Below are positions 1 to 63,447 of a stretch of DNA of 63,447 nucleotides, in pieces (position 1 is the first letter of the stretch; each line of letters starts with the position of its first letter). The notes under the pieces are model-generated. The model was not told where the DNA came from, made no database searches, and saw only the letters and a list, made by a program, of their open reading frames with translations. Where the stretch lies: NCBI GenBank assembly GCA_003152315.1, contig PLZV01000042.1, positions 1 through 63,447 on the forward strand, given 5' to 3'. The translations under genes and the position numbers were made by a program. The DNA is from Verrucomicrobiota bacterium (lineage in GTDB: Bacteria > Verrucomicrobiota > Verrucomicrobiia > Palsa-1439).

Positions 1-50
1 GCGAAGGTCATGAAGATGTTCGACAAAACCAGCAGAAGGACGGTGCTCAT
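1..50 (-). CDS. DUF486 / DMT-like small membrane protein, N-terminal fragment
   Basis: Only the first 16 codons lie in the window, read leftwards from an ATG at 50-48. They give a hydrophobic start, MSTVLLLVLSNIFMTFA, which matches the beginning of the DUF486 family (small four-helix membrane proteins, DMT-like, role unknown). The ATG overlaps the TGA of the upstream MFS gene in an ATGA arrangement, so the two genes are probably co-transcribed and translationally coupled. The rest of the gene is beyond the left edge, so the family call rests on this short stretch. Confidence 0.6.
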   Translation of the reverse strand, partial: MSTVLLLVLSNIFMTF

Positions 51-1300
51 AGGGATGGTGCTCCCTGGGTTGGATTCAGAAATTGTTTATCGCGTGTCTC
101 CGGCATGAAGAAGTAGAGTATCCCAAATGCGGTCGACGCAACCGCGGCAAGGAAGAGAAAGCCGGCGTTGGAACCGAAGTGGTGGACGATGGAACCGGCG
201 ATGACCTGGCTGAGTGAAGCGCCAATACCGACGGCCGTGCTGATGGCCCCGAGAGTGAGATTGAAGCGGCCCGAGCCTTGCGTGAGGTCGGCGATCACAA
301 GGACCGAGACAACGCCGAATATTCCCGCCGCCACACCGTCCAGAATCTGGATTGCGACCAGGGCGCCCGTGTTGACGGTGAGCGTGTAGAGAACGCCGCG
401 AACGGGCAGTACTCCGAACGCCACGAGCAGCAGCGGCTTCCTGCCCCACGACCCCGCTTTTCGCCCCGTCCAGGAAGCGAGCAACGTGATGACCAGCTGC
501 GTGGTCACCACGCACGCCGACATGAACATCATTGAGCTTCGTCCGCGACCCTTGGCCAGCATCTCGCCCAGTAGCGGCAGCATGGCGGCGTTCGCAAAAT
601 GGAACATGACAGCGCAGACGAGGAAGAGAACCAATGGGCGGTCCTGAAAGAGCACCCGGACGCTTTCCGCTTTGCCGCCTTTTTTGCCGACATCTGCACC
701 ACGGGCGATCTCGTAGTCAATCTCGGCGGGTTTGATCAGCAGCAGGACGAGAATCGTGGGGACCGCGAGAACCACGACGAAGAAGAAAATGCTCTGATTG
801 GAAACGAGGTAGCCGAGGAGGCCCATCGACACGGCGGCGACGACGTTGCCGGCTGAGTTGAATGTCTGATTGCGGCCCTGGCGTATGTCGAAGGCGGCAC
901 GTCCGACGATCCCGAGCGAAACGGCACAGATGGCCGGGCCAAAAATGCTCGAGGTGCCGCCAATCAAGATTTGGGCAGACATCACGGACCAAAAGGTTGG
1001 CACGAGCGCAATCAGCAACGCCCCGACCGCCAGCGCGACGATTCCAGCGGCAATCAACGCGCGTTTGGACCGCAGACGGTCGACGAGAGCGCCCGCCGGG
1101 GTCTGGGTCAGGATGCCGGCGATTCCACCGACCGTGAGCGCAAGCCCAACGCGCTCTTCGTTCCACTTGTAGCCAGCGAGGTAAATTGCGAGGAACGGTC
1201 CGACTCCCGTCTGGACGTCGGCGAGGAAAAAATTCAACCAATCCAAACCGCGCAGCGATTGCCGGGAAGGGGACGTTTTCGTCTCGAGAGAATCAATCAT
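47..1300 (-). CDS. MFS transporter
   Basis: A 417-residue polytopic membrane protein with about twelve hydrophobic segments. The loop between helices 2 and 3 carries an MFS motif A-like stretch (GALVDRLRSKR, residues 70-80), and an R-K-A-G-S-W-G-R-K-P loop follows in the second half. These are the hallmarks of the major facilitator superfamily; the substrate cannot be told from sequence. The ATG at 1300 is preferred over the in-frame TTG at 1303. Its stop overlaps the start of a DUF486-type gene. The first 49 codons and about 80 bp of upstream DNA recur at 2806-3029 with only synonymous differences in the coding part (see findings). Confidence 0.9.
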   Translation of the reverse strand: MIDSLETKTSPSRQSLRGLDWLNFFLADVQTGVGPFLAIYLAGYKWNEERVGLALTVGGIAGILTQTPAGALVDRLRSKRALIAAGIVALAVGALLIALVPTFWSVMSAQILIGGTSSIFGPAICAVSLGIVGRAAFDIRQGRNQTFNSAGNVVAAVSMGLLGYLVSNQSIFFFVVVLAVPTILVLLLIKPAEIDYEIARGADVGKKGGKAESVRVLFQDRPLVLFLVCAVMFHFANAAMLPLLGEMLAKGRGRSSMMFMSACVVTTQLVITLLASWTGRKAGSWGRKPLLLVAFGVLPVRGVLYTLTVNTGALVAIQILDGVAAGIFGVVSVLVIADLTQGSGRFNLTLGAISTAVGIGASLSQVIAGSIVHHFGSNAGFLFLAAVASTAFGILYFFMPETRDKQFLNPTQGAPSL

Positions 1301-1379
1301 CAAGCAGCGCTTTCACATACGGTCGCGGGACGTATAACACACGGGAAGTGGGTGCGCCACGGGAAAGGTGTTGGCGGGC
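1156..1379. repeat. Direct repeat, copy 1 (MFS 5' end and upstream DNA)
   Basis: This stretch covers codons 1-49 of the MFS gene plus its upstream region. It recurs in the same orientation at 2806-3029. By eye about 14 of 220 positions differ. The eight differences inside the coding part are all silent. The S1/P1 nuclease gene lies between the copies. Confidence 0.9.
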
Positions 1380-1563
1380 AAGAGTCAGGCGGTGGCCCGC
1401 TGAACCCCCTCACACCGTCGAAATATATCAATATTCATCCCTGACCCCTTCAGGGTTGCTCGCGTCGGCCAAAAGAAGAAAGCAGAGATGTGCCCCGGGT
1501 CGCCCGTCGTTCTCGTCTTGACCGAGGGACGCGGGGGGTTGATAACTGATCCAGGGTACGCAA

Positions 1564-2631
1564 ATGGCTAAAGCTCTGGTCGCTCTGTTTATTTTTGTCT
1601 GCTTGGTGCGGCCGGTCCTGGCCTGGGATGGGGAGGGGCACATGGTCGTGGCGCAAATCGCGTACAATCACCTCGACGCCGCCGTGAAAGCCAAATGCGA
1701 CGCGCTCATTGCGGTGCCGGTCTTTGATTCGAGTGCGATCAACAGCAATTTCGTGATGGCGGCTTGCTGGGCGGACGATATCAAAAGCAACACCTCGGCG
1801 TACGACGACTTGCACATCTACGATATCCCCATCAGCCTAGATGGCTACCCAACCAATGGCGTGGTGGATGATGCATCCAATGTCGTGGAGGCCATCACCC
1901 AGTGCATTACCAAGCTGCAAGATCCGGCACAGTCACTGAGCAACCAGGCCGTGGCCTTGCGTTTCCTGTTACATTTCTGCGGAGACATCACGCAGCCGAT
2001 GCATTGCGCGACCGGTGTTACCACGAACATGCCGACCGGTGATGAAGGCGGCTGGGATTTCCTCCTGAACGGGACCTGGCCCAGGCTCCATAATCTTTGG
2101 GATGACGGAGGCGGTTATTTGGACGATGGCGTCGTCCGGCCGCTGACCCCTGCCGGCCTGGCGATCATTACCAATAAGGCGAACGAGGTCGAAGGTCTTT
2201 ATCCGTACAGTTTGAGCATCGGCTCGATTCCCGATCCGCTGCCGTGGGCGGTGGAGAGTTGGGGATTCGCGAAGACTGTCGCGTACGTCGGCATCACCAA
2301 CGGCACTACTCCCACCGCCAGTTATCTCAATGCCGCCGTGGCCACGTCTCAACAACGCCTGGCAATCGGAGGCCAACGGCTTGCGAAATTGCTCAATACG
2401 ATCTACGTGACGAACGCCCCCAATATCACCGCGGCGTTTCGCACCAACGGTAATTTCGCCCTACAGTGGGACACTGTCCCGCAACGGAGCTATCGCGTGC
2501 AATGGAAGCACCAGTTGACGGATACGAACTGGACGGACCTGACGGATATTACCGCGAACACCAACACGGTTTTGTTGGCGGACCCGATCACACAAACGCA
2601 GCGGTTTTACCGGCTGATTGTTGTGAATTAA
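1564..2631 (+). CDS. Secreted S1/P1-type nuclease with C-terminal beta domain
   Basis: Zn-dependent nuclease of the S1/P1 family, which cleaves single-stranded DNA/RNA and 3'-nucleotides outside the cell. Residues 1-20 are a signal peptide, and cleavage would leave Trp21 as the new N terminus, the usual zinc ligand. Other ligands of the trinuclear zinc site are visible with family spacing: H26, D72, H84, H137, D141, H147, H176 and D180. Residues about 270-355 form an added beta domain ending in R-F-Y-R-L, a tail shared by other secreted proteins here. The gene lies on the opposite strand between two copies of the MFS 5' region. Confidence 0.88.
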   Translation: MAKALVALFIFVCLVRPVLAWDGEGHMVVAQIAYNHLDAAVKAKCDALIAVPVFDSSAINSNFVMAACWADDIKSNTSAYDDLHIYDIPISLDGYPTNGVVDDASNVVEAITQCITKLQDPAQSLSNQAVALRFLLHFCGDITQPMHCATGVTTNMPTGDEGGWDFLLNGTWPRLHNLWDDGGGYLDDGVVRPLTPAGLAIITNKANEVEGLYPYSLSIGSIPDPLPWAVESWGFAKTVAYVGITNGTTPTASYLNAAVATSQQRLAIGGQRLAKLLNTIYVTNAPNITAAFRTNGNFALQWDTVPQRSYRVQWKHQLTDTNWTDLTDITANTNTVLLADPITQTQRFYRLIVVN

Positions 2632-2805
2632 GGTGCCGGCGGATTTCAGGTCTTGCGTTCAGAAGCCCGCGTGGAAAGAGGTCGCCGAGTCCGCGCGACT
2701 TTCGCTACTCCAAAGGATTGCGATTGGGGGGGGGATGAAAAAATTGAATGGGGAGTGGGATAACAACTAATTGTCTGATGTTGAGACCTGACTCCAATGC
2801 TGCCG

Positions 2806-3029
2806 CTTCGTTCCACTTGTAGCCAGCGAGGTAGATCGCGAGGAACGGTCCGACTCCCGTCTGGACGTCGGCAAGGAAAAAATTCAACCAATCCAGACCG
2901 CGCAGCGACTGCCGCGATGGGGACGTTTTGGTCTCGAGAGAATCAATCATCAAGCAGCGCTTTCACATACGGTCGCGGGACGTATAACACACGGGAAGTG
3001 GGTGCGCTATGGGAAAGCTGTTAGCGCGT
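2806..3029 (-). pseudogene. Truncated duplicate of the MFS gene 5' end (direct repeat, copy 2)
   Basis: On the minus strand this reads the same first 49 residues as the intact MFS protein (through K-W-N-E), then loses homology and soon stops. Upstream DNA to about 3029 also matches copy 1. Because all coding differences are synonymous, this copy appears to come from a once functional, diverged allele or paralogue and not from a recent internal duplication. The remaining DNA in 2632-2805 and 3030-3086 holds a G-run at about 2727 and a small palindrome at 3059-3075; no gene was seen there. Confidence 0.85.
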
Positions 3030-3058
3030 ACAATTGGGGGGGCGCAATTATCTATCAA

Positions 3059-3075
3059 GAGTCAAGAGTTGACTC
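3059..3075. other. Short palindrome downstream of the ATPase gene
   Basis: GAGTCAA and TTGACTC form a 7-bp stem with a 3-nt loop, about 12 bp past the stop of the minus-strand ATPase gene. It lacks a clear T-run, so a terminator role is only possible. A related GTCAAGAGTCAAG...TTGACCCC motif occurs near 46235. Confidence 0.4.
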
Positions 3076-3086
3076 CCTAAACCGGT

Positions 3087-5219
3087 TTACGCGTTAGGTA
3101 CCTTGGTGCCGGGGGATGCACCAAGGGACAGGTAGACCCGTACGTATCGGTCCAAGAGGCGTCCCAGAACTTCGTCGGGAGCGTTGTGCTTCACTGGGTC
3201 GTTAAGTCTGTGAAGTTGGGAAGTCAGCCAATCAGCGGTCAGCTTGACTATTAGCTTATGGTGGCTGTAATAAATCTCACGAACCCAATCTAATTCCCTG
3301 CCTTTTTGCAGATCAGCTTGCGGCGATCTTGTGATTATGAAACCACAGTTTCCGTATTCTAGGGCAAGGTACGAATTCATCTGGCGGAATTCGGTGGGGC
3401 CCAAGTCGGTAGCGTAATTCTTCACTTCGAAGATGACCTGACTGGTAGAATACTGCTGCAGGATTCTTTTCCATGTGTCGGTTTCCCCAAGATTGGTTCC
3501 GACAATATCACGTCTCTGCGTAGCGTCTTTATTAGGTTTGAGTTGCAAGTTTCGCAGTGCACCGGCAAAAACAATCGTGAGAGCTGAATAGCACCATTCT
3601 TCGAATTTGTGCGCCCCACTATCTCCATCTGGTATTTCCTTGAGGGATTCGACTAGATTCGAGATGTTCTGGCGTCGAATTTCGGGAGTTTCAGAGGTGA
3701 CTTCGATATCGTATTCATCATTGATCTCTGCGGCTTCTTCGGGCTGAAGGATACTGCGGGTTAGATTTAATGCCATCCAGTAGCAAGGATGGATTAAGAG
3801 CTTAGTGTCCTTCGTGAACTCCAGATTGGGGGAATTGCCGTCATGACAGAATATAAAGCTAGCTCCAGACGGTCTTTGTAGACCCAAAAAACCAACACTG
3901 TAGAGGCCTCTGATTGCTTGTTCTGGGGACTTGAATATGGCCAAATCCTGCTGCTGTAAAGGAGCATGCTTGTCTGCCGAGAGGACGGCTTGGATGAGAG
4001 CACAAGCCTCTGTGTAATTTCGTTCGGGTGAGGCATTAGAGAAACAATTTACAAGTGGCTCTAAACCGGGAAATACGTATTTGTACTCCTTAAATAGATC
4101 ATCGAGGCGTGTCTGCGAGATCTCTTTGGCCGTTTGTTCAATGTCCTCATCCACAATGGCAGTTCGGCCTTGTGAGAGCGCCCGATAGAAGGCGTTATTA
4201 AGAAGTGATATCAAATCTCTGGGTCGGTACAATGTAAGTTGGAGACAGCGGCGAAAACCGTCTTTGCCCTGAAGGTTGCGTGCTGTGCACTTGTTCCATA
4301 CCTTCAGGTCTTCCTCGTCTGTGAATTTGAAGGCGACGCGGAGCCGGCTGCATATCATGCTGAACAGGTTGAATTCGTCCCAATGCAGCCTGAGCACTCG
4401 GCCTTCTATAGTGCGTGAGTAGTCTGGGTCGAGACGTGCCACAGCACGAAAAATGTTGTCTCGCAAAAAAACGAGAGTTTTGATATTTGGAAGACGCGCC
4501 TGAACGTCAATGGCCGCATGTATAATGCCACAGACAAGACCAATTCCGACTTGGTCGGGCTCGTATCCTTCATCTAGATCATCTATCAAAATGAAGAAAG
4601 GCTGCTGTGCGTCGGCAAGAGAGTGCTTCAGGGCAACTTCCAAGTCGGCAAGCTCAAGCTTGGTTGCGAGATCGGCAATCTGACCATCGAGATTCTCTGT
4701 AGAGCGTGGAATAGTTCTGAGGCGGGACCGTAGTCTGTCAGAAGCCGTATTCCCCGATGTCTTCCAAGCCCTCAGAGTCTCAATGAGAGGGCTCGAATGT
4801 GGGAGATTGGCGTACGTGTAGCCTTGGAAAATGTGAGTGGCTATTTCCATAGAGAGTGCGTAGCGCCAGGCAAGCCGGTAGTAAGCTCGGATGAGATTAA
4901 AGCGGGCGCCCAATGGATCAACGTATGGACGTAGACCGAGGATATCGATTTCCTCAGGGGCAAGTTTTAGAAGTATCAACTTGTCATCGGCAGTCCAAAA
5001 CTTGCCCAGACGATAAAAAAGAGCGCTTTTCCCGGTGCCTCTTCTTCCGACGGTGGTTGTATGATCGAGACCTACGGTCAAAGACTTGTATTCTGGTGTT
5101 TCAAAAAAGGCGACGTCCAACATTTTGGAGTCTCTCTCCGCGAGGAGATCGCCCAGGAGGGTCCTAGAAAGTAATGCGCTCGCTACCACGGTTTCTGAAT
5201 AACAGATTGTGGGTTCCAA
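3087..5219 (-). CDS. P-loop ATPase (Sll1717-like) with C-terminal PD-(D/E)XK nuclease-like domain
   Basis: A 710-residue protein. Walker A is GRRGTGKS (residues 58-65) and Walker B is FFILIDDLDE (208-217). A sensor-like FLRDN lies near 251 and an R-P-R-D-L-I-S-L-L-N motif near 332-341, the latter typical of the 'P-loop ATPase, Sll1717' group. The C-terminal part reads like a PD-(D/E)XK nuclease fold: K-F-E-E at 538-541, D571 (RRDIVG), then E598-V-K600 (FEVKNY). The gene stands alone, facing away from its neighbours and visibly richer in A+T than the surrounding genes, which suggests transfer. An NTPase-nuclease fusion of this kind could be a defence gene. That role is inferred; an uncharacterised ATPase is the safe call. 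Confidence 0.75.
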   Translation of the reverse strand: MEPTICYSETVVASALLSRTLLGDLLAERDSKMLDVAFFETPEYKSLTVGLDHTTTVGRRGTGKSALFYRLGKFWTADDKLILLKLAPEEIDILGLRPYVDPLGARFNLIRAYYRLAWRYALSMEIATHIFQGYTYANLPHSSPLIETLRAWKTSGNTASDRLRSRLRTIPRSTENLDGQIADLATKLELADLEVALKHSLADAQQPFFILIDDLDEGYEPDQVGIGLVCGIIHAAIDVQARLPNIKTLVFLRDNIFRAVARLDPDYSRTIEGRVLRLHWDEFNLFSMICSRLRVAFKFTDEEDLKVWNKCTARNLQGKDGFRRCLQLTLYRPRDLISLLNNAFYRALSQGRTAIVDEDIEQTAKEISQTRLDDLFKEYKYVFPGLEPLVNCFSNASPERNYTEACALIQAVLSADKHAPLQQQDLAIFKSPEQAIRGLYSVGFLGLQRPSGASFIFCHDGNSPNLEFTKDTKLLIHPCYWMALNLTRSILQPEEAAEINDEYDIEVTSETPEIRRQNISNLVESLKEIPDGDSGAHKFEEWCYSALTIVFAGALRNLQLKPNKDATQRRDIVGTNLGETDTWKRILQQYSTSQVIFEVKNYATDLGPTEFRQMNSYLALEYGNCGFIITRSPQADLQKGRELDWVREIYYSHHKLIVKLTADWLTSQLHRLNDPVKHNAPDEVLGRLLDRYVRVYLSLGASPGTKVPNA

Positions 5220-5345
5220 CTCAATGACAATGGTTGCTCTTCTCCAGTGTCAGCGCTTTGCCATTTATAGAAACCCGAAATCGTCAGATGTAAGTGAGGT
5301 TGCTAACTTCCGCCGCTGCTGCATTCCAATGACCCCATCCACCCG

Positions 5346-5567
5346 CTACCGCGTTGGCTGGGCGGTGGGGGGCTGGCCGCTGGAGCCTTTGGCGTGGGCT
5401 GGTTTGCCGGGCATGAAGTGGTTGCAGCCGCTATTGCCGGAGACCCGGAGTTTATACGGGAACAGTTTGTCATCGATACACAATCCCATCGTGGTGTTGG
5501 TTATAGATGCTTTCGGTTCGATCTGCCACCATTTGCAATCCTTGCACAATCCCCATTCGTTGCTCAT
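5346..5567 (-). CDS. Small four-cysteine protein
   Basis: A 73-residue protein with C8, C11, C30 and C48 in the pattern C-x2-C-x18-C-x17-C, and conserved-looking K-W-W and N-H-F-M-P-G segments. The cysteines could bind a metal. The start has a good ribosome binding site (GGAGA seven bases before the ATG). The tail after residue 60 is low complexity, rich in Pro, Ser, Gln and Thr. I recognise the general type from Verrucomicrobiota but know no function for it. Confidence 0.65.
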   Translation of the reverse strand: MSNEWGLCKDCKWWQIEPKASITNTTMGLCIDDKLFPYKLRVSGNSGCNHFMPGKPAHAKGSSGQPPTAQPTR

Positions 5568-5639
5568 GACGTTTCTCCGGTTTATTGGTTAATATTTTGA
5601 CCACTCTCCGCCGCGTGAGGGTTGCGCCGCCAGCAAACC

Positions 5640-5680
5640 CTCGGCGCGTCTCGTCAGACTCGGCTTGCGGCCTACAACGG
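5640..5680 (+). repeat. Dispersed repeat containing the core GTCTCGTCAGACTCGGCT
   Basis: One of about five intergenic copies of a module with the core GTC(T)CGTCnGACTCGGCT; the others are near 13446-13495, 50520-50605, 57006-57095 and 58085-58165. It sits between the four-Cys gene and the DUF202 gene. Confidence 0.6.
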
Positions 5681-5687
5681 CTGGCCA

Positions 5688-6086
5688 TTAGAAGTGTTTC
5701 TCCGCTACCAGCAAGTAAACAATCATCATCAGCGCGAGGAGCGCGACGCCGGCGGTCACCGCCACGATCAAACCACGATTGGCGCGCACTTCACCGCGTT
5801 CAATCGCCAGATTCACGAGGTGGTAGTGCCAGGCTGCGAGGATCGCGAGCGCGCCGCCCAGAGCCATCATGGCGATGCCCATCGGCAGGGACAGGCCCGT
5901 GCTGTGGACGGGCACCCCCGGGGCAAGGCTTGCGGAAAGTTCACGCAGCCAGACGCCGAACTTGGCGACGACAAAACCGAGACTGATGACCGCGATACTC
6001 GTCCTGATCCATGCCAGAAACGTGCGCTCGTTGGCGAGAAATTCCGACGCCCTTTTTTCGTCCGGTATTTTGGCTTTTACATGCAA
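5688..6086 (-). CDS. DUF202 (YidH-type) membrane protein
   Basis: A 132-residue protein with the family signature E-F-L-A-N-E-R-T-F-L-A-W-I-R-T-S near the N terminus, followed by three hydrophobic segments. DUF202 proteins are small inner-membrane proteins of unknown function. The best frame begins with TTG at 6086, with AAGG about eight bases upstream; an ATG four bases inside is out of frame. It shares the strand with the small proteins on both sides. Confidence 0.85.
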   Translation of the reverse strand: MHVKAKIPDEKRASEFLANERTFLAWIRTSIAVISLGFVVAKFGVWLRELSASLAPGVPVHSTGLSLPMGIAMMALGGALAILAAWHYHLVNLAIERGEVRANRGLIVAVTAGVALLALMMIVYLLVAEKHF

Positions 6087-6150
6087 TTTTGTGCCTTAGC
6101 CCGGCGACCGCGTAACGAACTGGGCCTGATTCTCCTGGATGCGGCGGTTG

Positions 6151-6465
6151 TTACTGAGGCGGGACGTGGGGCACTTGCGCGTCTGGATTTGGCTGGTTGG
6201 TCAGTGTTGGTTGGTTATACCCGTGATTGACGGCATTGGTTCCAATCGTGTCATGCAAGTCCTTGATGCCGCCCTGATACGCCGGCGGGAGAGTCGCGTT
6301 GGTGCTTGTTCGCGATGTTTGGTTGGTATTCCCCAAGGGGGTCGGCTGACCTGTGCTCGGAAGAACCACCGGGTGATTCGGTTCGTCCTGCGGCATGACT
6401 GCCAACCCGATGGCACACGTGCTTATGATTGCGCTGATTAAGAACCAAGGATACATGTGCTTCAT
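6151..6465 (-). CDS. Small exported protein, Pro/Thr/Asn rich
   Basis: A 104-residue protein with an N-terminal hydrophobic segment (residues about 5-22) acting as a signal peptide or anchor, followed by a low-complexity hydrophilic region rich in Pro, Thr, Asn and Gln. The ATG at 6465 is chosen because GGAGAGA lies just upstream; an upstream in-frame start at 6513 lacks one. No family is recognised. Its neighbours are other small envelope proteins. Confidence 0.55.
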   Translation of the reverse strand: MKHMYPWFLISAIISTCAIGLAVMPQDEPNHPVVLPSTGQPTPLGNTNQTSRTSTNATLPPAYQGGIKDLHDTIGTNAVNHGYNQPTLTNQPNPDAQVPHVPPQ

Positions 6466-6594
6466 ATTATCTCTCCATTTGTTACTTTCACGCGGACACG
6501 ATCCGCGTTCCACAGACCCAAGCCGGGCATTTCACGAATGCTCCAGTCTGGCCTGGGTCTGGTATCCACTGACATGTTTCGCCGCGTTTGTCTT

Positions 6595-6747
6595 TCAAAG
6601 CCGACCCATCAGAACCAACACGACCAGAATCACGACCACCACTCCAAGCCCGCTGCTCGGGTAGTAACCCCAGTTTCTGCTGTGGGGCCAGGTGGGCAAT
6701 GCGCCCACGAGAAGAAGAATGAGCAATATTAATAGGACTAATCCCAT
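6595..6747 (-). CDS. DUF3309 small membrane protein
   Basis: A 50-residue protein: a first hydrophobic segment (GLVLLILLILLLVGALPTWP), a short polar middle with H-S-R-N-W-G-Y-Y-P, then a second hydrophobic segment ending L-M-G-R-L. This is the DUF3309 pattern, two-helix proteins of unknown function that are often stress-associated. AAAGGAAC precedes the ATG at 6747 by about six bases. It lies upstream of the small exported protein on the same strand. Confidence 0.85.
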   Translation of the reverse strand: MGLVLLILLILLLVGALPTWPHSRNWGYYPSSGLGVVVVILVVLVLMGRL

Positions 6748-6944
6748 ACTGTTGTTCCTTTCTTTGTTGCTAACAGTAAGCTACGCGAAAAGCTGAGCAG
6801 CTTGCTATGGGGTCAATACCCCATGGGGGAGGGACAACGCCGAAACGTTCAACATCCAACTTTCAACGCACAACGTTCAGCGCAAGGTCGGAGAATTGGG
6901 AAATTGCGCGAAGAAGCTGGTGGACAAGAACGGTTCACTTTCTT

Positions 6945-7210
6945 CTGGACATCGCATTCCGATAATTGTATGATGTGAGGGATGTGCGATTTGACACAGA
7001 GAGAACGGGCGATACGCCCGCGCCACTACAGGGGGGAATCCGCCGTCGCACCTCGTGCTACGGCGGAAAAAGAGGACTTGAAAACATGCGTTTCTGCGAA
7101 ACGAACCGGATTCATGATGATGGATTTTTTGATTTAACTGCCTATGCATACGGTATTTACAGAGAACGTTTTAAAAAACTGAATCCGGTTCGTTTGGCAA
7201 AGCCGAATCC
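6945..7210 (+). repeat. Three-arm GAACC element, unit E1, with leading box
   Basis: A box at 6945-6984 (ATTCCGATA, then TATGAT) is shared with copies near 13962-13998 and 50053-50091. Arm 1 (98-113 past 7000) reads GAAACGAACCGGATTC, and its complement starts at 7181 after a 67-nt spacer. An imperfect hairpin follows to 7210. The region 6748-7406 otherwise holds no gene, except a hairpin at 7006-7027 and sequence leading into nrdR. Confidence 0.75.
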
Positions 7211-7406
7211 ATTTGGGAAGGTGAATGGGTCGAATGGGACCGATGAAAGCACGATGGAAGAATCTGCGGTTCATAGAACCGCAGCTACAACTGGCAGGAG
7301 AGGGACGGTGAGGGCTGCGGAAAATCTATTGACGGGGTGTTCCCTCTTGACCGGTCGTGGGGTGCGTGGTAGTAAGGGGTTTGCAGTTAGGGGGTTCAAG
7401 AGAATT

Positions 7407-7859
7407 ATGCGGTGTCCCAAGTGCACGGGGGTGGACGATAAAGTCATTGATTCGCGCAGCAGCCGCGATGGGTTGTTGATTCGGCGGCGGCGGGAGTGCT
7501 TGAAGTGCGGGGCGCGGTTCACAACTTACGAGGAGATTTTCCGCGAGAAATTGCGCGTGAAGAAGCGTGACGGCCAGTACGAGGAATTTGATCGCCGCAA
7601 GCTGTTGGCGGGGATGGAGAAGGCCTGCGAGAAGCGGCCGGTGAGCACGGAGGAGATCGAGTCGCTGGCGGAGCGGGTGATTACCGAGTTGGAAAACGAA
7701 TTTGGTCGCGAAGTCCCCTCGAAGCAGATTGGCGAACGCATCATGCAACACTTGCGGAAGCTGGACGAGGTGGCGTATGTGCGGTTCGCCTCGGTGTACC
7801 GGCAATTCCGCGACGCGGAGCAGTTTATTGACGAGATCAAGCAACTGGGTAAATCATGA
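7407..7859 (+). CDS. nrdR: Transcriptional repressor NrdR
   Basis: NrdR represses ribonucleotide reductase genes, sensing ATP/dATP. The 150-residue length is standard. A zinc ribbon uses C3, C6, C31 and C34 (RCPKC...CLKC), followed by an ATP-cone domain (about residues 49-139) with the expected K-K-R-D-G-x-x-E-x-F-D start. The ATG at 7407 is chosen because homology begins there; an open frame continues upstream through repeat DNA. The stop overlaps the start of the next gene (ATGA), which encodes a second ATP-cone-like protein. Confidence 0.95.
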   Translation: MRCPKCTGVDDKVIDSRSSRDGLLIRRRRECLKCGARFTTYEEIFREKLRVKKRDGQYEEFDRRKLLAGMEKACEKRPVSTEEIESLAERVITELENEFGREVPSKQIGERIMQHLRKLDEVAYVRFASVYRQFRDAEQFIDEIKQLGKS

Positions 7860-8425
7860 TTCAACTGATTGAGGACATGGTCTGGGTCAAGTTTGAGGAC
7901 GGCCGCATGGCGCCGTTCGACGAACAGCGGCTGGCGCTGTCGATCCAGAACGTTGCGGAGCGCGCGGGGCACTCCGACTGGTGGCTGGCGGAGTCCGTCG
8001 CGGCGGCGGTGCACGCGTACGCGATCAAATGCCGCTCGGATGGAGTAATACCCACCCGCGAGATTGTGGAGATTGTGGTCGCGGTTTTGGCGACGCTGGG
8101 TTTCCAGAAGATTTCCCAGGCGTACGCCGGGCACGAGCACTGTGCGGCGATTCATCTCAACGATCTGGCGGCGCGAGTGGGCGCGGCGTTTGAACTCGAA
8201 TTCTTCCGTCAACTGGACCACGAGCTGGCGGCGGCGTCGGACCATCGGCTTTCGTTGATCGAGGTGGACGGCTTGCGGGCGTGCGTGATGCAGTTGCGCG
8301 GCGCGCGACGCTGGACGGCCGGTTGCCGTCGGTTGGCCGAGGAAATCGTCGGATATGTTCGCGAACGCGTGGTGCGGGTGCGTCCGGCACAGGCCGCGTC
8401 CCTGAAGCTCGCCGTGGTGGAGTAA
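7856..8425 (+). CDS. Free-standing ATP-cone-like protein coupled to nrdR
   Basis: A 189-residue protein. Residues about 9-100 resemble an ATP-cone: VKFEDGRMAPFDEQRL, then a helical stretch, then I-P-T-R-E-I-V-E-I-V-V and Y-A-G-H, in the same order as in NrdR next door. There is no zinc ribbon and no reductase catalytic domain. The C-terminal 90 residues are not recognised. The ATGA overlap with nrdR implies translational coupling. A nucleotide-sensing role together with NrdR is plausible but inferred. Confidence 0.75.
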   Translation: MIQLIEDMVWVKFEDGRMAPFDEQRLALSIQNVAERAGHSDWWLAESVAAAVHAYAIKCRSDGVIPTREIVEIVVAVLATLGFQKISQAYAGHEHCAAIHLNDLAARVGAAFELEFFRQLDHELAAASDHRLSLIEVDGLRACVMQLRGARRWTAGCRRLAEEIVGYVRERVVRVRPAQAASLKLAVVE

Positions 8426-8430
8426 CGGCC

Positions 8431-8775
8431 ATGGCCGACAACATTTTCGCCAAGATCATCCGCAAGGAGATTCCCGCCAAGATTGTTTACGAGGATGAGC
8501 GCGCACTGGCGTTCCGCGACGTCGACCCGAAGGCGCCGATCCATATTCTCATCGTGCCGAAGAAGGACATCGCACGCGTGTCCGAGGCGAAGGCGGAGGA
8601 TGAGCCGTTGCTGGGGCATCTGCTGACGGTGGCCGCCGAGATCGCGCGGAAAGAAGGCATCGACGTCACAGGCTATCGTGTGGTGATCAACAAGGGCGCG
8701 CACGCAGGCGAAACTGTGCCGCATCTGCACGTGCATCTGCTCGGTGGTCGGCCGATGAACTGGCCTCCCGGTTGA
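8431..8775 (+). CDS. HIT family nucleotide hydrolase
   Basis: A 114-residue protein of the histidine-triad superfamily (HINT/purine nucleoside phosphoramidase type). The triad is PHLHVHLLGG with H98, H100 and H102; the N terminus IFAKIIRKEIPAKIVYED is typical of the HinT branch. The ATG at 8431 is chosen because homology begins there. It follows the ATP-cone gene by five bases and is followed closely by the synthase-methyltransferase gene, so the four genes from nrdR look like one transcription unit. Confidence 0.93.
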   Translation: MADNIFAKIIRKEIPAKIVYEDERALAFRDVDPKAPIHILIVPKKDIARVSEAKAEDEPLLGHLLTVAAEIARKEGIDVTGYRVVINKGAHAGETVPHLHVHLLGGRPMNWPPG

Positions 8776-8788
8776 GCGCCGTCGTGTT

Positions 8789-10291
8789 GTGAATGGACTC
8801 ATTCTCTTCGAGGACGACCATCTGTTGGTGGTCAACAAGCCCTCGGGCATCAACACGCACAAGCCCGACCGGTTCACGCCCGACGGGATTCACGAATGGC
8901 TGACCAAGCGCGAGCCGCGTTGGCGGAATCTTTCCATTCTCCAGCGGCTCGACAAGGACACGTCGGGTGTGATTGTTTTTGGCAAGACCCAGCGAGCCAA
9001 CCAATCGCTGACCCAGCAGTTCGAAAAGCATACCATCGAGAAAACGTATTTGCTGCTCAGCACCGTGCGCCCAACGCGCCAGAAGTTTTGGGCCAAGTCG
9101 CCGAATTGCGTGACGGAGTTTGAGTTTATCGATTCGCATGGTGAATACTTCCTGACGCAGGCGCGACCACTCACGGGGAAAACACATCAGATTCGCCGGC
9201 ATGCTTCGGAAAGCGGATTCCCGATACTCGGTGACGCACTCTATGAAGGGGAGACGGCGCCGCGATTGATGCTCCACGCGTACAAGCTCGGCTTCGAGCA
9301 TCCAGCGACGGCCGAGCGCGTGTTGTTTGAGGCATCGGTGCCGCGGGCGTTCGATGAGGTGGACGCGCTGGTAGCGGCGGCGGAGTTTCGGGAGCCCTTG
9401 TTCAATGAGTCGACGAATGCTTTCCGTCTGATCAGTGGGGCGGCTGATGGTTTCGAGGAGGTGATTGTCGATTCGTACGCGGGGACGTTGCTGGTCCAGT
9501 GGCAGACCGAGGCCGCGGTGGCGCAAGAGATGGGGTTGATCGAGCGACTGCAGAAAGAGTGCGAGCCGTCGGCGATCTATGCGCAATTGGCAACCAAGCA
9601 AAAGCGGTTGGCTCCACGATTGGTCTGCGGGAGCAAGCTGGGGGAGCGGGCGTCCATTCGTGAAAACAGCCTTACGTTTCTGATCAATTTTGGTGAAGGG
9701 TTGGCGACCGGCATCTTTCTCGATCAGCGAGAGAACCGTCGGCGATTGCTGGCGCTACCGTTGCAGGGGAAAACCGTGCTCAACACCTTCGCCTACACCT
9801 GCGCGTTTTCCGTCGCCGCCGCGAAGGCCGGCGCGGTGACGACGAGTGTGGACCTGTCGAAGAATTACCTGGAGTGGGGGAAGGACAATTTCCGCGCGAA
9901 CGGTCTCGATCCGGCGGCGCATGATTTCATTTTTGGGGATGCGTTTGAGTGGCTGAAACGGTTGGCCAAGCGCGGGCAATGTTGGGATGTTGTCATTCTC
10001 GACCCGCCGACGTTTTCGACGACGAAGAAAGGGCGGGTGTTTCAGGCTGCGCGCGACTACGAGGAACTGGCGGCGCTGGCAGTGCCGCTGGTTGCGCCGG
10101 GCGGTTGGTTGCTGTGCTCGACGAATCAGCGGACGCTGGAAGCCGAGCCATTCGAGAAGAGCATCCAGATCGCCGCGCAAAACTGCGAGCGCTTCACGGA
10201 GTCGCTGGAGTTTGAGACCCTGCCGTTTGATTTTCGCGTGGCGCCGAAGGAGCGGCCCTACTTGAAGACTTTTTGGGCCAGGCTGGGATAG
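8789..10291 (+). CDS. RluA-type pseudouridine synthase fused to an RlmI-like methyltransferase
   Basis: A 500-residue fusion. The N-terminal part (about 1-185) is an RluA-family pseudouridine synthase with catalytic D55 in RLDKDTSG and the later GKTHQIRRH motif. Residues about 205-500 are a class I SAM-dependent methyltransferase of the RlmI/RlmK type: G-I-F-L-D-Q-R at 308-314, N-T-F-A-Y-T-C-A-F as the SAM-binding turn, and D-P-P-T-F at 405-409. Both halves keep their key residues. The start appears to be GTG at 8789, thirteen bases after the HIT gene. The 3' end overlaps a convergent gene by 98 bp. The substrate is presumably rRNA. Confidence 0.88.
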   Translation: MNGLILFEDDHLLVVNKPSGINTHKPDRFTPDGIHEWLTKREPRWRNLSILQRLDKDTSGVIVFGKTQRANQSLTQQFEKHTIEKTYLLLSTVRPTRQKFWAKSPNCVTEFEFIDSHGEYFLTQARPLTGKTHQIRRHASESGFPILGDALYEGETAPRLMLHAYKLGFEHPATAERVLFEASVPRAFDEVDALVAAAEFREPLFNESTNAFRLISGAADGFEEVIVDSYAGTLLVQWQTEAAVAQEMGLIERLQKECEPSAIYAQLATKQKRLAPRLVCGSKLGERASIRENSLTFLINFGEGLATGIFLDQRENRRRLLALPLQGKTVLNTFAYTCAFSVAAAKAGAVTTSVDLSKNYLEWGKDNFRANGLDPAAHDFIFGDAFEWLKRLAKRGQCWDVVILDPPTFSTTKKGRVFQAARDYEELAALAVPLVAPGGWLLCSTNQRTLEAEPFEKSIQIAAQNCERFTESLEFETLPFDFRVAPKERPYLKTFWARLG

Positions 10292-12062
10292 CGGATTGCT
10301 GGAGCTGTGGTCCGAAAGTATTGACCGCCCAGACCGCGCCGCAGATGCCGACAACCACGGCCAGCGACTTGCCCAGCGGTGAGAACGATGTTGAGGTGGA
10401 CTGTTGAGGCTCACTCACGGTTGCGGAAACGAGCGGAAACAGGTGTTTCCCAATTGTCTCAGGCTGCGGAAGTTTGTTCAGATCGACGAATTGACTGCCG
10501 CCAGTTCGCTCCATCACGGTTCTCGTCAGCCCATACACTGACGTGAACAATTCACGCAGGCCGACATATTGGTAGGACGACCCATTCGCCGGCAAGCGTT
10601 TCATTGCCTGTTGATATACCTCGCTGGTGGCCAAAGTCGGCTTCGGCTCTTTCGCCTGGGCGACCAACTCGCGCGCGTAGTCGGCGCTGCTGGCGAGAAT
10701 GAAAAAGTGGTCGGTCAGCGCGTACGTGGGGGCGAAGAATTGCGTGCCGATGTGGAGAGAGCGGAGTTTTTGGCCCGCGCTTTCGGTCTCATCCCACGGT
10801 ACCGCATCGTTGGTTCCTACGCAGCTTTCCTTGAGCGCGTCCATCGCCGAATCAAGCGCAGGGCGGAGCTTGTCCGCGTCGGTGATCTCGCTGACGATGG
10901 CAATCTTGGGAATGCGGGTGCCGGAGCGCCAGTTGGCGACCACGGCGAACTCCGGGCCCAGCTTCTGCAGAACGTCCTCGCCCATGCGAACGCCGCGATA
11001 CCGCAGCGCCTGCTGAAACTGTCCGGCCGTGAGCATCAGGTTCGCACTGCCGGATTGCGAGAGGGACTGCATCACTTCGTCATAAGTGGCCGCCAGGTCG
11101 GCGGAGCCGACGGAGTAGACAAGCGTGTCGGGCGTGGTGAGCGCGAGCGTCTTGCGTTGCGTGGGCGGTGTGGGCTTGGGCACGCTGCTGGAGTAGGCGA
11201 CAAAGCCAACGTCCTTAATGCCGCGATCCTCGAAGGTCAGGCTGTAAGCCGCCGCCTGGATGCGCGAGAATTTCTGATACATGCCCGCGGTCTGCGGCGA
11301 AAGCGCGAGGAGCGGGCCGACGAGGTTGAGCATCTCCTCGACATTGAAGTAGGCGAGGAACTCGTGGTTCTTCGAGGCGTGTTGCTGGATATTCTTGAAC
11401 TTCGCGCTGTCGGCGAGGCGCTCGAAGTCGCGCGGAACCTGGCCAGCCCAACTGGCGATCATGTCGCGCATCGCATCTTCACCGAGCGTGAAGACAACCA
11501 GCGAATTGAAAAACGCGTGGCAGACCTGGAACCCCGGCTCCGTTTCCCAAAGCGAGTATTTCACGCCGAGGTATTCCTTGGTCTGATACGTCCCCCTCGG
11601 ATAGGTCTTCTTGAGCTCGCCTTCGAGTTTGTACAGGCCCGCGACCGCTTCGATGCGTTTGGTGCGAACATCCACGCCGAGCACCAGTCCCGGATTGAAC
11701 ACCGGAAAGATGGTCACGTGTGTGACGGCGAGAAACACTTCTCCTTGCATCGCGTCAAAAGCCAGACCGCCGATGGTATCGGCATCCTTGGGAGCGCCTG
11801 CACTCACAGACACCTCGCGCAACGCGGCCAGCGGCTGCGCCAGGAACGCTTGCACCTCGGGTTCGTGCCAGAGCGCGTAAAACTCCGTTTTGGCAAATTC
11901 CGTGCGCGATTTCGATAGGTCGGGGATGTCAATGAAAGCCAGAGTCGACTCGGGAAGCAGGCTGGCGGCGCGAGGCGCAGGTTTGCCAAAAGTGAAATAG
12001 ATGAGCGCCGCCGTGACGACGGCAATCAACAGAAGTAGAACAGCGATAACCTTTTTCATCAT
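10194..12062 (-). CDS. DUF3352-like membrane-anchored protein
   Basis: A protein of about 622 residues. It opens with M-M-K-K-V-I-A-V-L-L-L-L, an N-terminal membrane anchor, followed by P-E-S-T-L-A-F-I-D-I-P-D, typical of DUF3352-like and related beta-rich extracytoplasmic proteins. Near the C terminus another hydrophobic stretch (L-A-V-V-V-G-I-C-G-A-V-W-A-V) is followed by a Ser/Pro/Ala tail. Function is unknown. The last 98 bp overlap the convergent synthase-methyltransferase gene. The ATG at 12062 is used; an in-frame GTG lies two codons upstream. Confidence 0.75.
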   Translation of the reverse strand: MMKKVIAVLLLLIAVVTAALIYFTFGKPAPRAASLLPESTLAFIDIPDLSKSRTEFAKTEFYALWHEPEVQAFLAQPLAALREVSVSAGAPKDADTIGGLAFDAMQGEVFLAVTHVTIFPVFNPGLVLGVDVRTKRIEAVAGLYKLEGELKKTYPRGTYQTKEYLGVKYSLWETEPGFQVCHAFFNSLVVFTLGEDAMRDMIASWAGQVPRDFERLADSAKFKNIQQHASKNHEFLAYFNVEEMLNLVGPLLALSPQTAGMYQKFSRIQAAAYSLTFEDRGIKDVGFVAYSSSVPKPTPPTQRKTLALTTPDTLVYSVGSADLAATYDEVMQSLSQSGSANLMLTAGQFQQALRYRGVRMGEDVLQKLGPEFAVVANWRSGTRIPKIAIVSEITDADKLRPALDSAMDALKESCVGTNDAVPWDETESAGQKLRSLHIGTQFFAPTYALTDHFFILASSADYARELVAQAKEPKPTLATSEVYQQAMKRLPANGSSYQYVGLRELFTSVYGLTRTVMERTGGSQFVDLNKLPQPETIGKHLFPLVSATVSEPQQSTSTSFSPLGKSLAVVVGICGAVWAVNTFGPQLQQSAIPAWPKKSSSRAAPSAPRENQTAGSQTPATP

Positions 12063-12223
12063 AAACACACGGCTCGGTCAGGCACGACAATGACTGAGAA
12101 TGCTAGTCCGTTCGCGAAGACAGCGTCAAGAAAATAGGCTGGCCGCGAAAGAATTGGCATGATAAATTTACGGGAACTTCCTTGGGTACAGTCGGGACGG
12201 TCGAGCTGTGAGATGCGCTGGTT

Positions 12224-13339
12224 ATGAATGATGAGAAGCGTCGATTGCGCAGCGGTCTGGGTGCTGCGTGCATTTATATTTCCTTGGTTCTGATCGGCGC
12301 GTCGCGCGCGGACGCGGTGCTCTTCCAGTCGACGGACGATCCGAATTTCAACACGACGGCCCCTGCGGGCGTGCTCACCAACAGCGGCTGGCAGTACCAG
12401 GGCCGCTGGCTCAACTTTCTCGGCACGCCCATCGCGCCGCAATTCTTCATCGTGGCGAACCACGTCGGCGGCACGACTAATGATGTCTTCCTCTTCAACG
12501 GACTTCCTTATCATCCCGTCGCCGCTTTCAAGACCTTCGACAGCGACCTCACCATCTGGCAGGTGCGCGAGACATTTCCAGGTTACGCCCCGCTGTATTC
12601 CTCGTCGGATGAGACCAACAAACATCTCGTCGTCTTCGGCCGCGGCACGCAACGCGGCCCGCCCGTCGTGGTGGGCGGACAGACCAACGGTTGGTTCTGG
12701 GGAACGCCCGACGGCGTCCAGCGCTGGGGCGAAAACGACGTCGCGGCGATCGCGGATCTTGGTGTCGGCGTTGGCGACGTGCTGCGCGTCGTATTCGATG
12801 GCCATGGCGGGTCGAACGAGTGCCACCTCTCCGATGGCGATTCCAGCGGCGGCCTGTTCATTCAGGAAGATGGCGTTTGGAAACTCGCGGGAATCAACCA
12901 CGGCGTGGACGGCGAATTCAGCAAGCCCGCCGACGACACCGCCTTCACGGCCGCCCTCACGGACCGCCGTGGATTGTTTCAGCAGATCGGACCCAATCCG
13001 ACCGACTGGGTACTGGTTGGTGGCGCGCAACCCATCCCCAGCGCCTTCTACAGCACGCGCATCTCGGCGAATCTTGATTGGATCTACAGCGTGATCAATT
13101 TCAACCTCGGCAGTGATTTGCCCACCCCGACCACCCGGATCATCGACAGCGATGTTCAGGTGAGTTTCGCCAGCGCCTCGAATCGCGTCTACCTCGTGCA
13201 ACAAACCACGAATGCCGTTGACGGCGAGTGGATCACCTTCACCAACAACGTCCCCGGCACCGGCGGCACCGTCACCGTCGTGGACCCGAACGCCGCGACC
13301 TTCCCAACCCGCTACTACCGCCTCGGCTTCGCCCAGTAG
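12224..13339 (+). CDS. Secreted trypsin-like serine protease with C-terminal beta domain
   Basis: A 371-residue protein with an N-terminal signal segment (about 9-31). A chymotrypsin-like triad is visible: H80 in V-A-N-H-V-G-G, D108 in F-D-S-D-L-T-I-W, and S207/S208 in G-D-S-S-G-G. The last motif has one extra serine compared with the usual GDSGG. Residues about 290-371 form the same kind of C-terminal beta domain seen in the S1/P1 nuclease, ending R-Y-Y-R-L-G-F-A-Q. Its substrate is unknown. Confidence 0.82.
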   Translation: MNDEKRRLRSGLGAACIYISLVLIGASRADAVLFQSTDDPNFNTTAPAGVLTNSGWQYQGRWLNFLGTPIAPQFFIVANHVGGTTNDVFLFNGLPYHPVAAFKTFDSDLTIWQVRETFPGYAPLYSSSDETNKHLVVFGRGTQRGPPVVVGGQTNGWFWGTPDGVQRWGENDVAAIADLGVGVGDVLRVVFDGHGGSNECHLSDGDSSGGLFIQEDGVWKLAGINHGVDGEFSKPADDTAFTAALTDRRGLFQQIGPNPTDWVLVGGAQPIPSAFYSTRISANLDWIYSVINFNLGSDLPTPTTRIIDSDVQVSFASASNRVYLVQQTTNAVDGEWITFTNNVPGTGGTVTVVDPNAATFPTRYYRLGFAQ

Positions 13340-13427
13340 CCTGACTCTTTCTCCGTTCACGATTCTCCCTTCCATCCGCCTGATTTGCGGTAAAAAATCC
13401 TCAATCTGACCCCTGAATACACCCTCC

Positions 13428-13637
13428 GGTGGGTTCGTTTTCGAAGCCGAGTCCGACGAGACGCCGCGAGGTAGTGTTAGCGGCAACCGAACCCACCATA
13501 AAATCGCCCAAAATGGGTTCGTTTTCGGAAAACGAACCCATTTGCAAACGCCGCTGCAAACAACATAAGGCATTGTATCTAAAATCGATACATCGAAAAC
13601 TACTCGAAAATAAAATGGGTTCGTTTCGCAGAAACGT
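13428..13637 (-). repeat. Three-arm GAACC element, unit E2b, plus a degenerate neighbour
   Basis: A perfect palindrome at 13511-13543 (16-bp arms, one central base) carries the core GGGTTCGTTTTC. A third arm with the same AAATGGGTTCG sequence starts at 13613, after a 69-nt spacer. A further pair of arms with CCACC-type extensions (13429-13441 and 13487-13496) encloses a copy of the GAGCCGAGTC module. The region 13340-14200 holds no gene; it is filled by this unit, unit E2a and hairpin repeats. Confidence 0.75.
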
Positions 13638-13672
13638 ATAAGGTGGGCCCAAGCTACCCGGTCCAAGTCCGA

Positions 13673-13697
13673 TTGTAGGGCGACCGGCCCGGTCGCC
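13673..13697 (+). repeat. TGTAG-type hairpin
   Basis: TTGTAGGG is followed by a perfect hairpin, GGCGACCGGCCCGGTCGCC. It is one of a family with a constant leader and a variable stem. Confidence 0.65.
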
Positions 13698-13726
13698 ATC
13701 GTACTTCGCAAACCCTCAATTCCGTT

Positions 13727-13998
13727 CCAAACGAACCGGATTGGATCTTTTCTCTCTCGCATCCTAACTCCCTGGCATTCCGTCTATTCCACACATATTT
13801 CGTCGATTTCCAATCCGGTTCGTTTCGTAGAAATACATGTTTTGCAGCCCCCGAGCGGCGACATCGCCATGATCGTCGCAACCGACTGGTAGGGACGGCT
13901 GGCCCAGCCGTCCGTGCCTGCCCGCTGCCTTCACTGTAACTCTCGCGTCGAAAATGACCATCCCTCGAACTATACCACTATCGGAATACGATGTACAG
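13727..13998 (-). repeat. Three-arm GAACC element, unit E2a, with leading box
   Basis: Read on the minus strand: a box at 13998-13962 (ATTCCGATAGTGGTATAGT); an intervening segment holding a TGTAG hairpin; an arm AAACGAACCGGATTGG (13827-13810); a 65-nt spacer; and the complementary arm (13744-13727). The arms match each other beyond the core, and differ there from those of the other units. Confidence 0.72.
13889..13912 (+). repeat. TGTAG-type hairpin
   Basis: GTAGGGACGGCTGGCCCAGC continues to a full hairpin with arms GGACGGCTGG. The same hairpin occurs at 56962-56988, and a stem variant occurs at 50646-50672. Confidence 0.65.
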
Positions 13999-14200
13999 AG
14001 ATTTAATCAAGCCGTTCCGCATGACTCCCCCCGTTCTCTCCGCGTTGGCGAAGTAGACAGTTGTAAAGGGAATGTAAAAATCCAAGCGTTAGCACGAATT
14101 GCATCGACTTAAAACGCCGCTCCGCTACGCTTCTCGCCGGAAACCGTAGGCGCGAGGGTAGAGTTATGTTCCTCGCCGAGGAACGGAAAGGGAAGATGTT

Positions 14201-14863
14201 ATGAACACGAAGTTATTCCTGCTGCCGCTCTTTGTCCTCACACTGCTCGTTTCCTTTGCGGTTTCAGGCAGGTCGCAAACTGTCATCACTTTCGATGAGC
14301 TCAAAGAAACAGGTTCTGGAACATGGTTACAAATTGACCACCCAGGCTATCAGGGTCTTACTTGGAATGGCATTCTTTGCAATAACGCAATTCTCTTCAC
14401 TAACGTGGCGGCTCTGCGGAAATCTCCCACCAACGGCTTGACAGGTAATTACTACGGGATGGTGTCAAGTTCCAACGTGGTCGTTCTCGACTATGGCGGT
14501 AACTCGGAGATCGATTCCTCCAGCACAAATTTCAATTTCCTGAGCGCTTATCTGACCGGGGAGATTTTCAGCAACCTGAATATTGAAGTGCAGGGATTCA
14601 GCGGCACAAACTTGCTTTACGACCAGACTGTGGTTGCTAGTGCGACAAACGAGACTCTATTCACCTTCAATTATCTGGACATTAACCGTCTTGTATTCAT
14701 CTCTTCTGGGGGGCTACCAGCTTTCGGCATTACTGATTCGGAATTTACTTACTCTATAATGGACAATTTCACCATCGAGTTTGTGCCGGAACCTTCCTCG
14801 CTGCTGCTGGCCACCGCCGGCGCACTGCTGCTCTGCCGCCTCCTCAAACGCAAACGCGCATAA
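14201..14863 (+). CDS. PEP-CTERM sorting domain protein
   Basis: A 220-residue exported protein. It has an N-terminal signal peptide (about 1-25, ending S-G-R-S-Q) and a beta-rich, Asn/Ser/Thr-rich body. A C-terminal PEP-CTERM signal follows: V-P-E-P-S-S, a hydrophobic helix, then R-L-L-K-R-K-R-A. Such proteins are processed by an exosortase, which is not encoded in this window. GGAAGATGTT precedes the ATG at 14201. The C-terminal tail closely resembles a broken copy at 46105-46221. Confidence 0.88.
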   Translation: MNTKLFLLPLFVLTLLVSFAVSGRSQTVITFDELKETGSGTWLQIDHPGYQGLTWNGILCNNAILFTNVAALRKSPTNGLTGNYYGMVSSSNVVVLDYGGNSEIDSSSTNFNFLSAYLTGEIFSNLNIEVQGFSGTNLLYDQTVVASATNETLFTFNYLDINRLVFISSGGLPAFGITDSEFTYSIMDNFTIEFVPEPSSLLLATAGALLLCRLLKRKRA

Positions 14864-15181
14864 CGTAGTAATCAGGGTCGCGGCCTGACTCGTGACGCCA
14901 CATCCGCCGCCCACCGATTTGCGCCACACCGTCGCTGATATTCCCGGTGGTGTTTTCCATCTTCCACGCAAGAGGGCCTTCGCCGGCCCGTCGATTCACA
15001 CCTGACATCCATGCCCGCGACGCAATTCGGATTCTTCCGCCATCGGCGAATCACTGAGGCGGGGTAGGGATATCTCTCAGGAAAGATTCAGACTTCTGCC
15101 GATTGTTGCAACGGCACAAGGGGTTCAATCTGGTGTGAGTTAAAAAAGAGAAATCAGTAAGTAAAGGGGAAAAAGGTGCTT

Positions 15182-15874
15182 ATGAAAAGGGGATCGAAAA
15201 ATTTTGTCGCGATCGTGCTGTCCTTGGGGATCGTGGGGGTCGCTCATGGAATACCGGCCACCACCAGCCTGTCGATCTTCGATGGCGTGACACTCATCAC
15301 CATCACCGACAATAGTCCGGGCGATCTGAATCCTGCAATTGGCGAACTGACGTTGAGCACCAATGTGGGCGTCTGGAGCTTGAGCATTTCCACCGGTGTC
15401 ACCAAACCCGTACTGGGTGCTGCGAAAACTCCCATCATGGATCTCGTGATTCAGGCCAGTTCGACCAATGCCGGCACCCTGCAATATGTTTTTTCAGACA
15501 CCGGCTTTACGCCGTTCTCACCCTTCACCACCACGGTAAGTGGCCACGTCATTTCCGGTGCGCCAACTACAGTCAACTATAGTGTTTATGGCGATGCCTC
15601 CGATACCCTGGCCGCCTTGACGACTCCGCTGACAAGCACGGGTACGATTCCACTGCCGGTCCTGACCAGTAATTCAGGTTCGTTCTCATTGTCCTCTCTG
15701 TACTCATTGTCACAAGTGGTTCAACTCAACGCCTCAGGTGCGTCCAGCGTGAGCGTGGATGCCAGCCTCAGTGTCATCCCCGAGCCGAGTGGCACGGCGC
15801 TCACGTTTCTGGGCCTGGCATTTCTCGTCGTGGGATTGGCCCACCGCAAACGGTCGCCAGACGGCGTCTCCTAG
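15182..15874 (+). CDS. PEP-CTERM sorting domain protein
   Basis: A 230-residue exported protein with a signal peptide (residues about 1-24) and a Thr/Ser-rich beta body. The C terminus is V-I-P-E-P-S-G followed by a hydrophobic helix and H-R-K-R-S. The ATG at 15182 is preferred over a GTG six bases upstream because AAGGTG is well spaced before it. The gap 14864-15181 holds no recognisable gene or repeat. Confidence 0.85.
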   Translation: MKRGSKNFVAIVLSLGIVGVAHGIPATTSLSIFDGVTLITITDNSPGDLNPAIGELTLSTNVGVWSLSISTGVTKPVLGAAKTPIMDLVIQASSTNAGTLQYVFSDTGFTPFSPFTTTVSGHVISGAPTTVNYSVYGDASDTLAALTTPLTSTGTIPLPVLTSNSGSFSLSSLYSLSQVVQLNASGASSVSVDASLSVIPEPSGTALTFLGLAFLVVGLAHRKRSPDGVS

Positions 15875-15942
15875 CGTGCTGGGAACCACCCAAATCCCCA
15901 CCGCTTGACACGTGCCGGCGATGTTCTATACTTACCGGAGCA

Positions 15943-17328
15943 ATGCAGACCGACGAGCCTGGGGGACAGTGGGGGATTCCAAGCGTTGAAGCATCACCGC
16001 TCGGGGTGAAACTTTCGCACCCCTCCCAGCATCCCAACCGCGTGAACTTGGAACCATCCCCTTTGCAATCTTCTGCTGTTGACGAACAATTCCCGTCGGC
16101 CGGGCGGGGCATCTGGGCACGTGTGCCGGATGTGGACTGGAATGACTGGCGGTGGCAGCTTCGCAACCGCATCACCTCGCTCGAAGCGCTGGAAGCATTG
16201 ATGCCGTTGACGCCCACCGAGCGCGCCGGCGTCTCCCAGGCTGGCCAACATCTCGCGATGGCGATCACGCCGTACTTTTTCAACCTCATCAACGTCAGCG
16301 ATCCGAACTGTCCGATTCGCAGCCAGGTTATCCCGCGCGCCGAGGAAATGGTCACCGCCCCGTGGGAGATGGCCGATCCGTGCGGTGAGGACGAGCATAT
16401 GCCCGTGCCGGGTCTCGTGCATCGTTACCCGGATCGCGTGCTGTTTCTCGTGACGGACCGCTGCGCGGCGTACTGTCGCTATTGCACGCGCAGCCGCGTG
16501 GTCAGCGGCGCGGGCGAGCAGCATCTGCACACGGAATTTACCGAGGCGATCAATTATATCCGTGAACACACGGAAGTGCGCGACGTGTTGCTCAGCGGCG
16601 GCGATCCGCTATTGTTCAGCGACGAGCGGCTCGAACAGGTGCTGAGCCAATTGCGCGCCATCAAGCATGTTGAATTTCTCCGTATCGGGACGCGTATCCC
16701 GATTTTTCTGCCACAACGCATCACGCCCGAGTTGTGCGCGATGTTGCGGAAGTACCATCCGCTGTGGATGAGCATTCATGCCAATCACCCGAAGGAAGCC
16801 ACGCGCGAAGTCAGGGAGGCGTGCGGTCGGCTTGCCGATGCGGGGATACCGTTGGGGAATCAAAGCGTGTTGTTACGTGGGGTAAACGACGACGCGGCGG
16901 TCATGAAGAAGCTCATGCACAAACTGCTGATGATGCGGGTGCGACCGTATTACATTTACCAATGCGATCCGGTCAAGGGCACGCATCATCTGCGTACCAC
17001 CGTGAGCAAGGGCGTCGAGATCATCGAAGCGTTGCGCGGCCATACCACCGGCTACGCGGTGCCGCAATATGTCATCGACGCGCCGGGCGGCGGCGGCAAA
17101 GTGCCCATCGGTCCCGAGTATGTGCTCGCGCATGATAAACAGCGCGTCATCATTCGCAATTACGAAGGCAAGGTCTTCGAGTACCCCGAGTTGAACGACA
17201 CGTCGACCCCTGCAAAATCAGGGTCTGGCGCTCCTCCCTCGCCGCGCCCGCTGGGTGTGGAAGCTGCTGTAAAGAGCTGCTGCACAACGCAAGAGGGAAA
17301 TGGACACGACCGCCAGACGCTCGACTGA
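15943..17328 (+). CDS. kamA: KamA-family radical SAM enzyme (lysine 2,3-aminomutase-like)
   Basis: A 461-residue protein. The radical SAM cluster motif is C174-AAY-C178-RY-C181. The C-terminal motif D379-A-P-G-G-G-G-K386 supplies the PLP lysine and, by homology with clostridial lysine 2,3-aminomutase, a substrate carboxylate; Q-C-D342 matches the second lysine-binding aspartate. The true aminomutase activity (lysine to beta-lysine) is therefore likely, though other amino acids are possible. The last 29 bp overlap the following ATP-grasp gene. The N-terminal 55 residues are variable, and the start codon is uncertain. Confidence 0.88.
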   Translation: MQTDEPGGQWGIPSVEASPLGVKLSHPSQHPNRVNLEPSPLQSSAVDEQFPSAGRGIWARVPDVDWNDWRWQLRNRITSLEALEALMPLTPTERAGVSQAGQHLAMAITPYFFNLINVSDPNCPIRSQVIPRAEEMVTAPWEMADPCGEDEHMPVPGLVHRYPDRVLFLVTDRCAAYCRYCTRSRVVSGAGEQHLHTEFTEAINYIREHTEVRDVLLSGGDPLLFSDERLEQVLSQLRAIKHVEFLRIGTRIPIFLPQRITPELCAMLRKYHPLWMSIHANHPKEATREVREACGRLADAGIPLGNQSVLLRGVNDDAAVMKKLMHKLLMMRVRPYYIYQCDPVKGTHHLRTTVSKGVEIIEALRGHTTGYAVPQYVIDAPGGGGKVPIGPEYVLAHDKQRVIIRNYEGKVFEYPELNDTSTPAKSGSGAPPSPRPLGVEAAVKSCCTTQEGNGHDRQTLD

Positions 17329-18259
17329 AATACATTTCGGATTGGCCTGGAACTGGCAGTTTGACCAGGACTTCGTCAATCAGATTGACCGCTCATGCCT
17401 CAATTCCGGCTTAAGTTGTTACCTCGTCGGCAACCACAACCTCCAGCAAACCTTTCTCGAAGTGCAGAACGGCGAGCGGCATTTCACCTGGTTCCTCGAC
17501 CGCGCCAGCGACGAGGACGAGCGCTTCCTGAAGTTCAACCAGTTGCTCCAGTCGAAGGGCGCCAAGTTTCTCAACTCACAGCATAACTATCGCCGCTCCA
17601 TCGACAAGGCGAACATCCACGGCGAACTCCTCGCCCGTGGACTGCAGTTGCCACTGACAATCATTTTGCCGCCCTACGAGAGCGAGCCGAATTTTGACGC
17701 GCGTTTGATTGAACCGCTGGCGTCGCCGTTTGTCGTGAAACCGGCGAAAGGCGGCGGCGGTTTTGGCGTCGTGGTCGGCGCCACGCGGCCGGACGACGTC
17801 ATGCAAACCCGCGCCAAGTTCCGCAACCAGCGCTTCCTCATCCAGCAGCGCGTCGTCCCGCAAATCCTCAACGGCCGCCGCGCCTGGTTCCGCGTGTACC
17901 ACGTTTGCGGTTCGATCATCCCGTGCTGGTGGGACGACACCACGCACCGCTATGCCGTCGTCACCCCCTCGGACCGCGCACACGTGAATGTGGATGAACT
18001 CAGCCGCATTATCCGCATCATCGCCGATGTCTCCAAACTCGATTTCTTCAGCACCGAGATCGCGCTGGAACACGATGGCCGCTACTTTGTCGTCGATTAC
18101 GTCAACGACCCGTGCGACATGCGCCCGCAAAGCAAGTATTTCGACGGCGTGCCCGACACCATCGTCGCCATGATCGTCTCCTGCATCACCGGCCACATCA
18201 AAAAACAGTTCGCCCCCACCGCCCAGCCCACCGACGAAGACGCATACCTGTGGCCGTGA
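17300..18259 (+). CDS. ATP-grasp-like protein coupled to kamA
   Basis: A 319-residue protein with ATP-grasp features. A glycine-rich loop after two lysines (V-V-K-P-A-K-G-G-G-G-F-G-V) lies near residues 147-159, and an acidic metal-binding end (F-V-V-D-Y-V-N-D-P-C-D-M) lies near 264-275. ATP-grasp enzymes join an activated carboxylate to an amine. It begins inside kamA (29-bp overlap), so the two products are probably made in step. Ligation of a KamA product, such as beta-lysine, to a partner is the natural hypothesis; no known pathway is recognised. Confidence 0.75.
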   Translation: MDTTARRSTEIHFGLAWNWQFDQDFVNQIDRSCLNSGLSCYLVGNHNLQQTFLEVQNGERHFTWFLDRASDEDERFLKFNQLLQSKGAKFLNSQHNYRRSIDKANIHGELLARGLQLPLTIILPPYESEPNFDARLIEPLASPFVVKPAKGGGGFGVVVGATRPDDVMQTRAKFRNQRFLIQQRVVPQILNGRRAWFRVYHVCGSIIPCWWDDTTHRYAVVTPSDRAHVNVDELSRIIRIIADVSKLDFFSTEIALEHDGRYFVVDYVNDPCDMRPQSKYFDGVPDTIVAMIVSCITGHIKKQFAPTAQPTDEDAYLWP

Positions 18260-18333
18260 TCGACGGAAATTAGTTGCTGCCGATTTCGCGGTTGTGCATC
18301 AGTCGTTTTTGGGCGATAATCTCATGCGTGCGT

Positions 18334-18648
18334 ATGCGTCCCGAACAAGATAGAAAATTGATCAGAACGTTGGTTTCTCTGCCTCTCTTGTTGGGTTGCT
18401 TGGGCCTTTGTTGTTGCACTATCTATTGCATACAGCGCACCGGTTTCTTCAATCATTCGATCTACTCGCTTGACCGATTGATTCAGTATCATCTCAATGA
18501 GCTTGGCAATTTCGCTCTGTTTGCCGGCCTGTCCGGTATGTTGCTGGGCTTGGTAATTATTTGGCTTCAAGGCCGGAGTCCGATTGTAATCTACGGGACT
18601 ATTACTTCATTTGTGGCATCACTAGCGTCGTTTCTTCTCCCGCTCTAA
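18334..18648 (+). CDS. Small three-helix membrane protein
   Basis: A 104-residue protein with hydrophobic segments at about 14-35, 60-77 and 86-104, ending at F-L-L-P-L. A cluster of cysteines (C-C-C-T-I-Y-C) lies in the first segment. No family is recognised. The start at 18334 gives M-R-P-E-Q-D-R-K; upstream in-frame sequence is also open, so the start is not certain. Confidence 0.5.
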   Translation: MRPEQDRKLIRTLVSLPLLLGCLGLCCCTIYCIQRTGFFNHSIYSLDRLIQYHLNELGNFALFAGLSGMLLGLVIIWLQGRSPIVIYGTITSFVASLASFLLPL

Positions 18649-18699
18649 GGCGTTACATCTGACAGAGCCACTAACGTCAGTTGCTGCTCGTCGTAACAA

Positions 18700-19452
18700 T
18701 CACTTCTTCACCATCAAGTGCACCGCCACAATCACGCCGAAGATTACGACTGCGCCGCGCAGGATGCGAGGTGACATCCGTTGCGCGAATTTCGCGCCGA
18801 CGAATCCGCCCGCGATGGCCGCGACCGCCATTACCAGCGCGATCTTCAAGACCGCCGCGCCGACCGCGATAAAATAGACTGCCGCGATCCCGTTGATGAC
18901 TACCGCGAGGAAGTTCTTCATGCCGTTCGCCGCCTGCAAATCCTCCGGCAGAAAGATCGCCATCGCCGCCAGCATCAGGATTCCAATGCCCGCGCCGAAA
19001 TAACCGCCGTAAACCGCGATGGCAAATTGCGACAACCAGATCGCCGCCGCGTGTTTCTTTGGGTGCGCCTCCGCCCGCTGGGAAATCCACCGGCCAATCG
19101 GTTCGTTGAGCAGGAGCAACGCACAGGCGAGCAGGATCAGGAACGGGACGATGAGTCGAAAGAAGCTCTCGGGGGTTTTCAGCAGCAGGATCGCGCCCAG
19201 AAGTCCGCCGATCAGCGATGGCAGCGCAAGCGTCCAAACACGCGCGCGATTTTCACTAAGCTGGCGTCGATACGCCCACGAACTCGTCACTGACCCCGGC
19301 CAGACCGCCACCGTGCTCGTGGCATTGGCCGTGATCGACGGCATACCGGAATAGAGCAGGGCAGGGAATGTCAGCAAGGTACCGCCGCCGGCGATGGCGT
19401 TGACGAAGCCCGCGCCAAACGCCGCGAGCGAACCGAGCCAGTAAATCTGCAT
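18700..19452 (-). CDS. TauE/SafE-type sulfite exporter family membrane protein
   Basis: A 250-residue protein with about eight hydrophobic segments. The N-terminal half-repeat carries G-F-V-N-A-I-A-G-G-G-T-L-L-T-F-P-A-L, and a later part has Y-G-G-Y-F-G-A-G-I-G-I, both characteristic of the TauE/SafE family. These export sulfite or organosulfur anions, but the substrate here is unknown. It converges with the small membrane protein gene and diverges from the methyltransferase gene. A second member lies at 53520-54284. Confidence 0.9.
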   Translation of the reverse strand: MQIYWLGSLAAFGAGFVNAIAGGGTLLTFPALLYSGMPSITANATSTVAVWPGSVTSSWAYRRQLSENRARVWTLALPSLIGGLLGAILLLKTPESFFRLIVPFLILLACALLLLNEPIGRWISQRAEAHPKKHAAAIWLSQFAIAVYGGYFGAGIGILMLAAMAIFLPEDLQAANGMKNFLAVVINGIAAVYFIAVGAAVLKIALVMAVAAIAGGFVGAKFAQRMSPRILRGAVVIFGVIVAVHLMVKK

Positions 19453-19483
19453 AAGTCATGCATTATACCAAATGCCCCGCGCC

Positions 19484-19593
19484 GATTGTAGGGCAAGCGC
19501 TCCGCTTGCCGTCGTTCATCTTAATTCCGGAATGGAGGGACGCGCTCCGTCGCGTCCGTTCGATCAATGCGGCCACGACGGAGCGTGGCCCTC
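19484..19593 (+). repeat. Three TGTAG/GGAGGG-type hairpins
   Basis: Hairpins lie at 19484-19510 (GGCAAGCGCTCCGCTTGCC), 19533-19558 (GGACGCGCTCCGTCGCGTCC) and 19571-19593 (GGCCACGACGGAGCGTGGCC). All share the layout of a short leader, a stem unique to that copy and a GCTCCG-like turn. They fill the gap before the methyltransferase gene. Confidence 0.6.
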
Positions 19594-19654
19594 CACATCA
19601 GGACGCCATATTCGCGGCTTGGCCTGCCACTCCCACTCTGTTAGCGTCAGCAAC

Positions 19655-20839
19655 ATGCCGTCTGTATTTTTAAAGAAGAACAAGGAACGCCGCCTCTACT
19701 CGGGCCACAGTTGGGTTTACTCCAGCGAAATCGACCGGATCACCGGTGATCCCGATCCCAGGGATGGCGACGCCGTGGACATCCGCGACCACAAAGACCG
19801 CTTTTTTGGCCGCGGCCTGTTAAACACCCACTCGCAAATCACCGTGCGGCGGTTCACCACGCAGAAGGAGGAACTCGACCGCGCGTTCTTCACCCGTCGC
19901 ATCGAGGAGGCCCTGGCCTACCGACGGGAAGATACATCCATCAGCGACACCGGAGCTTTTCGCGTGGTCTCCTCCGAGGGCGACCAGCTACCCGGCCTCA
20001 TCGTCGATCAATATGGCGACTATCTCGTGATCCAGGCGCTCACGTTGGGAATCGACCAGCGCAAGGGGCAGATCGTCGAAATCCTTCGGGAGTTGTTTGA
20101 ACCGCGGGCCATCGTCGAGCGCAGCGATGTCCCCAGCCGCAAACTGGAAGGGCTGGAGGAAACGAAAGGCGTCCTCTTCGGCGAGACCGGCGCTATCGTC
20201 CGCGCGCAGTTTGCGGGGTTCTCCATTGAGGTCAACCTGCTCGAAGACCAGAAAACCGGTTTCTTCCTCGACCAACGCGACAATTACGCCGAGGTCGCGC
20301 GCCACTGCGCGGGCAAACGCGTCCTCGATTGTTTCACGTATCACGGCGGGTTCGCCCTGGCCGCGGCCGTGGCGAGCGCCAAGAGCGTGGAGTCGGTCGA
20401 AATCTCGGAACAAGCGGTTGCCCGCGCGCGCAAGAACGCCGAATTGAACGGGTTGACGGGAAAGATCCAGTTCGTTTGCGCCAACGCATTCGATGTCCTG
20501 AAAAAATATGACGGCGACAAACGACAGTACGACGTGATCGTGCTCGATCCGCCCACGTTCACGCGCACGCGGGAGAATGTCGAAGGCGCGCTCCGCGGTT
20601 ACAAGGAGATCAACCTGCGCGCGCTGAAGATGCTTCCACCCGGCGGCATCCTCGCCACGTTCACCTGCTCGCATCACATCGACGCCGCGCTATTCAAGTC
20701 GGTGGTCGTCGAGGCGGCGGCGGACGCAAAGAAAACCGTGCGCCTGGTCAAAGTGCTCACCCAATCGCCCGATCACCCGATTCTGCCCGCCATTCCCGAA
20801 ACCGAGTATCTTCGCGGCCTGCTGCTTGAGGTGGTGTGA
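19655..20839 (+). CDS. Class I SAM-dependent rRNA methyltransferase (RlmI-like)
   Basis: A 394-residue protein with the RlmI/RlmK layout. A PUA domain comes first (K-K-N-K-E-R-R-L-Y-S-G-H-S-W-V-Y), a central EEHEE-like domain follows, and then the Rossmann methyltransferase with F-F-L-D-Q-R-D, V-L-D-C-F-T-Y-H-G-G-F and D-P-P-T-F-T. RlmI methylates C5 of a 23S rRNA cytosine. The start at 19655 is where homology begins; the frame is open upstream through repeats. Its catalytic half resembles the C-terminal half of the fusion at 8789-10291. Confidence 0.92.
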   Translation: MPSVFLKKNKERRLYSGHSWVYSSEIDRITGDPDPRDGDAVDIRDHKDRFFGRGLLNTHSQITVRRFTTQKEELDRAFFTRRIEEALAYRREDTSISDTGAFRVVSSEGDQLPGLIVDQYGDYLVIQALTLGIDQRKGQIVEILRELFEPRAIVERSDVPSRKLEGLEETKGVLFGETGAIVRAQFAGFSIEVNLLEDQKTGFFLDQRDNYAEVARHCAGKRVLDCFTYHGGFALAAAVASAKSVESVEISEQAVARARKNAELNGLTGKIQFVCANAFDVLKKYDGDKRQYDVIVLDPPTFTRTRENVEGALRGYKEINLRALKMLPPGGILATFTCSHHIDAALFKSVVVEAAADAKKTVRLVKVLTQSPDHPILPAIPETEYLRGLLLEVV

Positions 20840-20861
20840 TGATGAAACTACCGGGGGACTT

Positions 20862-20915
20862 TGTAGCCGCACCCTTTAGGGTGCGAAATCGCGCGGGCTA
20901 AAGCCTGCGACTACA
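20862..20915. repeat. Paired TGTAG hairpins (stems TTTAGGGTGCG and GGCTAAAGCC)
   Basis: Two palindromes: one with arms GCACCC/GGGTGCG around TTTA, the other with GCGGGCT/AGCCTGC around AA. The same two palindromes occur at 31651-31701 in the opposite relative order. Confidence 0.7.
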
Positions 20916-20929
20916 TTGCGGAGTTCGTG

Positions 20930-22447
20930 ATGAATGCAACGGAACCAAAGATCGAAGAACTGAAACAGCGTCTCGCTGAGATCAATGACGTGCGCTCCGC
21001 CGCCGCCGTCTTGAACTGGGACCAGATGACCTACATGCCGCCCGGCGGCGCCGAGGCGCGCGGACGGCAGGTGGCGACGTTGGAGCAAATCGCCCACGAG
21101 AAGTTCACGCATCCTTCCATCGGTCGCATGCTCACGGAGTTGCGGTCGCTCGAGCGAACCTTCCCCGCCGATTCCGACGAGGCCGCCCTGATTCGCATCG
21201 CCCGCCGCGATTACGACCGCGCGGTGAAAGTTCCGCCCGCGTTCATCGCAAAATTCAGCGCGCACCAATCCGCCACCTACGAAGCCTGGGCGAAGGCGCG
21301 GCCCGCCAACGATTTTGCCGCGGTCCGTCCGTATCTGGAAAAGACGCTCGAATACAGCCGCGAGTTGGCGAACTACTTCCCCGGCTACGACCATATTGCC
21401 GACCCGTTGATTGATTTCGCCGATTTCGGAATGAAAGCGGCCACGGTGCGGGCGTTGTTTGCGGAATTACGCAAAGAACTCGTGCCACTCGTGCAGGCGA
21501 TTACCGCGCAGCCAACTGCGGACGACACGTGCCTCCGCCAGAAATTTCCCGAAGCCCAGCAACTCGCCTTCGGTTGCGCCGTCGTCAAACAGCTCGGCTA
21601 CGATTTCCAGCGCGGTCGGCAGGACAAGACGCACCATCCGTTCTGCACGACGTTCTCGCTGGGTGACGTGCGCATCACGACGCGCGTCAAGGAGGACAAT
21701 CTCGGCGACGCGTTGTTCAGCACCATCCACGAAGCGGGCCACGCGATGTACGAGCAGGGGATTCGGCGCGAGCTGGAAGGCACCCCGCTGGCACGCGGGA
21801 CTTCATCGGGCGTTCACGAAAGCCAGTCGCGGCTCTGGGAAAACCTCGTCGGCCGCGGCCGGGGTTTCTGGCGGTACTTCTACCCGAAACTTCAGGCGGC
21901 ATTCCCCGCGCAACTCGGCAGCGTCCCGCTCGACATGTTCTACCGCGCCATCAACAAGGTCGAACGCTCGCTGATCCGCACCGACGCGGACGAAGTGACC
22001 TACAATCTCCACGTCATGATCCGCTTTGACTTTGAACTGCAACTGCTCGAGGGCAAGCTCGCCGTCCGCGACCTGCCCGAAGCCTGGCGCGAACGCTACA
22101 AGGCCGACCTCGGCATCGCCTCGCCCCACGACCGCGACGGCGTGCTGCAAGATGTGCATTGGTTCGGCGGACAAATCGGCGGCTCGTTTCAGGGTTACAC
22201 ACTCGGCAACATCCTCAGTGCCCAGTTTTATGATGCCGCATTGCGAGCGAGTCCCGGCATCCCCGACCAAATCGCGAACGGCGAATTCACCACACTCCAC
22301 AGTTGGCTCCAGGAAAACATCTACCAACACGGCGCCAAGTTCACCGCCAACGAAATCGTAAAACGCGCCACCGGCCAGCCACTCACGATTGAGCCGTACA
22401 TCCGCTATTTGCGAACGAAGTACGGGGAGTTGTATAAACTCGGATGA
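20930..22447 (+). CDS. Carboxypeptidase M32 (Taq type)
   Basis: A 505-residue metallocarboxypeptidase that removes C-terminal residues from peptides. The zinc motif H267-E-A-G-H271 is in the family context I-H-E-A-G-H-A-M-Y-E-Q-G. The N-terminal L-N-W-D-Q-M-T-Y-M-P-P-G-G and the late H-W-F-G-G-Q-I-G-G-S-F-Q-G-Y are also family signatures. Length is standard. GGAG lies about seven bases before the ATG at 20930; an adjacent GTG is possible. Confidence 0.95.
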   Translation: MNATEPKIEELKQRLAEINDVRSAAAVLNWDQMTYMPPGGAEARGRQVATLEQIAHEKFTHPSIGRMLTELRSLERTFPADSDEAALIRIARRDYDRAVKVPPAFIAKFSAHQSATYEAWAKARPANDFAAVRPYLEKTLEYSRELANYFPGYDHIADPLIDFADFGMKAATVRALFAELRKELVPLVQAITAQPTADDTCLRQKFPEAQQLAFGCAVVKQLGYDFQRGRQDKTHHPFCTTFSLGDVRITTRVKEDNLGDALFSTIHEAGHAMYEQGIRRELEGTPLARGTSSGVHESQSRLWENLVGRGRGFWRYFYPKLQAAFPAQLGSVPLDMFYRAINKVERSLIRTDADEVTYNLHVMIRFDFELQLLEGKLAVRDLPEAWRERYKADLGIASPHDRDGVLQDVHWFGGQIGGSFQGYTLGNILSAQFYDAALRASPGIPDQIANGEFTTLHSWLQENIYQHGAKFTANEIVKRATGQPLTIEPYIRYLRTKYGELYKLG

Positions 22448-22453
22448 CGTCCT

Positions 22454-22840
22454 ATGTGGATAGAGCGAACGGCAGAAGAGGTCACCAAGTGGAATACGGT
22501 TGCTCAGCGTGAGGCACGCAGGCACGGGTTGCTTATGGGTGCAAGCGTCGGTTTTTTTGTGTCTGTACTCGCATCCTGTGGCTGGTTCTTTAGCATGCAG
22601 GGTGTCGTACAACATAGTGTAACTGGCAGCGTTTTGGTGCGTCTTCCGATTTTTGCGGTGCTGGTGCTCCCTTTCTCAGTTTGGATTTATCGGCGCGAGA
22701 GTCATAAGGAGATGACAAAAGCATCCCGGCGCACGATTTGCCCCAAGTGCGATACCGCCGGGGAAGGCAACGCTGGAGCTACGTGTCAATGTGGCGGCGT
22801 GTTCGTGCCGCAGAGTACGATGAAGTGGGTTGAAAGATAG
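22454..22840 (+). CDS. Two-helix membrane protein with a C-terminal zinc-ribbon-like motif
   Basis: A 128-residue protein with hydrophobic segments at about 27-50 and 63-80. The C-terminal cytoplasmic part carries C-P-K-C and C-Q-C-G-G, suggesting a small zinc ribbon. It follows the M32 gene by six bases and is likely co-transcribed with it. No family is recognised. Confidence 0.6.
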   Translation: MWIERTAEEVTKWNTVAQREARRHGLLMGASVGFFVSVLASCGWFFSMQGVVQHSVTGSVLVRLPIFAVLVLPFSVWIYRRESHKEMTKASRRTICPKCDTAGEGNAGATCQCGGVFVPQSTMKWVER

Positions 22841-22855
22841 TATCTGAACTGTTGG

Positions 22856-23863
22856 TCAGGCTAATCTTGGCACATACGACTTCAGCGCCTGTGTGCCTTC
22901 CGCCAGCGGCGTGAGTGTATAGAAACCCAGCGCGGCGGGAAGCAGGATAAATTCTCCGACATTGATACGCTCTTCCTTGCCGTCGGGTGTGAGCAGGCCG
23001 ACTGCGCCTTTGGTGCAACTCAGGATGTGGAACGTGGAGCCGTCGCAGCGGTCGGGCCAGGCGTTGCGCAGTTCGAGGCGGTGCACGTGGAAGTAGGGGC
23101 ACTCGACCAAACGCCACAGGCCGTTGACACCATGGTACTCGACGGTCGCCCGTTGTTTCCTGGGTTCGTAGTCCTGAAAGTCGATGCACGCGAGCGATTC
23201 GCTGATTTGAAGTTTGCGCGGTTTGCCGTCGAGGCCGACCCGGCCCCAATCATAAATGCGGTACGTGGTGTCAGAACTCTGCTGGATTTCGACCAACACG
23301 ACGCCCGCATCGATCGCATGCATACGCCCCGAGGGAACGAAGAAGGTGTCTCCCGTCAAAACGGGAAAGCGGTAGATGTAGTCTTCGATCGTTTTCTCTT
23401 TCCCATTATGGTTTCTGATGCCTTCCAAGGCGCGCATGAAATCAGCGCCCGTAGTGCCACGGCGGAAACCAGCAATAAGGTGCGCATCCTGCTCGGCTTC
23501 GAGCACGCACCACATCTCGGTTTTAGGTTCGCCCTTCAGTTTGGCGGCAACCGAGGCGGGCGGATGAACCTGTAGCGAGAGCCGCTCGCGGGCGTCGAGA
23601 AGTTTGATGAGCAATGGAAAACGGTTGGCCTTACCGCAATTGGTACCTAAAAGCTGCGCTCCATGGGCGGTAATCTGCTCGCGCAACGTCTTGCCTTTGT
23701 CGGGACCGTTGGCGATGACGGACTGGACGTCGTCGCGATCACTGATTTCCCAGGACTCACCGATACGCTTGCCAAAGGGGATCGACTTGCCGTAGCGCGA
23801 GAGCGCCGTTCCGCCCCAAACGCGTTCGACGAGGGCTGGGATAAATTTGTAGGGATAGAGCAT
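22856..23863 (-). CDS. manA: Mannose-6-phosphate isomerase, class I (short type)
   Basis: A 335-residue cupin enzyme interconverting mannose-6-phosphate and fructose-6-phosphate. It has the type I signatures R-V-W-G-G, G-E-S-W-E-I-S, Q-V-H-P-P (zinc ligand H), K-T-E-M-W-C-V-L and P-S-G-R-M-H-A-I-D-A-G-V-V-L-V-E-I-Q-Q-S-S-D-T-T-Y-R split across the active site. The ATG at 23863 is chosen because AAGG is well placed upstream. It diverges from ftsK. Confidence 0.92.
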   Translation of the reverse strand: MLYPYKFIPALVERVWGGTALSRYGKSIPFGKRIGESWEISDRDDVQSVIANGPDKGKTLREQITAHGAQLLGTNCGKANRFPLLIKLLDARERLSLQVHPPASVAAKLKGEPKTEMWCVLEAEQDAHLIAGFRRGTTGADFMRALEGIRNHNGKEKTIEDYIYRFPVLTGDTFFVPSGRMHAIDAGVVLVEIQQSSDTTYRIYDWGRVGLDGKPRKLQISESLACIDFQDYEPRKQRATVEYHGVNGLWRLVECPYFHVHRLELRNAWPDRCDGSTFHILSCTKGAVGLLTPDGKEERINVGEFILLPAALGFYTLTPLAEGTQALKSYVPRLA

Positions 23864-23935
23864 CTTTGTGCCTTGCAGTTCGTTCGAATGTAACATACAC
23901 TTCGCAACCACAAGGAGGATTTGCAACGCTTTTCT

Positions 23936-26491
23936 ATGGGGAAGGACTCGAAGCATTCGGGCGTTCGTGAGATTTGGGCTGTTGTCCTGGTCGTCGCATC
24001 CCTTTTGCTCCTGCTGAGCCTGATTTCGTACGATCCGTACGATGTTGGCCACGTGGCGGCGAGCGGACACAAGCCTGTCGGGAACTTCATCGGCCCCGTC
24101 GGCGCGTGGATCGCTTTTGGCACGTTTCAGATGTTCGGGCTGGCCGCGTACGGACTGATGGCCGTGCTGGCCGTGATCGGCGCGACGCTGTTGCTGGGTA
24201 AAGAACTGCCGTGGCGCGGCAAACTCGGTGCCGGCATTCTCCTGCTGATCTCCCTCAGTTGCCTGCTGCACGTCGCGGGGCTGGAACGCGCGCAACGCGC
24301 ATTGAATCTGCCGGATAGCGCCGGCGGCTTCCTCGGCTTGATCATTGGCGGGTTTTTCCAGAAAATTGTCGGGCGGCCCGGCACGATCCTCGTCTTTGGC
24401 GGGTGCTATCTCATCAGCCTCATTTTGTTGATTAATTTCCGTCCGAGTTACTGGGTGGCATTGACCGCTGGAGCGGCGATGGATTTCTGGCATCGGAAAC
24501 GCAGCAACAAATCCAAGCCCACGGTTGACGACGAGCTGCGCGACCAGGAGCGCGAGTTGACCATCAAGGAGTATCAAACCGACCGCCAGGTGGCTAAACA
24601 GGAAAAGGAAGCTCGCAAACTCGCCACCGAACGCGCCAATGGCGATGACGAATTGGCGCGCGAACGCCGACCGGAACCAAAGTTTGAGGATTACACCGTG
24701 GCGCGGTCTCAGAATGGCGGGGACAAGAAGAAGGCAACCGGTGAGGATGCGCCTTCCATGGCCCAGAAGATCGCCGAGAAGCTCAAGCCGAAGAAAGAAG
24801 GCGCCACAAGTTCCGCCGACGCGGAGGCAGGCGCGGCCACGCCGGCAATTCCCAAACCGAAACGCGAAAAGCCGGTGCCGACGGGCCCCGCCCCCGTGTT
24901 GGGAACCGTCACCGCTGCCTCCGGCGAGGAATACGTGCTGCCGCCGCTCGACATGCTGGAGCAGCCGCCGTTGCCGGGAAAACGCGACGTGATGGAGGAT
25001 TTGAAGGCCAGCGCGAAAGTCCTGCGCGAGACGTTGCAGGAATTTGGCATCGACGTGGAATCCGGCGACGTGACGAAGGGACCGACAGTGACGCTGTTCG
25101 AATTGTACCCCGCCGCCGGCGTGCGGGTAGAGAAGATTTCCTCGCTCTCGAACAACGTCGCCATGGCGATGCGGGCAGAGAAGGTGCGTATTCTCGCGCC
25201 GGTCCCCGGCAAGGGTACGGTGGGCATCGAAGTGCCCAACTCGTCCCGCACGACCGTCTATCTCCGCGATCTTTTGGAATCGGAAGAGTGGCGCAACGCA
25301 ACCGGGACGATCCCCATCGCGTTGGGCCGCGATGTGAAGGGCAATCCGATCATCGGCGACCTGGCCAACATGCCGCATTTGCTGATTGCCGGCGCGACTG
25401 GCTCGGGCAAGACCGTTTGCGTCAACGCGATTCTCGCTTCGTTACTCTATCGCTTCACGGCGGAGGACCTGCGCCTGGTGTTGATCGATCCGAAGATGGT
25501 CGAGATGCAACATTACAACGCCCTGCCGCATCTCATCGTGCCGGTCGTGACCGAGGCGAAGAAAGTGCCATTGGCGTTGGGGTGGGTGATCCGCGAGATG
25601 GAGAAGCGGTTTCAGATTTTCGCCAAGAGTGGCGTCCGCAACATCGGCGCTTTCAACACGCGCCCAAAGAAGTCGGTGAAGCCGGAGACGGAGACTTCCC
25701 TCGATCCGCTGGCCGTAGAAGATGCAGCGAATGAGAAAGAGGAGGCGGAAAAGCCGAAGGCGGAGCAGGAACTGCTCAAGATCGAAGTGCCGCGTGATTT
25801 CGAATTGATAATCCCCGACAAACTGCCGTTCATCGCCGTGGTGGTGGACGAATTGGCCGACCTGATGCAGACCGTCGGCAAGGATGTGGAAATGGCGATT
25901 GCGCGACTCACGGCTTTGGGTCGCGCCGCCGGTATTCATCTGGTGGTCGCGACACAGCGTCCCAGCGTCAATATCGTAACGGGCGTCATCAAGGCCAATA
26001 TCCCCGCCCGCATCGCGTTCCAGGTGGCGTCGATGCAGGACTCGCGGGTCATCCTGGACAGCCAGGGCGCGGAGAAACTGCTCGGCAAGGGCGATATGCT
26101 CTACGAGCCCGGCTCCGGGAAGGCTGTGCGAGCGCAGGGCGTCCTCGTGCTGGACCGGGAGGTTACGCGCATTGTCGATTTCATCGGCAGCCACGCCAAA
26201 CCGCAGTTTGAAAAGGAACTGCACCAGAAACTGCAAAAGAACTCCAGCCTGGGCGACTCCGAGCCGAGCGACGAGGATGAGGAACTGGTCGAGCAGTGCA
26301 TGGAAGTGATTCGCCAGACCAATCGCGCCAGCGTCTCGGTCCTGCAACGTCGCCTGCGCATCGGCTACACTCGCGCCGCTCGGATCATGGACTTGCTGGA
26401 AGAGCGCGGCGTCGTCGGCCCGAACAAAGGCGCCGAACCGCGCGAAATCCTGATCGATTTGGATGGGCAAGTGCCCGCCGAGCGTCAATAG
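23936..26491 (+). CDS. ftsK: DNA translocase FtsK
   Basis: A protein of about 851 residues coordinating chromosome segregation with division. N-terminal membrane helices (about 15-185) are followed by a charged linker and a RecA-like motor with Walker A G-A-T-G-S-G-K-T at 486-493. The Walker B region is A-V-V-V-D-E-L-A-D. A C-terminal gamma winged helix (R-A-S-V-S-V-L-Q-R-R-L-R-I-G-Y-T-R-A-A) follows. The AAGGAGGA at 23912 is 16 bases before the ATG at 23936 and directly before a TTG at 23921, so the exact start is open. Confidence 0.95.
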   Translation: MGKDSKHSGVREIWAVVLVVASLLLLLSLISYDPYDVGHVAASGHKPVGNFIGPVGAWIAFGTFQMFGLAAYGLMAVLAVIGATLLLGKELPWRGKLGAGILLLISLSCLLHVAGLERAQRALNLPDSAGGFLGLIIGGFFQKIVGRPGTILVFGGCYLISLILLINFRPSYWVALTAGAAMDFWHRKRSNKSKPTVDDELRDQERELTIKEYQTDRQVAKQEKEARKLATERANGDDELARERRPEPKFEDYTVARSQNGGDKKKATGEDAPSMAQKIAEKLKPKKEGATSSADAEAGAATPAIPKPKREKPVPTGPAPVLGTVTAASGEEYVLPPLDMLEQPPLPGKRDVMEDLKASAKVLRETLQEFGIDVESGDVTKGPTVTLFELYPAAGVRVEKISSLSNNVAMAMRAEKVRILAPVPGKGTVGIEVPNSSRTTVYLRDLLESEEWRNATGTIPIALGRDVKGNPIIGDLANMPHLLIAGATGSGKTVCVNAILASLLYRFTAEDLRLVLIDPKMVEMQHYNALPHLIVPVVTEAKKVPLALGWVIREMEKRFQIFAKSGVRNIGAFNTRPKKSVKPETETSLDPLAVEDAANEKEEAEKPKAEQELLKIEVPRDFELIIPDKLPFIAVVVDELADLMQTVGKDVEMAIARLTALGRAAGIHLVVATQRPSVNIVTGVIKANIPARIAFQVASMQDSRVILDSQGAEKLLGKGDMLYEPGSGKAVRAQGVLVLDREVTRIVDFIGSHAKPQFEKELHQKLQKNSSLGDSEPSDEDEELVEQCMEVIRQTNRASVSVLQRRLRIGYTRAARIMDLLEERGVVGPNKGAEPREILIDLDGQVPAERQ

Positions 26492-26625
26492 ACTGATATA
26501 ATCCAAGTCGCTGCCGGGGTGAGCTTGTGATGAATACAGGTCTTACTCCGTTCACCATTTATGAGTTGGCTTCCAGCCGCTTCTCGACAGCCTGAGTGGT
26601 GGCCGGCTAGGATGCGGGGCAGCAG

Positions 26626-26937
26626 ATGAAGACGCTGACGGATTGTTTCGGTAACAAAGTGCGGCTGACCGCTGAGCGGTTGGCGCATATTCTGGGGCAT
26701 CCTGAAATGGCCAGCATGGCCGCGGAGATTGGCCGAGTCCTACGTCAGCCGCAGTTGGTTCGGCGTTCGCGCTCGGACGCGGCGGTGAGGCTGGTTTACG
26801 AGTTCTATGCACGGATAGTCTTGGGTGGCGCATGGCTATGTATTGTGGTTAAGTATCTATCGAAGGACGCGTTTGTCGTTACGGCGTATCTGACGGACAA
26901 ACCAAAAGCCGGAGAGGATTTATGGCCGACAAAGTGA
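26626..26937 (+). CDS. PBECR-like nuclease-fold small protein (possible toxin)
   Basis: A 103-residue protein whose middle, R-L-A-H-I-L-G-H-P-E-M, and end, F-V-V-T-A-Y-L-T-D-K-P-K-A-G-E, fit the pattern of the phage BECR/RelE-like nuclease proteins that often precede DUF2283 genes. It overlaps the following DUF2283 gene by 16 bp. That arrangement suggests a toxin-antitoxin-like module. Family and activity are inferred from pattern only. Confidence 0.65.
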   Translation: MKTLTDCFGNKVRLTAERLAHILGHPEMASMAAEIGRVLRQPQLVRRSRSDAAVRLVYEFYARIVLGGAWLCIVVKYLSKDAFVVTAYLTDKPKAGEDLWPTK

Positions 26938-27179
26938 AGATCTGGTTCGATGCGGAAGCGGATTACCTTGAGGTACAGTTCGCTGAGGCCGCCGGCTCCA
27001 TGAAGGAAACCCGGCACGACGCCGTCATGGAGCGTGTGGACGCCCAGGGACGCGTAATCGGCTTCAGCGTTCTGGGCGTGAGCCGTTTCAAGAAGGGCAA
27101 GCCCTTGGAAGCCGAGCTGGCCTCCACTTCCCGCTCGGCGGTTGTGCGTGAGAAGCCCCGGAAGAAGTACGGGAAGTGA
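26922..27179 (+). CDS. DUF2283 protein (possible antitoxin partner)
   Basis: An 85-residue protein with the DUF2283 pattern: a start K-V-K-I-W-F-D-A-E-A-D-Y-L-E-V-Q-F, then D-A-V-M-E-R-V-D-A-Q-G-R-V-I-G-F-S-V-L-G split over two strands. The basic tail (R-E-K-P-R-K-K-Y-G-K) could bind nucleic acid or the partner. It starts inside the upstream gene. Function is unknown beyond the frequent pairing. Confidence 0.85.
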   Translation: MADKVKIWFDAEADYLEVQFAEAAGSMKETRHDAVMERVDAQGRVIGFSVLGVSRFKKGKPLEAELASTSRSAVVREKPRKKYGK

Positions 27180-27255
27180 AGTTTCCTAGTTGGCTGGCTT
27201 GAGGGTGAGCCTTTTTCCTTGAGCCGTGCAAGAGGCCGAGTAGTATCGGCGTGTT

Positions 27256-27777
27256 ATGGAATCCATTGGCGAGATCCTCCGCGAAGCGCGGCACCACAAG
27301 CGGGCTTCCCTTGAAGACGTGTCGCGCGCGACCCGCATCAAGATGGAGATCCTCGAACAACTCGAAGCGGACGAGTTTGACCGCCTCGCGGCGCCCGCCT
27401 ACACCAAGGGATTCCTGAAGCTGTACTCCGAGTACCTCGGCCTTGACAGCCAGGCCATGGTTGAGGCGTATTTGCGGAGCCAGGGTGGTCTCCGGCGGCA
27501 GGGCTTGCATGTCGAGACGGAGAAAACCGTTCGCGCGCGAAAACGGCCCGAATTGAAGCTGCCATTGCGGAGCGTCGGGCTGTTCGTTGCGGGTTTGACG
27601 GTGGCCGTGTTCGTGGTTGTGCTGACGAAGAGCCATTTCTCCCATCGTCCACCCCCGCCAGTGGAACCGATCGTGTCAGCGAATGCTCGGTCGGTGCCCA
27701 AAGCCGATTTCGATGCTTACTATCAGTCGAAACCCACGCCAGCCCCCGAGCTTGTAGAGCCAGCCACAAAGAAGTAA
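27256..27777 (+). CDS. RodZ-like helix-turn-helix membrane protein
   Basis: A 173-residue protein. Residues about 3-68 are the RodZ-type HTH (G-E-I-L-R-E-A-R...S-L-E-D-V-S-R-A-T-R-I and F-L-K-L-Y-S-E-Y-L-G-L). A basic stretch follows, then one transmembrane helix (about 98-120) and a short Pro-rich periplasmic tail. RodZ proteins link MreB to the cell wall machinery. The periplasmic domain is much shorter than in E. coli RodZ. rimO follows after 14 bases. Confidence 0.85.
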   Translation: MESIGEILREARHHKRASLEDVSRATRIKMEILEQLEADEFDRLAAPAYTKGFLKLYSEYLGLDSQAMVEAYLRSQGGLRRQGLHVETEKTVRARKRPELKLPLRSVGLFVAGLTVAVFVVVLTKSHFSHRPPPPVEPIVSANARSVPKADFDAYYQSKPTPAPELVEPATKK

Positions 27778-27791
27778 TATCTGTCGTATCG

Positions 27792-29183
27792 ATGAGTTCC
27801 CCCTCAGCCATCAAAGTCGGGTTCGTTAGTCTCGGCTGCGCGAAAAACCTCGTGGACAGCGAAGTCATGCTTGGCTCGTTGCTGCGCGACGGGATGCTGG
27901 TGACCGAGAACGCGCAGGAGGCGGACGTGGTGATTGTGAACACCTGCGGCTTTATCGAAGCGTCGAAGAAGGAATCCATCGACGCGATCCTCAAGGCGAA
28001 CGAACTGCGGGAGACGGGCAACTGCAAGGCGCTCATCATGGCCGGTTGCCTGACCCAGCGTTATCCGAAGGATTTGCAGAAGGAATTGCCGGAAGTCGAT
28101 GCGATCGTCGGGCTCAACGAAGTCCCGCGTATCGGGCAGATTGTCCGCGAGATTCTTGCGAAGAACGGTCACACCGCCCCGCAACTTTTCTGGTCGGGCC
28201 CCGCCAACTATGTGCCGGATTACGCCGCGCCGCGGTTTCGGCTCACGCCGAAACACCATGCTTACGTCAAGGTCGCCGAGGGTTGTAACCACCCGTGCAC
28301 GTTTTGCAGTATCCCGCGTATTCGCGGGAAACATCGCAGCCGGGCGCTGAACGATGTCCTTGCGGAAATTCGTGGGCTGGTGTCCAACGGCGCGCGGGAG
28401 ATCAATCTTATTTCGCAGGACACGACGTTCTACGGCAAAGACCTCGACCCGCAGGCGCCGGGTCCGCGCGACGGCAAGAGTTTGCTCTGCGAATTACTGC
28501 GGGAAATCCAGCAGATCGACGGCGACTTCTGGGTGCGGCTGCTCTACACGCATCCGTATCATTGGAATGATGAACTAATCGAGACCATCGCTGCCTGCGA
28601 CAAAGTGTGTCGGTACGTCGATATGCCCCTCCAGCATATCAATGACGAGATGTTGAAACAGATGCGGCGCGAGACGAGCGGGCAATACATTCGCGATCTC
28701 GTCGCGCGAATTCGACGGGGTATTCCCGGCATCGCGTTGCGCACAACGTTCATTGTTGGATTCCCGGGCGAGACCGAGAAGCAGTTTGAAGAACTTCTGC
28801 AGTTCATCGCGGAAGCGAAGTTTGAGCGGCTCGGCATGTTCCAGTATTCGCAAGAGGACCACACGCCCGCCGGGGCGATGGGCGCGCAAGTGTCTGCCAA
28901 GGAGAAGAAGAAGCGTTACCAGCGGGCGATGGCGCTGCAGCAGCGGGTATCGCGTGAAGTGCAGGGCGCGTTTGTCGGCCAGACGATCCGGGTGCTCGTC
29001 GAAGAGGAGAGCAATGGCGGTTGGGTCGGACGTTCCCACGCCGACGCCCCCGAGATCGACGGGAGCGTGCAGGTTGCAGGGATGGCGCAAATCGGCGAGT
29101 TTGCGCGCGTGCGGATTACCGGCGCGAGCGAGTACGATCTTACCGGCGAGACATTGCGCGGTGCCAGCGTTGCAGTTGGTTAA
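27792..29183 (+). CDS. rimO: Ribosomal protein S12 methylthiotransferase RimO
   Basis: A 463-residue radical SAM methylthiotransferase that modifies an aspartate of ribosomal protein S12. The UPF0004 domain has C16, C52 and C86; the radical SAM motif is C165-NHP-C169-TF-C172; a C-terminal TRAM domain follows. The motif S-L-G-C-A-K-N-L-V-D-S-E and the E-G-C-N-H-P-C-T-F-C context favour RimO over MiaB. The 3' end overlaps the convergent GST gene by 44 bp. Confidence 0.95.
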   Translation: MSSPSAIKVGFVSLGCAKNLVDSEVMLGSLLRDGMLVTENAQEADVVIVNTCGFIEASKKESIDAILKANELRETGNCKALIMAGCLTQRYPKDLQKELPEVDAIVGLNEVPRIGQIVREILAKNGHTAPQLFWSGPANYVPDYAAPRFRLTPKHHAYVKVAEGCNHPCTFCSIPRIRGKHRSRALNDVLAEIRGLVSNGAREINLISQDTTFYGKDLDPQAPGPRDGKSLLCELLREIQQIDGDFWVRLLYTHPYHWNDELIETIAACDKVCRYVDMPLQHINDEMLKQMRRETSGQYIRDLVARIRRGIPGIALRTTFIVGFPGETEKQFEELLQFIAEAKFERLGMFQYSQEDHTPAGAMGAQVSAKEKKKRYQRAMALQQRVSREVQGAFVGQTIRVLVEEESNGGWVGRSHADAPEIDGSVQVAGMAQIGEFARVRITGASEYDLTGETLRGASVAVG

Positions 29184-29784
29184 GCGCCGGCAGTTTCGTC
29201 TTCCCACTGTAGAGGTAGTTCTCCAAAATCCCGTAGAGATCGTAATCCACAAACAGCGGACGTTCCGCAACTAGGTATTCGGACGACGCCAGCATGTTGT
29301 CCATCGGCTTCAGTAAGTCGGCGAACTGGCGATTCAGCTTCGCGCGGTCACGCGCCCATTGGGCGACGCAGCCCTTGCCGAACTTCCGCTCCTTGAAACG
29401 GGTCAACATTGTTCGTTCGACGAGGGGTAGCGTGGGAATGACGTAGCTATCGTCCACCTTGAAGCCGACGCCTTCCAGATCGTTCTCGATGTAGCGCGCC
29501 AGGATTGCCTGAACGCCTTCCTTGTCGCGCGGGAACAGGCCAAGCTTGTGCTTGCGGTCAACGTACCGCGCCACCTCCTGCCCGAAGTCGGTGAAATCCC
29601 CGACCGCTATCTCGCCGTCGATGAGGCAGGGCACCGTGTAAGCGCGTCCCTTCGTCGCCTGGATGATTTGCGCGCGGTCGGAGGCGGCGACATTCTTGAT
29701 GCGATGCGGAATCCGATGGCGTTCGAGGACGCGTCGAATCGTGATGCAGAATGGTGACCAGGGGAATTGAATTAATGTAATCAT
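29140..29784 (-). CDS. Glutathione S-transferase-like protein
   Basis: A 214-residue protein with an N-terminal thioredoxin-fold domain: M-I-T-L-I-Q-F-P-W-S-P-F-C, where the S-P-F-C site replaces a classical C-x-x-C, and V-P-C-L-I-D-G as the cis-proline region. A helical C-terminal domain with R-P-L-F-V-D-Y-D-L-Y-G matches GST. The ATG at 29784 overlaps the stop of the upstream GH1 gene (ATGA). Substrate unknown. Confidence 0.85.
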   Translation of the reverse strand: MITLIQFPWSPFCITIRRVLERHRIPHRIKNVAASDRAQIIQATKGRAYTVPCLIDGEIAVGDFTDFGQEVARYVDRKHKLGLFPRDKEGVQAILARYIENDLEGVGFKVDDSYVIPTLPLVERTMLTRFKERKFGKGCVAQWARDRAKLNRQFADLLKPMDNMLASSEYLVAERPLFVDYDLYGILENYLYSGKTKLPALNQLQRWHRAMSRR

Positions 29785-31145
29785 GGTTCCTTGTGCAGGC
29801 ATTTCCCATTGGTGGCGATGACCTGTTTGTACCAGTGGGCGGAGTCCTTGAGAACGCGCTTTTGGTTGCTGTAATCGACATAGATCAGGCCGAACCGCTC
29901 TTTGTATCCATCCGCCCACTCGAAATTATCCATGACGGACCAGTGAAAGTAAGCGCTCACATCGACTCCCGCGGCGATCGCGCGTTCGAGCGCCAGCAGG
30001 TGACGGCGCGTGAAATCGATACGCTGCGGGTCATGCACGCGGCCGTCGAGCGCCACCCAGTCAATGTTCGACATGCCGTTTTCCGTCACGACAATGGGAT
30101 GCCGATAGCGTTCCCAGTAAAAGCGCAATCCCCAGTGCATGATTTCGGGGGTGACGGGCCAGCGAAAAGCGGTGAGGTCGTGCCCGACCGGCAGCGGGAC
30201 GCGCTCGGGTTTGCCGCCCTTCCCGGCGCGGACTTTGTTACCCATGTAGGCGTTAACCCCAAAGAAATCGACGGGTTGAGAAATCGTCTCCATTTCCTTT
30301 TGCGTAAACGATGGGGCGTCCTTGCCGAACAGCTTAAGGCCATCCTCAGGATAGCGACCCTTGAAAACCGGATCCATCCACCAGGTATTGTTCCAGCAGT
30401 GTTTGCCGGAGATCGTGAACATGTCCTGCCGCGCGGCCCGGATATCGGCGGCACCGTCGGTGGCGGGATAGGATAAGACCGCGAACGGTGCGTAGCCTAT
30501 TTGGGGTCGCAGCGTGGCGTGCTTGCGAATCACCTGCACAGCCTTGCCGTGCGCCAGCAGGGCATTGTGGCCGACCTGCAGGAGTTTCTTGAACGGGAGT
30601 TTGTCACCCGGGGCATGCCGACCATCCTGGTATCCGAGAGAGATGAAAACCTGCGGCTCGTTCAACGTGATCCAATGCTGAACGCGGTCGGATAATTTCG
30701 CCACGACCGCGTGGGTATATTCCGCGAACCAATCCGAGCTGTCGGGATTCAGCCAGCCGCCGCGACGGTGAAGCGCATGCGGGAGGTCCCAGTGGAACAA
30801 CGTCACCCACGGCGTGATGTTCGCCGCGAAGATTTCGTCGACCAGCTTGTCGTAAAAGGCCAGGCCCCGGGCGTTGACCTTGCCTACGCCATTGGGGAGC
30901 ACGCGCGGCCACGAGATGGAAAAGCGGTAGGCTTGCAGCCCGATTCCCCTCATCAACCCCACATCGTCCTTGTAACGATGATAATGATCGCAAGCGACCG
31001 CGCCGGATTGCCCGTTCCAGACAGCGCCCTTCTTCTGACAGAACGTGTCCCATACCGAAGGCCCTTTGCCACCCTCCTTGCTGGCACCTTCGATCTGATA
31101 AGCGGAGCTGGCGGCGCCCCAGACGAATTGTTTTGGAAAACTCAT
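29781..31145 (-). CDS. Glycoside hydrolase family 1 (beta-glucosidase-like)
   Basis: A protein of about 454 residues. The acid/base glutamate lies in T-L-N-E-P and the nucleophile glutamate in V-T-E-N-G, as in retaining GH1 enzymes; the N terminus F-V-W-G-A-A-S-S-A-Y-Q-I-E-G is diagnostic. No signal peptide is evident, so it is probably cytoplasmic and acts on imported beta-glycosides. The start at 31145 (M-S-F-P-K) fits the family; an ATG four codons upstream is possible. It is followed by the GST gene with ATGA overlap. Confidence 0.93.
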   Translation of the reverse strand: MSFPKQFVWGAASSAYQIEGASKEGGKGPSVWDTFCQKKGAVWNGQSGAVACDHYHRYKDDVGLMRGIGLQAYRFSISWPRVLPNGVGKVNARGLAFYDKLVDEIFAANITPWVTLFHWDLPHALHRRGGWLNPDSSDWFAEYTHAVVAKLSDRVQHWITLNEPQVFISLGYQDGRHAPGDKLPFKKLLQVGHNALLAHGKAVQVIRKHATLRPQIGYAPFAVLSYPATDGAADIRAARQDMFTISGKHCWNNTWWMDPVFKGRYPEDGLKLFGKDAPSFTQKEMETISQPVDFFGVNAYMGNKVRAGKGGKPERVPLPVGHDLTAFRWPVTPEIMHWGLRFYWERYRHPIVVTENGMSNIDWVALDGRVHDPQRIDFTRRHLLALERAIAAGVDVSAYFHWSVMDNFEWADGYKERFGLIYVDYSNQKRVLKDSAHWYKQVIATNGKCLHKEP

Positions 31146-31163
31146 TCCTTTTCGCATTCCCCT

Positions 31164-31640
31164 CTAATGACCGGTTGTTTTCCCACGAAGCAAGTCAATC
31201 GCGTGTGGGATAGCGGCGGCGACGAATTCGAGGCATTCCACCGCGCCCTTCGGGCTGCCGGGGAGACAAATGACGAGCGACTTGCCAACAACAGCAGCCA
31301 GGCTGCGGGACAGGATGGCGTGGGGGAACCGCTCGAAACTTTTCGCGCGCATCACCTCGCCAAAACCGGGTAACTCCTTCGCGGCGATTTCGCGAATGGC
31401 TTCGGGGGTGACATCGCGCTCCGTGATGCCAGTGCCGCCGGTGAGCAGAACCAGCGAGCAAGCCTTCGTGAGTTCGAGGGTCTTATCTCCGATCAAGGCT
31501 TCTTCATCCGGCACAACAACTCGGGAGGTGATTTGCCAACCAAGCTTCTCGCAAAGCTGTGTTAGCGCGGGACCACTTTTGTCCTCATACTCGCCGCGAA
31601 ATGCGCGGTCACTCACGGTGATGATGCCGACGGTAATCAT
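31164..31640 (-). CDS. mog: MoaB/Mog molybdopterin biosynthesis protein
   Basis: A 158-residue protein of the MoaB/Mog fold, which adenylylates molybdopterin before metal insertion. Signatures: I-T-V-S-D-R-A, L-T-G-G-T-G and C-L-P-G-S-P-K-G-A. Distinguishing MoaB from Mog by sequence alone is not secure. It lies between moaC and the GH1 gene on the same strand. Confidence 0.88.
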   Translation of the reverse strand: MITVGIITVSDRAFRGEYEDKSGPALTQLCEKLGWQITSRVVVPDEEALIGDKTLELTKACSLVLLTGGTGITERDVTPEAIREIAAKELPGFGEVMRAKSFERFPHAILSRSLAAVVGKSLVICLPGSPKGAVECLEFVAAAIPHAIDLLRGKTTGH

Positions 31641-31650
31641 GAATTCGGAC

Positions 31651-31701
31651 GCAGGCTAAAGCCTGCGGCTACAGGTTTGTAGCCGCACCCTTTAGGGTGC
31701 G
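31651..31701. repeat. Paired TGTAG hairpins (same stems as at 20862)
   Basis: The palindromes GCAGGCTAAAGCCTGC and GCACCCTTTAGGGTGC lie between the mog and moaC genes, joined through their TGTAG leaders. Compared with the copy at 20862-20915 the hairpins are in the opposite order. Confidence 0.7.
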
Positions 31702-32147
31702 CCAGCCTTTTTCTTGCTCACCAGCTTGATTTCGCCGATGACCATTTCCTTGTCCACGGCTTTGCACATGTCGTAGATCGTCAATGCCGTGACGGCGACG
31801 GCCGTGAGCGCTTCCATCTCGACGCCGGTTTGCGCGGCGATCTTGGCGGTCGCGGTGATCTCGATGCGGTCGCGTTTTGGCAGCAGATCGACATCGATAT
31901 GTGAGAGATTTAGCGGATGGCAGAGAGGGATTAGTTCGCTGGTGCGCTTGGCGGCCTGAATACCGGCGAGGCGGGCGGTGGACAATACATCGCCTTTACC
32001 CATTTGATTGGCAAAAATCAACGCCAGCGTTTTGCGCTGCAGAAGGATCGCCCCCCGCGCGACCGCCTCGCGCAGTTGGATTGGCTTGGCGGACACATCC
32101 ACCATCCGCGCTTTGCCCTGCTGGTCGACGTGGGTGAGTTTCTTCAT
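31692..32147 (-). CDS. moaC: Cyclic pyranopterin monophosphate synthase MoaC
   Basis: A 151-residue protein catalysing the second half of cyclic pyranopterin formation. Family motifs include I-P-L-C-H-P-L-N-L-S and G-V-E-M-E-A-L-T-A-V, with the catalytic lysine region near D-M-C-K-A-V-D-K. Its ATG overlaps the moaA stop (ATGA). The last few codons run into a repeat hairpin, which may have altered the C-terminal end. Confidence 0.95.
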   Translation of the reverse strand: MKKLTHVDQQGKARMVDVSAKPIQLREAVARGAILLQRKTLALIFANQMGKGDVLSTARLAGIQAAKRTSELIPLCHPLNLSHIDVDLLPKRDRIEITATAKIAAQTGVEMEALTAVAVTALTIYDMCKAVDKEMVIGEIKLVSKKKAGAP

Positions 32148-33181
32148 CCGCCGATGGCGATCATTTTGCGGCCGGGAACGTAGTTGTTGCGGAACTCGTG
32201 TTCTTCCGGCTTGTTGCGGATTGTTTGCACGAACACCTCGCGCAGTTTGGCGTCGCTGGTGTCGTTCGCGCGCAGCACAGGCTTCAAATCGTATTCCAAA
32301 TGCGAGCCGAGGCAGGGGCGCAGTTTCCCGTCGGCGGTAAGCCGGACCTTGTTGCAGGTATCACAGAAGTGAAGATTGGTCATCGCGCCGATAAAGCCCA
32401 GCCGTACCGGCTGGCCGCGGCGGTTGAGCAATCCGCTGACTTCGTAATACGCGGCGGGTCCGTTGCCTTTGATTTCGCTCGGGGGCTCGGGCAGCGGGAC
32501 GAGCGCGTAGCGCTGGGCAATCTTGCGCCGGACATGGCTGACGGAGATGAAGTTGTCGTCCGTCAGGACTTCCCCCGTACTGATGGGCATCAATTCGATG
32601 AAACGTAGGGTGACGGCTTTCTCGCGGGCGAACTCGATGAGGTCGAATACTTCATTGTCGTTCTTGCCCTTCATCAGCACCATGTTGAGCTTCACTTGGG
32701 GGAATCCCGCGTCGATGGCGGCGTCGATGCCCGCGAGCACGTCGGCGAGCTGGCCGTTGCCGCTCAACTCGCGGTATTTGTCGGTGTCCAGCGTATCGAG
32801 GGAGATATTGACCTTGTTGACGCCGTTCGCGCGCAGTTGGCGGGCGAGGGGAGCGAGCAACGTGGCATTGGTGCTCAGTCCGATGTCCGTGACGCCGGGC
32901 AGTTTGTTCAATTCACCAATAAAGTCCGCGACGTTCTTGCGCACCAGCGGTTCGCCGCCCGTGACGCGAAACTTCGTAACGCCGAGCGAAGTGGCCACGC
33001 GGGCGACGCGCAGGATTTCCTCGTAGGTGAGGATCTGGCCCTTCGGCAACCACTCGATGGTCACATCGTGCGGCAGACAGTAGGCGCACCGCTCGTTGCA
33101 GCGATCCGTCACGGAAATCCGCATGTAGGTTACGATGTGCACGCCTGTCCCAACAATACGAGTTGCCCGCATCCGCCGCAA
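32144..33181 (-). CDS. moaA: GTP 3',8-cyclase MoaA
   Basis: A 345-residue radical SAM enzyme that starts molybdenum cofactor synthesis. The N-terminal cluster motif is C28-NER-C32-AY-C35; the C-terminal cluster region is H-F-C-D-T-C-N-K-V-R-L-T-A-D-G-K-L-R-P-C split over three cysteines, and the protein ends in G-G as MoaA should. moaC overlaps by four bases. The start is uncertain by a few codons. It diverges from the aspartyl protease gene with a short gap. Confidence 0.95.
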   Translation of the reverse strand: MRRMRATRIVGTGVHIVTYMRISVTDRCNERCAYCLPHDVTIEWLPKGQILTYEEILRVARVATSLGVTKFRVTGGEPLVRKNVADFIGELNKLPGVTDIGLSTNATLLAPLARQLRANGVNKVNISLDTLDTDKYRELSGNGQLADVLAGIDAAIDAGFPQVKLNMVLMKGKNDNEVFDLIEFAREKAVTLRFIELMPISTGEVLTDDNFISVSHVRRKIAQRYALVPLPEPPSEIKGNGPAAYYEVSGLLNRRGQPVRLGFIGAMTNLHFCDTCNKVRLTADGKLRPCLGSHLEYDLKPVLRANDTSDAKLREVFVQTIRNKPEEHEFRNNYVPGRKMIAIGG

Positions 33182-33243
33182 GCCCCGAAGAAGGTGAGGG
33201 CAAGCGGATTGACTTTGGTTGGCGGGCTTATATCCTGCGGTTT

Positions 33244-34317
33244 ATGCGGCGACCCTTTGTTTGGGCGGTGTTGGCACTGTTGGCGGCCAGTTGCGCCACT
33301 GATCGGTATGCGAAACTGGAGACGGCCACGCCGACGCTCTCGCCTGCGCAAATCGCCGAGTTGCAGAAGACGGCGAAGACTCCCGCGGAACTCGGCATAC
33401 AAATGCGGGTCACCGAGAGCGCGGCTAATTTTGCCGGGGTCAACGTCGTCGAGGCGAGCGAGAACGTGACCGTGCCGCTTGTGGAACTTCCAACCGATAG
33501 ACCCCATGAAACCGGCGGGCTTTATCGCGCACCGGTCATCCTCGCGACCGTCAATGGCAAGACCGATGTGCGTCTAGTACTCGACAGCGGCAGCAACCGC
33601 AATCTTTTCGGGTATACGCTCGCGCACAGTCTCGGGATTCCCACAATCGCCGGCCTGAAGCCGATGACGGGCTTCGGCATCGGCGGCGCGGTGGACAACT
33701 ACGGGGCGCTCGTGCCGACGATGCAGATCGGCTCCGTGGGACTTCTGAAAACAGTGGCGATCATTGGCCCAGACGCGCAAGTACTCGGCGTCACGCGCGG
33801 TTCGCAAGTGATGCTCCTTGGCGTCAACGCGCTGCGCGGCCTGTCGTATCTCACCATCGACAACGTTCACGGCAACGTCATCTTCGGCGCGCGCGACCCC
33901 TACCTGCCGGATGATACGCTGCCGTTCATGACGACGGCGCCGCTGCAGTGGGTGGGCGAATTGCCGGCGGTGGAGGTCTCCATCGACGGACGCAATCCGG
34001 TTGCGTGCATCCTCGACACAGGCGGCGACTATGGGATGTTGATACCGCGCTTGCGCGCCATCGAACTGGGTTACTGGAAGCCTGGGAAGAAAGACCCGCT
34101 CTCGATGTCCGGCGGGGTTGGCGGGGCATCGCTGGCCACGAGCTACGTGATCAAAGAGGCGAAAGTCGGCGACGCGACGTTCACGCGCATTTCCGCGCGC
34201 ACCGTCGTGATCGGGCCGGAAGCTGCCGGCGGGCAGGTTTTCCTCGGCAACGGCGAGCTGCGCGGTTACCGGGTCACGTTCGATTTCAAGCACCAGACGC
34301 TGTGGCTGGAGCGTTGA
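33244..34317 (+). CDS. Retropepsin-like aspartyl protease lipoprotein
   Basis: A 357-residue protein with a lipoprotein signal (L-L-A-A-S-C, Cys near residue 17). Two aspartyl protease-like motifs are visible, L-D-S-G-S-N-R-N in the first half and L-D-T-G-G-D-Y-G in the second, so both lobes may lie on one chain. It would act at the membrane surface on unknown substrates. The ATG at 33244 is chosen for the signal sequence; an open frame extends upstream. Confidence 0.8.
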   Translation: MRRPFVWAVLALLAASCATDRYAKLETATPTLSPAQIAELQKTAKTPAELGIQMRVTESAANFAGVNVVEASENVTVPLVELPTDRPHETGGLYRAPVILATVNGKTDVRLVLDSGSNRNLFGYTLAHSLGIPTIAGLKPMTGFGIGGAVDNYGALVPTMQIGSVGLLKTVAIIGPDAQVLGVTRGSQVMLLGVNALRGLSYLTIDNVHGNVIFGARDPYLPDDTLPFMTTAPLQWVGELPAVEVSIDGRNPVACILDTGGDYGMLIPRLRAIELGYWKPGKKDPLSMSGGVGGASLATSYVIKEAKVGDATFTRISARTVVIGPEAAGGQVFLGNGELRGYRVTFDFKHQTLWLER

Positions 34318-34352
34318 AAGTTGGGGTTTTTGGCCTATACTGCCGCGTCCCA

Positions 34353-35423
34353 ATGAACGCCAGGAAACCCAGAGTCTGTGTCGGCATGAGTGGAGGCGTG
34401 GACTCCAGCGTGGCGGCCTACCTGTTGAAGAAGGAAGGCTACGATGTCATCGGCCTGACGTTTCGCGGCTGGCCGCAGGATTGCCGGTCCATCGAGGAAG
34501 ACAAGTGCTGCGGCCCACAGGCTGTCACGGACGCCCGCATGGTCGCGCACTCGCTCGACATTCCGTACTACGTTGTCGACGAGATCGACACCTTTCGCGT
34601 CGAGGTGATGGATTACTTCGCCGCCGAATACAAGCGCGGTCGCACGCCCAATCCCTGCGTCATCTGCAATGAGAAGGTCAAATTCGGCTCACTTATGCGC
34701 AAAGCCCGCGCTCTTGGTGCCGAGGCCATTGCCACCGGCCATTACGCGCGCATCACTCGGAATGGGAGATACGAACTGCGCCGTGCCCGCGATGACCGCA
34801 AGGATCAGACGTATTTTCTGTTTTCTTTGAACCAGGACCAACTCGCCCGCGCCATGTTTCCCATCGGCGAGTTGACCAAGGAGCGGACCCGCGCCATCGC
34901 CAAAGAGATCGGCCTGAAAACCTACGGCAAAGAAGAGAGCCAGGAAGTTTGTTTCGTGCCGGAAAACGATTACCGGAAATTCCTTCGCGAGAGCGCCCAG
35001 GTCGCCGACGCGAAGGGCGAGATCGTGACAAGGGAAGGCCGGGTTCTCGGCCACCACAACGGTATCCACAATTTTACCATCGGCCAGCGCGAGGGTTTGA
35101 ACCTGGGCGGCCAACCGCGTCCGCTTTATGTCATTGAGCTCGACGTGGCAGGCAACCGCGTCATTGTCGGCCCGGCGGAAGACCTGCTGCGCGGCGAATT
35201 CGAGGTCAGCAACTGCGTCTGGCACGGCGGCGAGCCTGTCGAACCGTTGGAGGTCACGGTCAAACCCCGTCATCAGCATCCCGGTTGCGCGGCGACGGTC
35301 GTTGCGACTGGTAAGGGCGGGGCGAAGGTATCCCTTGCCGAAGCGCAACGAGCCATCACGCCCGGTCAGGCGGCGGTATTTTATCGTGACGACCTTGTGA
35401 TCGGCGGAGGCTGGATTTGTTGA
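34353..35423 (+). CDS. mnmA: tRNA-specific 2-thiouridylase MnmA
   Basis: A 356-residue enzyme that thiolates U34 of Lys, Glu and Gln tRNAs. The PP-loop is S-G-G-V-D-S-S at 13-19. The catalytic cysteines are in N-P-C-V-I-C-N (C102/C105) and Q-E-V-C-F (C200), consistent with the family. The C-terminal beta-barrel motifs G-Q-R-E-G-L-N-L-G-G are present. The start at 34353 is where homology begins. Confidence 0.96.
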   Translation: MNARKPRVCVGMSGGVDSSVAAYLLKKEGYDVIGLTFRGWPQDCRSIEEDKCCGPQAVTDARMVAHSLDIPYYVVDEIDTFRVEVMDYFAAEYKRGRTPNPCVICNEKVKFGSLMRKARALGAEAIATGHYARITRNGRYELRRARDDRKDQTYFLFSLNQDQLARAMFPIGELTKERTRAIAKEIGLKTYGKEESQEVCFVPENDYRKFLRESAQVADAKGEIVTREGRVLGHHNGIHNFTIGQREGLNLGGQPRPLYVIELDVAGNRVIVGPAEDLLRGEFEVSNCVWHGGEPVEPLEVTVKPRHQHPGCAATVVATGKGGAKVSLAEAQRAITPGQAAVFYRDDLVIGGGWIC

Positions 35424-35443
35424 TTGTGGGCCACAATGCGCGA

Positions 35444-38400
35444 ATGGGCGTGCGGGCGGTGTTGCTGCTCCTTTGGCTCGTCATTTCCACGCGGGTTGTT
35501 GCCGCCGATAGCCCGAGTCTTCTGTTTTATGTTTCCGGCGAGAAAGGCACGACTGCCGACTTTTCCGCGGGTGGCACGCCGGAACCAAACTTTGATTCCG
35601 AGGTAACAACCATTCCCGATGGCGCGAAGGGCGCGGCGCTTCGTTGTGGTGATCTTCAGCGGCTCGCCTGGTGGGCTCCCGGCAATATCTACGCGCAGCG
35701 CGGCACGCTTTCGTTCTTCTGGCGTTCGCGGTATCCCGTCGGGCCGACAGAGTTTCCCATTTTCCGTGTCGGCTATGCTGACCATTCAAGTTGGGACATG
35801 GTTTTCCTGCGCATCGACTACAATGGGCACGGCTTCGACGCGTTCGTGACTGACGCGAGCCTTGCGCGCACGCGTGTGTCGGTCACGGTCGATCCGTTTC
35901 CCAAGCCCGATGAGTGGGTGCATCTCGCGCTCGCGTGGGACGAGACGCGCGGGATTCGTTTCTATGTGAACGGCAAACTTGCCGCGAAGAAGGAAACGGT
36001 GGCTGTCTATAACGCGGCGCTCGACCAATTCGGTCCGCACTCGCGCATCATCAGCCCGCACAACGTCCAAAGTGATTACAACTTCGTGCGCGGCGGCGAC
36101 ATCGACGAAATCCGCATTTATGATCGCATGCTCGACGACGCGTCCGTCGCCACGCTCGCAAACGGCGACGCGCCGACAGACCTCAAGCCGTTGTCGGCCC
36201 GCAAACTCGACGATACCCGCTGGCGCGACGAATGGTGGCTTCGCTACGGGTGGAACCGGGCAGATGATCCGCCGCCCTATCTCACCCACACCGAGACAAC
36301 AGTGCGTAAGGTTGAGATTCACGACGCTTACGATTTGAAGCGTTGGTGGTGGAAAGCGTGCGACGGCATCCGCGAGACGACCTGGCCCGGGGTTTACAAC
36401 CGTTCACGTCTGCCAGGGCGCAACGATTACTTTCAGTTGCCGGACTGGGACTGTTACGTTCAATCGGGAAAATCGATCACGTTCCTCATGCCTGACGAGC
36501 CGTGGAACCATCTTGAGATCTCCGGCGCGGCGTGGGGAAAGATGGAATTGCTGAAGCCGGAGGCCGCGAACGACGGCCCGGCGGAATCGACGCTCTTCGA
36601 TCGTCCCCAAGGACAGGAAAAGACCATTCACCATTTCGCGGCGCCGATCATTGGCCGCAAAATCCGTTTCACCAATGTCGAGCAGGAGGAACCCATTGGC
36701 GAACTCGTGGCTTACAATGTGACCGCTGGCCGCGAGCCCGTGGGCAGTGCCAAGCTTGCCCACCGGCTCACCGCCGCCGCGCCGACCAACCACAGCCTCG
36801 ATTCGCTTGTGACGTTTATCAATGGCCGCTATGCGCCAGACGAACGGGCAATCATGGTCGCGCAGCCCACGGACACTAATTCCGCTGCATTCGTCACGAG
36901 CACGGCCAGCACGGGGCAATTCCTGCCCATCGTCCATATTCTCGTGCCGGATAACTGGGATAATATCGACGGGCTCGACGGCATTGCGATTGATTTGCCG
37001 GCGCTCAAGGTGAAGCCGACGCACGGGGAGTTGTTCCCGCTCAATATTCAGGTCAAAGACCCGCTTTGGCCGCTGCGGAACATGTTCGACTTTACGTTTA
37101 GCGTGAAACCCGGTGAGGCGAGGACGCTTTGGCTGGACCTGCGCGACCGCATCCTGCCGCCCGGTAAAAACCTTTACCTCACCATTGCCGGTGCTGGCGG
37201 AGATTTTGGCGTGGCGTCGCTCGAAGGGACCAAGCTTCGACTCGTATTCAAGCCCCGTGCGGAGGCGCGTGTTGAGCACGAACTCGACCGCTTCACACAG
37301 GTGAAAGACTGCTACGCGCAGCTTGTGGAAGAGCATCCGCACAGCCCGAAGTTCAATCTCTGGAACCGGTTCGAGACCGACCTTACCGATCTCTTGCGGG
37401 TCAACCCGGAGCATGCTCTTGGCCGTAAATACGCCGCCGTCGAATTGGGCCGGCCAGATTTGCCATTCCAGCAGCCAAAGCCACCCGACGGCGTGCCGCT
37501 GTGGGCTTTCTGCCAGGTTGAGCTGCTTGGTCGCGTGAAAAAGTTTGTGCTTTGGTACATCGACAATCGCCAGGTTGAGTATGGCGATTTTGGCGGCGGG
37601 ATATCCGATGACGTTGACCTGCTCAACACGTGGCCGGGTGTCGCGCTGATGGGCTGCGAGCCGGAGAAGATCCGGAAATCGCTGCATGCGCTGCTCGAGG
37701 CCGCGTTCAACAACGGCATGTTCACCGCCGGTCTCCCGACCATTCAAACTGACGAATTGCACAGCAACGAGGAGGGCATCGGCTGCCTCAATGCGAACAT
37801 GATTCTCGAGTACGGCAGTCCGCGCCAGCTTGAGCGCGCCATGGTCACTCAACTTGGCGTCGCAGACCTGACCGGCATCAATGCCGCGGGTCATCGGCAT
37901 TTCCGCACGTCTTATTTCAATGGCAAAAAGATGTCGACCGACGATCCTTGGGGTTATGCAAAGGCGTATTCCTATCTCGTGCTTGCGCCCGGTCAGATGA
38001 TCGTCGATTTCAACGGCAACCCGACGACAAAGAAAATTGACCTTGAACTTGCCGACGGCCTACTAGCCCACCGTCGCCAGGATGCTGATGGTCATTACAT
38101 CCTCCCCAGCGCGATACATTTTGTGGACGACAAGGACAGTGTCGCGACGCGCGCCTATTTCCCGTGGCCGGTTTTCTGGAGCGCGTGGAAGTGGACGGGC
38201 GACCGCAAATACCTCGACCCGATTTTCGACGGTGGCACGACGTCGCTCATGCAATTGAATGCCAACGCTCTCGATATCCTTGATATTCGCAAGACGTGGG
38301 GGCCGCGCATCCAGTCGGGCGAAACGGGTCGGCCCGGCGAAACGCGTCCGAAAGACGGCCGCGGGGCGGCGCGTTCCAACAACTACCGCAATTCGAGCAT

Positions 38401-39238
38401 GGAGCAATTCTCGTGGCAGTTGACCGGGGAAAAGTCGCATCTCGAAAAACTCTATGCCTCACAGATCGAGGAATGTGATCTCCTCGATTACATCGGCACC
38501 GAAGGCAGCCTGTGGATCGACCGCGTCGGCGTGCCTTACGCCGATTTGCAGCGGGCGCGGCTCGGCGGCATCGCGCTAGTGCGCAACCACGAGTTCCCGG
38601 GTCACATCATCAGTTGGAAATTCTCGGCACCGGCGAACGACCAAAGCGTCGCCGTCCTGGTTCCCAATGCCACTCCCACGAGTTTCAAGGTGATCGCATA
38701 CAATGTCGAGACCGTGCCCGTACACGCAACCATGACCGGATGGAACATCGAACCCGGCGTTTGGGAAATCACCCAAGGCATCGACACCAACAATGACGAC
38801 GTTGCCGACCAGTCGTTAACGAGATGGACGAACACTTTCGAGCGCACGAGCAGCCTTGAATTTACGTTCGCCCCGCGCGCGACCACGGTGCTCACACTCA
38901 AGCTCAAGACACCCGGCACGCCGTATTGGGAACGCCACGACCTCGGTCTCGATCGCGAAGACATAGAGGTGCTGGGCCGGGAAGTGCGCGTTCGTGTCCA
39001 CAGCCTGGGCTCGGTGCCGTCGCCCGAAACCACAGTGGTCTTTCGCGACCGCGCCGGCAAAATCATCGCTACTGAGAAAATCGGTCCGTTGCCGGCGCCC
39101 GTTGATTTGTATCCGAAGACAACCGATATCGTGCTCACGTTGCCGGAGGGCGCGGAGGCGGCTGGTGGCACGGTGGAGATTGATCCCGACCACCGGATTG
39201 AGGAAATCACCCGGCTGAACAATGCCGTGAAGTTGTAA
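35444..39238 (+). CDS. Very large secreted protein with N-terminal LamG-like domain
   Basis: A protein of about 1,264 residues with a signal peptide (1-21, ending V-V-A-A-D). An N-terminal LamG/concanavalin-like domain (about 30-240) includes W-V-H-L-A-L-A-W-D-E...I-R-F-Y-V-N-G and D-E-I-R-I-Y-D-R-M-L. The long middle and C-terminal parts contain Trp/Tyr-rich helical stretches that could be an (alpha/alpha)-toroid enzyme domain such as a polysaccharide lyase, but I recognise no catalytic motif. The start at 35444 is preferred for the signal peptide; it lies 20 bases after mnmA. A carbohydrate-related role is inferred. Confidence 0.75.
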   Translation: MGVRAVLLLLWLVISTRVVAADSPSLLFYVSGEKGTTADFSAGGTPEPNFDSEVTTIPDGAKGAALRCGDLQRLAWWAPGNIYAQRGTLSFFWRSRYPVGPTEFPIFRVGYADHSSWDMVFLRIDYNGHGFDAFVTDASLARTRVSVTVDPFPKPDEWVHLALAWDETRGIRFYVNGKLAAKKETVAVYNAALDQFGPHSRIISPHNVQSDYNFVRGGDIDEIRIYDRMLDDASVATLANGDAPTDLKPLSARKLDDTRWRDEWWLRYGWNRADDPPPYLTHTETTVRKVEIHDAYDLKRWWWKACDGIRETTWPGVYNRSRLPGRNDYFQLPDWDCYVQSGKSITFLMPDEPWNHLEISGAAWGKMELLKPEAANDGPAESTLFDRPQGQEKTIHHFAAPIIGRKIRFTNVEQEEPIGELVAYNVTAGREPVGSAKLAHRLTAAAPTNHSLDSLVTFINGRYAPDERAIMVAQPTDTNSAAFVTSTASTGQFLPIVHILVPDNWDNIDGLDGIAIDLPALKVKPTHGELFPLNIQVKDPLWPLRNMFDFTFSVKPGEARTLWLDLRDRILPPGKNLYLTIAGAGGDFGVASLEGTKLRLVFKPRAEARVEHELDRFTQVKDCYAQLVEEHPHSPKFNLWNRFETDLTDLLRVNPEHALGRKYAAVELGRPDLPFQQPKPPDGVPLWAFCQVELLGRVKKFVLWYIDNRQVEYGDFGGGISDDVDLLNTWPGVALMGCEPEKIRKSLHALLEAAFNNGMFTAGLPTIQTDELHSNEEGIGCLNANMILEYGSPRQLERAMVTQLGVADLTGINAAGHRHFRTSYFNGKKMSTDDPWGYAKAYSYLVLAPGQMIVDFNGNPTTKKIDLELADGLLAHRRQDADGHYILPSAIHFVDDKDSVATRAYFPWPVFWSAWKWTGDRKYLDPIFDGGTTSLMQLNANALDILDIRKTWGPRIQSGETGRPGETRPKDGRGAARSNNYRNSSMEQFSWQLTGEKSHLEKLYASQIEECDLLDYIGTEGSLWIDRVGVPYADLQRARLGGIALVRNHEFPGHIISWKFSAPANDQSVAVLVPNATPTSFKVIAYNVETVPVHATMTGWNIEPGVWEITQGIDTNNDDVADQSLTRWTNTFERTSSLEFTFAPRATTVLTLKLKTPGTPYWERHDLGLDREDIEVLGREVRVRVHSLGSVPSPETTVVFRDRAGKIIATEKIGPLPAPVDLYPKTTDIVLTLPEGAEAAGGTVEIDPDHRIEEITRLNNAVKL

Positions 39239-39245
39239 CGGCGGG

Positions 39246-39977
39246 TCACTTCTCCGATATGCGCCGCAGGGCGTCAGGGTTCAGCGGCAGGGGACTGAAC
39301 CGGACTTCCTTGATGCTACCCTTGAACCAAAAGACGCGATTGAGGCGCACACCGAGCGACATGCGGCCATCTGCCATCGGCGCGAAATCGACCGGGCCTT
39401 CCAGCTCCTTTTGGCCGTTGACATAGTCCGACATAGTTTTCCCATCGTACACCAACGCGACCCACGTCCATCTTCCCGTCGGATGCCGCCTGGTGCGGTC
39501 GAGCAACGGGCGACCGTTGTCGCCGGAATGCAGATAGGTGTCCAAACTCCACGACAGGCTGCTAATGAGCCGGGTTTCGATCATGATCCGGCTATCACGC
39601 TCGTCCTGAATATGGACGAAGCGCTGCGCGCGCGGGCCGTCGGCATCGGGACGGAACAGAATCTCGATGGTGAATTTCGAAAGACCGCGGAGCGGGTTGA
39701 CCGGCAGGATGAGACCGTCGTTCTTGCCGTTGAACAGCAACGCCGGTCCGCCGGTGGCGGCACTCGCGATTCGCGGCGCGCCGAGCACCCGTGGCCGGTG
39801 TCCGCCGATTGATTCCGCGTTGTCGACGGTCCACACGACGGGTGGTTGCGAGTTGATGGAGAAGTTGTTTTCCGCGCGTAATTCGGTTCTCACACTGACA
39901 AAAGTCTGCATTACGAGCAACAGACCCAAGCGGCCAGCCTTCGATTGTGCCGCAACAGCGAAGCGCATACGTTGCAT
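39246..39977 (-). CDS. Secreted LamG-domain protein
   Basis: A 243-residue protein with a signal segment and a LamG/concanavalin domain: F-T-I-E-I-L-F-R-P, W-T-W-V-A-L-V-Y-D-G-K...Y-V-N-G-Q-K, and G-S-I-K-E-V-R-F-S-P. Such domains bind glycans or proteins. It faces the large LamG protein tail to tail with seven bases between stops. The start M-Q-R-M-R-F at 39977 gives the best signal peptide. Confidence 0.7.
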   Translation of the reverse strand: MQRMRFAVAAQSKAGRLGLLLVMQTFVSVRTELRAENNFSINSQPPVVWTVDNAESIGGHRPRVLGAPRIASAATGGPALLFNGKNDGLILPVNPLRGLSKFTIEILFRPDADGPRAQRFVHIQDERDSRIMIETRLISSLSWSLDTYLHSGDNGRPLLDRTRRHPTGRWTWVALVYDGKTMSDYVNGQKELEGPVDFAPMADGRMSLGVRLNRVFWFKGSIKEVRFSPLPLNPDALRRISEK

Positions 39978-40139
39978 GTCCGTGTCCTCCGGTTGGTTAT
40001 TCGACCCGTCGCGCCCGATGATAAGCAGGGCGGCCATAGGAGTCGAGGTTGGAGTGGGTGCGCCATCTTGTTATTGACGATGCGTGTAGGATGGCTAGAC
40101 TGCGCGGAGGCTGGTCAACAAAACCCACAGGAGATTATT

Positions 40140-40445
40140 ATGAGAATGCTTTTGGATATCACGATTCCACACGAACCATTCAATTCGCTTGTCCGCAAAG
40201 GCGTGACCGGCAAGAAGCTCGGCGAGATATTGGATGCGCTCAAGCCCGAGGCGGTTTATTTCAGCGAGCACGATGGCAAGCGCGGCGCGGTCGTCATCGT
40301 GGACGTGGCCGATCCCTCGCGGATTCCTGCCATCGCCGAGCCGTGGTTCCTGACCTTCAACGCGGACGTCAAATTCCGCATCGCGATGACGCCGGACGAC
40401 CTGAAGAAAGCCGGTCTCGACGCGCTCGACAAGAAATGGGCGTAG
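40140..40445 (+). CDS. Small conserved alpha/beta protein
   Basis: A 101-residue protein (M-R-M-L-L-D-I-T-I-P-H-E-P-F-N-S) with predicted strands and helices like a ferredoxin-type or dimeric alpha/beta-barrel fold. Similar proteins are widespread and are sometimes mislabelled pantothenate synthetase. AGGAG lies seven bases before the ATG, which decides the start against an upstream open frame. The function is unknown. Confidence 0.75.
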   Translation: MRMLLDITIPHEPFNSLVRKGVTGKKLGEILDALKPEAVYFSEHDGKRGAVVIVDVADPSRIPAIAEPWFLTFNADVKFRIAMTPDDLKKAGLDALDKKWA

Positions 40446-40457
40446 AAGAGGAGACCC

Positions 40458-41510
40458 TCAAACTCTTTTTGAGGCTTCTTTCGCGAGCAGCACGCGTTTC
40501 CGCTTGAGGCCCCAGCGGTAGCCGGCGAGGTCGCCATTTTCGCGGACGACGCGATGGCAGGGGATGAGCAGGGCGGTGGGATTGGTGGCGCAGGCTCGGG
40601 CGGCGGCGCGGATGGCTTTCGGGCGGCCGGCCGCTTTCGCAATTTGTTTGTAGGAACGCGTCTCGCCATAGGGGATCGACCGCAAGGCGGTCCAGACGCG
40701 CGATTGAAAGGCGGTGGCGCGGACGTCCAGCGGGAGATCCAACCGGGGTTGGTGGCCGTCGAGGTGGCGGAGGATCGAACGCGTCCAGGAATGAAGCTTT
40801 GGTCCGCCCCGCTGAAGATCGGCGGCGGAGAATTCCTCACGTAATGAACGCTCGAGGGTGGCGACGCTGTCGCTGAAGCTGACCATGCAGATACCTTTGT
40901 CCGTGGCCGCAACCAGCATGCGGCCCAGCGTGCATTTGACGGTGAGGTAATGGATGCGGGTTAGTTCTCCGCCCTGACGGTAACGAGTGGGCGTCATGCC
41001 GAGGCGACTTGCGGTACGTTCGTAGGCGCGGCTGCTGGAACCGTAGCCGGCGGCGTACACGGCAGCGGTGGCGGATGGTCCCTTTTTGAGTTGCTGTTTG
41101 AAGGTGCGGAAGCGGAAGGCATCGGCGTATTCGCGAGGCGAGACGCCGAGGGCGCGCTTGAAAATGCGTTGCAGGTGGAACGGGCTGAGGCCAACCTTGT
41201 CACTCAATGCGGCGAGGCTGAGCGGTTCTTCAAGATCGGCTTCAAGCAATCGACAGACACGCGTCACCATTGCGGCGTGCGCGGAAACTTCGCGCGGATG
41301 GCAGCGGCGGCAGGCGCGGAATCCATTCTGCTCGGCGGCGTCGCACGTGGGAAAGTAGACGACCTGACGCCGGGCAGGTCGGCGAGCGGGGCAGGAGGGG
41401 CGGCAGTAGATGCCGGTGGAACGCACCGCGAAGACAAATTGCCCGTCGGCGTTTACCTCGCGCTTCTGTACGAGCTTCCAGCGCTGGTCATCGTGTTCGA
41501 CTGTTTTCAT
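40458..41510 (-). CDS. ada: Ada, bifunctional methylphosphotriester/O6-methylguanine-DNA methyltransferase and regulator
   Basis: A 350-residue protein. The N-terminal zinc domain uses C36, C40, C67 and C70 with methyl-acceptor C36. An AraC-type HTH pair follows (about 75-175). The C-terminal alkyltransferase has the acceptor C318 in I-P-C-H-R-V. It repairs alkylated DNA and activates its own regulon when methylated. The first eleven codons and the upstream 50 bp recur at 46007-46095. Confidence 0.95.
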   Translation of the reverse strand: MKTVEHDDQRWKLVQKREVNADGQFVFAVRSTGIYCRPSCPARRPARRQVVYFPTCDAAEQNGFRACRRCHPREVSAHAAMVTRVCRLLEADLEEPLSLAALSDKVGLSPFHLQRIFKRALGVSPREYADAFRFRTFKQQLKKGPSATAAVYAAGYGSSSRAYERTASRLGMTPTRYRQGGELTRIHYLTVKCTLGRMLVAATDKGICMVSFSDSVATLERSLREEFSAADLQRGGPKLHSWTRSILRHLDGHQPRLDLPLDVRATAFQSRVWTALRSIPYGETRSYKQIAKAAGRPKAIRAAARACATNPTALLIPCHRVVRENGDLAGYRWGLKRKRVLLAKEASKRV

Positions 41511-41566
41511 CTGCCGACACGATACGCCTAAATTCGGAATGCGACTATCCGCTTCTTGCGGTCAAA
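41478..41566. repeat. Direct repeat, copy 1 (ada 5' end and promoter region)
   Basis: An 89-bp stretch covering ada codons 1-11 and upstream DNA. It recurs in the same orientation at 46007-46095, with about ten differences. The two secreted-protein genes lie between the copies. Confidence 0.85.
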
Positions 41567-41577
41567 CAGGAGCGAAC

Positions 41578-43452
41578 TTACGGCACGAGCCGCACGCGGT
41601 AGTAACGGGCAGGGAAGTTAGTGGCGGCACCGAGGTCGAGGTAGTTGGTTACCGTGCCGAGTGTGTTGGTGACGATAAAGACGTCAGTAAAGTTGTTTGT
41701 CTGGTAGCTTCCGTCCGCGGTTCCCGCAGTGCTCTGCAAGGCATTGGTCGTGCCGGTGCCGGGTAGCCAGGCAACCCGCACGTCAACGCCTTCCACATGG
41801 ATGTCGGTGATGCGGAACGGCGACGAACGTATGTCAGTAGGATCTGTGCCTGCTTGATACTCCTGCAAATTGGTGAACCCGTCGCCGTCGGCGTCAGCGT
41901 TGGCGTCCGCCGCGTTGAACGGGTTTAAGCCGTGTGACTGCTCGAAACCATTGGGCATTCCGTCGCCATCCTGATCCTTCGCCGGGTCGAGGAGTGGCTG
42001 GACGGATAGCTCGACGCTGTTGGATTCGCTGTTCCCGCACGCGTCGCTGGCACGGCAGACAAAGTAATACGTAATCGGATTCGTGCTGCCGGGATCGAGT
42101 GACGCGATGAACACCGGCGGCGCGCTCACCTGGGCGACCGGCGACGCAAAGTTCTCGGCGCCCGGGGTCGTTGCCTGAAACACCTTGTACGTCATCGGCC
42201 CGGTGCCAGTGGCGGCGGCCCACGTCAGCGTCGCGCTTTCGACGGCGGCCGTCACGCCGGTAAGGCCACCGAAAGACGGCGGGACGGTGTAGGTGAAGCC
42301 ATTGAGGACCGCAGCGGTTTGCGTGTCGGGATTGGTGACGACAACATTCTTTGCGCCGGCAGATCCCGCGGGCGTCGTGGCGGTGAGTGTGTTGGCGGTG
42401 ACGTACACCACGTTACTGGCGGGGATGCCGCCGACGGTCACGATGGCGCCACTGACGAAATTGCTCCCGCTGATGGTGATTGCCGTGCCGCCGGACAGGC
42501 CCCCGCAGCCGGGCGTGACGTTGGTGATGCCGGGGAACGGATTGAACAGGTCGCTGAGGTCGGTGGCATTGGTCGCGCCGCGCAGGAAGGGGGTAACGTT
42601 GAAGATTTCCTGCATCGTTCGGAGTGTCGAACTATGCGTGTAATGGACGGTGTTGGAGTAGGCGCCGCCCCTGGCGAGGCGAGAGAGAATGATCATGCCA
42701 ATCGGGCCGTCGCTGCTGCTGGTCCCCTCATCCCAGACGATGAAAATCGCGCCGCCGTTGGTATAGGCCTGGGAGTTGAGGATCTTCGGGATATTGATCG
42801 ATAGCCAGGTATCGCCTTGCTTGATCGCGTCATTCACCGGCGCGGCGGTGTCGTGCATGTCGTTGGTCAGGTTCGGGGTAATAAAGTTGTAGCGGGTGAC
42901 GGTGTTGTTCTGAAGATCGGTCGCCAACTCGGTGTAGGGGCGGACATTGGCGATGCAGTAAGCCGAGCTGGAGGTATTGGTGTTCGTGACGTCGTCAAAG
43001 TACACCATCGGATTGTGTTTCGGCGCGTACTTGTTAACCGCCGTGAGCGGACAGACGGAGCCCGTGATGTCCTCCTGGTAGGAAGTCCACGAGATGCCCG
43101 CATTATTGAGCAGTGTCACGAGATGATTGGTGGTGCTCTGGTGGCCGGCGGAGGGATCCTCATCAACGGTGATCCCGAAGTTCGAGCCAGCCTCCAACCA
43201 CAGGTAGTTCGGTAAACTCGGGTGAAGGCCCGGGGGCGTGAAATACTGCTCCGCGTGCGAGGCTATCGGCAGGAGATTGTTATTGATGTACGGGGCCGAT
43301 GAACTCCCCTTGATGTTAGACCAACTGCGGTTCTCCATCAAGATGATGAAGACCGTCTGGACGTCCTGCAGGGAGGCCTCCGCGCGCAAAGCCACGAAGG
43401 TCAACGGGGCGAGCACCAGAAGCGTCAGCCAGTATTTTCGAAACAAATCCAA
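41578..43452 (-). CDS. Secreted phosphoesterase with IPT/TIG, EF-hand-like and C-terminal beta domains
   Basis: A 624-residue protein with a signal peptide (about 1-27). The first part (about 28-310) resembles the phospholipase C/acid phosphatase phosphoesterase family: I-L-M-E-N-R-S-W, L-H-P-S-L-P-N-Y-L-W-L and a later W-D-E-G-T. An IPT/TIG-like domain follows (about 310-390), then an fn3-like segment. A calcium-binding D-Q-D-G-D-G-M-P-N-G-F-E repeat and a C-terminal tail ending A-R-Y-Y-R-V-R-L-V-P complete it. The tail is nearly the same as that of the divergent neighbour. Confidence 0.82.
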   Translation of the reverse strand: MDLFRKYWLTLLVLAPLTFVALRAEASLQDVQTVFIILMENRSWSNIKGSSSAPYINNNLLPIASHAEQYFTPPGLHPSLPNYLWLEAGSNFGITVDEDPSAGHQSTTNHLVTLLNNAGISWTSYQEDITGSVCPLTAVNKYAPKHNPMVYFDDVTNTNTSSSAYCIANVRPYTELATDLQNNTVTRYNFITPNLTNDMHDTAAPVNDAIKQGDTWLSINIPKILNSQAYTNGGAIFIVWDEGTSSSDGPIGMIILSRLARGGAYSNTVHYTHSSTLRTMQEIFNVTPFLRGATNATDLSDLFNPFPGITNVTPGCGGLSGGTAITISGSNFVSGAIVTVGGIPASNVVYVTANTLTATTPAGSAGAKNVVVTNPDTQTAAVLNGFTYTVPPSFGGLTGVTAAVESATLTWAAATGTGPMTYKVFQATTPGAENFASPVAQVSAPPVFIASLDPGSTNPITYYFVCRASDACGNSESNSVELSVQPLLDPAKDQDGDGMPNGFEQSHGLNPFNAADANADADGDGFTNLQEYQAGTDPTDIRSSPFRITDIHVEGVDVRVAWLPGTGTTNALQSTAGTADGSYQTNNFTDVFIVTNTLGTVTNYLDLGAATNFPARYYRVRLVP

Positions 43453-43645
43453 GTATTACTCTTCAATCTCCAGCTTACGCTGTCCGTGCATTATGCGATC
43501 CGCGAGGTGGACGGAGAGTAGACTACAGGCCAGCAAAAGTCAAGAAAACTGAAGTCGTCTCCTGTCTTGCAGAGTCGTACCTCTTATTCTTCTAGACAAA
43601 TCCAGAGGCCTTTGTTGTACTGGCCTGCGGAGAAGCGTGGGTCGC

Positions 43646-43741
43646 AGCCGCCTTGCCACTGTCACCAGCTACGTCGATGTCGGCGATGCCACCGGTTTTC
43701 CCGCTCGCTACTACTGCGTGTGGGTACGCCGTAAGGTTTGA
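43646..43741 (+). pseudogene. Remnant of a C-terminal R-Y-Y-R beta-domain gene
   Basis: Read on the plus strand, the last codons before a TGA at 43739-43741 give T-S-Y-V-D-V-G-D-A-T-G-F-P-A-R-Y-Y-C, close to T-N-Y-L-D-L-G-A-A-T-N-F-P-A-R-Y-Y-R of the neighbouring secreted proteins. Upstream homology is lost. It lies in the 309-bp gap between the two divergent genes and marks a third, deleted relative. Confidence 0.7.
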
Positions 43742-43761
43742 TGGCGCGAGGGAAAGGGATT

Positions 43762-45990
43762 ATGAAAATAGAGTGGCGTTCATTTTGGTTTCTCAGTGCG
43801 CTGGTCGTCTTTGGGAATTTGCTGATCCCTGCGGGAGTGGAAGCGCAGATCAACTCGTGGTCGTCTCTCAGCGGCGGCAAGTGGGAGCTGGGGGCAAACT
43901 GGTCAGCGGGCGCGCCGACAAGCGCGGAATCGATTCTGATCACCAATGGTGCGATGATCCTGTCACCCAAGACGGTCAACATCGATTCCACGACTTCGAG
44001 TGGTTCTCCCAGCACGATGACGATCAGTAATTTGACGGTTTCAGGCTCGGGCCTCATCCACAACACGTTGTTCCTCCAAAGTGCCGGTTTGGTGACGCCC
44101 TTGCATATCCTGAACGAGCTGACGATTACCAGTGGGGGCACCCTTTCTATTACCAACTCCATCGTGCAGGTGGATGGAGTCGACCTGGGTTTCTTTCCGG
44201 ATGACGGCGCGATCTTACTTGATACCGGCACAATGATCACTTCCAACGGTTACACAGCCGTTGGTTACAACGGAAAAGGCAATCTCACGGTCGCGGATGG
44301 CACGTGGAAGGCGGGTGGCGTGGTTGTGGGATATAACGTGGGGTCGGCCGGCACATTGACCATCGCCGGCGGCACGGTCACGCTCTCGGGGATTGTGCCG
44401 CCTTATCTGCAAGTCGGAGGACCCGGAGCGGCCACCGGCACGGTGTGGCTGACGGGGGGTCAGTTGACCACGACCAACTTTGAGTCGGACATCGGTATTT
44501 TTGGTGTCGGGCAGGCGATCGTCTCGAATGGAACGTGGCGAGCCATAGACATAAAAATTGGCTCGTCCACGGGCGGACAAGGAACACTGACTCTCTTCGG
44601 CGGTACGGCAGCCGCGGGTTCTTTGGAAATCGGTAGCGCGAACGGGACGGGAAGCGTGATTGTGGCGGGAGGCTATTTGACGATCACCCCCACGCCGGGA
44701 AGTTTTTTTGCAGGAAGCGGCCTTGTAGTGGAGAATCCGGTCGTACTTACCCGGGGCTCACTTCTAGCCACGAATACCGCGACCCTCATTGGGAACACCG
44801 GTGGAGGCAGTCTCACGAACCTCGGCGGTTCGCTGACGTTGAATAATATTATCATCGGCAACGCAGCCGGCTCTCACGGAACGCTGGCGATTGCGGGCGG
44901 GACCAACATCCTGACCGCAAGCGTGACCATTGGCGCCAATGTCAATGCCACCGGCACGGTCTTGGTGACGGGAGGGCAGTTGGTGGCGACCAATTCCGGT
45001 TTTGAAGTAGTACTCGGCAATGGCGGTTCCGGCGAGATGACCGTGTCCAATGGCACGACTCGCGCCAACGGCGTGCGGGTGGGTAATCTGGCTGGTAGCC
45101 ACGGCGTGTTGACCCTGGCAGGCGGCACCAACGACCTTTCCACAATTTATGTGGGAGCTTTTTCTTCATCGGCTACGGGTGCGGTCTGGATGACCGGTGG
45201 GCGATTGAGCAACAGTCTCCTGTACGTTGGCTACCAAGGTGTGGGACAGATGACCGTCTCCAATGGTACGTCGCTGCTGCACGATGTGTTTGTCGGTGCG
45301 GTCACTGGCGGGCAGGGCACGCTCACCTGTGTCGGCGGCAGCAGTTCGATGTACTCCAGCCTTACCTTGGGAACCTCGGATTGCACGGCAACGGGCACTG
45401 TTATCGTGGCTGGCGGGAACCTGTTTGTTACCAATGCCGCGCACACCGCCGTGTTCGAGGTTGACAGCGGCACGTTTATCCTCAATTCGGGTGTGGTTGA
45501 CGTGGACATCTTTGTGATGACAAATCCTTGCGCGCATTTCATCCGCAGTGGAGGGGCGCTGTTGTATAGCAGCGCCGTGCTTTCGAGCAATCGGGACGAC
45601 GATGGCGATGGCATCTCCAATGGTTACGAACAAGATCACAATTTTGATCCGTTGAACGCGGCGGATGCAAATGCGGATGCCGACGGCGACGGGATGAGTA
45701 ATCTGCAGGAGTTCCTGGCCGGGACCGACGCAACCAATAGCGCGTCATCGTTCCGCATTACGAGCGAGGTTAGAACGGGCAGCAATGTGCTCGTCACCTG
45801 GATGACGGGAATTGGCAAGACCAATGCATTGCAATGGACAGGCGGCACGGGCAACGGGAGTTTCGCCACGAATAATTTTGCCAACCTCTTTATTGTTACC
45901 AATACCGTCGGCACCACGACCAATTACCTCGACGTGGGCGGGGCGACGAACAAGCCGGCGCGATACTATCGGGTGCGGCTAGTGCCGTAG
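43762..45990 (+). CDS. Secreted beta-repeat protein with EF-hand-like segment and C-terminal beta domain
   Basis: A protein of about 742 residues with a signal peptide (1-28). Most of the body consists of about a dozen imperfect repeats of the type G-x-L-T-V-S-N-G-T...G-T-L-T-I-A-G-G-T, expected to form a parallel beta helix like those in autotransporter-associated repeats. A D-D-D-G-D-G-I-S-N-G-Y-E calcium-type segment and the A-R-Y-Y-R-V-R-L-V-P tail end the protein. No anchor or autotransporter barrel is present. AAAGGGATT directly precedes the ATG at 43762. Confidence 0.82.
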   Translation: MKIEWRSFWFLSALVVFGNLLIPAGVEAQINSWSSLSGGKWELGANWSAGAPTSAESILITNGAMILSPKTVNIDSTTSSGSPSTMTISNLTVSGSGLIHNTLFLQSAGLVTPLHILNELTITSGGTLSITNSIVQVDGVDLGFFPDDGAILLDTGTMITSNGYTAVGYNGKGNLTVADGTWKAGGVVVGYNVGSAGTLTIAGGTVTLSGIVPPYLQVGGPGAATGTVWLTGGQLTTTNFESDIGIFGVGQAIVSNGTWRAIDIKIGSSTGGQGTLTLFGGTAAAGSLEIGSANGTGSVIVAGGYLTITPTPGSFFAGSGLVVENPVVLTRGSLLATNTATLIGNTGGGSLTNLGGSLTLNNIIIGNAAGSHGTLAIAGGTNILTASVTIGANVNATGTVLVTGGQLVATNSGFEVVLGNGGSGEMTVSNGTTRANGVRVGNLAGSHGVLTLAGGTNDLSTIYVGAFSSSATGAVWMTGGRLSNSLLYVGYQGVGQMTVSNGTSLLHDVFVGAVTGGQGTLTCVGGSSSMYSSLTLGTSDCTATGTVIVAGGNLFVTNAAHTAVFEVDSGTFILNSGVVDVDIFVMTNPCAHFIRSGGALLYSSAVLSSNRDDDGDGISNGYEQDHNFDPLNAADANADADGDGMSNLQEFLAGTDATNSASSFRITSEVRTGSNVLVTWMTGIGKTNALQWTGGTGNGSFATNNFANLFIVTNTVGTTTNYLDVGGATNKPARYYRVRLVP

Positions 45991-46006
45991 GTCGTTGCAC
46001 GGATTA

Positions 46007-46095
46007 CCAGCGCTGATCAGTGTGTTCGACCGTTTTCATCTGCCGACACGATCCGCTGGAATTGGAAATGCGACTATCCGCTTCTTGCGGTCAAA
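46007..46095 (-). pseudogene. Truncated duplicate of the ada 5' end (direct repeat, copy 2)
   Basis: On the minus strand this reads M-K-T-V-E-H-T-D-Q-R-W and then a stop, against M-K-T-V-E-H-D-D-Q-R-W in ada. The upstream 50 bp also match. Homology ends at the stop, seventeen bases past the end of the beta-repeat gene. Confidence 0.8.
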
Positions 46096-46104
46096 GTGGC
46101 TGCG

Positions 46105-46221
46105 TCAGTTCGTTACGCGCTTGCGTTTGAGGAGGGGGCAGAGCAGCAGGGCGGCGGCGACGAAGTGCGAATTGACCAGGGAGGACGGCGGGGATGTTTG
46201 TGGTGCGAAGATAAATCCGTC
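46105..46221 (-). pseudogene. Remnant PEP-CTERM C terminus
   Basis: The minus strand ends in P-P-S-S-L-V-N-S-H-F-V-A-A-A-L-L-L-C-P-L, then L-K-R-K-R and a stop, closely matching the tail of the PEP-CTERM protein at 14201-14863. The P-E-P motif has decayed to P-P and no start is seen. With the ada fragment next to it, it suggests that a PEP-CTERM gene once lay just upstream of ada. The rest of 46222-46362 shows nothing recognisable. Confidence 0.6.
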
Positions 46222-46362
46222 AAGGACGTGATGGAGTGTCAAGAGTCAAGCCTTGACCCCTTTACGCCGCCGCCCACCAGCGCCCACGACTTGTCGGCCA
46301 TGGGCCGATCAAAGACAACCTGGATGGCGGTCAAGCCTGGAGTTGACCCTTCATTCCTTCAT

Positions 46363-47784
46363 TTAACTCAATTCTTCCTGATACTCGGCGTCCGTATTCA
46401 CGCGCCAGGGATCCTGTTCACAGCCTAAGACGCGGCGAGCGGCAACAAGTGCAGTCATCATGGAATGGTCTTGGTTGTTGTACTTGTGCATGCCGTTCCG
46501 ACCCACCATCTGAAAGTTGGTGAAGCGCTGAACTTGTTCGCGGATGATACGGACATCGCCCTCATAGCCGGGATAGTAAACCGGGTAGGCCTTTTCCGCG
46601 CGCACGACACAGCCATCGAATACATCCGCCGCTGAGGCCAACCCTAGGATTTCCAACTCCCGCTTACCCAGCGCAATCAGGTCGCGATCAGACATATTCC
46701 AGATGGCATCCCCCTCAAAGCAAAAGTATTCCAACCCCAGACAAGTCACGCCCGGGTGGGGGACCATCTGGGCGCTCCAGTTGTTGAAGTTCTGGATGCG
46801 GCCCATCCGGACCGTGGGGTGGTGAATATAAATCCAGTTGTCGGGGAACATTTTTTCGCGATGGATCATGAGCGCCACGGTCAGAAAATCGCGATATTGC
46901 AGCCGCTGTGCGGCGGCCGTGCAGGCTTCGGCCAGAGGCGGATCGAAGGCCAAGATGGATTCTTGCAGCGGCATGGAGACAATAAACTGGTCCCCTGCGA
47001 TGACCTGTAACTGGCCGTGTCTATTGCGCGTGGTGACGGAGGTCACTCGACAATCCTGCCAAGTGAACTCCATCGCCTGCTCACCAATGCGCACTACACC
47101 ACCAGAGCGGATAATGTCATCGCGGGTCTTTTCCCACATCATGCCGGGGCCCAAGCGGGGATAATCGAATTCTTCAATCAGCGTCTTGACCACCTTACGG
47201 CCTGCCTTGCGCTGTGGGACAAATGCATGCCAGATCGCCGTGGACAAGGACAGACCTCGAATTCGTTGTTCGGCATAATCGGAGCTGATTTGATCACAGG
47301 GGCGTCCCCAGACTTTCTCCGTATAGGTCTTGAAGAAAACACTGAACAACTTGCGCCCGAAAAGGTTTGTCACGCGATCTTCGAACGACTTCTCCGGCTT
47401 TTGGGGGAACAGCAGAGCTTTGGCGTAACTCAGCACGCAGAGCAGGCTGGTCCACAACCCCAGTCCGAATAAGGCGTTGAATGCGTTTAAGGGATAATCG
47501 AAGAACTTACCGCGGTAGTAGATGCGGGAGCGGCGTTTGACCTTGATGAAATCAGCGGCTAGGCGCCGGTGCCACCAAGTATTGATTTCCTCACTCTTGC
47601 TGAAGAACCGATGCCCACCGATGTCGAAACGAAACCCCTTGTAATTGACCGTGCGGGCAATACCGCCCACGTATTGCGTATCTTTCTCAATGAGGGTCAC
47701 AGCCTGCCCATTTTCCAACAGCTCCGCGGCAGCCGTTAGTCCGGCCGGCCCCGCACCAACAATGATGATATTTTGCCTAGGCAT
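46363..47784 (-). CDS. FAD-dependent oxidoreductase, UDP-galactopyranose-mutase/amine-oxidase-like
   Basis: A protein of about 473 residues with an N-terminal FAD-binding turn (I-I-V-G-A-G-P-A-G-L-T-A-A). The motif G-F-R-F-D-I-G-G-H-R-F-F is characteristic of a protoporphyrinogen-oxidase/UDP-galactopyranose-mutase-like group found in polysaccharide clusters. It lies downstream of a GT39-like gene with overlapping ends, which supports a role in glycan synthesis. The exact substrate is unknown. Confidence 0.82.
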   Translation of the reverse strand: MPRQNIIIVGAGPAGLTAAAELLENGQAVTLIEKDTQYVGGIARTVNYKGFRFDIGGHRFFSKSEEINTWWHRRLAADFIKVKRRSRIYYRGKFFDYPLNAFNALFGLGLWTSLLCVLSYAKALLFPQKPEKSFEDRVTNLFGRKLFSVFFKTYTEKVWGRPCDQISSDYAEQRIRGLSLSTAIWHAFVPQRKAGRKVVKTLIEEFDYPRLGPGMMWEKTRDDIIRSGGVVRIGEQAMEFTWQDCRVTSVTTRNRHGQLQVIAGDQFIVSMPLQESILAFDPPLAEACTAAAQRLQYRDFLTVALMIHREKMFPDNWIYIHHPTVRMGRIQNFNNWSAQMVPHPGVTCLGLEYFCFEGDAIWNMSDRDLIALGKRELEILGLASAADVFDGCVVRAEKAYPVYYPGYEGDVRIIREQVQRFTNFQMVGRNGMHKYNNQDHSMMTALVAARRVLGCEQDPWRVNTDAEYQEELS

Positions 47785-49030
47785 CCTGAGCGTCTTTCTC
47801 ACTTGAGCCAGTGCAGAGAGCGGCGGGATGTGAAAGTAGCAGTGTCAACCCGATGAAGAGAAGCAACGGCTCAAAGGGCAGGCGATACCGATAGCGCGAA
47901 ACAAAGAAGCCATAACCGGCAGCCTGCAGAAGCAGGGTAAGGCTGCCAAAGACAATCCAAAAACGCCCCTTGGAATAACCCCGCAGACAACCGATAAGAA
48001 AGACAGCATAGACCAACACGGTGGTGACGCGGCACAGAAGAGTCCGCATGGGTTTGTCGCCTTCTGAGGCGGTGGCCATGCGCCCGTTATCCCAACGGAA
48101 GAAATTCAACGTCTTGACAAGCCAAAGACGGGCTGCGTCCGCAGGATGCGCTTTGATCCAAGCCACCGCCTCCGCTTTGGCCACGTTCTCCAACTCCTTG
48201 GCGGTCTTGACGTTCACCAGTTTGTTTCGTAAGCCGCTCGTGTCCACGTCACCGGTCGTGTTGGCCTTGGCCTGCGAGTTGAACCCCAGGTACATATGCA
48301 AGCCGCCACTGATGGAGAAAGGGATAAAGGCTTTTTCGTGGATGAAATTCCGAACGGTCCAAGGCACGAGCGGCACCACGAAACCAAATCCAAGGGCGAT
48401 GCAATAGACGAGCCAGCGGCGGAAATGGCGAGTGAATTGCGCCAACGCCAGGGCGGGTAGCACGAAAAGTTGAGGGGGGGCGTAGAGAGCGCCGATGCCA
48501 AGGAGGAAACCTTCGGCCAAGCCCCAGCGGGCGGTGATTCGTGTGTCGGGATGAAACACGATGCCCCCTGCGATCAGCAGGACCAGCGCCGCCAACCAAA
48601 AGGCCTGAAAGGTGTTGGGATAGTTTGAGGCACTTAGGTAAGCGAACGGGGGATGCAGGCCAATAAAGACCATGACGGGTATGGCAATAAGCAAGTTGCG
48701 GGTGAGCAAGTAGGCAGCGATGGCGTAGCAGAGAATTGCCGCCCAGGAGACGGTGGCATTTACGAGTTTGGCAGTGAGCGGGCCCGTGGGAATGACGTAG
48801 CCTGCCAGTGCCAACGAAAAGGGCAGGCCGGGTGCATGGCAGATGGCAAGGGTACCATGGCCCTCATGATCTATCCGGTACCCTCGGCCGTGCGCCAGGT
48901 TTTGGGCAATCTCCAAAAACCATTGTTCGTCCGCGTATTTGAAATGCGGACTGGAAAAACACAGCGCCCATCGCATGACGAGGAGTATGCCGGCGAGGGC
49001 GAAGAACAAGTTAGTAAGGCGACGGTTCAT
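47777..49030 (-). CDS. GT39-like membrane glycosyltransferase
   Basis: A 417-residue protein with about ten or more hydrophobic segments. The first loop has F-K-Y-A-D-E-Q-W-F-L-E-I-A, with an acidic D-E pair as in ArnT/PMT-type lipid-linked sugar transferases; later F-V-S-R-Y-R-Y-R-L-P-F-E-P fits the C-terminal part of the family. It probably transfers a polyprenyl-linked sugar at the membrane. The start overlaps the LuxR stop (ATGA) and the stop overlaps the FAD gene. Confidence 0.82.
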   Translation of the reverse strand: MNRRLTNLFFALAGILLVMRWALCFSSPHFKYADEQWFLEIAQNLAHGRGYRIDHEGHGTLAICHAPGLPFSLALAGYVIPTGPLTAKLVNATVSWAAILCYAIAAYLLTRNLLIAIPVMVFIGLHPPFAYLSASNYPNTFQAFWLAALVLLIAGGIVFHPDTRITARWGLAEGFLLGIGALYAPPQLFVLPALALAQFTRHFRRWLVYCIALGFGFVVPLVPWTVRNFIHEKAFIPFSISGGLHMYLGFNSQAKANTTGDVDTSGLRNKLVNVKTAKELENVAKAEAVAWIKAHPADAARLWLVKTLNFFRWDNGRMATASEGDKPMRTLLCRVTTVLVYAVFLIGCLRGYSKGRFWIVFGSLTLLLQAAGYGFFVSRYRYRLPFEPLLLFIGLTLLLSHPAALCTGSSEKDAQDA

Positions 49031-49575
49031 AAGAGAAAAGACACGGGGTCATCAACTCTTTGAGAGGCCGTAGAAAACTGCGCAATTTCGTAATCACTTG
49101 CAGCAGATTTCCCGACAAAACGAAACTTCGCAGAAGCGCCTCTACAACAAACGTCGCAACCTTTCCTTGACGAGTCCTCCTTCAACGACCTCATTGAGAG
49201 CTTATTCCCAAATCGACTGATGAGACTTAGCTTTCCGTGGCCAGCTCCCGCCAATCGCTGAGGAGCCGGAAGTTCCGACAAAGAGTCTCCCGCTTCGCCG
49301 GTCATCGCCAATCCCACGCCGGCCCAGAGTAAGACGGCCTCCTCCCCCTGTGTGACTGCGCCCATCACGCGCACGACTGGTTCCACGCGGTCGGCTACGG
49401 CGAGTTTGTGGTGAAGACGCTCAATATAGGTGTGGGCGGTGTGCGGCGAGATGCCGAGGACGGCGGCAATGGCGAGTTCGGTGCGGTCATCGAAAACGCC
49501 GCGCAGGATTTGGAGTTCACGCGGGGATAACTTGAGCGAGCGGGCGATCATCGCCCACGCTTGCTCGGTGAACAT
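49027..49575 (-). CDS. LuxR-type HTH transcriptional regulator
   Basis: A 182-residue protein. Residues about 10-75 form a LuxR/GerE HTH: L-S-P-R-E-L-Q-I-L-R-G-V-F-D-D-R-T and I-S-P-H-T-A-H-T-Y-I-E-R-L-H-H-K. There is no receiver domain. The short form is common in Verrucomicrobiota. The C-terminal hundred residues are unlike the family I remember, so an altered frame or a new tail is possible. It overlaps the GT39-like gene, which it may regulate. Confidence 0.75.
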   Translation of the reverse strand: MFTEQAWAMIARSLKLSPRELQILRGVFDDRTELAIAAVLGISPHTAHTYIERLHHKLAVADRVEPVVRVMGAVTQGEEAVLLWAGVGLAMTGEAGDSLSELPAPQRLAGAGHGKLSLISRFGNKLSMRSLKEDSSRKGCDVCCRGASAKFRFVGKSAASDYEIAQFSTASQRVDDPVSFLL

Positions 49576-49745
49576 TGCTGAACCTGGTGCCTGTCGTCGT
49601 GAACGGGCATCCTGCCCACTTTTGGCACGATTGTTCAAGATACCGAACCTCAAGGCCGTCTAGCGAGATTCACTGCGTATCATGTTCGCGCTATGCTCGA
49701 TTCTCCCGCGATCAGGCCGAAAGGCAAGCCTTTTGGGATGGGGGC

Positions 49746-50004
49746 GGGCGGACACTCGTGTCCGCTCCGTGTGAGCTGGTGCCATAGTCACCAAATCCCC
49801 CAAAGTCATCGACCGGATCCTGCACAGGGGCTGACGAGGACCTCTGTCATGCCGCCATCGTGGCACAATCTGGCACGTCAGACTTTACGTACCCCCTCAG
49901 CCGGATACGAAACATCCTTCGTCAAAGCTACGGCGCGATACCTAAACGGCAGGCATCGTGCCCTACAATTCGGAGGCGGACCGCGGTTAGCAACCGCGGC
50001 TACA
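49746..50004. repeat. Two hairpins in a gene-free stretch
   Basis: GCGGACACTCGTGTCCGC at 49746-49766 and CCGCGGTTAGCAACCGCGG followed by CTACA (reverse of TGTAG) at 49981-50004. The region 49576-50864 (1.3 kb) holds no gene that I can support; it is filled by these hairpins, unit E3 and other repeat modules. Confidence 0.6.
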
Positions 50005-50052
50005 AGGGGAGATAAGACGAATAGGGCAGAAAATGTAATTCGGCGAATTGTA

Positions 50053-50376
50053 CTGGACATCGTATTCCGATAGTGGTAAGATCTGGGCATGAGTATGGAG
50101 AGACAGATGGGCAGGCCGCCGTCAACGCCCGGGGCTACAGTCGGGGAGACTCTCCTTCGTCAAGAGCTTCGGAGGACGAGTCAGCGCGCCAAAATGGCGC
50201 GAATCTTCTTCGCTAGGACTCTTCGAATGGCAGACAAAGGGGGCCTATATATGTTTTTGCGAAACGAACCCACCGTTTTTCGTTCGGATTTTGGATACAA
50301 CTTATACGGCATGAGTAATTTGCAGACAAATGTTACGGAGAATTTCGGTGGGTTCGTTTTCCAAAACGAACCCACC
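50053..50376 (+). repeat. Three-arm GAACC element, unit E3, with leading box
   Basis: Box at 50053-50091 (ATTCCGATAGTGGTAAGAT). Arm GCGAAACGAACCCACCG at 50259-50275, a 70-nt spacer, then a palindrome at 50347-50376 (14-bp arms, two central bases) with the same CCCACC extension. The palindrome is the same over all 30 bases as that of unit E4. Confidence 0.8.
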
Positions 50377-50519
50377 GGGAGGGTATTTTTGGGCGGTCGA
50401 GAGGGAAAATGGACGCAAATTGGGGGCCGGATTGCGCGAATGGGATTGATGAGAGAGGAACGGGGATGCGGTTGCAGGCGGCGTGGCGTGCAAATCAAGT
50501 CGGAAACGACAGAGACCGT

Positions 50520-50605
50520 TGCCGCAAACAACAGCGGGTTTGCTGCGGGAATACGACGTGCAGCGTGTCGTCAGACTCCGCTCCGTCGGACTCGGCTCGA
50601 GAAGC
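50520..50605 (+). repeat. Dispersed GTCGTCAGACTCCG module
   Basis: Stretch GCCGCAAACAACAGCGGGTT and onward, through GTGTCGTCAGACTCCG to GGACTCGGCTC. It recurs inverted at 57006-57095 with close identity, and in shorter form near 5640, 13446 and 58085. Confidence 0.65.
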
Positions 50606-50645
50606 TCAGGGTGACAGACCGGGGAGAGGTGCACGAGGGGAGGCG

Positions 50646-50672
50646 GCGCGGCCGGCTGGGCCAGCCGGCTCT
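50646..50672 (+). repeat. TGTAG-type hairpin variant
   Basis: Hairpin GCCGGCTGGGCCAGCCGGC followed by TCTACC. It is a stem variant of the hairpins at 13889 and 56962. A lone arm, GCGAAACGAAC, lies nearby at 50709-50719. Confidence 0.55.
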
Positions 50673-50864
50673 ACCAACGACTGGGGAACACGCGAAAAAA
50701 CCCTGTTCTGCGAAACGAACTCCCCAGTTAAGTTGCGTTTTATGAACAGGTTGGGAAATCGATGGTGTGAATCTGGCAAAGCGATTGTGCGGCCAAAACG
50801 AGCTCATCGCGTGACACGGGTTTGGGGTTTGACGGGAGGGGAATCCGAGGGTAATGCTATAAGA

Positions 50865-52601
50865 GTGAATCCTTTGATTTTCCGCCGGTCTTTACAATTG
50901 TGGGCGCGCGCAGCAATTTGTTTTGGCGTGTTTGTCCTGTTCGCCGTGGAGGCGCGCGCGGTGAGCCTGACGCTGGTGACGAACAATATCACCATGCCAC
51001 GGGGACAGACCTTCCAGATGCCACTGACGGGTTCCGATCCGGATGGGTTGCCGCTGAGGTTCTCCGCGACCGTGAGCAACAAGAAGGGGGTGACGGCGGC
51101 GATCGCGCCCAGCACGAATCCCAGCCTGGTGTTGAATGTGAGCGGGGTGGACTCGAACAGCCAGCCATTCACGGGGAATCTGGTGTTGCAGCTTTTTCAA
51201 GACCTCACGCCGCATACCACGGCCCGCATTATCGACCTCGTTAACAGCAATTTCTACGACGGCCTGATATTTCATCGGGTGATATCAAATTTCGTGGCCC
51301 AGGCGGGGGGTTCGACAACCGACGCCAACTTCGAATCGGGCGTGCTCCTCGATGACGAGTACGTCGCGACGTTGACCTATGACGGGTTCGGCCAGTTGGG
51401 CATGGCCAATTTGGGCGCCAATAACCACGATTCCAATGACTCCCAGTTCTTCATCACCGCGCTGGGTCTTTCGATCGACAATCCGACGAACACGTCACCC
51501 GAGTCTCTGAACTTTGACCAGCCCATCTTTGGACAACTGACGAGTGGCTTCGATGTGCTCTCGGAGATCCTGTTCACGCCCATCGACCCGAATAACAATG
51601 ACCGGCCGTTGACAGACGTGGTGATCAACACAGCGACCATCATCACCAATTCGCAGGACGGGGTGCTGCGGTTGACGGCATCAGCGAAGTTTAGCGGTGT
51701 GGTGACGGTGACGGTGAGCGCGACGAACGCCGAGAATCAAGTCGCCACACAGACGCTGCAGGTCAAGGTCATTATCGATTCGAACAACAATTCGGCGGCA
51801 TTTTTGGGGCCGATTCCCAGCAGCGTTGTGGTGACGCAGAACACAGCGGTGACGTTCCTGATCACGAGCACGGACATTGATGGCGATCCCGTGTTCATCG
51901 GGGATGGGTATCTGGATCAGCCGAGCCAGACGCTGACGAACATCGTGGCCACGATTATTCCGGCAACGAAACGGGTGCCGAACACGACCCGGATCACGAA
52001 CCGGATATGGTTCAGCCCCGACGTGACTCTCACCGGTGTGGTCAATTTGATCATTGGTGTGAGGGACCGTTCGCATAGCTTTGATTCCCAGGCTTTCACC
52101 CTGACGTTCCTGCCGTGGAGCGCGACGCCGACGATGGCAATCACGTCTCTGAGAGGCATGGTGAAAGATGGCAGCAAGACGGGCGGCGACAGTGTCAACG
52201 TGCACGGCACGTTTACGTTCATCGGTGAATCCGACCACACGTTTGGCAGCAACGACGTGCTGGTGCTGACGCTGGGCGACCCGACGAACCCGTTGATGGT
52301 CTCCCTCACGCCGGACAGCAACGGTTGGAAGTTTCACAACGGGTCGGTCAACGCGAGGGAGCATGTGATTTCGATGGTGACCAGCAACCTGAATTCCGTG
52401 GTGTCCAGCAATGTGAACGCCTCGGCGCAGTTCAACAAACGGAGTGGCACGTTTAGTATTGCCGTCAAGGGCTTTGACTTTCCGACTCCGATCACCACGA
52501 ATCAGGTACAGATCGGGATCGCGCTTGGCAATGATTACGTGACCGATGTCCGTCCCTGGGTCGAAAAAGGGCCCGGTATTTTCATGCCGCTCTCGCCGTA
52601 G
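50865..52601 (+). CDS. Secreted cyclophilin-type peptidylprolyl isomerase with cadherin-like beta domains
   Basis: A protein of about 578 residues with a signal segment (F-R-R-S-L-Q-L-W...F-V-L-F-A-V-E-A-R-A). Residues about 85-285 are a cyclophilin domain: Y-D-G-L-I-F-H-R-V-I, F-V-A-Q-A-G, N-D-S-Q-F-F-I-T and F-D-Q-P-I-F-G-Q. Ig/cadherin-like beta domains lie before and after it. It may assist folding of exported proteins. The start is not clear: GTG at 50865 fits the signal peptide, and TTG at 50874 is also possible. Confidence 0.8.
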   Translation: MNPLIFRRSLQLWARAAICFGVFVLFAVEARAVSLTLVTNNITMPRGQTFQMPLTGSDPDGLPLRFSATVSNKKGVTAAIAPSTNPSLVLNVSGVDSNSQPFTGNLVLQLFQDLTPHTTARIIDLVNSNFYDGLIFHRVISNFVAQAGGSTTDANFESGVLLDDEYVATLTYDGFGQLGMANLGANNHDSNDSQFFITALGLSIDNPTNTSPESLNFDQPIFGQLTSGFDVLSEILFTPIDPNNNDRPLTDVVINTATIITNSQDGVLRLTASAKFSGVVTVTVSATNAENQVATQTLQVKVIIDSNNNSAAFLGPIPSSVVVTQNTAVTFLITSTDIDGDPVFIGDGYLDQPSQTLTNIVATIIPATKRVPNTTRITNRIWFSPDVTLTGVVNLIIGVRDRSHSFDSQAFTLTFLPWSATPTMAITSLRGMVKDGSKTGGDSVNVHGTFTFIGESDHTFGSNDVLVLTLGDPTNPLMVSLTPDSNGWKFHNGSVNAREHVISMVTSNLNSVVSSNVNASAQFNKRSGTFSIAVKGFDFPTPITTNQVQIGIALGNDYVTDVRPWVEKGPGIFMPLSP

Positions 52602-52642
52602 GTTGTCTGCCGCGGCGTGCCGGCTCAGGGCAGGGAGTGGAT

Positions 52643-53389
52643 TTAGGAAATGTTGATCGTAGGCTGGAGGTGGGCGGCGTGCTCGTAACATTCGAGCGCC
52701 TCGCGGTAGCGCTCGAGCCGATTGTAGATGGCTCCTTTACCGACATAGGCATCGGTCAGGGACTCGTCGAGCGCGAGGGCGTGGTCATAGCAGGCGAGCG
52801 CTTCGTCCAGGCGGCCGAGTTGTTCGAGGGCCGCGGCCTTTTTTACGTGAGCCCTGGTATGGTGAGGGTCGAGGGCGAGCACTTCCTCGAAGCAGACGAG
52901 GGCGCCGCCGGGTTGTTTCGAATCGAGCAGGTGTTCTCCTGTATCCAGCAGTGACGCGAGGCGTTGGGTGACGCCGCTGGTGGAAGGTGGCGTCGGAATC
53001 GGTCGCACGCGATGCTGGATGGATCGCAAGGCCGCGCGAACGTACAGCAGCATGCCCAACATGCCGGCCCCCAGAAGAATTCCAATCGCGATCGCGATTT
53101 TCAGTCGAGTGACCAGAAAGCGGATGGTCTCGGCGTTTTGCTGTTGAGAGTCCAGGACGGCGCGCAGTGTGGCTTGCTGTTGGGATTGAATCTGGCCGAC
53201 CATCTGGAGGGCGAAGCTCGCCATGCCCGATTTATCATTGCGGCCGGGCGTGACAACGGATTCGACGGCGTTTGTGGAAGCTGTTGCGGTAGTGGCAGAG
53301 AAAAGCGCGACAATCGCGCAGGCTAGCAAGCCCGCGCAGCTCTGGATCCCGCGATAGCGGCACGCGGTCACGAAGGGCTTCCGAAACAA
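52643..53389 (-). CDS. Membrane protein with C-terminal TPR repeats
   Basis: A 248-residue protein. A signal or anchor segment (about 15-37) and a transmembrane helix (about 95-117) precede two to three TPR units: A-L-V-C-F-E-E-V-L-A-L-D-P-H-H, A-L-A-C-Y-D-H-A-L-A-L-D-E and A-L-E-C-Y-E-H-A-A-H-L-Q-P. TPRs mediate protein-protein contacts. It converges with the cyclophilin gene; its partner is unknown. Confidence 0.8.
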   Translation of the reverse strand: MFRKPFVTACRYRGIQSCAGLLACAIVALFSATTATASTNAVESVVTPGRNDKSGMASFALQMVGQIQSQQQATLRAVLDSQQQNAETIRFLVTRLKIAIAIGILLGAGMLGMLLYVRAALRSIQHRVRPIPTPPSTSGVTQRLASLLDTGEHLLDSKQPGGALVCFEEVLALDPHHTRAHVKKAAALEQLGRLDEALACYDHALALDESLTDAYVGKGAIYNRLERYREALECYEHAAHLQPTINIS

Positions 53390-53519
53390 GCAGAGTAGCG
53401 AATGTAGGTGCGGGAAGCAACCTTATAATACTCGCTAGACCCACGGCCCCAGCAGTTTCCTTCGATGAGTTCCAAGCTGAGTTGTAGAAGGGGACCTTGG
53501 GATAGTATTCTCCGCAGTC

Positions 53520-54284
53520 ATGGATTCCCTTGGGTGCTACGCGATCCTGCTGGTCACTGGTTTGGTGGCTGGGTTTGTGGACACGGTTGCGGGCGGCGGA
53601 GGCCTGATCACGTTGCCGGTGCTTTTGGGCGTTGGCTTGTCGCCGCAGGACGCATTGGGGACGAATAAATTCCAGTCATCGTTCGGCTCAGGCAGCGCGA
53701 CATTTCATTACGCTCGCGCGGGGGTGGTCGATCTTCAAGATTGCCGGTTGGGGATTCTGTTCACACTTATCGGAACTTCGTTGGGGGCGCTGGCGGTGTT
53801 GCAGATTGATCCGGCTTTCTTGAAGCAATTGATCCCGATCCTGCTCGTCGGGATCGTTATCTACCTGATGGTGAAGCCGAGAGTCGGGTTCGTGGAGATT
53901 CAGCCGCGGATCAAGACCGGTATGTTCTATCTGCTCTTTGGGCTGGGGCTGGGGTTTTACGACGGGTTTTTCGGTCCCGGCACCGGATCATTCTGGGCAG
54001 TGGCGTTTATGTGCTTTCTGGGGTTCAACATGACGAAAGCGACGGGTTACACCAAAGCGATGAATTTCACCAGCAACCTGTTCTCGCTGGTGATATTTAT
54101 CGCAGGCAGACGCGTCCACTATGATTACGGCGTGGTCATGGCGGCGGGACAACTGGTTGGCGCGCGTTTCGGCGCGCGTGCGGTCATCCAGCGGGGAGTT
54201 AGATTCATCCGTCCGGTGTTCCTGACCGTGGTCGCGGCCCTCACGTTGAAGCTGCTGTACGACGGGTACTGGTTGTCTCGATGA
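53520..54284 (+). CDS. TauE/SafE-type sulfite exporter family membrane protein
   Basis: A 254-residue protein with about eight hydrophobic segments. It has the G-F-V-D-T-V-A-G-G-G-G-L-I-T-L-P motif and a second G-F-Y-D-G-F-F-G-P-G-T-G half-repeat. This resembles YfcA-like members more closely than the one at 18700-19452 does. Transported anion unknown. It converges with the yebC gene. Confidence 0.92.
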   Translation: MDSLGCYAILLVTGLVAGFVDTVAGGGGLITLPVLLGVGLSPQDALGTNKFQSSFGSGSATFHYARAGVVDLQDCRLGILFTLIGTSLGALAVLQIDPAFLKQLIPILLVGIVIYLMVKPRVGFVEIQPRIKTGMFYLLFGLGLGFYDGFFGPGTGSFWAVAFMCFLGFNMTKATGYTKAMNFTSNLFSLVIFIAGRRVHYDYGVVMAAGQLVGARFGARAVIQRGVRFIRPVFLTVVAALTLKLLYDGYWLSR

Positions 54285-54308
54285 CAGGCACACGTCCCCG
54301 AGCGGCCG

Positions 54309-55028
54309 TCACTTCATCGCGGTATAGACGCGGTGAACGTCGTCGTGTTCGTCGATGGCGGTAAGGAAGGCGATGACTTCGGGGCGCTGCGATTCGGGGA
54401 CTTCGACGGTGTTCTTGGCGACGTAACTCATCTCGGAAGCGGTGACCATCCAGCCGGCCTTCGACAAAAACTTGCTTACAGCATCCAAATCGGTGCGGTC
54501 GCAAAAAAACCGCGCGCCGATATGGCCGGCCGGCACATCGTGAGCCTCCGGTTCGACGTTTTGCGCGCCGGCTTCGATGGCGACGGTTTCGAGGTCCTGC
54601 GCGGTATTGGCGTGATGGCCTTCGACGATGCCGACGTGGTTGAACATCCAGGCGACGCTGCCGATGGCGCCGAGTTGGCCGGTTTTGAAAAGCACGCGAA
54701 TCTCCGGTGCGGTGCGGCTGCGATTGTCGGTGAGACACTCGACGATGACGGGGACCTTGTGCGGGGCGAAGCCTTCGTAGGCGACGAGCTCGTAGTTGAC
54801 CTGTTCGCCCGTGAGTCCCGCGCCCTTTTTCACGGCCCGCTCAATGGTATCGCGGGGCACGGAATGTTTCTTGGCGGCTTCGATCGCGACAAACAACCGG
54901 GCGTTCAGGTCGGGATCAGCGCCACCCGCTTTGGCGGCGACGACGATTTCCTTGGCGAGTTTGCCGAATACCTGCCCGCGCTTGAGCGCGCTCGCTTCAC
55001 GGCCCTTTTGTTTCCATTGTGCACCCAT
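54309..55028 (-). CDS. yebC: YebC/PmpR-family regulatory protein
   Basis: A 239-residue protein of the YebC/PmpR/TACO1 family, DNA-binding or translation-associated factors. Motifs: F-G-K-L-A-K-E-I-V-V-A-A-K-A-G-G-A-D-P-D near the N terminus, and R-D-T-I-E-R-A-V-K-K-G-A-G. The length is typical. The start lacks the usual M-A-G-H-S-K-W form and begins M-G-A-Q-W-K-Q-K, a variant seen in some bacteria. Confidence 0.93.
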   Translation of the reverse strand: MGAQWKQKGREASALKRGQVFGKLAKEIVVAAKAGGADPDLNARLFVAIEAAKKHSVPRDTIERAVKKGAGLTGEQVNYELVAYEGFAPHKVPVIVECLTDNRSRTAPEIRVLFKTGQLGAIGSVAWMFNHVGIVEGHHANTAQDLETVAIEAGAQNVEPEAHDVPAGHIGARFFCDRTDLDAVSKFLSKAGWMVTASEMSYVAKNTVEVPESQRPEVIAFLTAIDEHDDVHRVYTAMK

Positions 55029-55155
55029 GGCGGTCAGTCATAGCAGTGGGGGAGAGACATGTGCAAGCGCGATTGCGATATTGGCCGCCGTTACCACCGG
55101 CGATTTTTTCTGTCAGCGACAACAGAGTCGTGAAGGATACGATTACTCGGCTTGA

Positions 55156-55560
55156 CTACGGGGCTTTGGCCTTGTTCTCGACCTCGCGCTCTTTCTCCCG
55201 AGGGTTGGCGCCCGGCTGCCACATGCTGTGACATACGACGGCCGTTCCGGCCTGGCTATAATAAAGGTGGACTTCATCGCCGACCTTGAAGTCTGCCAGC
55301 GCGGCGTGGCCTGGTTTGTGTTTCACGAAAAGCAGGCAGTCTTTGGCGACGGACAAGGTCAGCGGCCCCTTTTCCTTGTTCTTGACGGTCACCGAGCCGG
55401 CCGTGGCGTCGATGACAGTGATCGACCCCGAGTACTTGAGGTCGGCCTTTCTATCCTGCATGAATTCATTGCCCTTATCGGCGCCGACGGCCAATCCCGG
55501 CGCAACGGCCGGGGCCAGCAATGCGGCGCACAATAACATGCGAGCCAGATGTCCCTTCAT
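55156..55560 (-). CDS. Small secreted protein
   Basis: A 134-residue protein with a signal peptide (about 1-26, ending G-L-A-V-G-A). The mature part is a likely small beta barrel: G-S-I-T-V-I-D-A-T-A-G-S-V-T-V-K and K-V-G-D-E-V-H-L-Y-Y, followed by a charged tail. AAAGGAGG precedes the ATG at 55560, which decides the start. No family is recognised. Confidence 0.7.
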   Translation of the reverse strand: MKGHLARMLLCAALLAPAVAPGLAVGADKGNEFMQDRKADLKYSGSITVIDATAGSVTVKNKEKGPLTLSVAKDCLLFVKHKPGHAALADFKVGDEVHLYYSQAGTAVVCHSMWQPGANPREKEREVENKAKAP

Positions 55561-55693
55561 TTTGTCCTCCTTTGACAATTGGATATCGGTTGCTGTTGAA
55601 CCCAACAACTACAAGGACTGCGGCGCAAGTTCAAGCCGCAAGTGCGGGAGCTCGCCACATCCTCGATCTTGTACACAGTGGTTCTCATATTCT

Positions 55694-56176
55694 CTAACGC
55701 ACGGAGACGACTTTGAATTCCTGCGCGGGACCGCGGGTCTGGAATTTAATGCAGTCGCCGACTTTCTTGCCGAGGAGTTGCTGGCCGAGCGGGGATTCGG
55801 GAGTGATGACCAGGACTTCTATTCCTTTGTGATGAATCTCCAGGCCACCGCCCTTCGGGCCGAGGAAATGGAGGGTGCGCGCTCCTTGGAATTCCAGTTC
55901 CACCAACGCCGTGAGATCGATGGGGGACTTCTCCGGAAACTTCTGCAGTTCGAGCGCTTCGTAAACGGCCAGCGCCTGTTCGGTTTCCGTCGCCATGCGG
56001 GCTTGCGAACTGGCCAGGTACGCCGTCTCAAGGCCGCGCGTATCGTATTTGTCCTCGGGCTTGTTCTGTTCGTCGGACGCATCCGCATGCATGGCCCGCG
56101 AAGCTCCCGCGAGAGTGGTCAGTTGCACGGTAAGCTGTTCGATAATCAGCCCAACGATGGCGCGCTTGGAAATCAC
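55694..56176 (-). CDS. GreA/GreB-family transcription elongation factor
   Basis: A 160-residue protein. The N-terminal coiled-coil half has the acidic patch D-E-Q-N-K-P-E-D-K-Y-D-T-R-G at the tip region, and the C-terminal half has the FKBP-like V-I-T-P-E-S-P-L-G-Q-Q-L-L-G-K-K-V-G-D motif. Gre factors stimulate RNA cleavage by stalled polymerase. It follows infA by 15 bases, suggesting co-transcription. Confidence 0.85.
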   Translation of the reverse strand: MISKRAIVGLIIEQLTVQLTTLAGASRAMHADASDEQNKPEDKYDTRGLETAYLASSQARMATETEQALAVYEALELQKFPEKSPIDLTALVELEFQGARTLHFLGPKGGGLEIHHKGIEVLVITPESPLGQQLLGKKVGDCIKFQTRGPAQEFKVVSVR

Positions 56177-56191
56177 GGCAGCGCGATGGGC

Positions 56192-56434
56192 CTAGCTCAG
56201 GCGGTAGACAATGCGGGCCTTGCTCAGGTCGTACGGCGTCATTTCCATCTTCACGCGATCGCCGATGGACAGACGGATGAAACGCTTGCGCATCTTGCCG
56301 GAGATATGGGCCAATACTTGATGCTTGTTCTGCAGCTCGACATGAAACATCGTGCCGGGCAGGACTTTGGTCACGACACCTTCCACATCAACTAGTTGGT
56401 CTACCATATTATTGTCACTATCGCTTTCTTTCAT
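56192..56434 (-). CDS. infA: Translation initiation factor IF-1
   Basis: An 80-residue S1-fold protein with [18 protein letters not shown] and the conserved I-S-G-K-M-R-K...[12 protein letters not shown]. It has about eight extra N-terminal residues (M-K-E-S-D-S-D-N) compared with the usual 72. The ATG at 56434 is chosen over upstream open frame; the ATG eight codons in would give the standard length. A gre gene follows. Confidence 0.93.
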
Positions 56435-56714
56435 TTGGCTACCCAGCTTCCCCGGGCGCTGACCCTGGCAAGATGCGTCTATCGAACAGGATCCGTCAGA
56501 ACCCTTAATAAACCACACTCCAGCGCCGAACGCAAGCTACGAGTTAATACGCCGCCCGCGCCCGTGGCTTCGTTTTCCTTCAAGCCGAGGCGCGAGGGTA
56601 GCGCCGAGACCGCCTCGCGTCGTTTCGAGGCCCGTAGGGTAACGCGAATGGGAATGAGCATTACGAACTGAAACGACCCTAAATGTCAAAGAACACCCTC
56701 TAAAAACCCTCACC

Positions 56715-56831
56715 GGTGGGTTCGTTTTCCAAAACGAACCCACCGATTTCTCTCACAAGTTTCCGCCGCAACGCATGTATTCATAGGCACTTCCATCAAA
56801 AAATCCGCCAAAAAACGGTGGGTTCGTTTCG
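56715..56831 (-). repeat. Three-arm GAACC element, unit E4
   Basis: A palindrome at 56715-56744 (14-bp arms, two central bases), the same as in unit E3, then a 70-nt gap and an arm CGGTGGGTTCGTTTCG at 56816-56831. The spacer, read on the minus strand, shares GGATTTTTTGAT and TGCCTATG with that of unit E1. No leading box was found for this copy. The region 56435-57530 has no gene. Confidence 0.78.
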
Positions 56832-56961
56832 TAAAATCGAGGTGCGGGGGTAGCACCAAGATGGCGTCGAGTCGCACCGACGCCCGAAGGGCGCAGCTCA
56901 GGGCCTGAGCGGAGCCAAACAAATCCAATCTCATCATTCGGGCCCCCCTTTGGCTCTCGAT

Positions 56962-57176
56962 TGGTAGGGACGGCTGGCCCAGCCGTCCGCGCCGCCTCCG
57001 AATTGTAGGGCGCGGAGCCGAGTCTGACGGAGCGGAGTCAGACGACACGCTGCACGTCGTACTCCCGCAGCAAACCCGCTGTCGTTTGCGGCATCCCTGT
57101 AGTCTAGGTATCGCGCCACGCCGATCATTAAAACGACCCTGCCTTGCCCGTTGTAGCGGCGCTTCTGTGAAGCGCC
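56962..57176. repeat. Cluster of hairpins and a GAGCCGAGTC module
   Basis: A hairpin at 56962-56988 has the same stem as that at 13889. A GGAGCCGAGTCTGACGGAGC module at 57006-57095 is inverted relative to that at 50520. A TTGTAGCGGCGCTTCTGTGA hairpin lies at 57151-57176. Confidence 0.6.
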
Positions 57177-57324
57177 CTTTCTCACGATGCCGGCTGATCG
57201 CCTTGCCGCTCGACTTGTCCCCGCCCCCTCAAGCCGCGTACAGCGGCGCAGTCGCGCCATCTCGTCCGCCGAAGCGTCCTCGCGAAGGAGGAAGCTTGAA
57301 GAGCGACGGCGGATGAACGTTGCG

Positions 57325-57384
57325 CGCCTGCCGCGAATCCTTTTCGGGGTTGGACGCCTGCCCCGAATCCGTTTCGGGGTTGAG
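57325..57384 (+). repeat. Two tandem 30-bp repeats
   Basis: Two adjacent 30-bp units start CGCCTGCC and contain CGAATCC and TTTCGGGGTTG. They differ at a few positions. Nothing else recognisable was seen between 57176 and 57530. Confidence 0.6.
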
Positions 57385-57530
57385 CGTTTCATGTTGAACG
57401 TTAATTTGTACCCCCGATCATACCTCTCCCGAAGCCCCTTGTCCAGCAAAATAATCAGGTTCCGATAGCGGAGCGCAACACGGGCTTCGCGGCAACCGGA
57501 GCCCCAGGAACGCCGCTGATGAAGAAAGTG

Positions 57531-57971
57531 TTAGTGCTCATCATTAATAGCAGTTTTCATTTCCTCAAAGGCTTCTTCGGAATCACACCAGATCAGAGTC
57601 CAGTATGTTTCCAGACCCAATTTCTCATAGGCTCCGTGACGATGGTTGCCGTCTCGAATGGAGAAAATGCCCTGGCTGTACTGCGCGATAAAGGGCGCCA
57701 GCTCTCCGCCGGATTGGATATGCCCGATCAGCGAATCAACTTTCTTGTTCCAATCTTCCAAAGATTCTCTGTATTCCATCCCTTCTTCAGGACTACAACA
57801 CCGTCGCAGCCGCTTCAGGGGAAATTGTCGGGGACCAATCCAGTAGCGCTTTTGCTTTTTGAGTCCGTCAGCCAGGGGAACATTGTTTCCTTCGGCACGC
57901 AGAAAAGCATCGATCCAGTCTTCTAATCGGCCGTCCCGAGCATATTTTGCTATTTCGTCGATGGTAGCCAT
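57531..57971 (-). CDS. ParB-like domain protein
   Basis: A 146-residue protein. The segment I-F-S-I-R-D-G-N-H-R-H-G-A-Y-E-K-L-G is the core of the ParB/sulfiredoxin-like fold (D-G-N-H-R). The N-terminal half is charged and unrecognised. There is no HTH, so a role in chromosome partition is unlikely; stand-alone ParB-like domains have diverse or unknown activities. Its neighbours are repeats. It may be mobile or accessory. Confidence 0.72.
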   Translation of the reverse strand: MATIDEIAKYARDGRLEDWIDAFLRAEGNNVPLADGLKKQKRYWIGPRQFPLKRLRRCCSPEEGMEYRESLEDWNKKVDSLIGHIQSGGELAPFIAQYSQGIFSIRDGNHRHGAYEKLGLETYWTLIWCDSEEAFEEMKTAINDEH

Positions 57972-58084
57972 CCTTGTCTATTGTGCCAGCAGGGACCGAT
58001 GTCGCTCAACCGTAGAACAGGCGTCCCGCCCGTTTGTTTGGGAGGTTAGAAGTCTCGCTCAACCCCTCGCGGAAGCGGAGCGCA

Positions 58085-58165
58085 GCACTGGCTGCACGGA
58101 GCCGAGTTAGACGAGACGCCACACGCCGTACGCCCCGTGGCAGACCCGCGATGTAGTTGTCGCGG
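58085..58165 (-). repeat. Dispersed GAGCCGAGTTAGACGAGAC module
   Basis: A further copy of the module seen at 5640, 13446, 50520 and 57006, here in the inverted orientation. The region 57972-58311 otherwise shows no gene. Confidence 0.55.
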
Positions 58166-58311
58166 CAATCCTCCCATTGCCCCTCCGCGTTGCGCACCAT
58201 CTGGACAAGGCTGTAACCGCTACTCCTGCCGCCGTCCGACCCACGAAGCCCTAAGGACGGATGCATACAGACGTCAACGGATTGGCTACCGGCCGATTAA
58301 GTTGCCCAAAA

Positions 58312-59061
58312 TTACCTAGAGATTTGCAAGACTTCCTGCAGCTTGCTGTATAGCCGCTCAGCGTTCTCCATGAACTGCAGGGCGAAAACGCCACCACCGG
58401 TGCCGCGCACGACCACCGTCCCGAACCCGAACACCCGACCCCATAGGGGCAGACGGATTGCCACCGTCTCAATTTGCTTTAAGAGTAATTCAACCGTGGT
58501 TTTGCTGAGGATACCCTTGTTGATGATCAACCGGCGATTGGTGAGAGTAATAAGCGTATGACTCCGCGCCAGCCAAGCGGCGAGGGTACCGATCGCACCG
58601 AAGAACAGAACCGGAAAACATGGCAGGAGAAAGATGCCGGGCAGCATCGACATGCCGGTTATCGCACGCAATACGTGCTGGACGACGGCGTCAAGCATAC
58701 CGAAGGCAATGCAGATAGTCACGGCGCCGATGACTGGTAGGGCCACCACAGCCCCATGCATCCGCCCTTGCAAAATAACTGACTCATCTGCGCTCAAGGC
58801 CAAATTGTGACCGGGGAGCGTGACTGTGGCAGTCGATGGTTTTGATGTCGCCGGGGGACGAGAGCGCTGGCTAAGCGACTTTCTAAACTCCGCCTGAGAT
58901 GATGGTATCGCTGGCTGAGGGACCGGGGCGGTTTGAGTTACCCGCCTGGAAGGAACGTAGGCCGGCTTGCCGCACTTGGGGCAGTCAACTGTAATCCCTG
59001 CTCCGCCGTCAGCAATCACAAGCGATTGCCCGCAATGGCTGCAGAAGAATTCTATGTCCAT
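58312..59061 (-). CDS. Zinc-ribbon and bacterial PH-domain membrane protein
   Basis: A 249-residue protein. The N-terminal ribbon is F-F-C-S-H-C...V-D-C-P-K-C (residues about 6-30). A Pro/Ser linker, two hydrophobic segments (about 103-165) and a bPH2-like domain (L-T-N-R-R-L-I-I-N-K-G-I-L-S-K, then I-E-T-V-A-I) follow. The layout is common in small membrane regulators of unknown function. AGGAG is seven bases before the ATG. It follows the next gene upstream by ten bases. Confidence 0.82.
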   Translation of the reverse strand: MDIEFFCSHCGQSLVIADGGAGITVDCPKCGKPAYVPSRRVTQTAPVPQPAIPSSQAEFRKSLSQRSRPPATSKPSTATVTLPGHNLALSADESVILQGRMHGAVVALPVIGAVTICIAFGMLDAVVQHVLRAITGMSMLPGIFLLPCFPVLFFGAIGTLAAWLARSHTLITLTNRRLIINKGILSKTTVELLLKQIETVAIRLPLWGRVFGFGTVVVRGTGGGVFALQFMENAERLYSKLQEVLQISR

Positions 59062-59071
59062 TAGGTTCTCC

Positions 59072-59410
59072 TCATCCTCTCTTCAGGAGGTTTTTTCGGA
59101 ACAATTGCATCGTTCCGCCGCACGTGAGCCAAACTACGTTTATCCACCCCGGCCAACCGGCAATGCAAACCAGCACACCGGGCGTTGTATTCGTAATGGC
59201 CCCGCTCGATGTCGGCCCGATGTAACCGCCCATCTCGTCCGCAAACAAGATGCAGGCGAGGGGGAGAATGACGAAGATCGCAATCTTCCATGCCGCCTCG
59301 ACACCTGCTATAGGGGAGCTGAAAGCTACTCGACCAGATACGCGACGTGATTGGTTTGAAGCATTATTCGACGCGCTTCCATACCTCCGTCCACGGGTTG
59401 CCGTTGCCAA
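59072..59410 (-). CDS. Small membrane protein, start uncertain
   Basis: The frame contains two hydrophobic segments (A-W-K-I-A-I-F-V-I-L-P-L-A-C-I-L-F-A and P-G-V-L-V-C-I-A-G-W-P-G-W-I). It ends ten bases before the PH-domain gene on the same strand, which supports a real gene. The only in-frame initiators are weak (TTG at 59410, inside the upstream gene), so the 5' end is unsure. No family is recognised. Confidence 0.45.
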   Translation of the reverse strand: MATATRGRRYGSASNNASNQSRRVSGRVAFSSPIAGVEAAWKIAIFVILPLACILFADEMGGYIGPTSSGAITNTTPGVLVCIAGWPGWINVVWLTCGGTMQLFRKNLLKRG

Positions 59411-59816
59411 TCTGGGTCAGAGTATCGCCCTCGACCTTGATGGTGAAGTTGAGGGTTTTCTTAATGAGGGACTTGGTGCTTTCATTGGCGTATTCCACAG
59501 TCTCTGCATACTGGTCGCCACTGAGTGTGTACGTGCCGCCGTGATGGAAAATGGTAACGCCGTTGGTTGGGTCGGCTTCGCTGATACACCAATGCCTGCC
59601 AGTGAAAAACTTAAGACGACCGCCTGTCGCAGGAGCCTCGACCACCGCCCCGGGCGCGCCGACCAGAATCCATGTCCCAATCATGTCTTGGGCGAGTTGC
59701 GAAGGCGCAGTAGCGTTGCCCCCCGGCGCAGCCGACCAGGATGTATTCCGCAAACACAGACCAATTCCCCCGATGAGTAGCAACAGTCCAGCGGATTTCG
59801 CGATAGATGTTCTCAT
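59364..59816 (-). CDS. Secreted lipocalin-like protein
   Basis: A 150-residue protein with a signal peptide (about 1-29). The mature part has a lipocalin-like layout: I-G-T-W-I-L-V-G, G-G-T-Y-T-L-S-G-D-Q-Y-A-E-T, and L-N-F-T-I-K-V-E-G-D-T-L-T-Q-I-G-N-G. AAAGGAG lies seven bases before the ATG at 59816, deciding it against upstream starts. The ligand is unknown. Confidence 0.75.
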   Translation of the reverse strand: MRTSIAKSAGLLLLIGGIGLCLRNTSWSAAPGGNATAPSQLAQDMIGTWILVGAPGAVVEAPATGGRLKFFTGRHWCISEADPTNGVTIFHHGGTYTLSGDQYAETVEYANESTKSLIKKTLNFTIKVEGDTLTQIGNGNPWTEVWKRVE

Positions 59817-59985
59817 AGGAAACTCCTTTGGTTGTTGACCGACATTTCCCTCCACACCGGTCAAGTGTGCAAAACCCATTAGACCCCTATTCGAACCGCA
59901 AGAAAAGCACAAACAGAAGTCCCTCCGCGGCTTCGTCGCGAAGCAAATTCTCCACAATCCCTGCGTCCCCTTGTTGCGCCGACTT

Positions 59986-60200
59986 GTCCGCCATGGCTCC
60001 AGCGACGGCGGATCTGCGCGTTGCTAGGCCTGATACATATCTTTGATATGTATCAGCTCATAAACGGACTCAACCCGTGCTCATGGCGAATTTATCTTTT
60101 GCCGCTAAGCGTTCCAGCAGCAACAATCCGCTACCACATGCTTACCACGCTTCGTGCCCTTCGTGCTTCTAGTCCGCCATAGCCTTGGCGACGGCGGATC
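59986..60200. repeat. Two copies of a GTCCGCCAT...GACGGCGGATC repeat
   Basis: Direct copies at 59986-60014 and 60172-60200 differ in the middle (GGCTCCAG against AGCCTTGG). Each can fold back through TCCGCC/GGCGGA. Between them lies a perfect hairpin at 60030-60056. The region 59817-60284 holds no gene. Confidence 0.6.
60030..60056. promoter_or_regulatory. Perfect 12-bp inverted repeat
   Basis: CTGATACATATC and GATATGTATCAG, separated by three T residues. It is A+T-rich and unlike the G+C-rich repeat hairpins around it. It could be an operator or a terminator. It lies between the divergent lipocalin-like and transglycosylase genes, 229 bp before the latter. Confidence 0.45.
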
Positions 60201-60284
60201 CCTTCGTGCAATTCGTGGTGCCGCATCGCCGATGTTGACAGCGGTACGGTTATCGGGCGATACACCGGGGGAGATTCGTTTCTG

Positions 60285-61241
60285 ATGACATTCAAGATTT
60301 TCACAATCGTTTTCGTGTTGGGGATCGGGCTGATCCTGTCTGGTCCTCAGCGGGTCAGCGCCGCAACGGTGACGTGGGAAGATGCGCTCGGACAGTTCGA
60401 TGAATCGGTGCTGACGAACTTCGATTTGTCCGCGTTGCCGTCGTTGACGGATCTCGACGAGGCGCAACTGCAGGCGGTGTGTCGCGAGTTGCAGAAGCGG
60501 TTCCAGGGCGAGTACGTGTTGGAACTCGCACCGTTGCGGGACGTGGCAACCGCCGCGTTGCCGCTATTGGACCAACACGCGGAGACAAAGCCGTACGCGG
60601 CCTGGTTGCGCACGCGACTCGATTATCTGGCCGTCGCCGACAAACTGAAGATCACCATCCCGCCATCAAGCCTGGAGTTGCAGACTCCGCAATCGCCGTC
60701 AGCGAATCCCGCCCCGGGCGTCGAACGGCGCGCCTGGCAAGAACGCCTGCAGTCGGAAGACCTACCACTGGGTGCGGCGGTATATGTCGCCCGGCTCAAG
60801 CCGATCTTCTTGGCGGAAGGCGTGCCCGCGGAATTGGTCTGGCTGGCGGAAGTGGAATCGGGTTTCGACACGCTGGCGCGAAGCCCGATTGGGGCGGTAG
60901 GCTTGTTTCAGCTAATGCCCGAGACCGCGAAGTCGCTGGGGCTGGCGTTGCTGCCCTGGGACCAACGTCGCCAACCCGAGAAGAACGGGCATGCCGCCGC
61001 AAAGTATTTGAAGAACCTGCACGACGAATTTGGCGACTGGCGGTTGACCCTCGCCGCTTACAACGCGGGGGAGGGTACCGTGGGCCGCCTTCTGGCAAAG
61101 TATGCGGCGCGCACCTATGACGAGATTGCGGTACATCTCCCGGCCGAAACCCAGATGTATGTCCCAAAGGTCGAAGCCACAATCCTGCGGCGTGAAGGCG
61201 TCTCCCTCGAGAAGTTGAACCTGCCCAAGTTGGAACGGTAA
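60285..61241 (+). CDS. Lytic transglycosylase (SLT family)
   Basis: A 318-residue exported protein with a signal peptide (about 1-26). The C-terminal SLT domain has the catalytic glutamate E191 in E-V-E-S-G-F, then G-A-V-G-L-F-Q-L-M-P-E-T-A and A-A-Y-N-A-G-E-G-T-V. It cleaves peptidoglycan glycan strands. No LysM domain is present. The N-terminal half is helical and unrecognised. Confidence 0.92.
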   Translation: MTFKIFTIVFVLGIGLILSGPQRVSAATVTWEDALGQFDESVLTNFDLSALPSLTDLDEAQLQAVCRELQKRFQGEYVLELAPLRDVATAALPLLDQHAETKPYAAWLRTRLDYLAVADKLKITIPPSSLELQTPQSPSANPAPGVERRAWQERLQSEDLPLGAAVYVARLKPIFLAEGVPAELVWLAEVESGFDTLARSPIGAVGLFQLMPETAKSLGLALLPWDQRRQPEKNGHAAAKYLKNLHDEFGDWRLTLAAYNAGEGTVGRLLAKYAARTYDEIAVHLPAETQMYVPKVEATILRREGVSLEKLNLPKLER

Positions 61242-61264
61242 TGAGCCGCGAGCGCGATAGGTTG

Positions 61265-61303
61265 TTGTAGGGCGGGATGCCCCGTCCGACGGGTGTATCC
61301 CGC
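61265..61303 (+). repeat. TGTAG-type hairpin
   Basis: TTGTAGGGCGGGATGCCCCG continues to a closing ATCCCGCC, giving a long stem with a loop of about 17 nt. It belongs to the variable-stem family seen elsewhere in the window. Confidence 0.6.
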
Positions 61304-61411
61304 CGCGCGGCGCGGCACTATTACAGTCTCTCATTGACATAGGGGCGCGGATTTGAGATGGCGGTGCGCGCAGATAGCCTTCTACAACGAAGAGAAATCC
61401 TCGGAGACCTG

Positions 61412-62443
61412 ATGAAGCGATACAAGCGGGCCAGTGACATCAAAGTGGGCGTCGTCGGTTACGGCGGCGCGTATAACATGGGACGGGCGCATCTGCAGGA
61501 AATGCGGAAAGCCGGCATGACCCCCACCGCCGTGGCCGAGATCGATCCCGCGCGCCTCGCTGTCGCCACGCAGGATTTTCAAGGCATTGAAACGTATTCA
61601 TCGCTGTCTGCGATGCTCAGCAAATCGGCAGTGGATCTCGTCACCATCATCACCCCGCACAACACGCACGCTCCGCTCGCGCTCCGCGCCCTGAAGGCGG
61701 GGCGGCACGTGGTTTGCGAAAAACCGATGGCGATCAAGACCGCCGAATGCGACGCGATGATTGCCGCCGCCCGAAAGAGCGGCGTCGTGCTCTCCACGTA
61801 TCACAACCGCCATTGGGACGGCCCGATCGTGGCTGCCGTCCAACACATCCGCTCCGGCATGATCGGCGACGTGGTCCGCGTCGAGGCGCATTGGGGTTCA
61901 CGCAACAAACCCGGCGATTGGTGGCGCACCAGCAAGACGATCTCCGGCGGCATCCTCTACGATTGGGGCGTGCATCTGTTGGAATACAGCCTCCAGATTA
62001 TCCGCTCGGACATTGTCGAGGTCGCGGGTTACGCCAAGACCGGCTACTGGGCTTCGCAAACGAAATGGAAAAAGGATTGCAATGAGGACGAAGCCTTCGC
62101 CAGCGTCCGCTTCCGCGATGGCCAGTGGTTGACGCTGCTGATTTCCGCGCTCGACTCCAATCCCCGCCGCGGTTTCCTGGAGATCACCGGCACGGAAGGC
62201 TCCTACGTGCTCGACTGGACATTCAACGAATGCCTCCGCCAGAATGGTACCGGCACGAAGATCCAGCGGTTCCGTAATCCCGTGAGCGAAGGTTGGCGCT
62301 TCTACCAAAATATCTCCGACCACCTCACCAAGGGCGCCAAACTCGTCATCACGCCCGAATGGGCGCGCCGTCCCATTCACATTCTCGAGTTGGCCGGCCT
62401 GAGCGCGCGCAAAGGCAAGGCGCTCCCCGCAAAATACAAGTAA
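61412..62443 (+). CDS. Gfo/Idh/MocA-family oxidoreductase
   Basis: A 343-residue NAD(P)-dependent sugar dehydrogenase-type protein. The Rossmann turn is V-G-V-V-G-Y-G-G-A-Y-N-M-G near the start; the conserved E-K-P-M-A (substrate/cofactor lysine) follows, then a C-terminal alpha/beta domain with the W-G-V-H-L-L-E-Y histidine region. Substrate unknown. GGAG lies six bases before the ATG at 61412. Confidence 0.93.
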   Translation: MKRYKRASDIKVGVVGYGGAYNMGRAHLQEMRKAGMTPTAVAEIDPARLAVATQDFQGIETYSSLSAMLSKSAVDLVTIITPHNTHAPLALRALKAGRHVVCEKPMAIKTAECDAMIAAARKSGVVLSTYHNRHWDGPIVAAVQHIRSGMIGDVVRVEAHWGSRNKPGDWWRTSKTISGGILYDWGVHLLEYSLQIIRSDIVEVAGYAKTGYWASQTKWKKDCNEDEAFASVRFRDGQWLTLLISALDSNPRRGFLEITGTEGSYVLDWTFNECLRQNGTGTKIQRFRNPVSEGWRFYQNISDHLTKGAKLVITPEWARRPIHILELAGLSARKGKALPAKYK

Positions 62444-62606
62444 TAGTGCTCGGAGTCGATTCACCTCACCGTTGGCAGAGAGGCCATGGCATGTGGAACG
62501 AGCGATTGCCCCCCGTGAGAGTCGACGTATTTTTCTCTTTTCAATGCGGCGGTGGTTCTGTACCCTCTGCGCGACCCACCCCGTATTTAGGAGAAATTAA
62601 AGACTT

Positions 62607-63447
62607 ATGACGGCATCAATGAATCGTGCCATGCAACGGATCACCAAGGGAAGTCCGCGCCTCAAAGCGTTGGCGACCCTGGCCCTGTGTGGCGTAACAC
62701 TGTTGGCGGCGAACTGGGCGCGCGCCCAGGACAAGGCCGCGGCATTGCTCGACACGGCGGCGGGCCATCTTCCCAAAGAGTTCCACTTCTTCGCGTTCAT
62801 GACCAGCAGCGATTACTCGCAAATGGAAAAGTACGCGCTGTGGGCCGTGCTTTGCGTGGCGTTCGCCGGGTTGGGCTACGCGCTGCTGCTGGTCGGGCAG
62901 GTCAGGAATGCCGACCAGGGCACTCCGAAAATGCAAAAAGTGGCAGCGGCGATTCGCGCCGGTGCCGAAGCGTATCTCGGTCAGCAGTTCAGCAAGATCG
63001 TCGTGCTCATCGGTATCTTGACCGTGGCGCTCTTCTTTACGGCGCTGGCCGGCGTTAGCGAAGCGAGATACCCGGTCGCTTTCGGTCGCGCGGGCGCGTT
63101 CCTGATGGGATCGCTCTTCAGCTTCGCCGTCGGCTTCGTCGGAATGCGGTTCGCCACGCTCGGCAATCTGCGCGTGGCGGCGGCGGCGCGGACTTCGTTC
63201 GGCGGGGCGTTGCAGGTTGGGTATCGCACCGGCACGATTACCGGGATGCTGACGGACGGTCTCGGTTTGCTCGGTGGCACGTTGATTTTCATGGCGTATG
63301 GCGAGAAGGCATATGAAGTCCTGCTCGGCTTCGGCTTCGGCGGCACGCTGCTGGCGCTCTTCGCCCAGCTCGGCGGTGGTATCTATACCAAGGCCGCCGA
63401 CGTGGGTTCTGACCTGGTCGGCAAGGTCGAGGCCGGCATCCCTGAAG
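62607..63447 (+). CDS. hppA: Membrane-bound proton/sodium-translocating pyrophosphatase, N-terminal part
   Basis: The gene runs off the right edge after 280 codons. A hydrophobic N terminus and several membrane helices lead to the motif G-G-G-I-Y-T-K-A-A-D-V-G-S-D-L-V-G-K-V-E just before the edge, which is the substrate-binding signature of membrane pyrophosphatases. The protein couples pyrophosphate hydrolysis to H+ or Na+ pumping. The N terminus is longer than usual, with about 60 residues before the first conserved helix. AGGAG is 14 bases before the ATG, so the start may lie further on. Confidence 0.92.
   Translation, partial: MTASMNRAMQRITKGSPRLKALATLALCGVTLLAANWARAQDKAAALLDTAAGHLPKEFHFFAFMTSSDYSQMEKYALWAVLCVAFAGLGYALLLVGQVRNADQGTPKMQKVAAAIRAGAEAYLGQQFSKIVVLIGILTVALFFTALAGVSEARYPVAFGRAGAFLMGSLFSFAVGFVGMRFATLGNLRVAAAARTSFGGALQVGYRTGTITGMLTDGLGLLGGTLIFMAYGEKAYEVLLGFGFGGTLLALFAQLGGGIYTKAADVGSDLVGKVEAGIPE

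Follow-up and report, generated by a model that had tools for sequence, protein, structure and literature searches.

The window analysed here, a 63,447-nucleotide stretch from a Verrucomicrobiota bacterium (contig PLZV01000042.1), carries a gene whose product was initially annotated as a P-loop ATPase fused to a PD-(D/E)XK nuclease, and interpreted as either a single-gene defence system or a protein derived from a mobile element. What such a fusion protein does, and how it came to reside in this genome, are the questions raised by this locus. Our analysis of its domains, relatives and genomic contexts gave results that fit both halves of this initial interpretation and suggest that a defence role is likely. 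The gene proved to be a distant relative of tnpX of the transposon Tn1000 (gamma-delta), and on balance it is slightly more likely than not that both belong to a cross-phylum family of one-gene immune systems, not described before, whose origin-recognition-type AAA+ switch would drive a FokI-like nuclease.

Domain architecture and active sites

The window protein (~700 residues) combines Walker A, Walker B and RPRD motifs with a complete C-terminal PD-(D/E)XK site (Table 1). The NCBIfam model for P-loop ATPases of the Sll1717 family (NF047389) matched it at 257.5 bits against a curated cut-off of 75, over residues 23-484 and model positions 2-454 of 454, which places the protein within this family; Pfam provided no good match to the protein, and the KAP NTPase model (PF07693) did not match it.

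The motifs were evaluated in an alignment of 34 full-length sequences, comprising the window protein and 33 relatives. Walker A (GRRGTGKSA in the window protein, with K64 as its lysine), Walker B and R332-P-R-D335 were all located at the residues first assigned to them, and their invariance is beyond chance. The R-P-R-D motif is probably sensor-2-like, a role suggested by its position. The proposed nuclease pattern was retained for E540, D571, E/D598 and K600 (33 of 34 sequences each), and not for E541, the second glutamate of the original E-E pair, which varies among the aligned proteins. A relative from Photobacterium (L068:9992-12055) has an intact ATPase and has lost the entire nuclease active site (E540Y, D571T, E598N, K600Y, Q613S, Y617K). 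It is 68-70% identical to its sisters in the ATPase and 36-39% in the nuclease core, compared with 76% and 81%, respectively, between L059 and L060, a typical pair that is slightly more closely related. Because all of these residues were lost together in L068, they appear to behave as one functional unit.

In the full-length structure model (pLDDT 83, pTM 0.71), residues 9-509 matched TnsC of Tn6677 (VchTnsC; Z 14.8), Cdc6/Orc1 (Z 14.3) and RdrA of RADAR (Z 12.7), and by comparison with Cdc6/Orc1 the linker region is predicted to be winged-helix-like. The nuclease domain, folded alone, was modelled as a helix-three-strand-helix-strand core; E540 belongs to the first helix, the second and third strands bear D571 and E598-x-K600, respectively, and Q613xxxY617 falls on a later helix. 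This predicted structure has the alpha-beta-beta-beta-alpha-beta core of PD-(D/E)XK nucleases, with the D and the (D/E)-x-K on neighbouring strands. Structure comparison with VIA-align identified FokI (Z 11.1, 155 residues aligned), Nt.BspD6I (10.9), LlaBIII (9.7), EcoT38I (9.1), MspJI (8.3), Shedu (8.0) and Avs4 (6.7), and almost all of the first 20 matches were PD-(D/E)XK nucleases. Foldseek returned nothing at E < 0.001 for this domain, with Shedu as its best match (3.1e-3), and a sequence search of solved structures with the protein and profiles detected no relative; the evidence for the fold therefore comes from structure comparison, as the VIA-align Z values, together with motif conservation. 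The predicted fold and active site of the ATPase-nuclease are well supported by these models, as the initial annotation had anticipated for its C-terminal domain. The resemblance to the FokI cleavage domain is one of fold; the window nuclease is only 12% identical to FokI, is not accompanied by the FokI DNA-recognition domain and has a wider spacing between the D and the D/E-x-K.

Table 1. Features of the ATPase-nuclease gene and adjacent open reading frames, in window coordinates.
Feature	Position	Strand	Evidence or conservation
ATPase-nuclease gene	3087..5219	(-)	710 codons from TTG; whole-length homology to 33 relatives, 40-50% identity
P-loop ATPase core, initiator/STAND-like AAA+, residues 20-380	4080..5162	(-)	NF047389 E 2.8e-76; matches Cdc6/Orc1, TnsC, RdrA
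Walker A GRRGTGKS, residues 58-65	5025..5048	(-)	Invariant, 34/34
Walker B D213-D-L-D-E217	4569..4583	(-)	D213, L215, D216, E217 invariant, 34/34
R332-P-R-D335	4215..4226	(-)	Invariant, 34/34
Linker region, residues 386-500, conserved FCHDG and HPCYW motifs	3720..4064	(-)	Alignment and structure model
C-terminal PD-(D/E)XK nuclease domain, FokI-cleavage-domain-like, residues 511-701	3117..3689	(-)	Model of domain folded alone, pLDDT 90.7; 1fok Z 11.1
E540, first helix of nuclease	3600..3602	(-)	33/34
D571, predicted nuclease catalytic residue	3507..3509	(-)	33/34
E598-V-K600, predicted catalytic D/E-x-K	3420..3428	(-)	K600 33/34; residue 598 is E in 27, D in 6, N in 1
Q613xxxY617 motif	3369..3383	(-)	Q 33/34, Y 33/34
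73-aa cysteine-containing ORF	5346-5567	(-)	Just upstream of ATPase-nuclease gene
DUF202-like ORF	5688-6086	(-)	Upstream of ATPase-nuclease gene

Genomic setting and horizontal acquisition

The contrast in composition first noted between this gene and its neighbours was evident in its GC content (49.2%) and in its GC3 of 0.517, the lowest among 38 long ORFs of the window (mean 0.71, sd 0.07). Its true start is uncertain, because the conserved part of the protein begins near residue 20; translation could start at the TTG (residue 1) or at a GTG (residue 11). Its orientation is isolated only in part, given two upstream ORFs on the same strand, one DUF202-like and the other encoding 73 residues. 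None of the genes directly next to the window copy was recognised as a known defence gene, and neither Tn1000-like tnpA and tnpR genes nor the 35-bp inverted repeats were found around it in the window.

The gene was absent from two genomes of the same genus. Synteny with the nearer of these was conserved on the right side only, from position 5704 onward, with the break beside the gene, and no exact empty site could therefore be drawn in the nearest genome. On the family tree, members from Verrucomicrobiota and Lentisphaerota required four label changes, at least two of which were forced, and so do not form one clade; the tree contains several long branches and does not settle the deep placement of the window gene. 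The lowest GC3, the same-genus absence, the synteny break and the scattered clades together indicate that the window gene was horizontally acquired.

The genome also encodes a second Sll1717 protein (G000:C34:30026-32431; NF047389 E 3.6e-97), the gene for which adjoins a ResIII/REase_I gene in divergent orientation. This protein has the same type of ATPase as the window protein but no nuclease domain, and its N-terminus weakly matches nucleoside-deoxyribosyltransferase/TIR-like domains. Because of this different N-terminus, the Sll1717 ATPase is seen to be used with different effector-like domains.

Several other features of the surrounding DNA were recorded. The 73-residue cysteine-rich ORF, a possible companion of the ATPase-nuclease gene, has just one further copy in the genome (G000:C34:28845-29063, 93% identical) and none in 56 related genomes; both copies lie at most ~1 kb from a gene for an Sll1717 ATPase. 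Directly adjoining the ATPase-nuclease gene, an S1/P1-nuclease-like gene (1564-2631) is bracketed by 221-nt direct repeats (1156-1376 and 2806-3026, 95% identical) that carry the 5' end of an MFS gene (47-1303). A short intergenic sequence (5609-5687), possibly a REP-like element, recurs at many sites in this genome and in a second one (G001).

Distribution of the family and its relative in Tn1000

Full-length relatives were detected in 198 plasmid records at a coverage of at least 80%, in two Klebsiella phages and on 11 viral contigs. An alignment scan of genome contigs recovered 34 loci from Gamma-, Beta- and Alphaproteobacteria, Verrucomicrobiota, Lentisphaerota, Omnitrophota, Acidobacteriota and Auribacterota; the genome contig scan with a single protein as the query returned nothing.

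An Escherichia coli relative, WP_000422420.1, is 43% identical to the window protein over its full length and is encoded on the F plasmid. Perfect copies (35/35) of the 35-bp inverted repeat of Tn1000 were located at both ends of a 5981-bp element that contains tnpA, tnpR and this gene, which is therefore tnpX, the third gene of Tn1000 and, among relatives with a name, the closest to the window gene. Full-length co-linear homology and the presence of both active sites place the window protein in the same family. The two proteins share the ATPase and nuclease sites, with D-A-K in TnpX at the position of E-V-K in the window protein; tnpX is part of a Tn3-family transposon, whereas no transposase of that type lies close to the window gene. 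PifA, considered as the identity of the F-plasmid relative, was rejected. This phage-exclusion protein is, like TnpX, a P-loop protein of the F plasmid, but it is a separate member of the KAP family (PF07693, E 3.2e-43) without significant sequence similarity to the ATPase-nuclease (E 0.11).

The location of tnpX between the inverted repeats, together with tnpA and tnpR, could indicate an accessory to transposition that regulates or targets the movement of Tn1000-type elements, comparable to TnsC (AAA+) and TnsA (nuclease) of Tn7, and TnsC of Tn6677 was indeed the best structural match of the ATPase. Nevertheless, this role seems unlikely. Among 52 loci examined, the gene lies in or beside Tn1000-like tnpA/tnpR only at the reference locus of the F plasmid and at four further loci of enterobacteria, and the window gene was not one of these; the family is therefore not tied to transposition. 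Moreover, Tn3-family transposition requires only TnpA and a resolvase, and in phage-plasmids and P2-like phages the gene occurs as solitary cargo.

Although Tn1000 has been studied for decades, the papers that we found name its third gene only as tnpX or 'putative protein X' (PMC6340991), and our literature search found none that names Sll1717 or gives tnpX a function. Of 5426 complete E. coli genomes, 127 contained a match to tnpX, among them those of DH5alpha, DH10B and F+ derivatives of K-12. If the proposed role is correct, these strains already carry a candidate defence gene, which could be a confounder in phage assays.

Many large plasmids of Klebsiella keep only a C-terminal remnant of the gene (residues 555-702), mostly unannotated (e.g., hits H77-H99).

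Mobile-element and chromosomal contexts

The gene is found 30-630 bp away from the portal gene in five P2-like viral loci (L076, L077, L078, L083 and L085), and in L076 and L077 part of the replication nickase gene flanks it on the opposite side. The interval between gpA and gpQ is the old/tin defence hotspot of P2-like phages (Rousset et al., PMC9122126; Vassallo et al., PMC9519451), and the site of the gene in these five loci is this hotspot. In a further P2-like locus (L084), the gene is found between baseplate and tail-terminator genes.

Klebsiella phage-plasmids of ~110 kb carry the gene at a fixed site of variable cargo between a DUF4942 gene and rnhA. This locus was matched by 705 records, but only 71 of them reached a coverage of 80% or more for the query with the gene; at the same site, others contain tellurite/colicin-resistance, Rha or restriction genes. 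The gene is thus swappable cargo at a fixed position, and such cargo sites hold non-defence genes as well. In a Vibrio phage-plasmid, it adjoins AAA and UvrD-helicase genes and an ABC-three-component system.

A C-terminal domain without the nuclease fold, or homologues that never associate with defence genes, had been named at the outset as results that would refute the interpretation, and neither appeared. The association was observed for relatives on mobile elements and not for the window copy, as cargo of Tn1000 and phage-plasmids and at the published P2-like hotspot. Around chromosomal copies, defence families accounted for ~10 of 102 nearest neighbours; of the two controls, distal genes gave ~7 of 97 and random genes at least 5 of 103, all counts being distinct proteins estimated from family tallies, and the random control happened to include a CRISPR locus. 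Next to the chromosomal copies, defence genes are therefore enriched at most slightly.

The presence of the gene on the F plasmid, resistance plasmids and phage-plasmids would also be consistent with competition between elements, in which the same switch-and-cut mechanism excludes plasmids or phage-plasmids and not lytic phages. We regard this as rather improbable, as the gene is also present on chromosomes of distant phyla, where no plasmid marker was noticed nearby, and the proposal differs from phage defence in its target only. A Cdc6/Orc-like ATPase-nuclease might otherwise serve the replication or repair of the cell or of the element, without a part in defence; the ATPase resembles Cdc6/Orc1, some Pseudomonas-type copies lie beside ribonucleotide reductase genes and the phage-plasmid copies are near rnhA. 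However, such a housekeeping role is very unlikely for a gene with a patchy, horizontally moving distribution and a foreign composition, which occupies swappable cargo sites and decays frequently, with frameshifts in L072 and L075, a truncation in L071 and the C-terminal remnants on Klebsiella plasmids.

Proposed function and comparison with known systems

Taken with the mobile-cargo contexts and conserved active sites, the domain organisation suggests a horizontally acquired, one-gene system directed against phages or other mobile elements, of the same family as TnpX. On the most likely reading, the protein would form a single-gene anti-phage system, with a phage trigger causing its AAA+ switch to oligomerise and thereby to activate the FokI-like nuclease. 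The N-terminal initiator/STAND-type switch would rest in an inactive, nucleotide-bound state until a phage trigger, protein or DNA, caused the ATPase to oligomerise. The FokI cleavage domain cuts only as a dimer; oligomerisation of the ATPase may likewise bring the C-terminal nuclease domains together, which would then cleave DNA, either that of the invader or, in abortive infection, that of the cell itself. We infer the trigger, the substrate and the oligomeric state by analogy with STAND and AAA+ proteins and with FokI dimerisation, and a literature search found no reported phage assay for any family member.

Comparison with characterised systems points to relatedness in parts rather than identity. 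The DS41_1_antiphage model (NF053860) matched 32 of the 34 members (best 3.6e-15), and DefensePredictor names DS-41 among its validated anti-phage systems. The match to the window protein was partial and reached 27.7 bits, far below the model's own cut-off of 370 bits; the ATPase is homologous to DS-41, and the members are thus relatives of this distinct system and not DS-41 itself. Avs4 (STAND/AVAST) and RdrA (RADAR) are comparable in their working, since both join a P-loop switch to an effector, and Avs4 also carries a PD-(D/E)XK domain; no sequence-level match of the window protein to STAND/AVAST or RdrA was detected. STAND/AVAST proteins are organised as an N-terminal effector, a STAND NTPase and C-terminal repeats, whereas the window protein is much shorter, with its nuclease at the C-terminus and no long repeat sensor or other repeat region after the ATPase. 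PADLOC 2023 contained no full-length model for the ATPase-nuclease.

Single-gene ATPase-nuclease defence proteins are a known kind; the main interest of these results is a testable role for the unexplained third gene of gamma-delta. Genes of the tnpX type turn up as cargo of phage-plasmids and at a known defence hotspot of phages, and they are spread over several phyla, so that this specific role becomes amenable to experiments in laboratory strains.

Three further observations concern individual relatives. The protein encoded at one locus (L005, in genome G039; 393 aa) pairs a Cys-rich, HNH-like N-terminus with the same type of C-terminal nuclease domain and matches the PADLOC candidate PDC-M36A. 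Two contigs of Acanthopleuribacter pedis (L048 and L073) contain identical 22,028-base stretches that include the relative, either because a large element was duplicated recently or because the assembly contains the stretch twice. Finally, a recurring site is suggested by the Pseudomonas-type loci L049, L063, L069 and L071, where the relative apparently follows nrdB in the same orientation at a distance of ~76-131 nt; these loci were assigned from ORF lengths.
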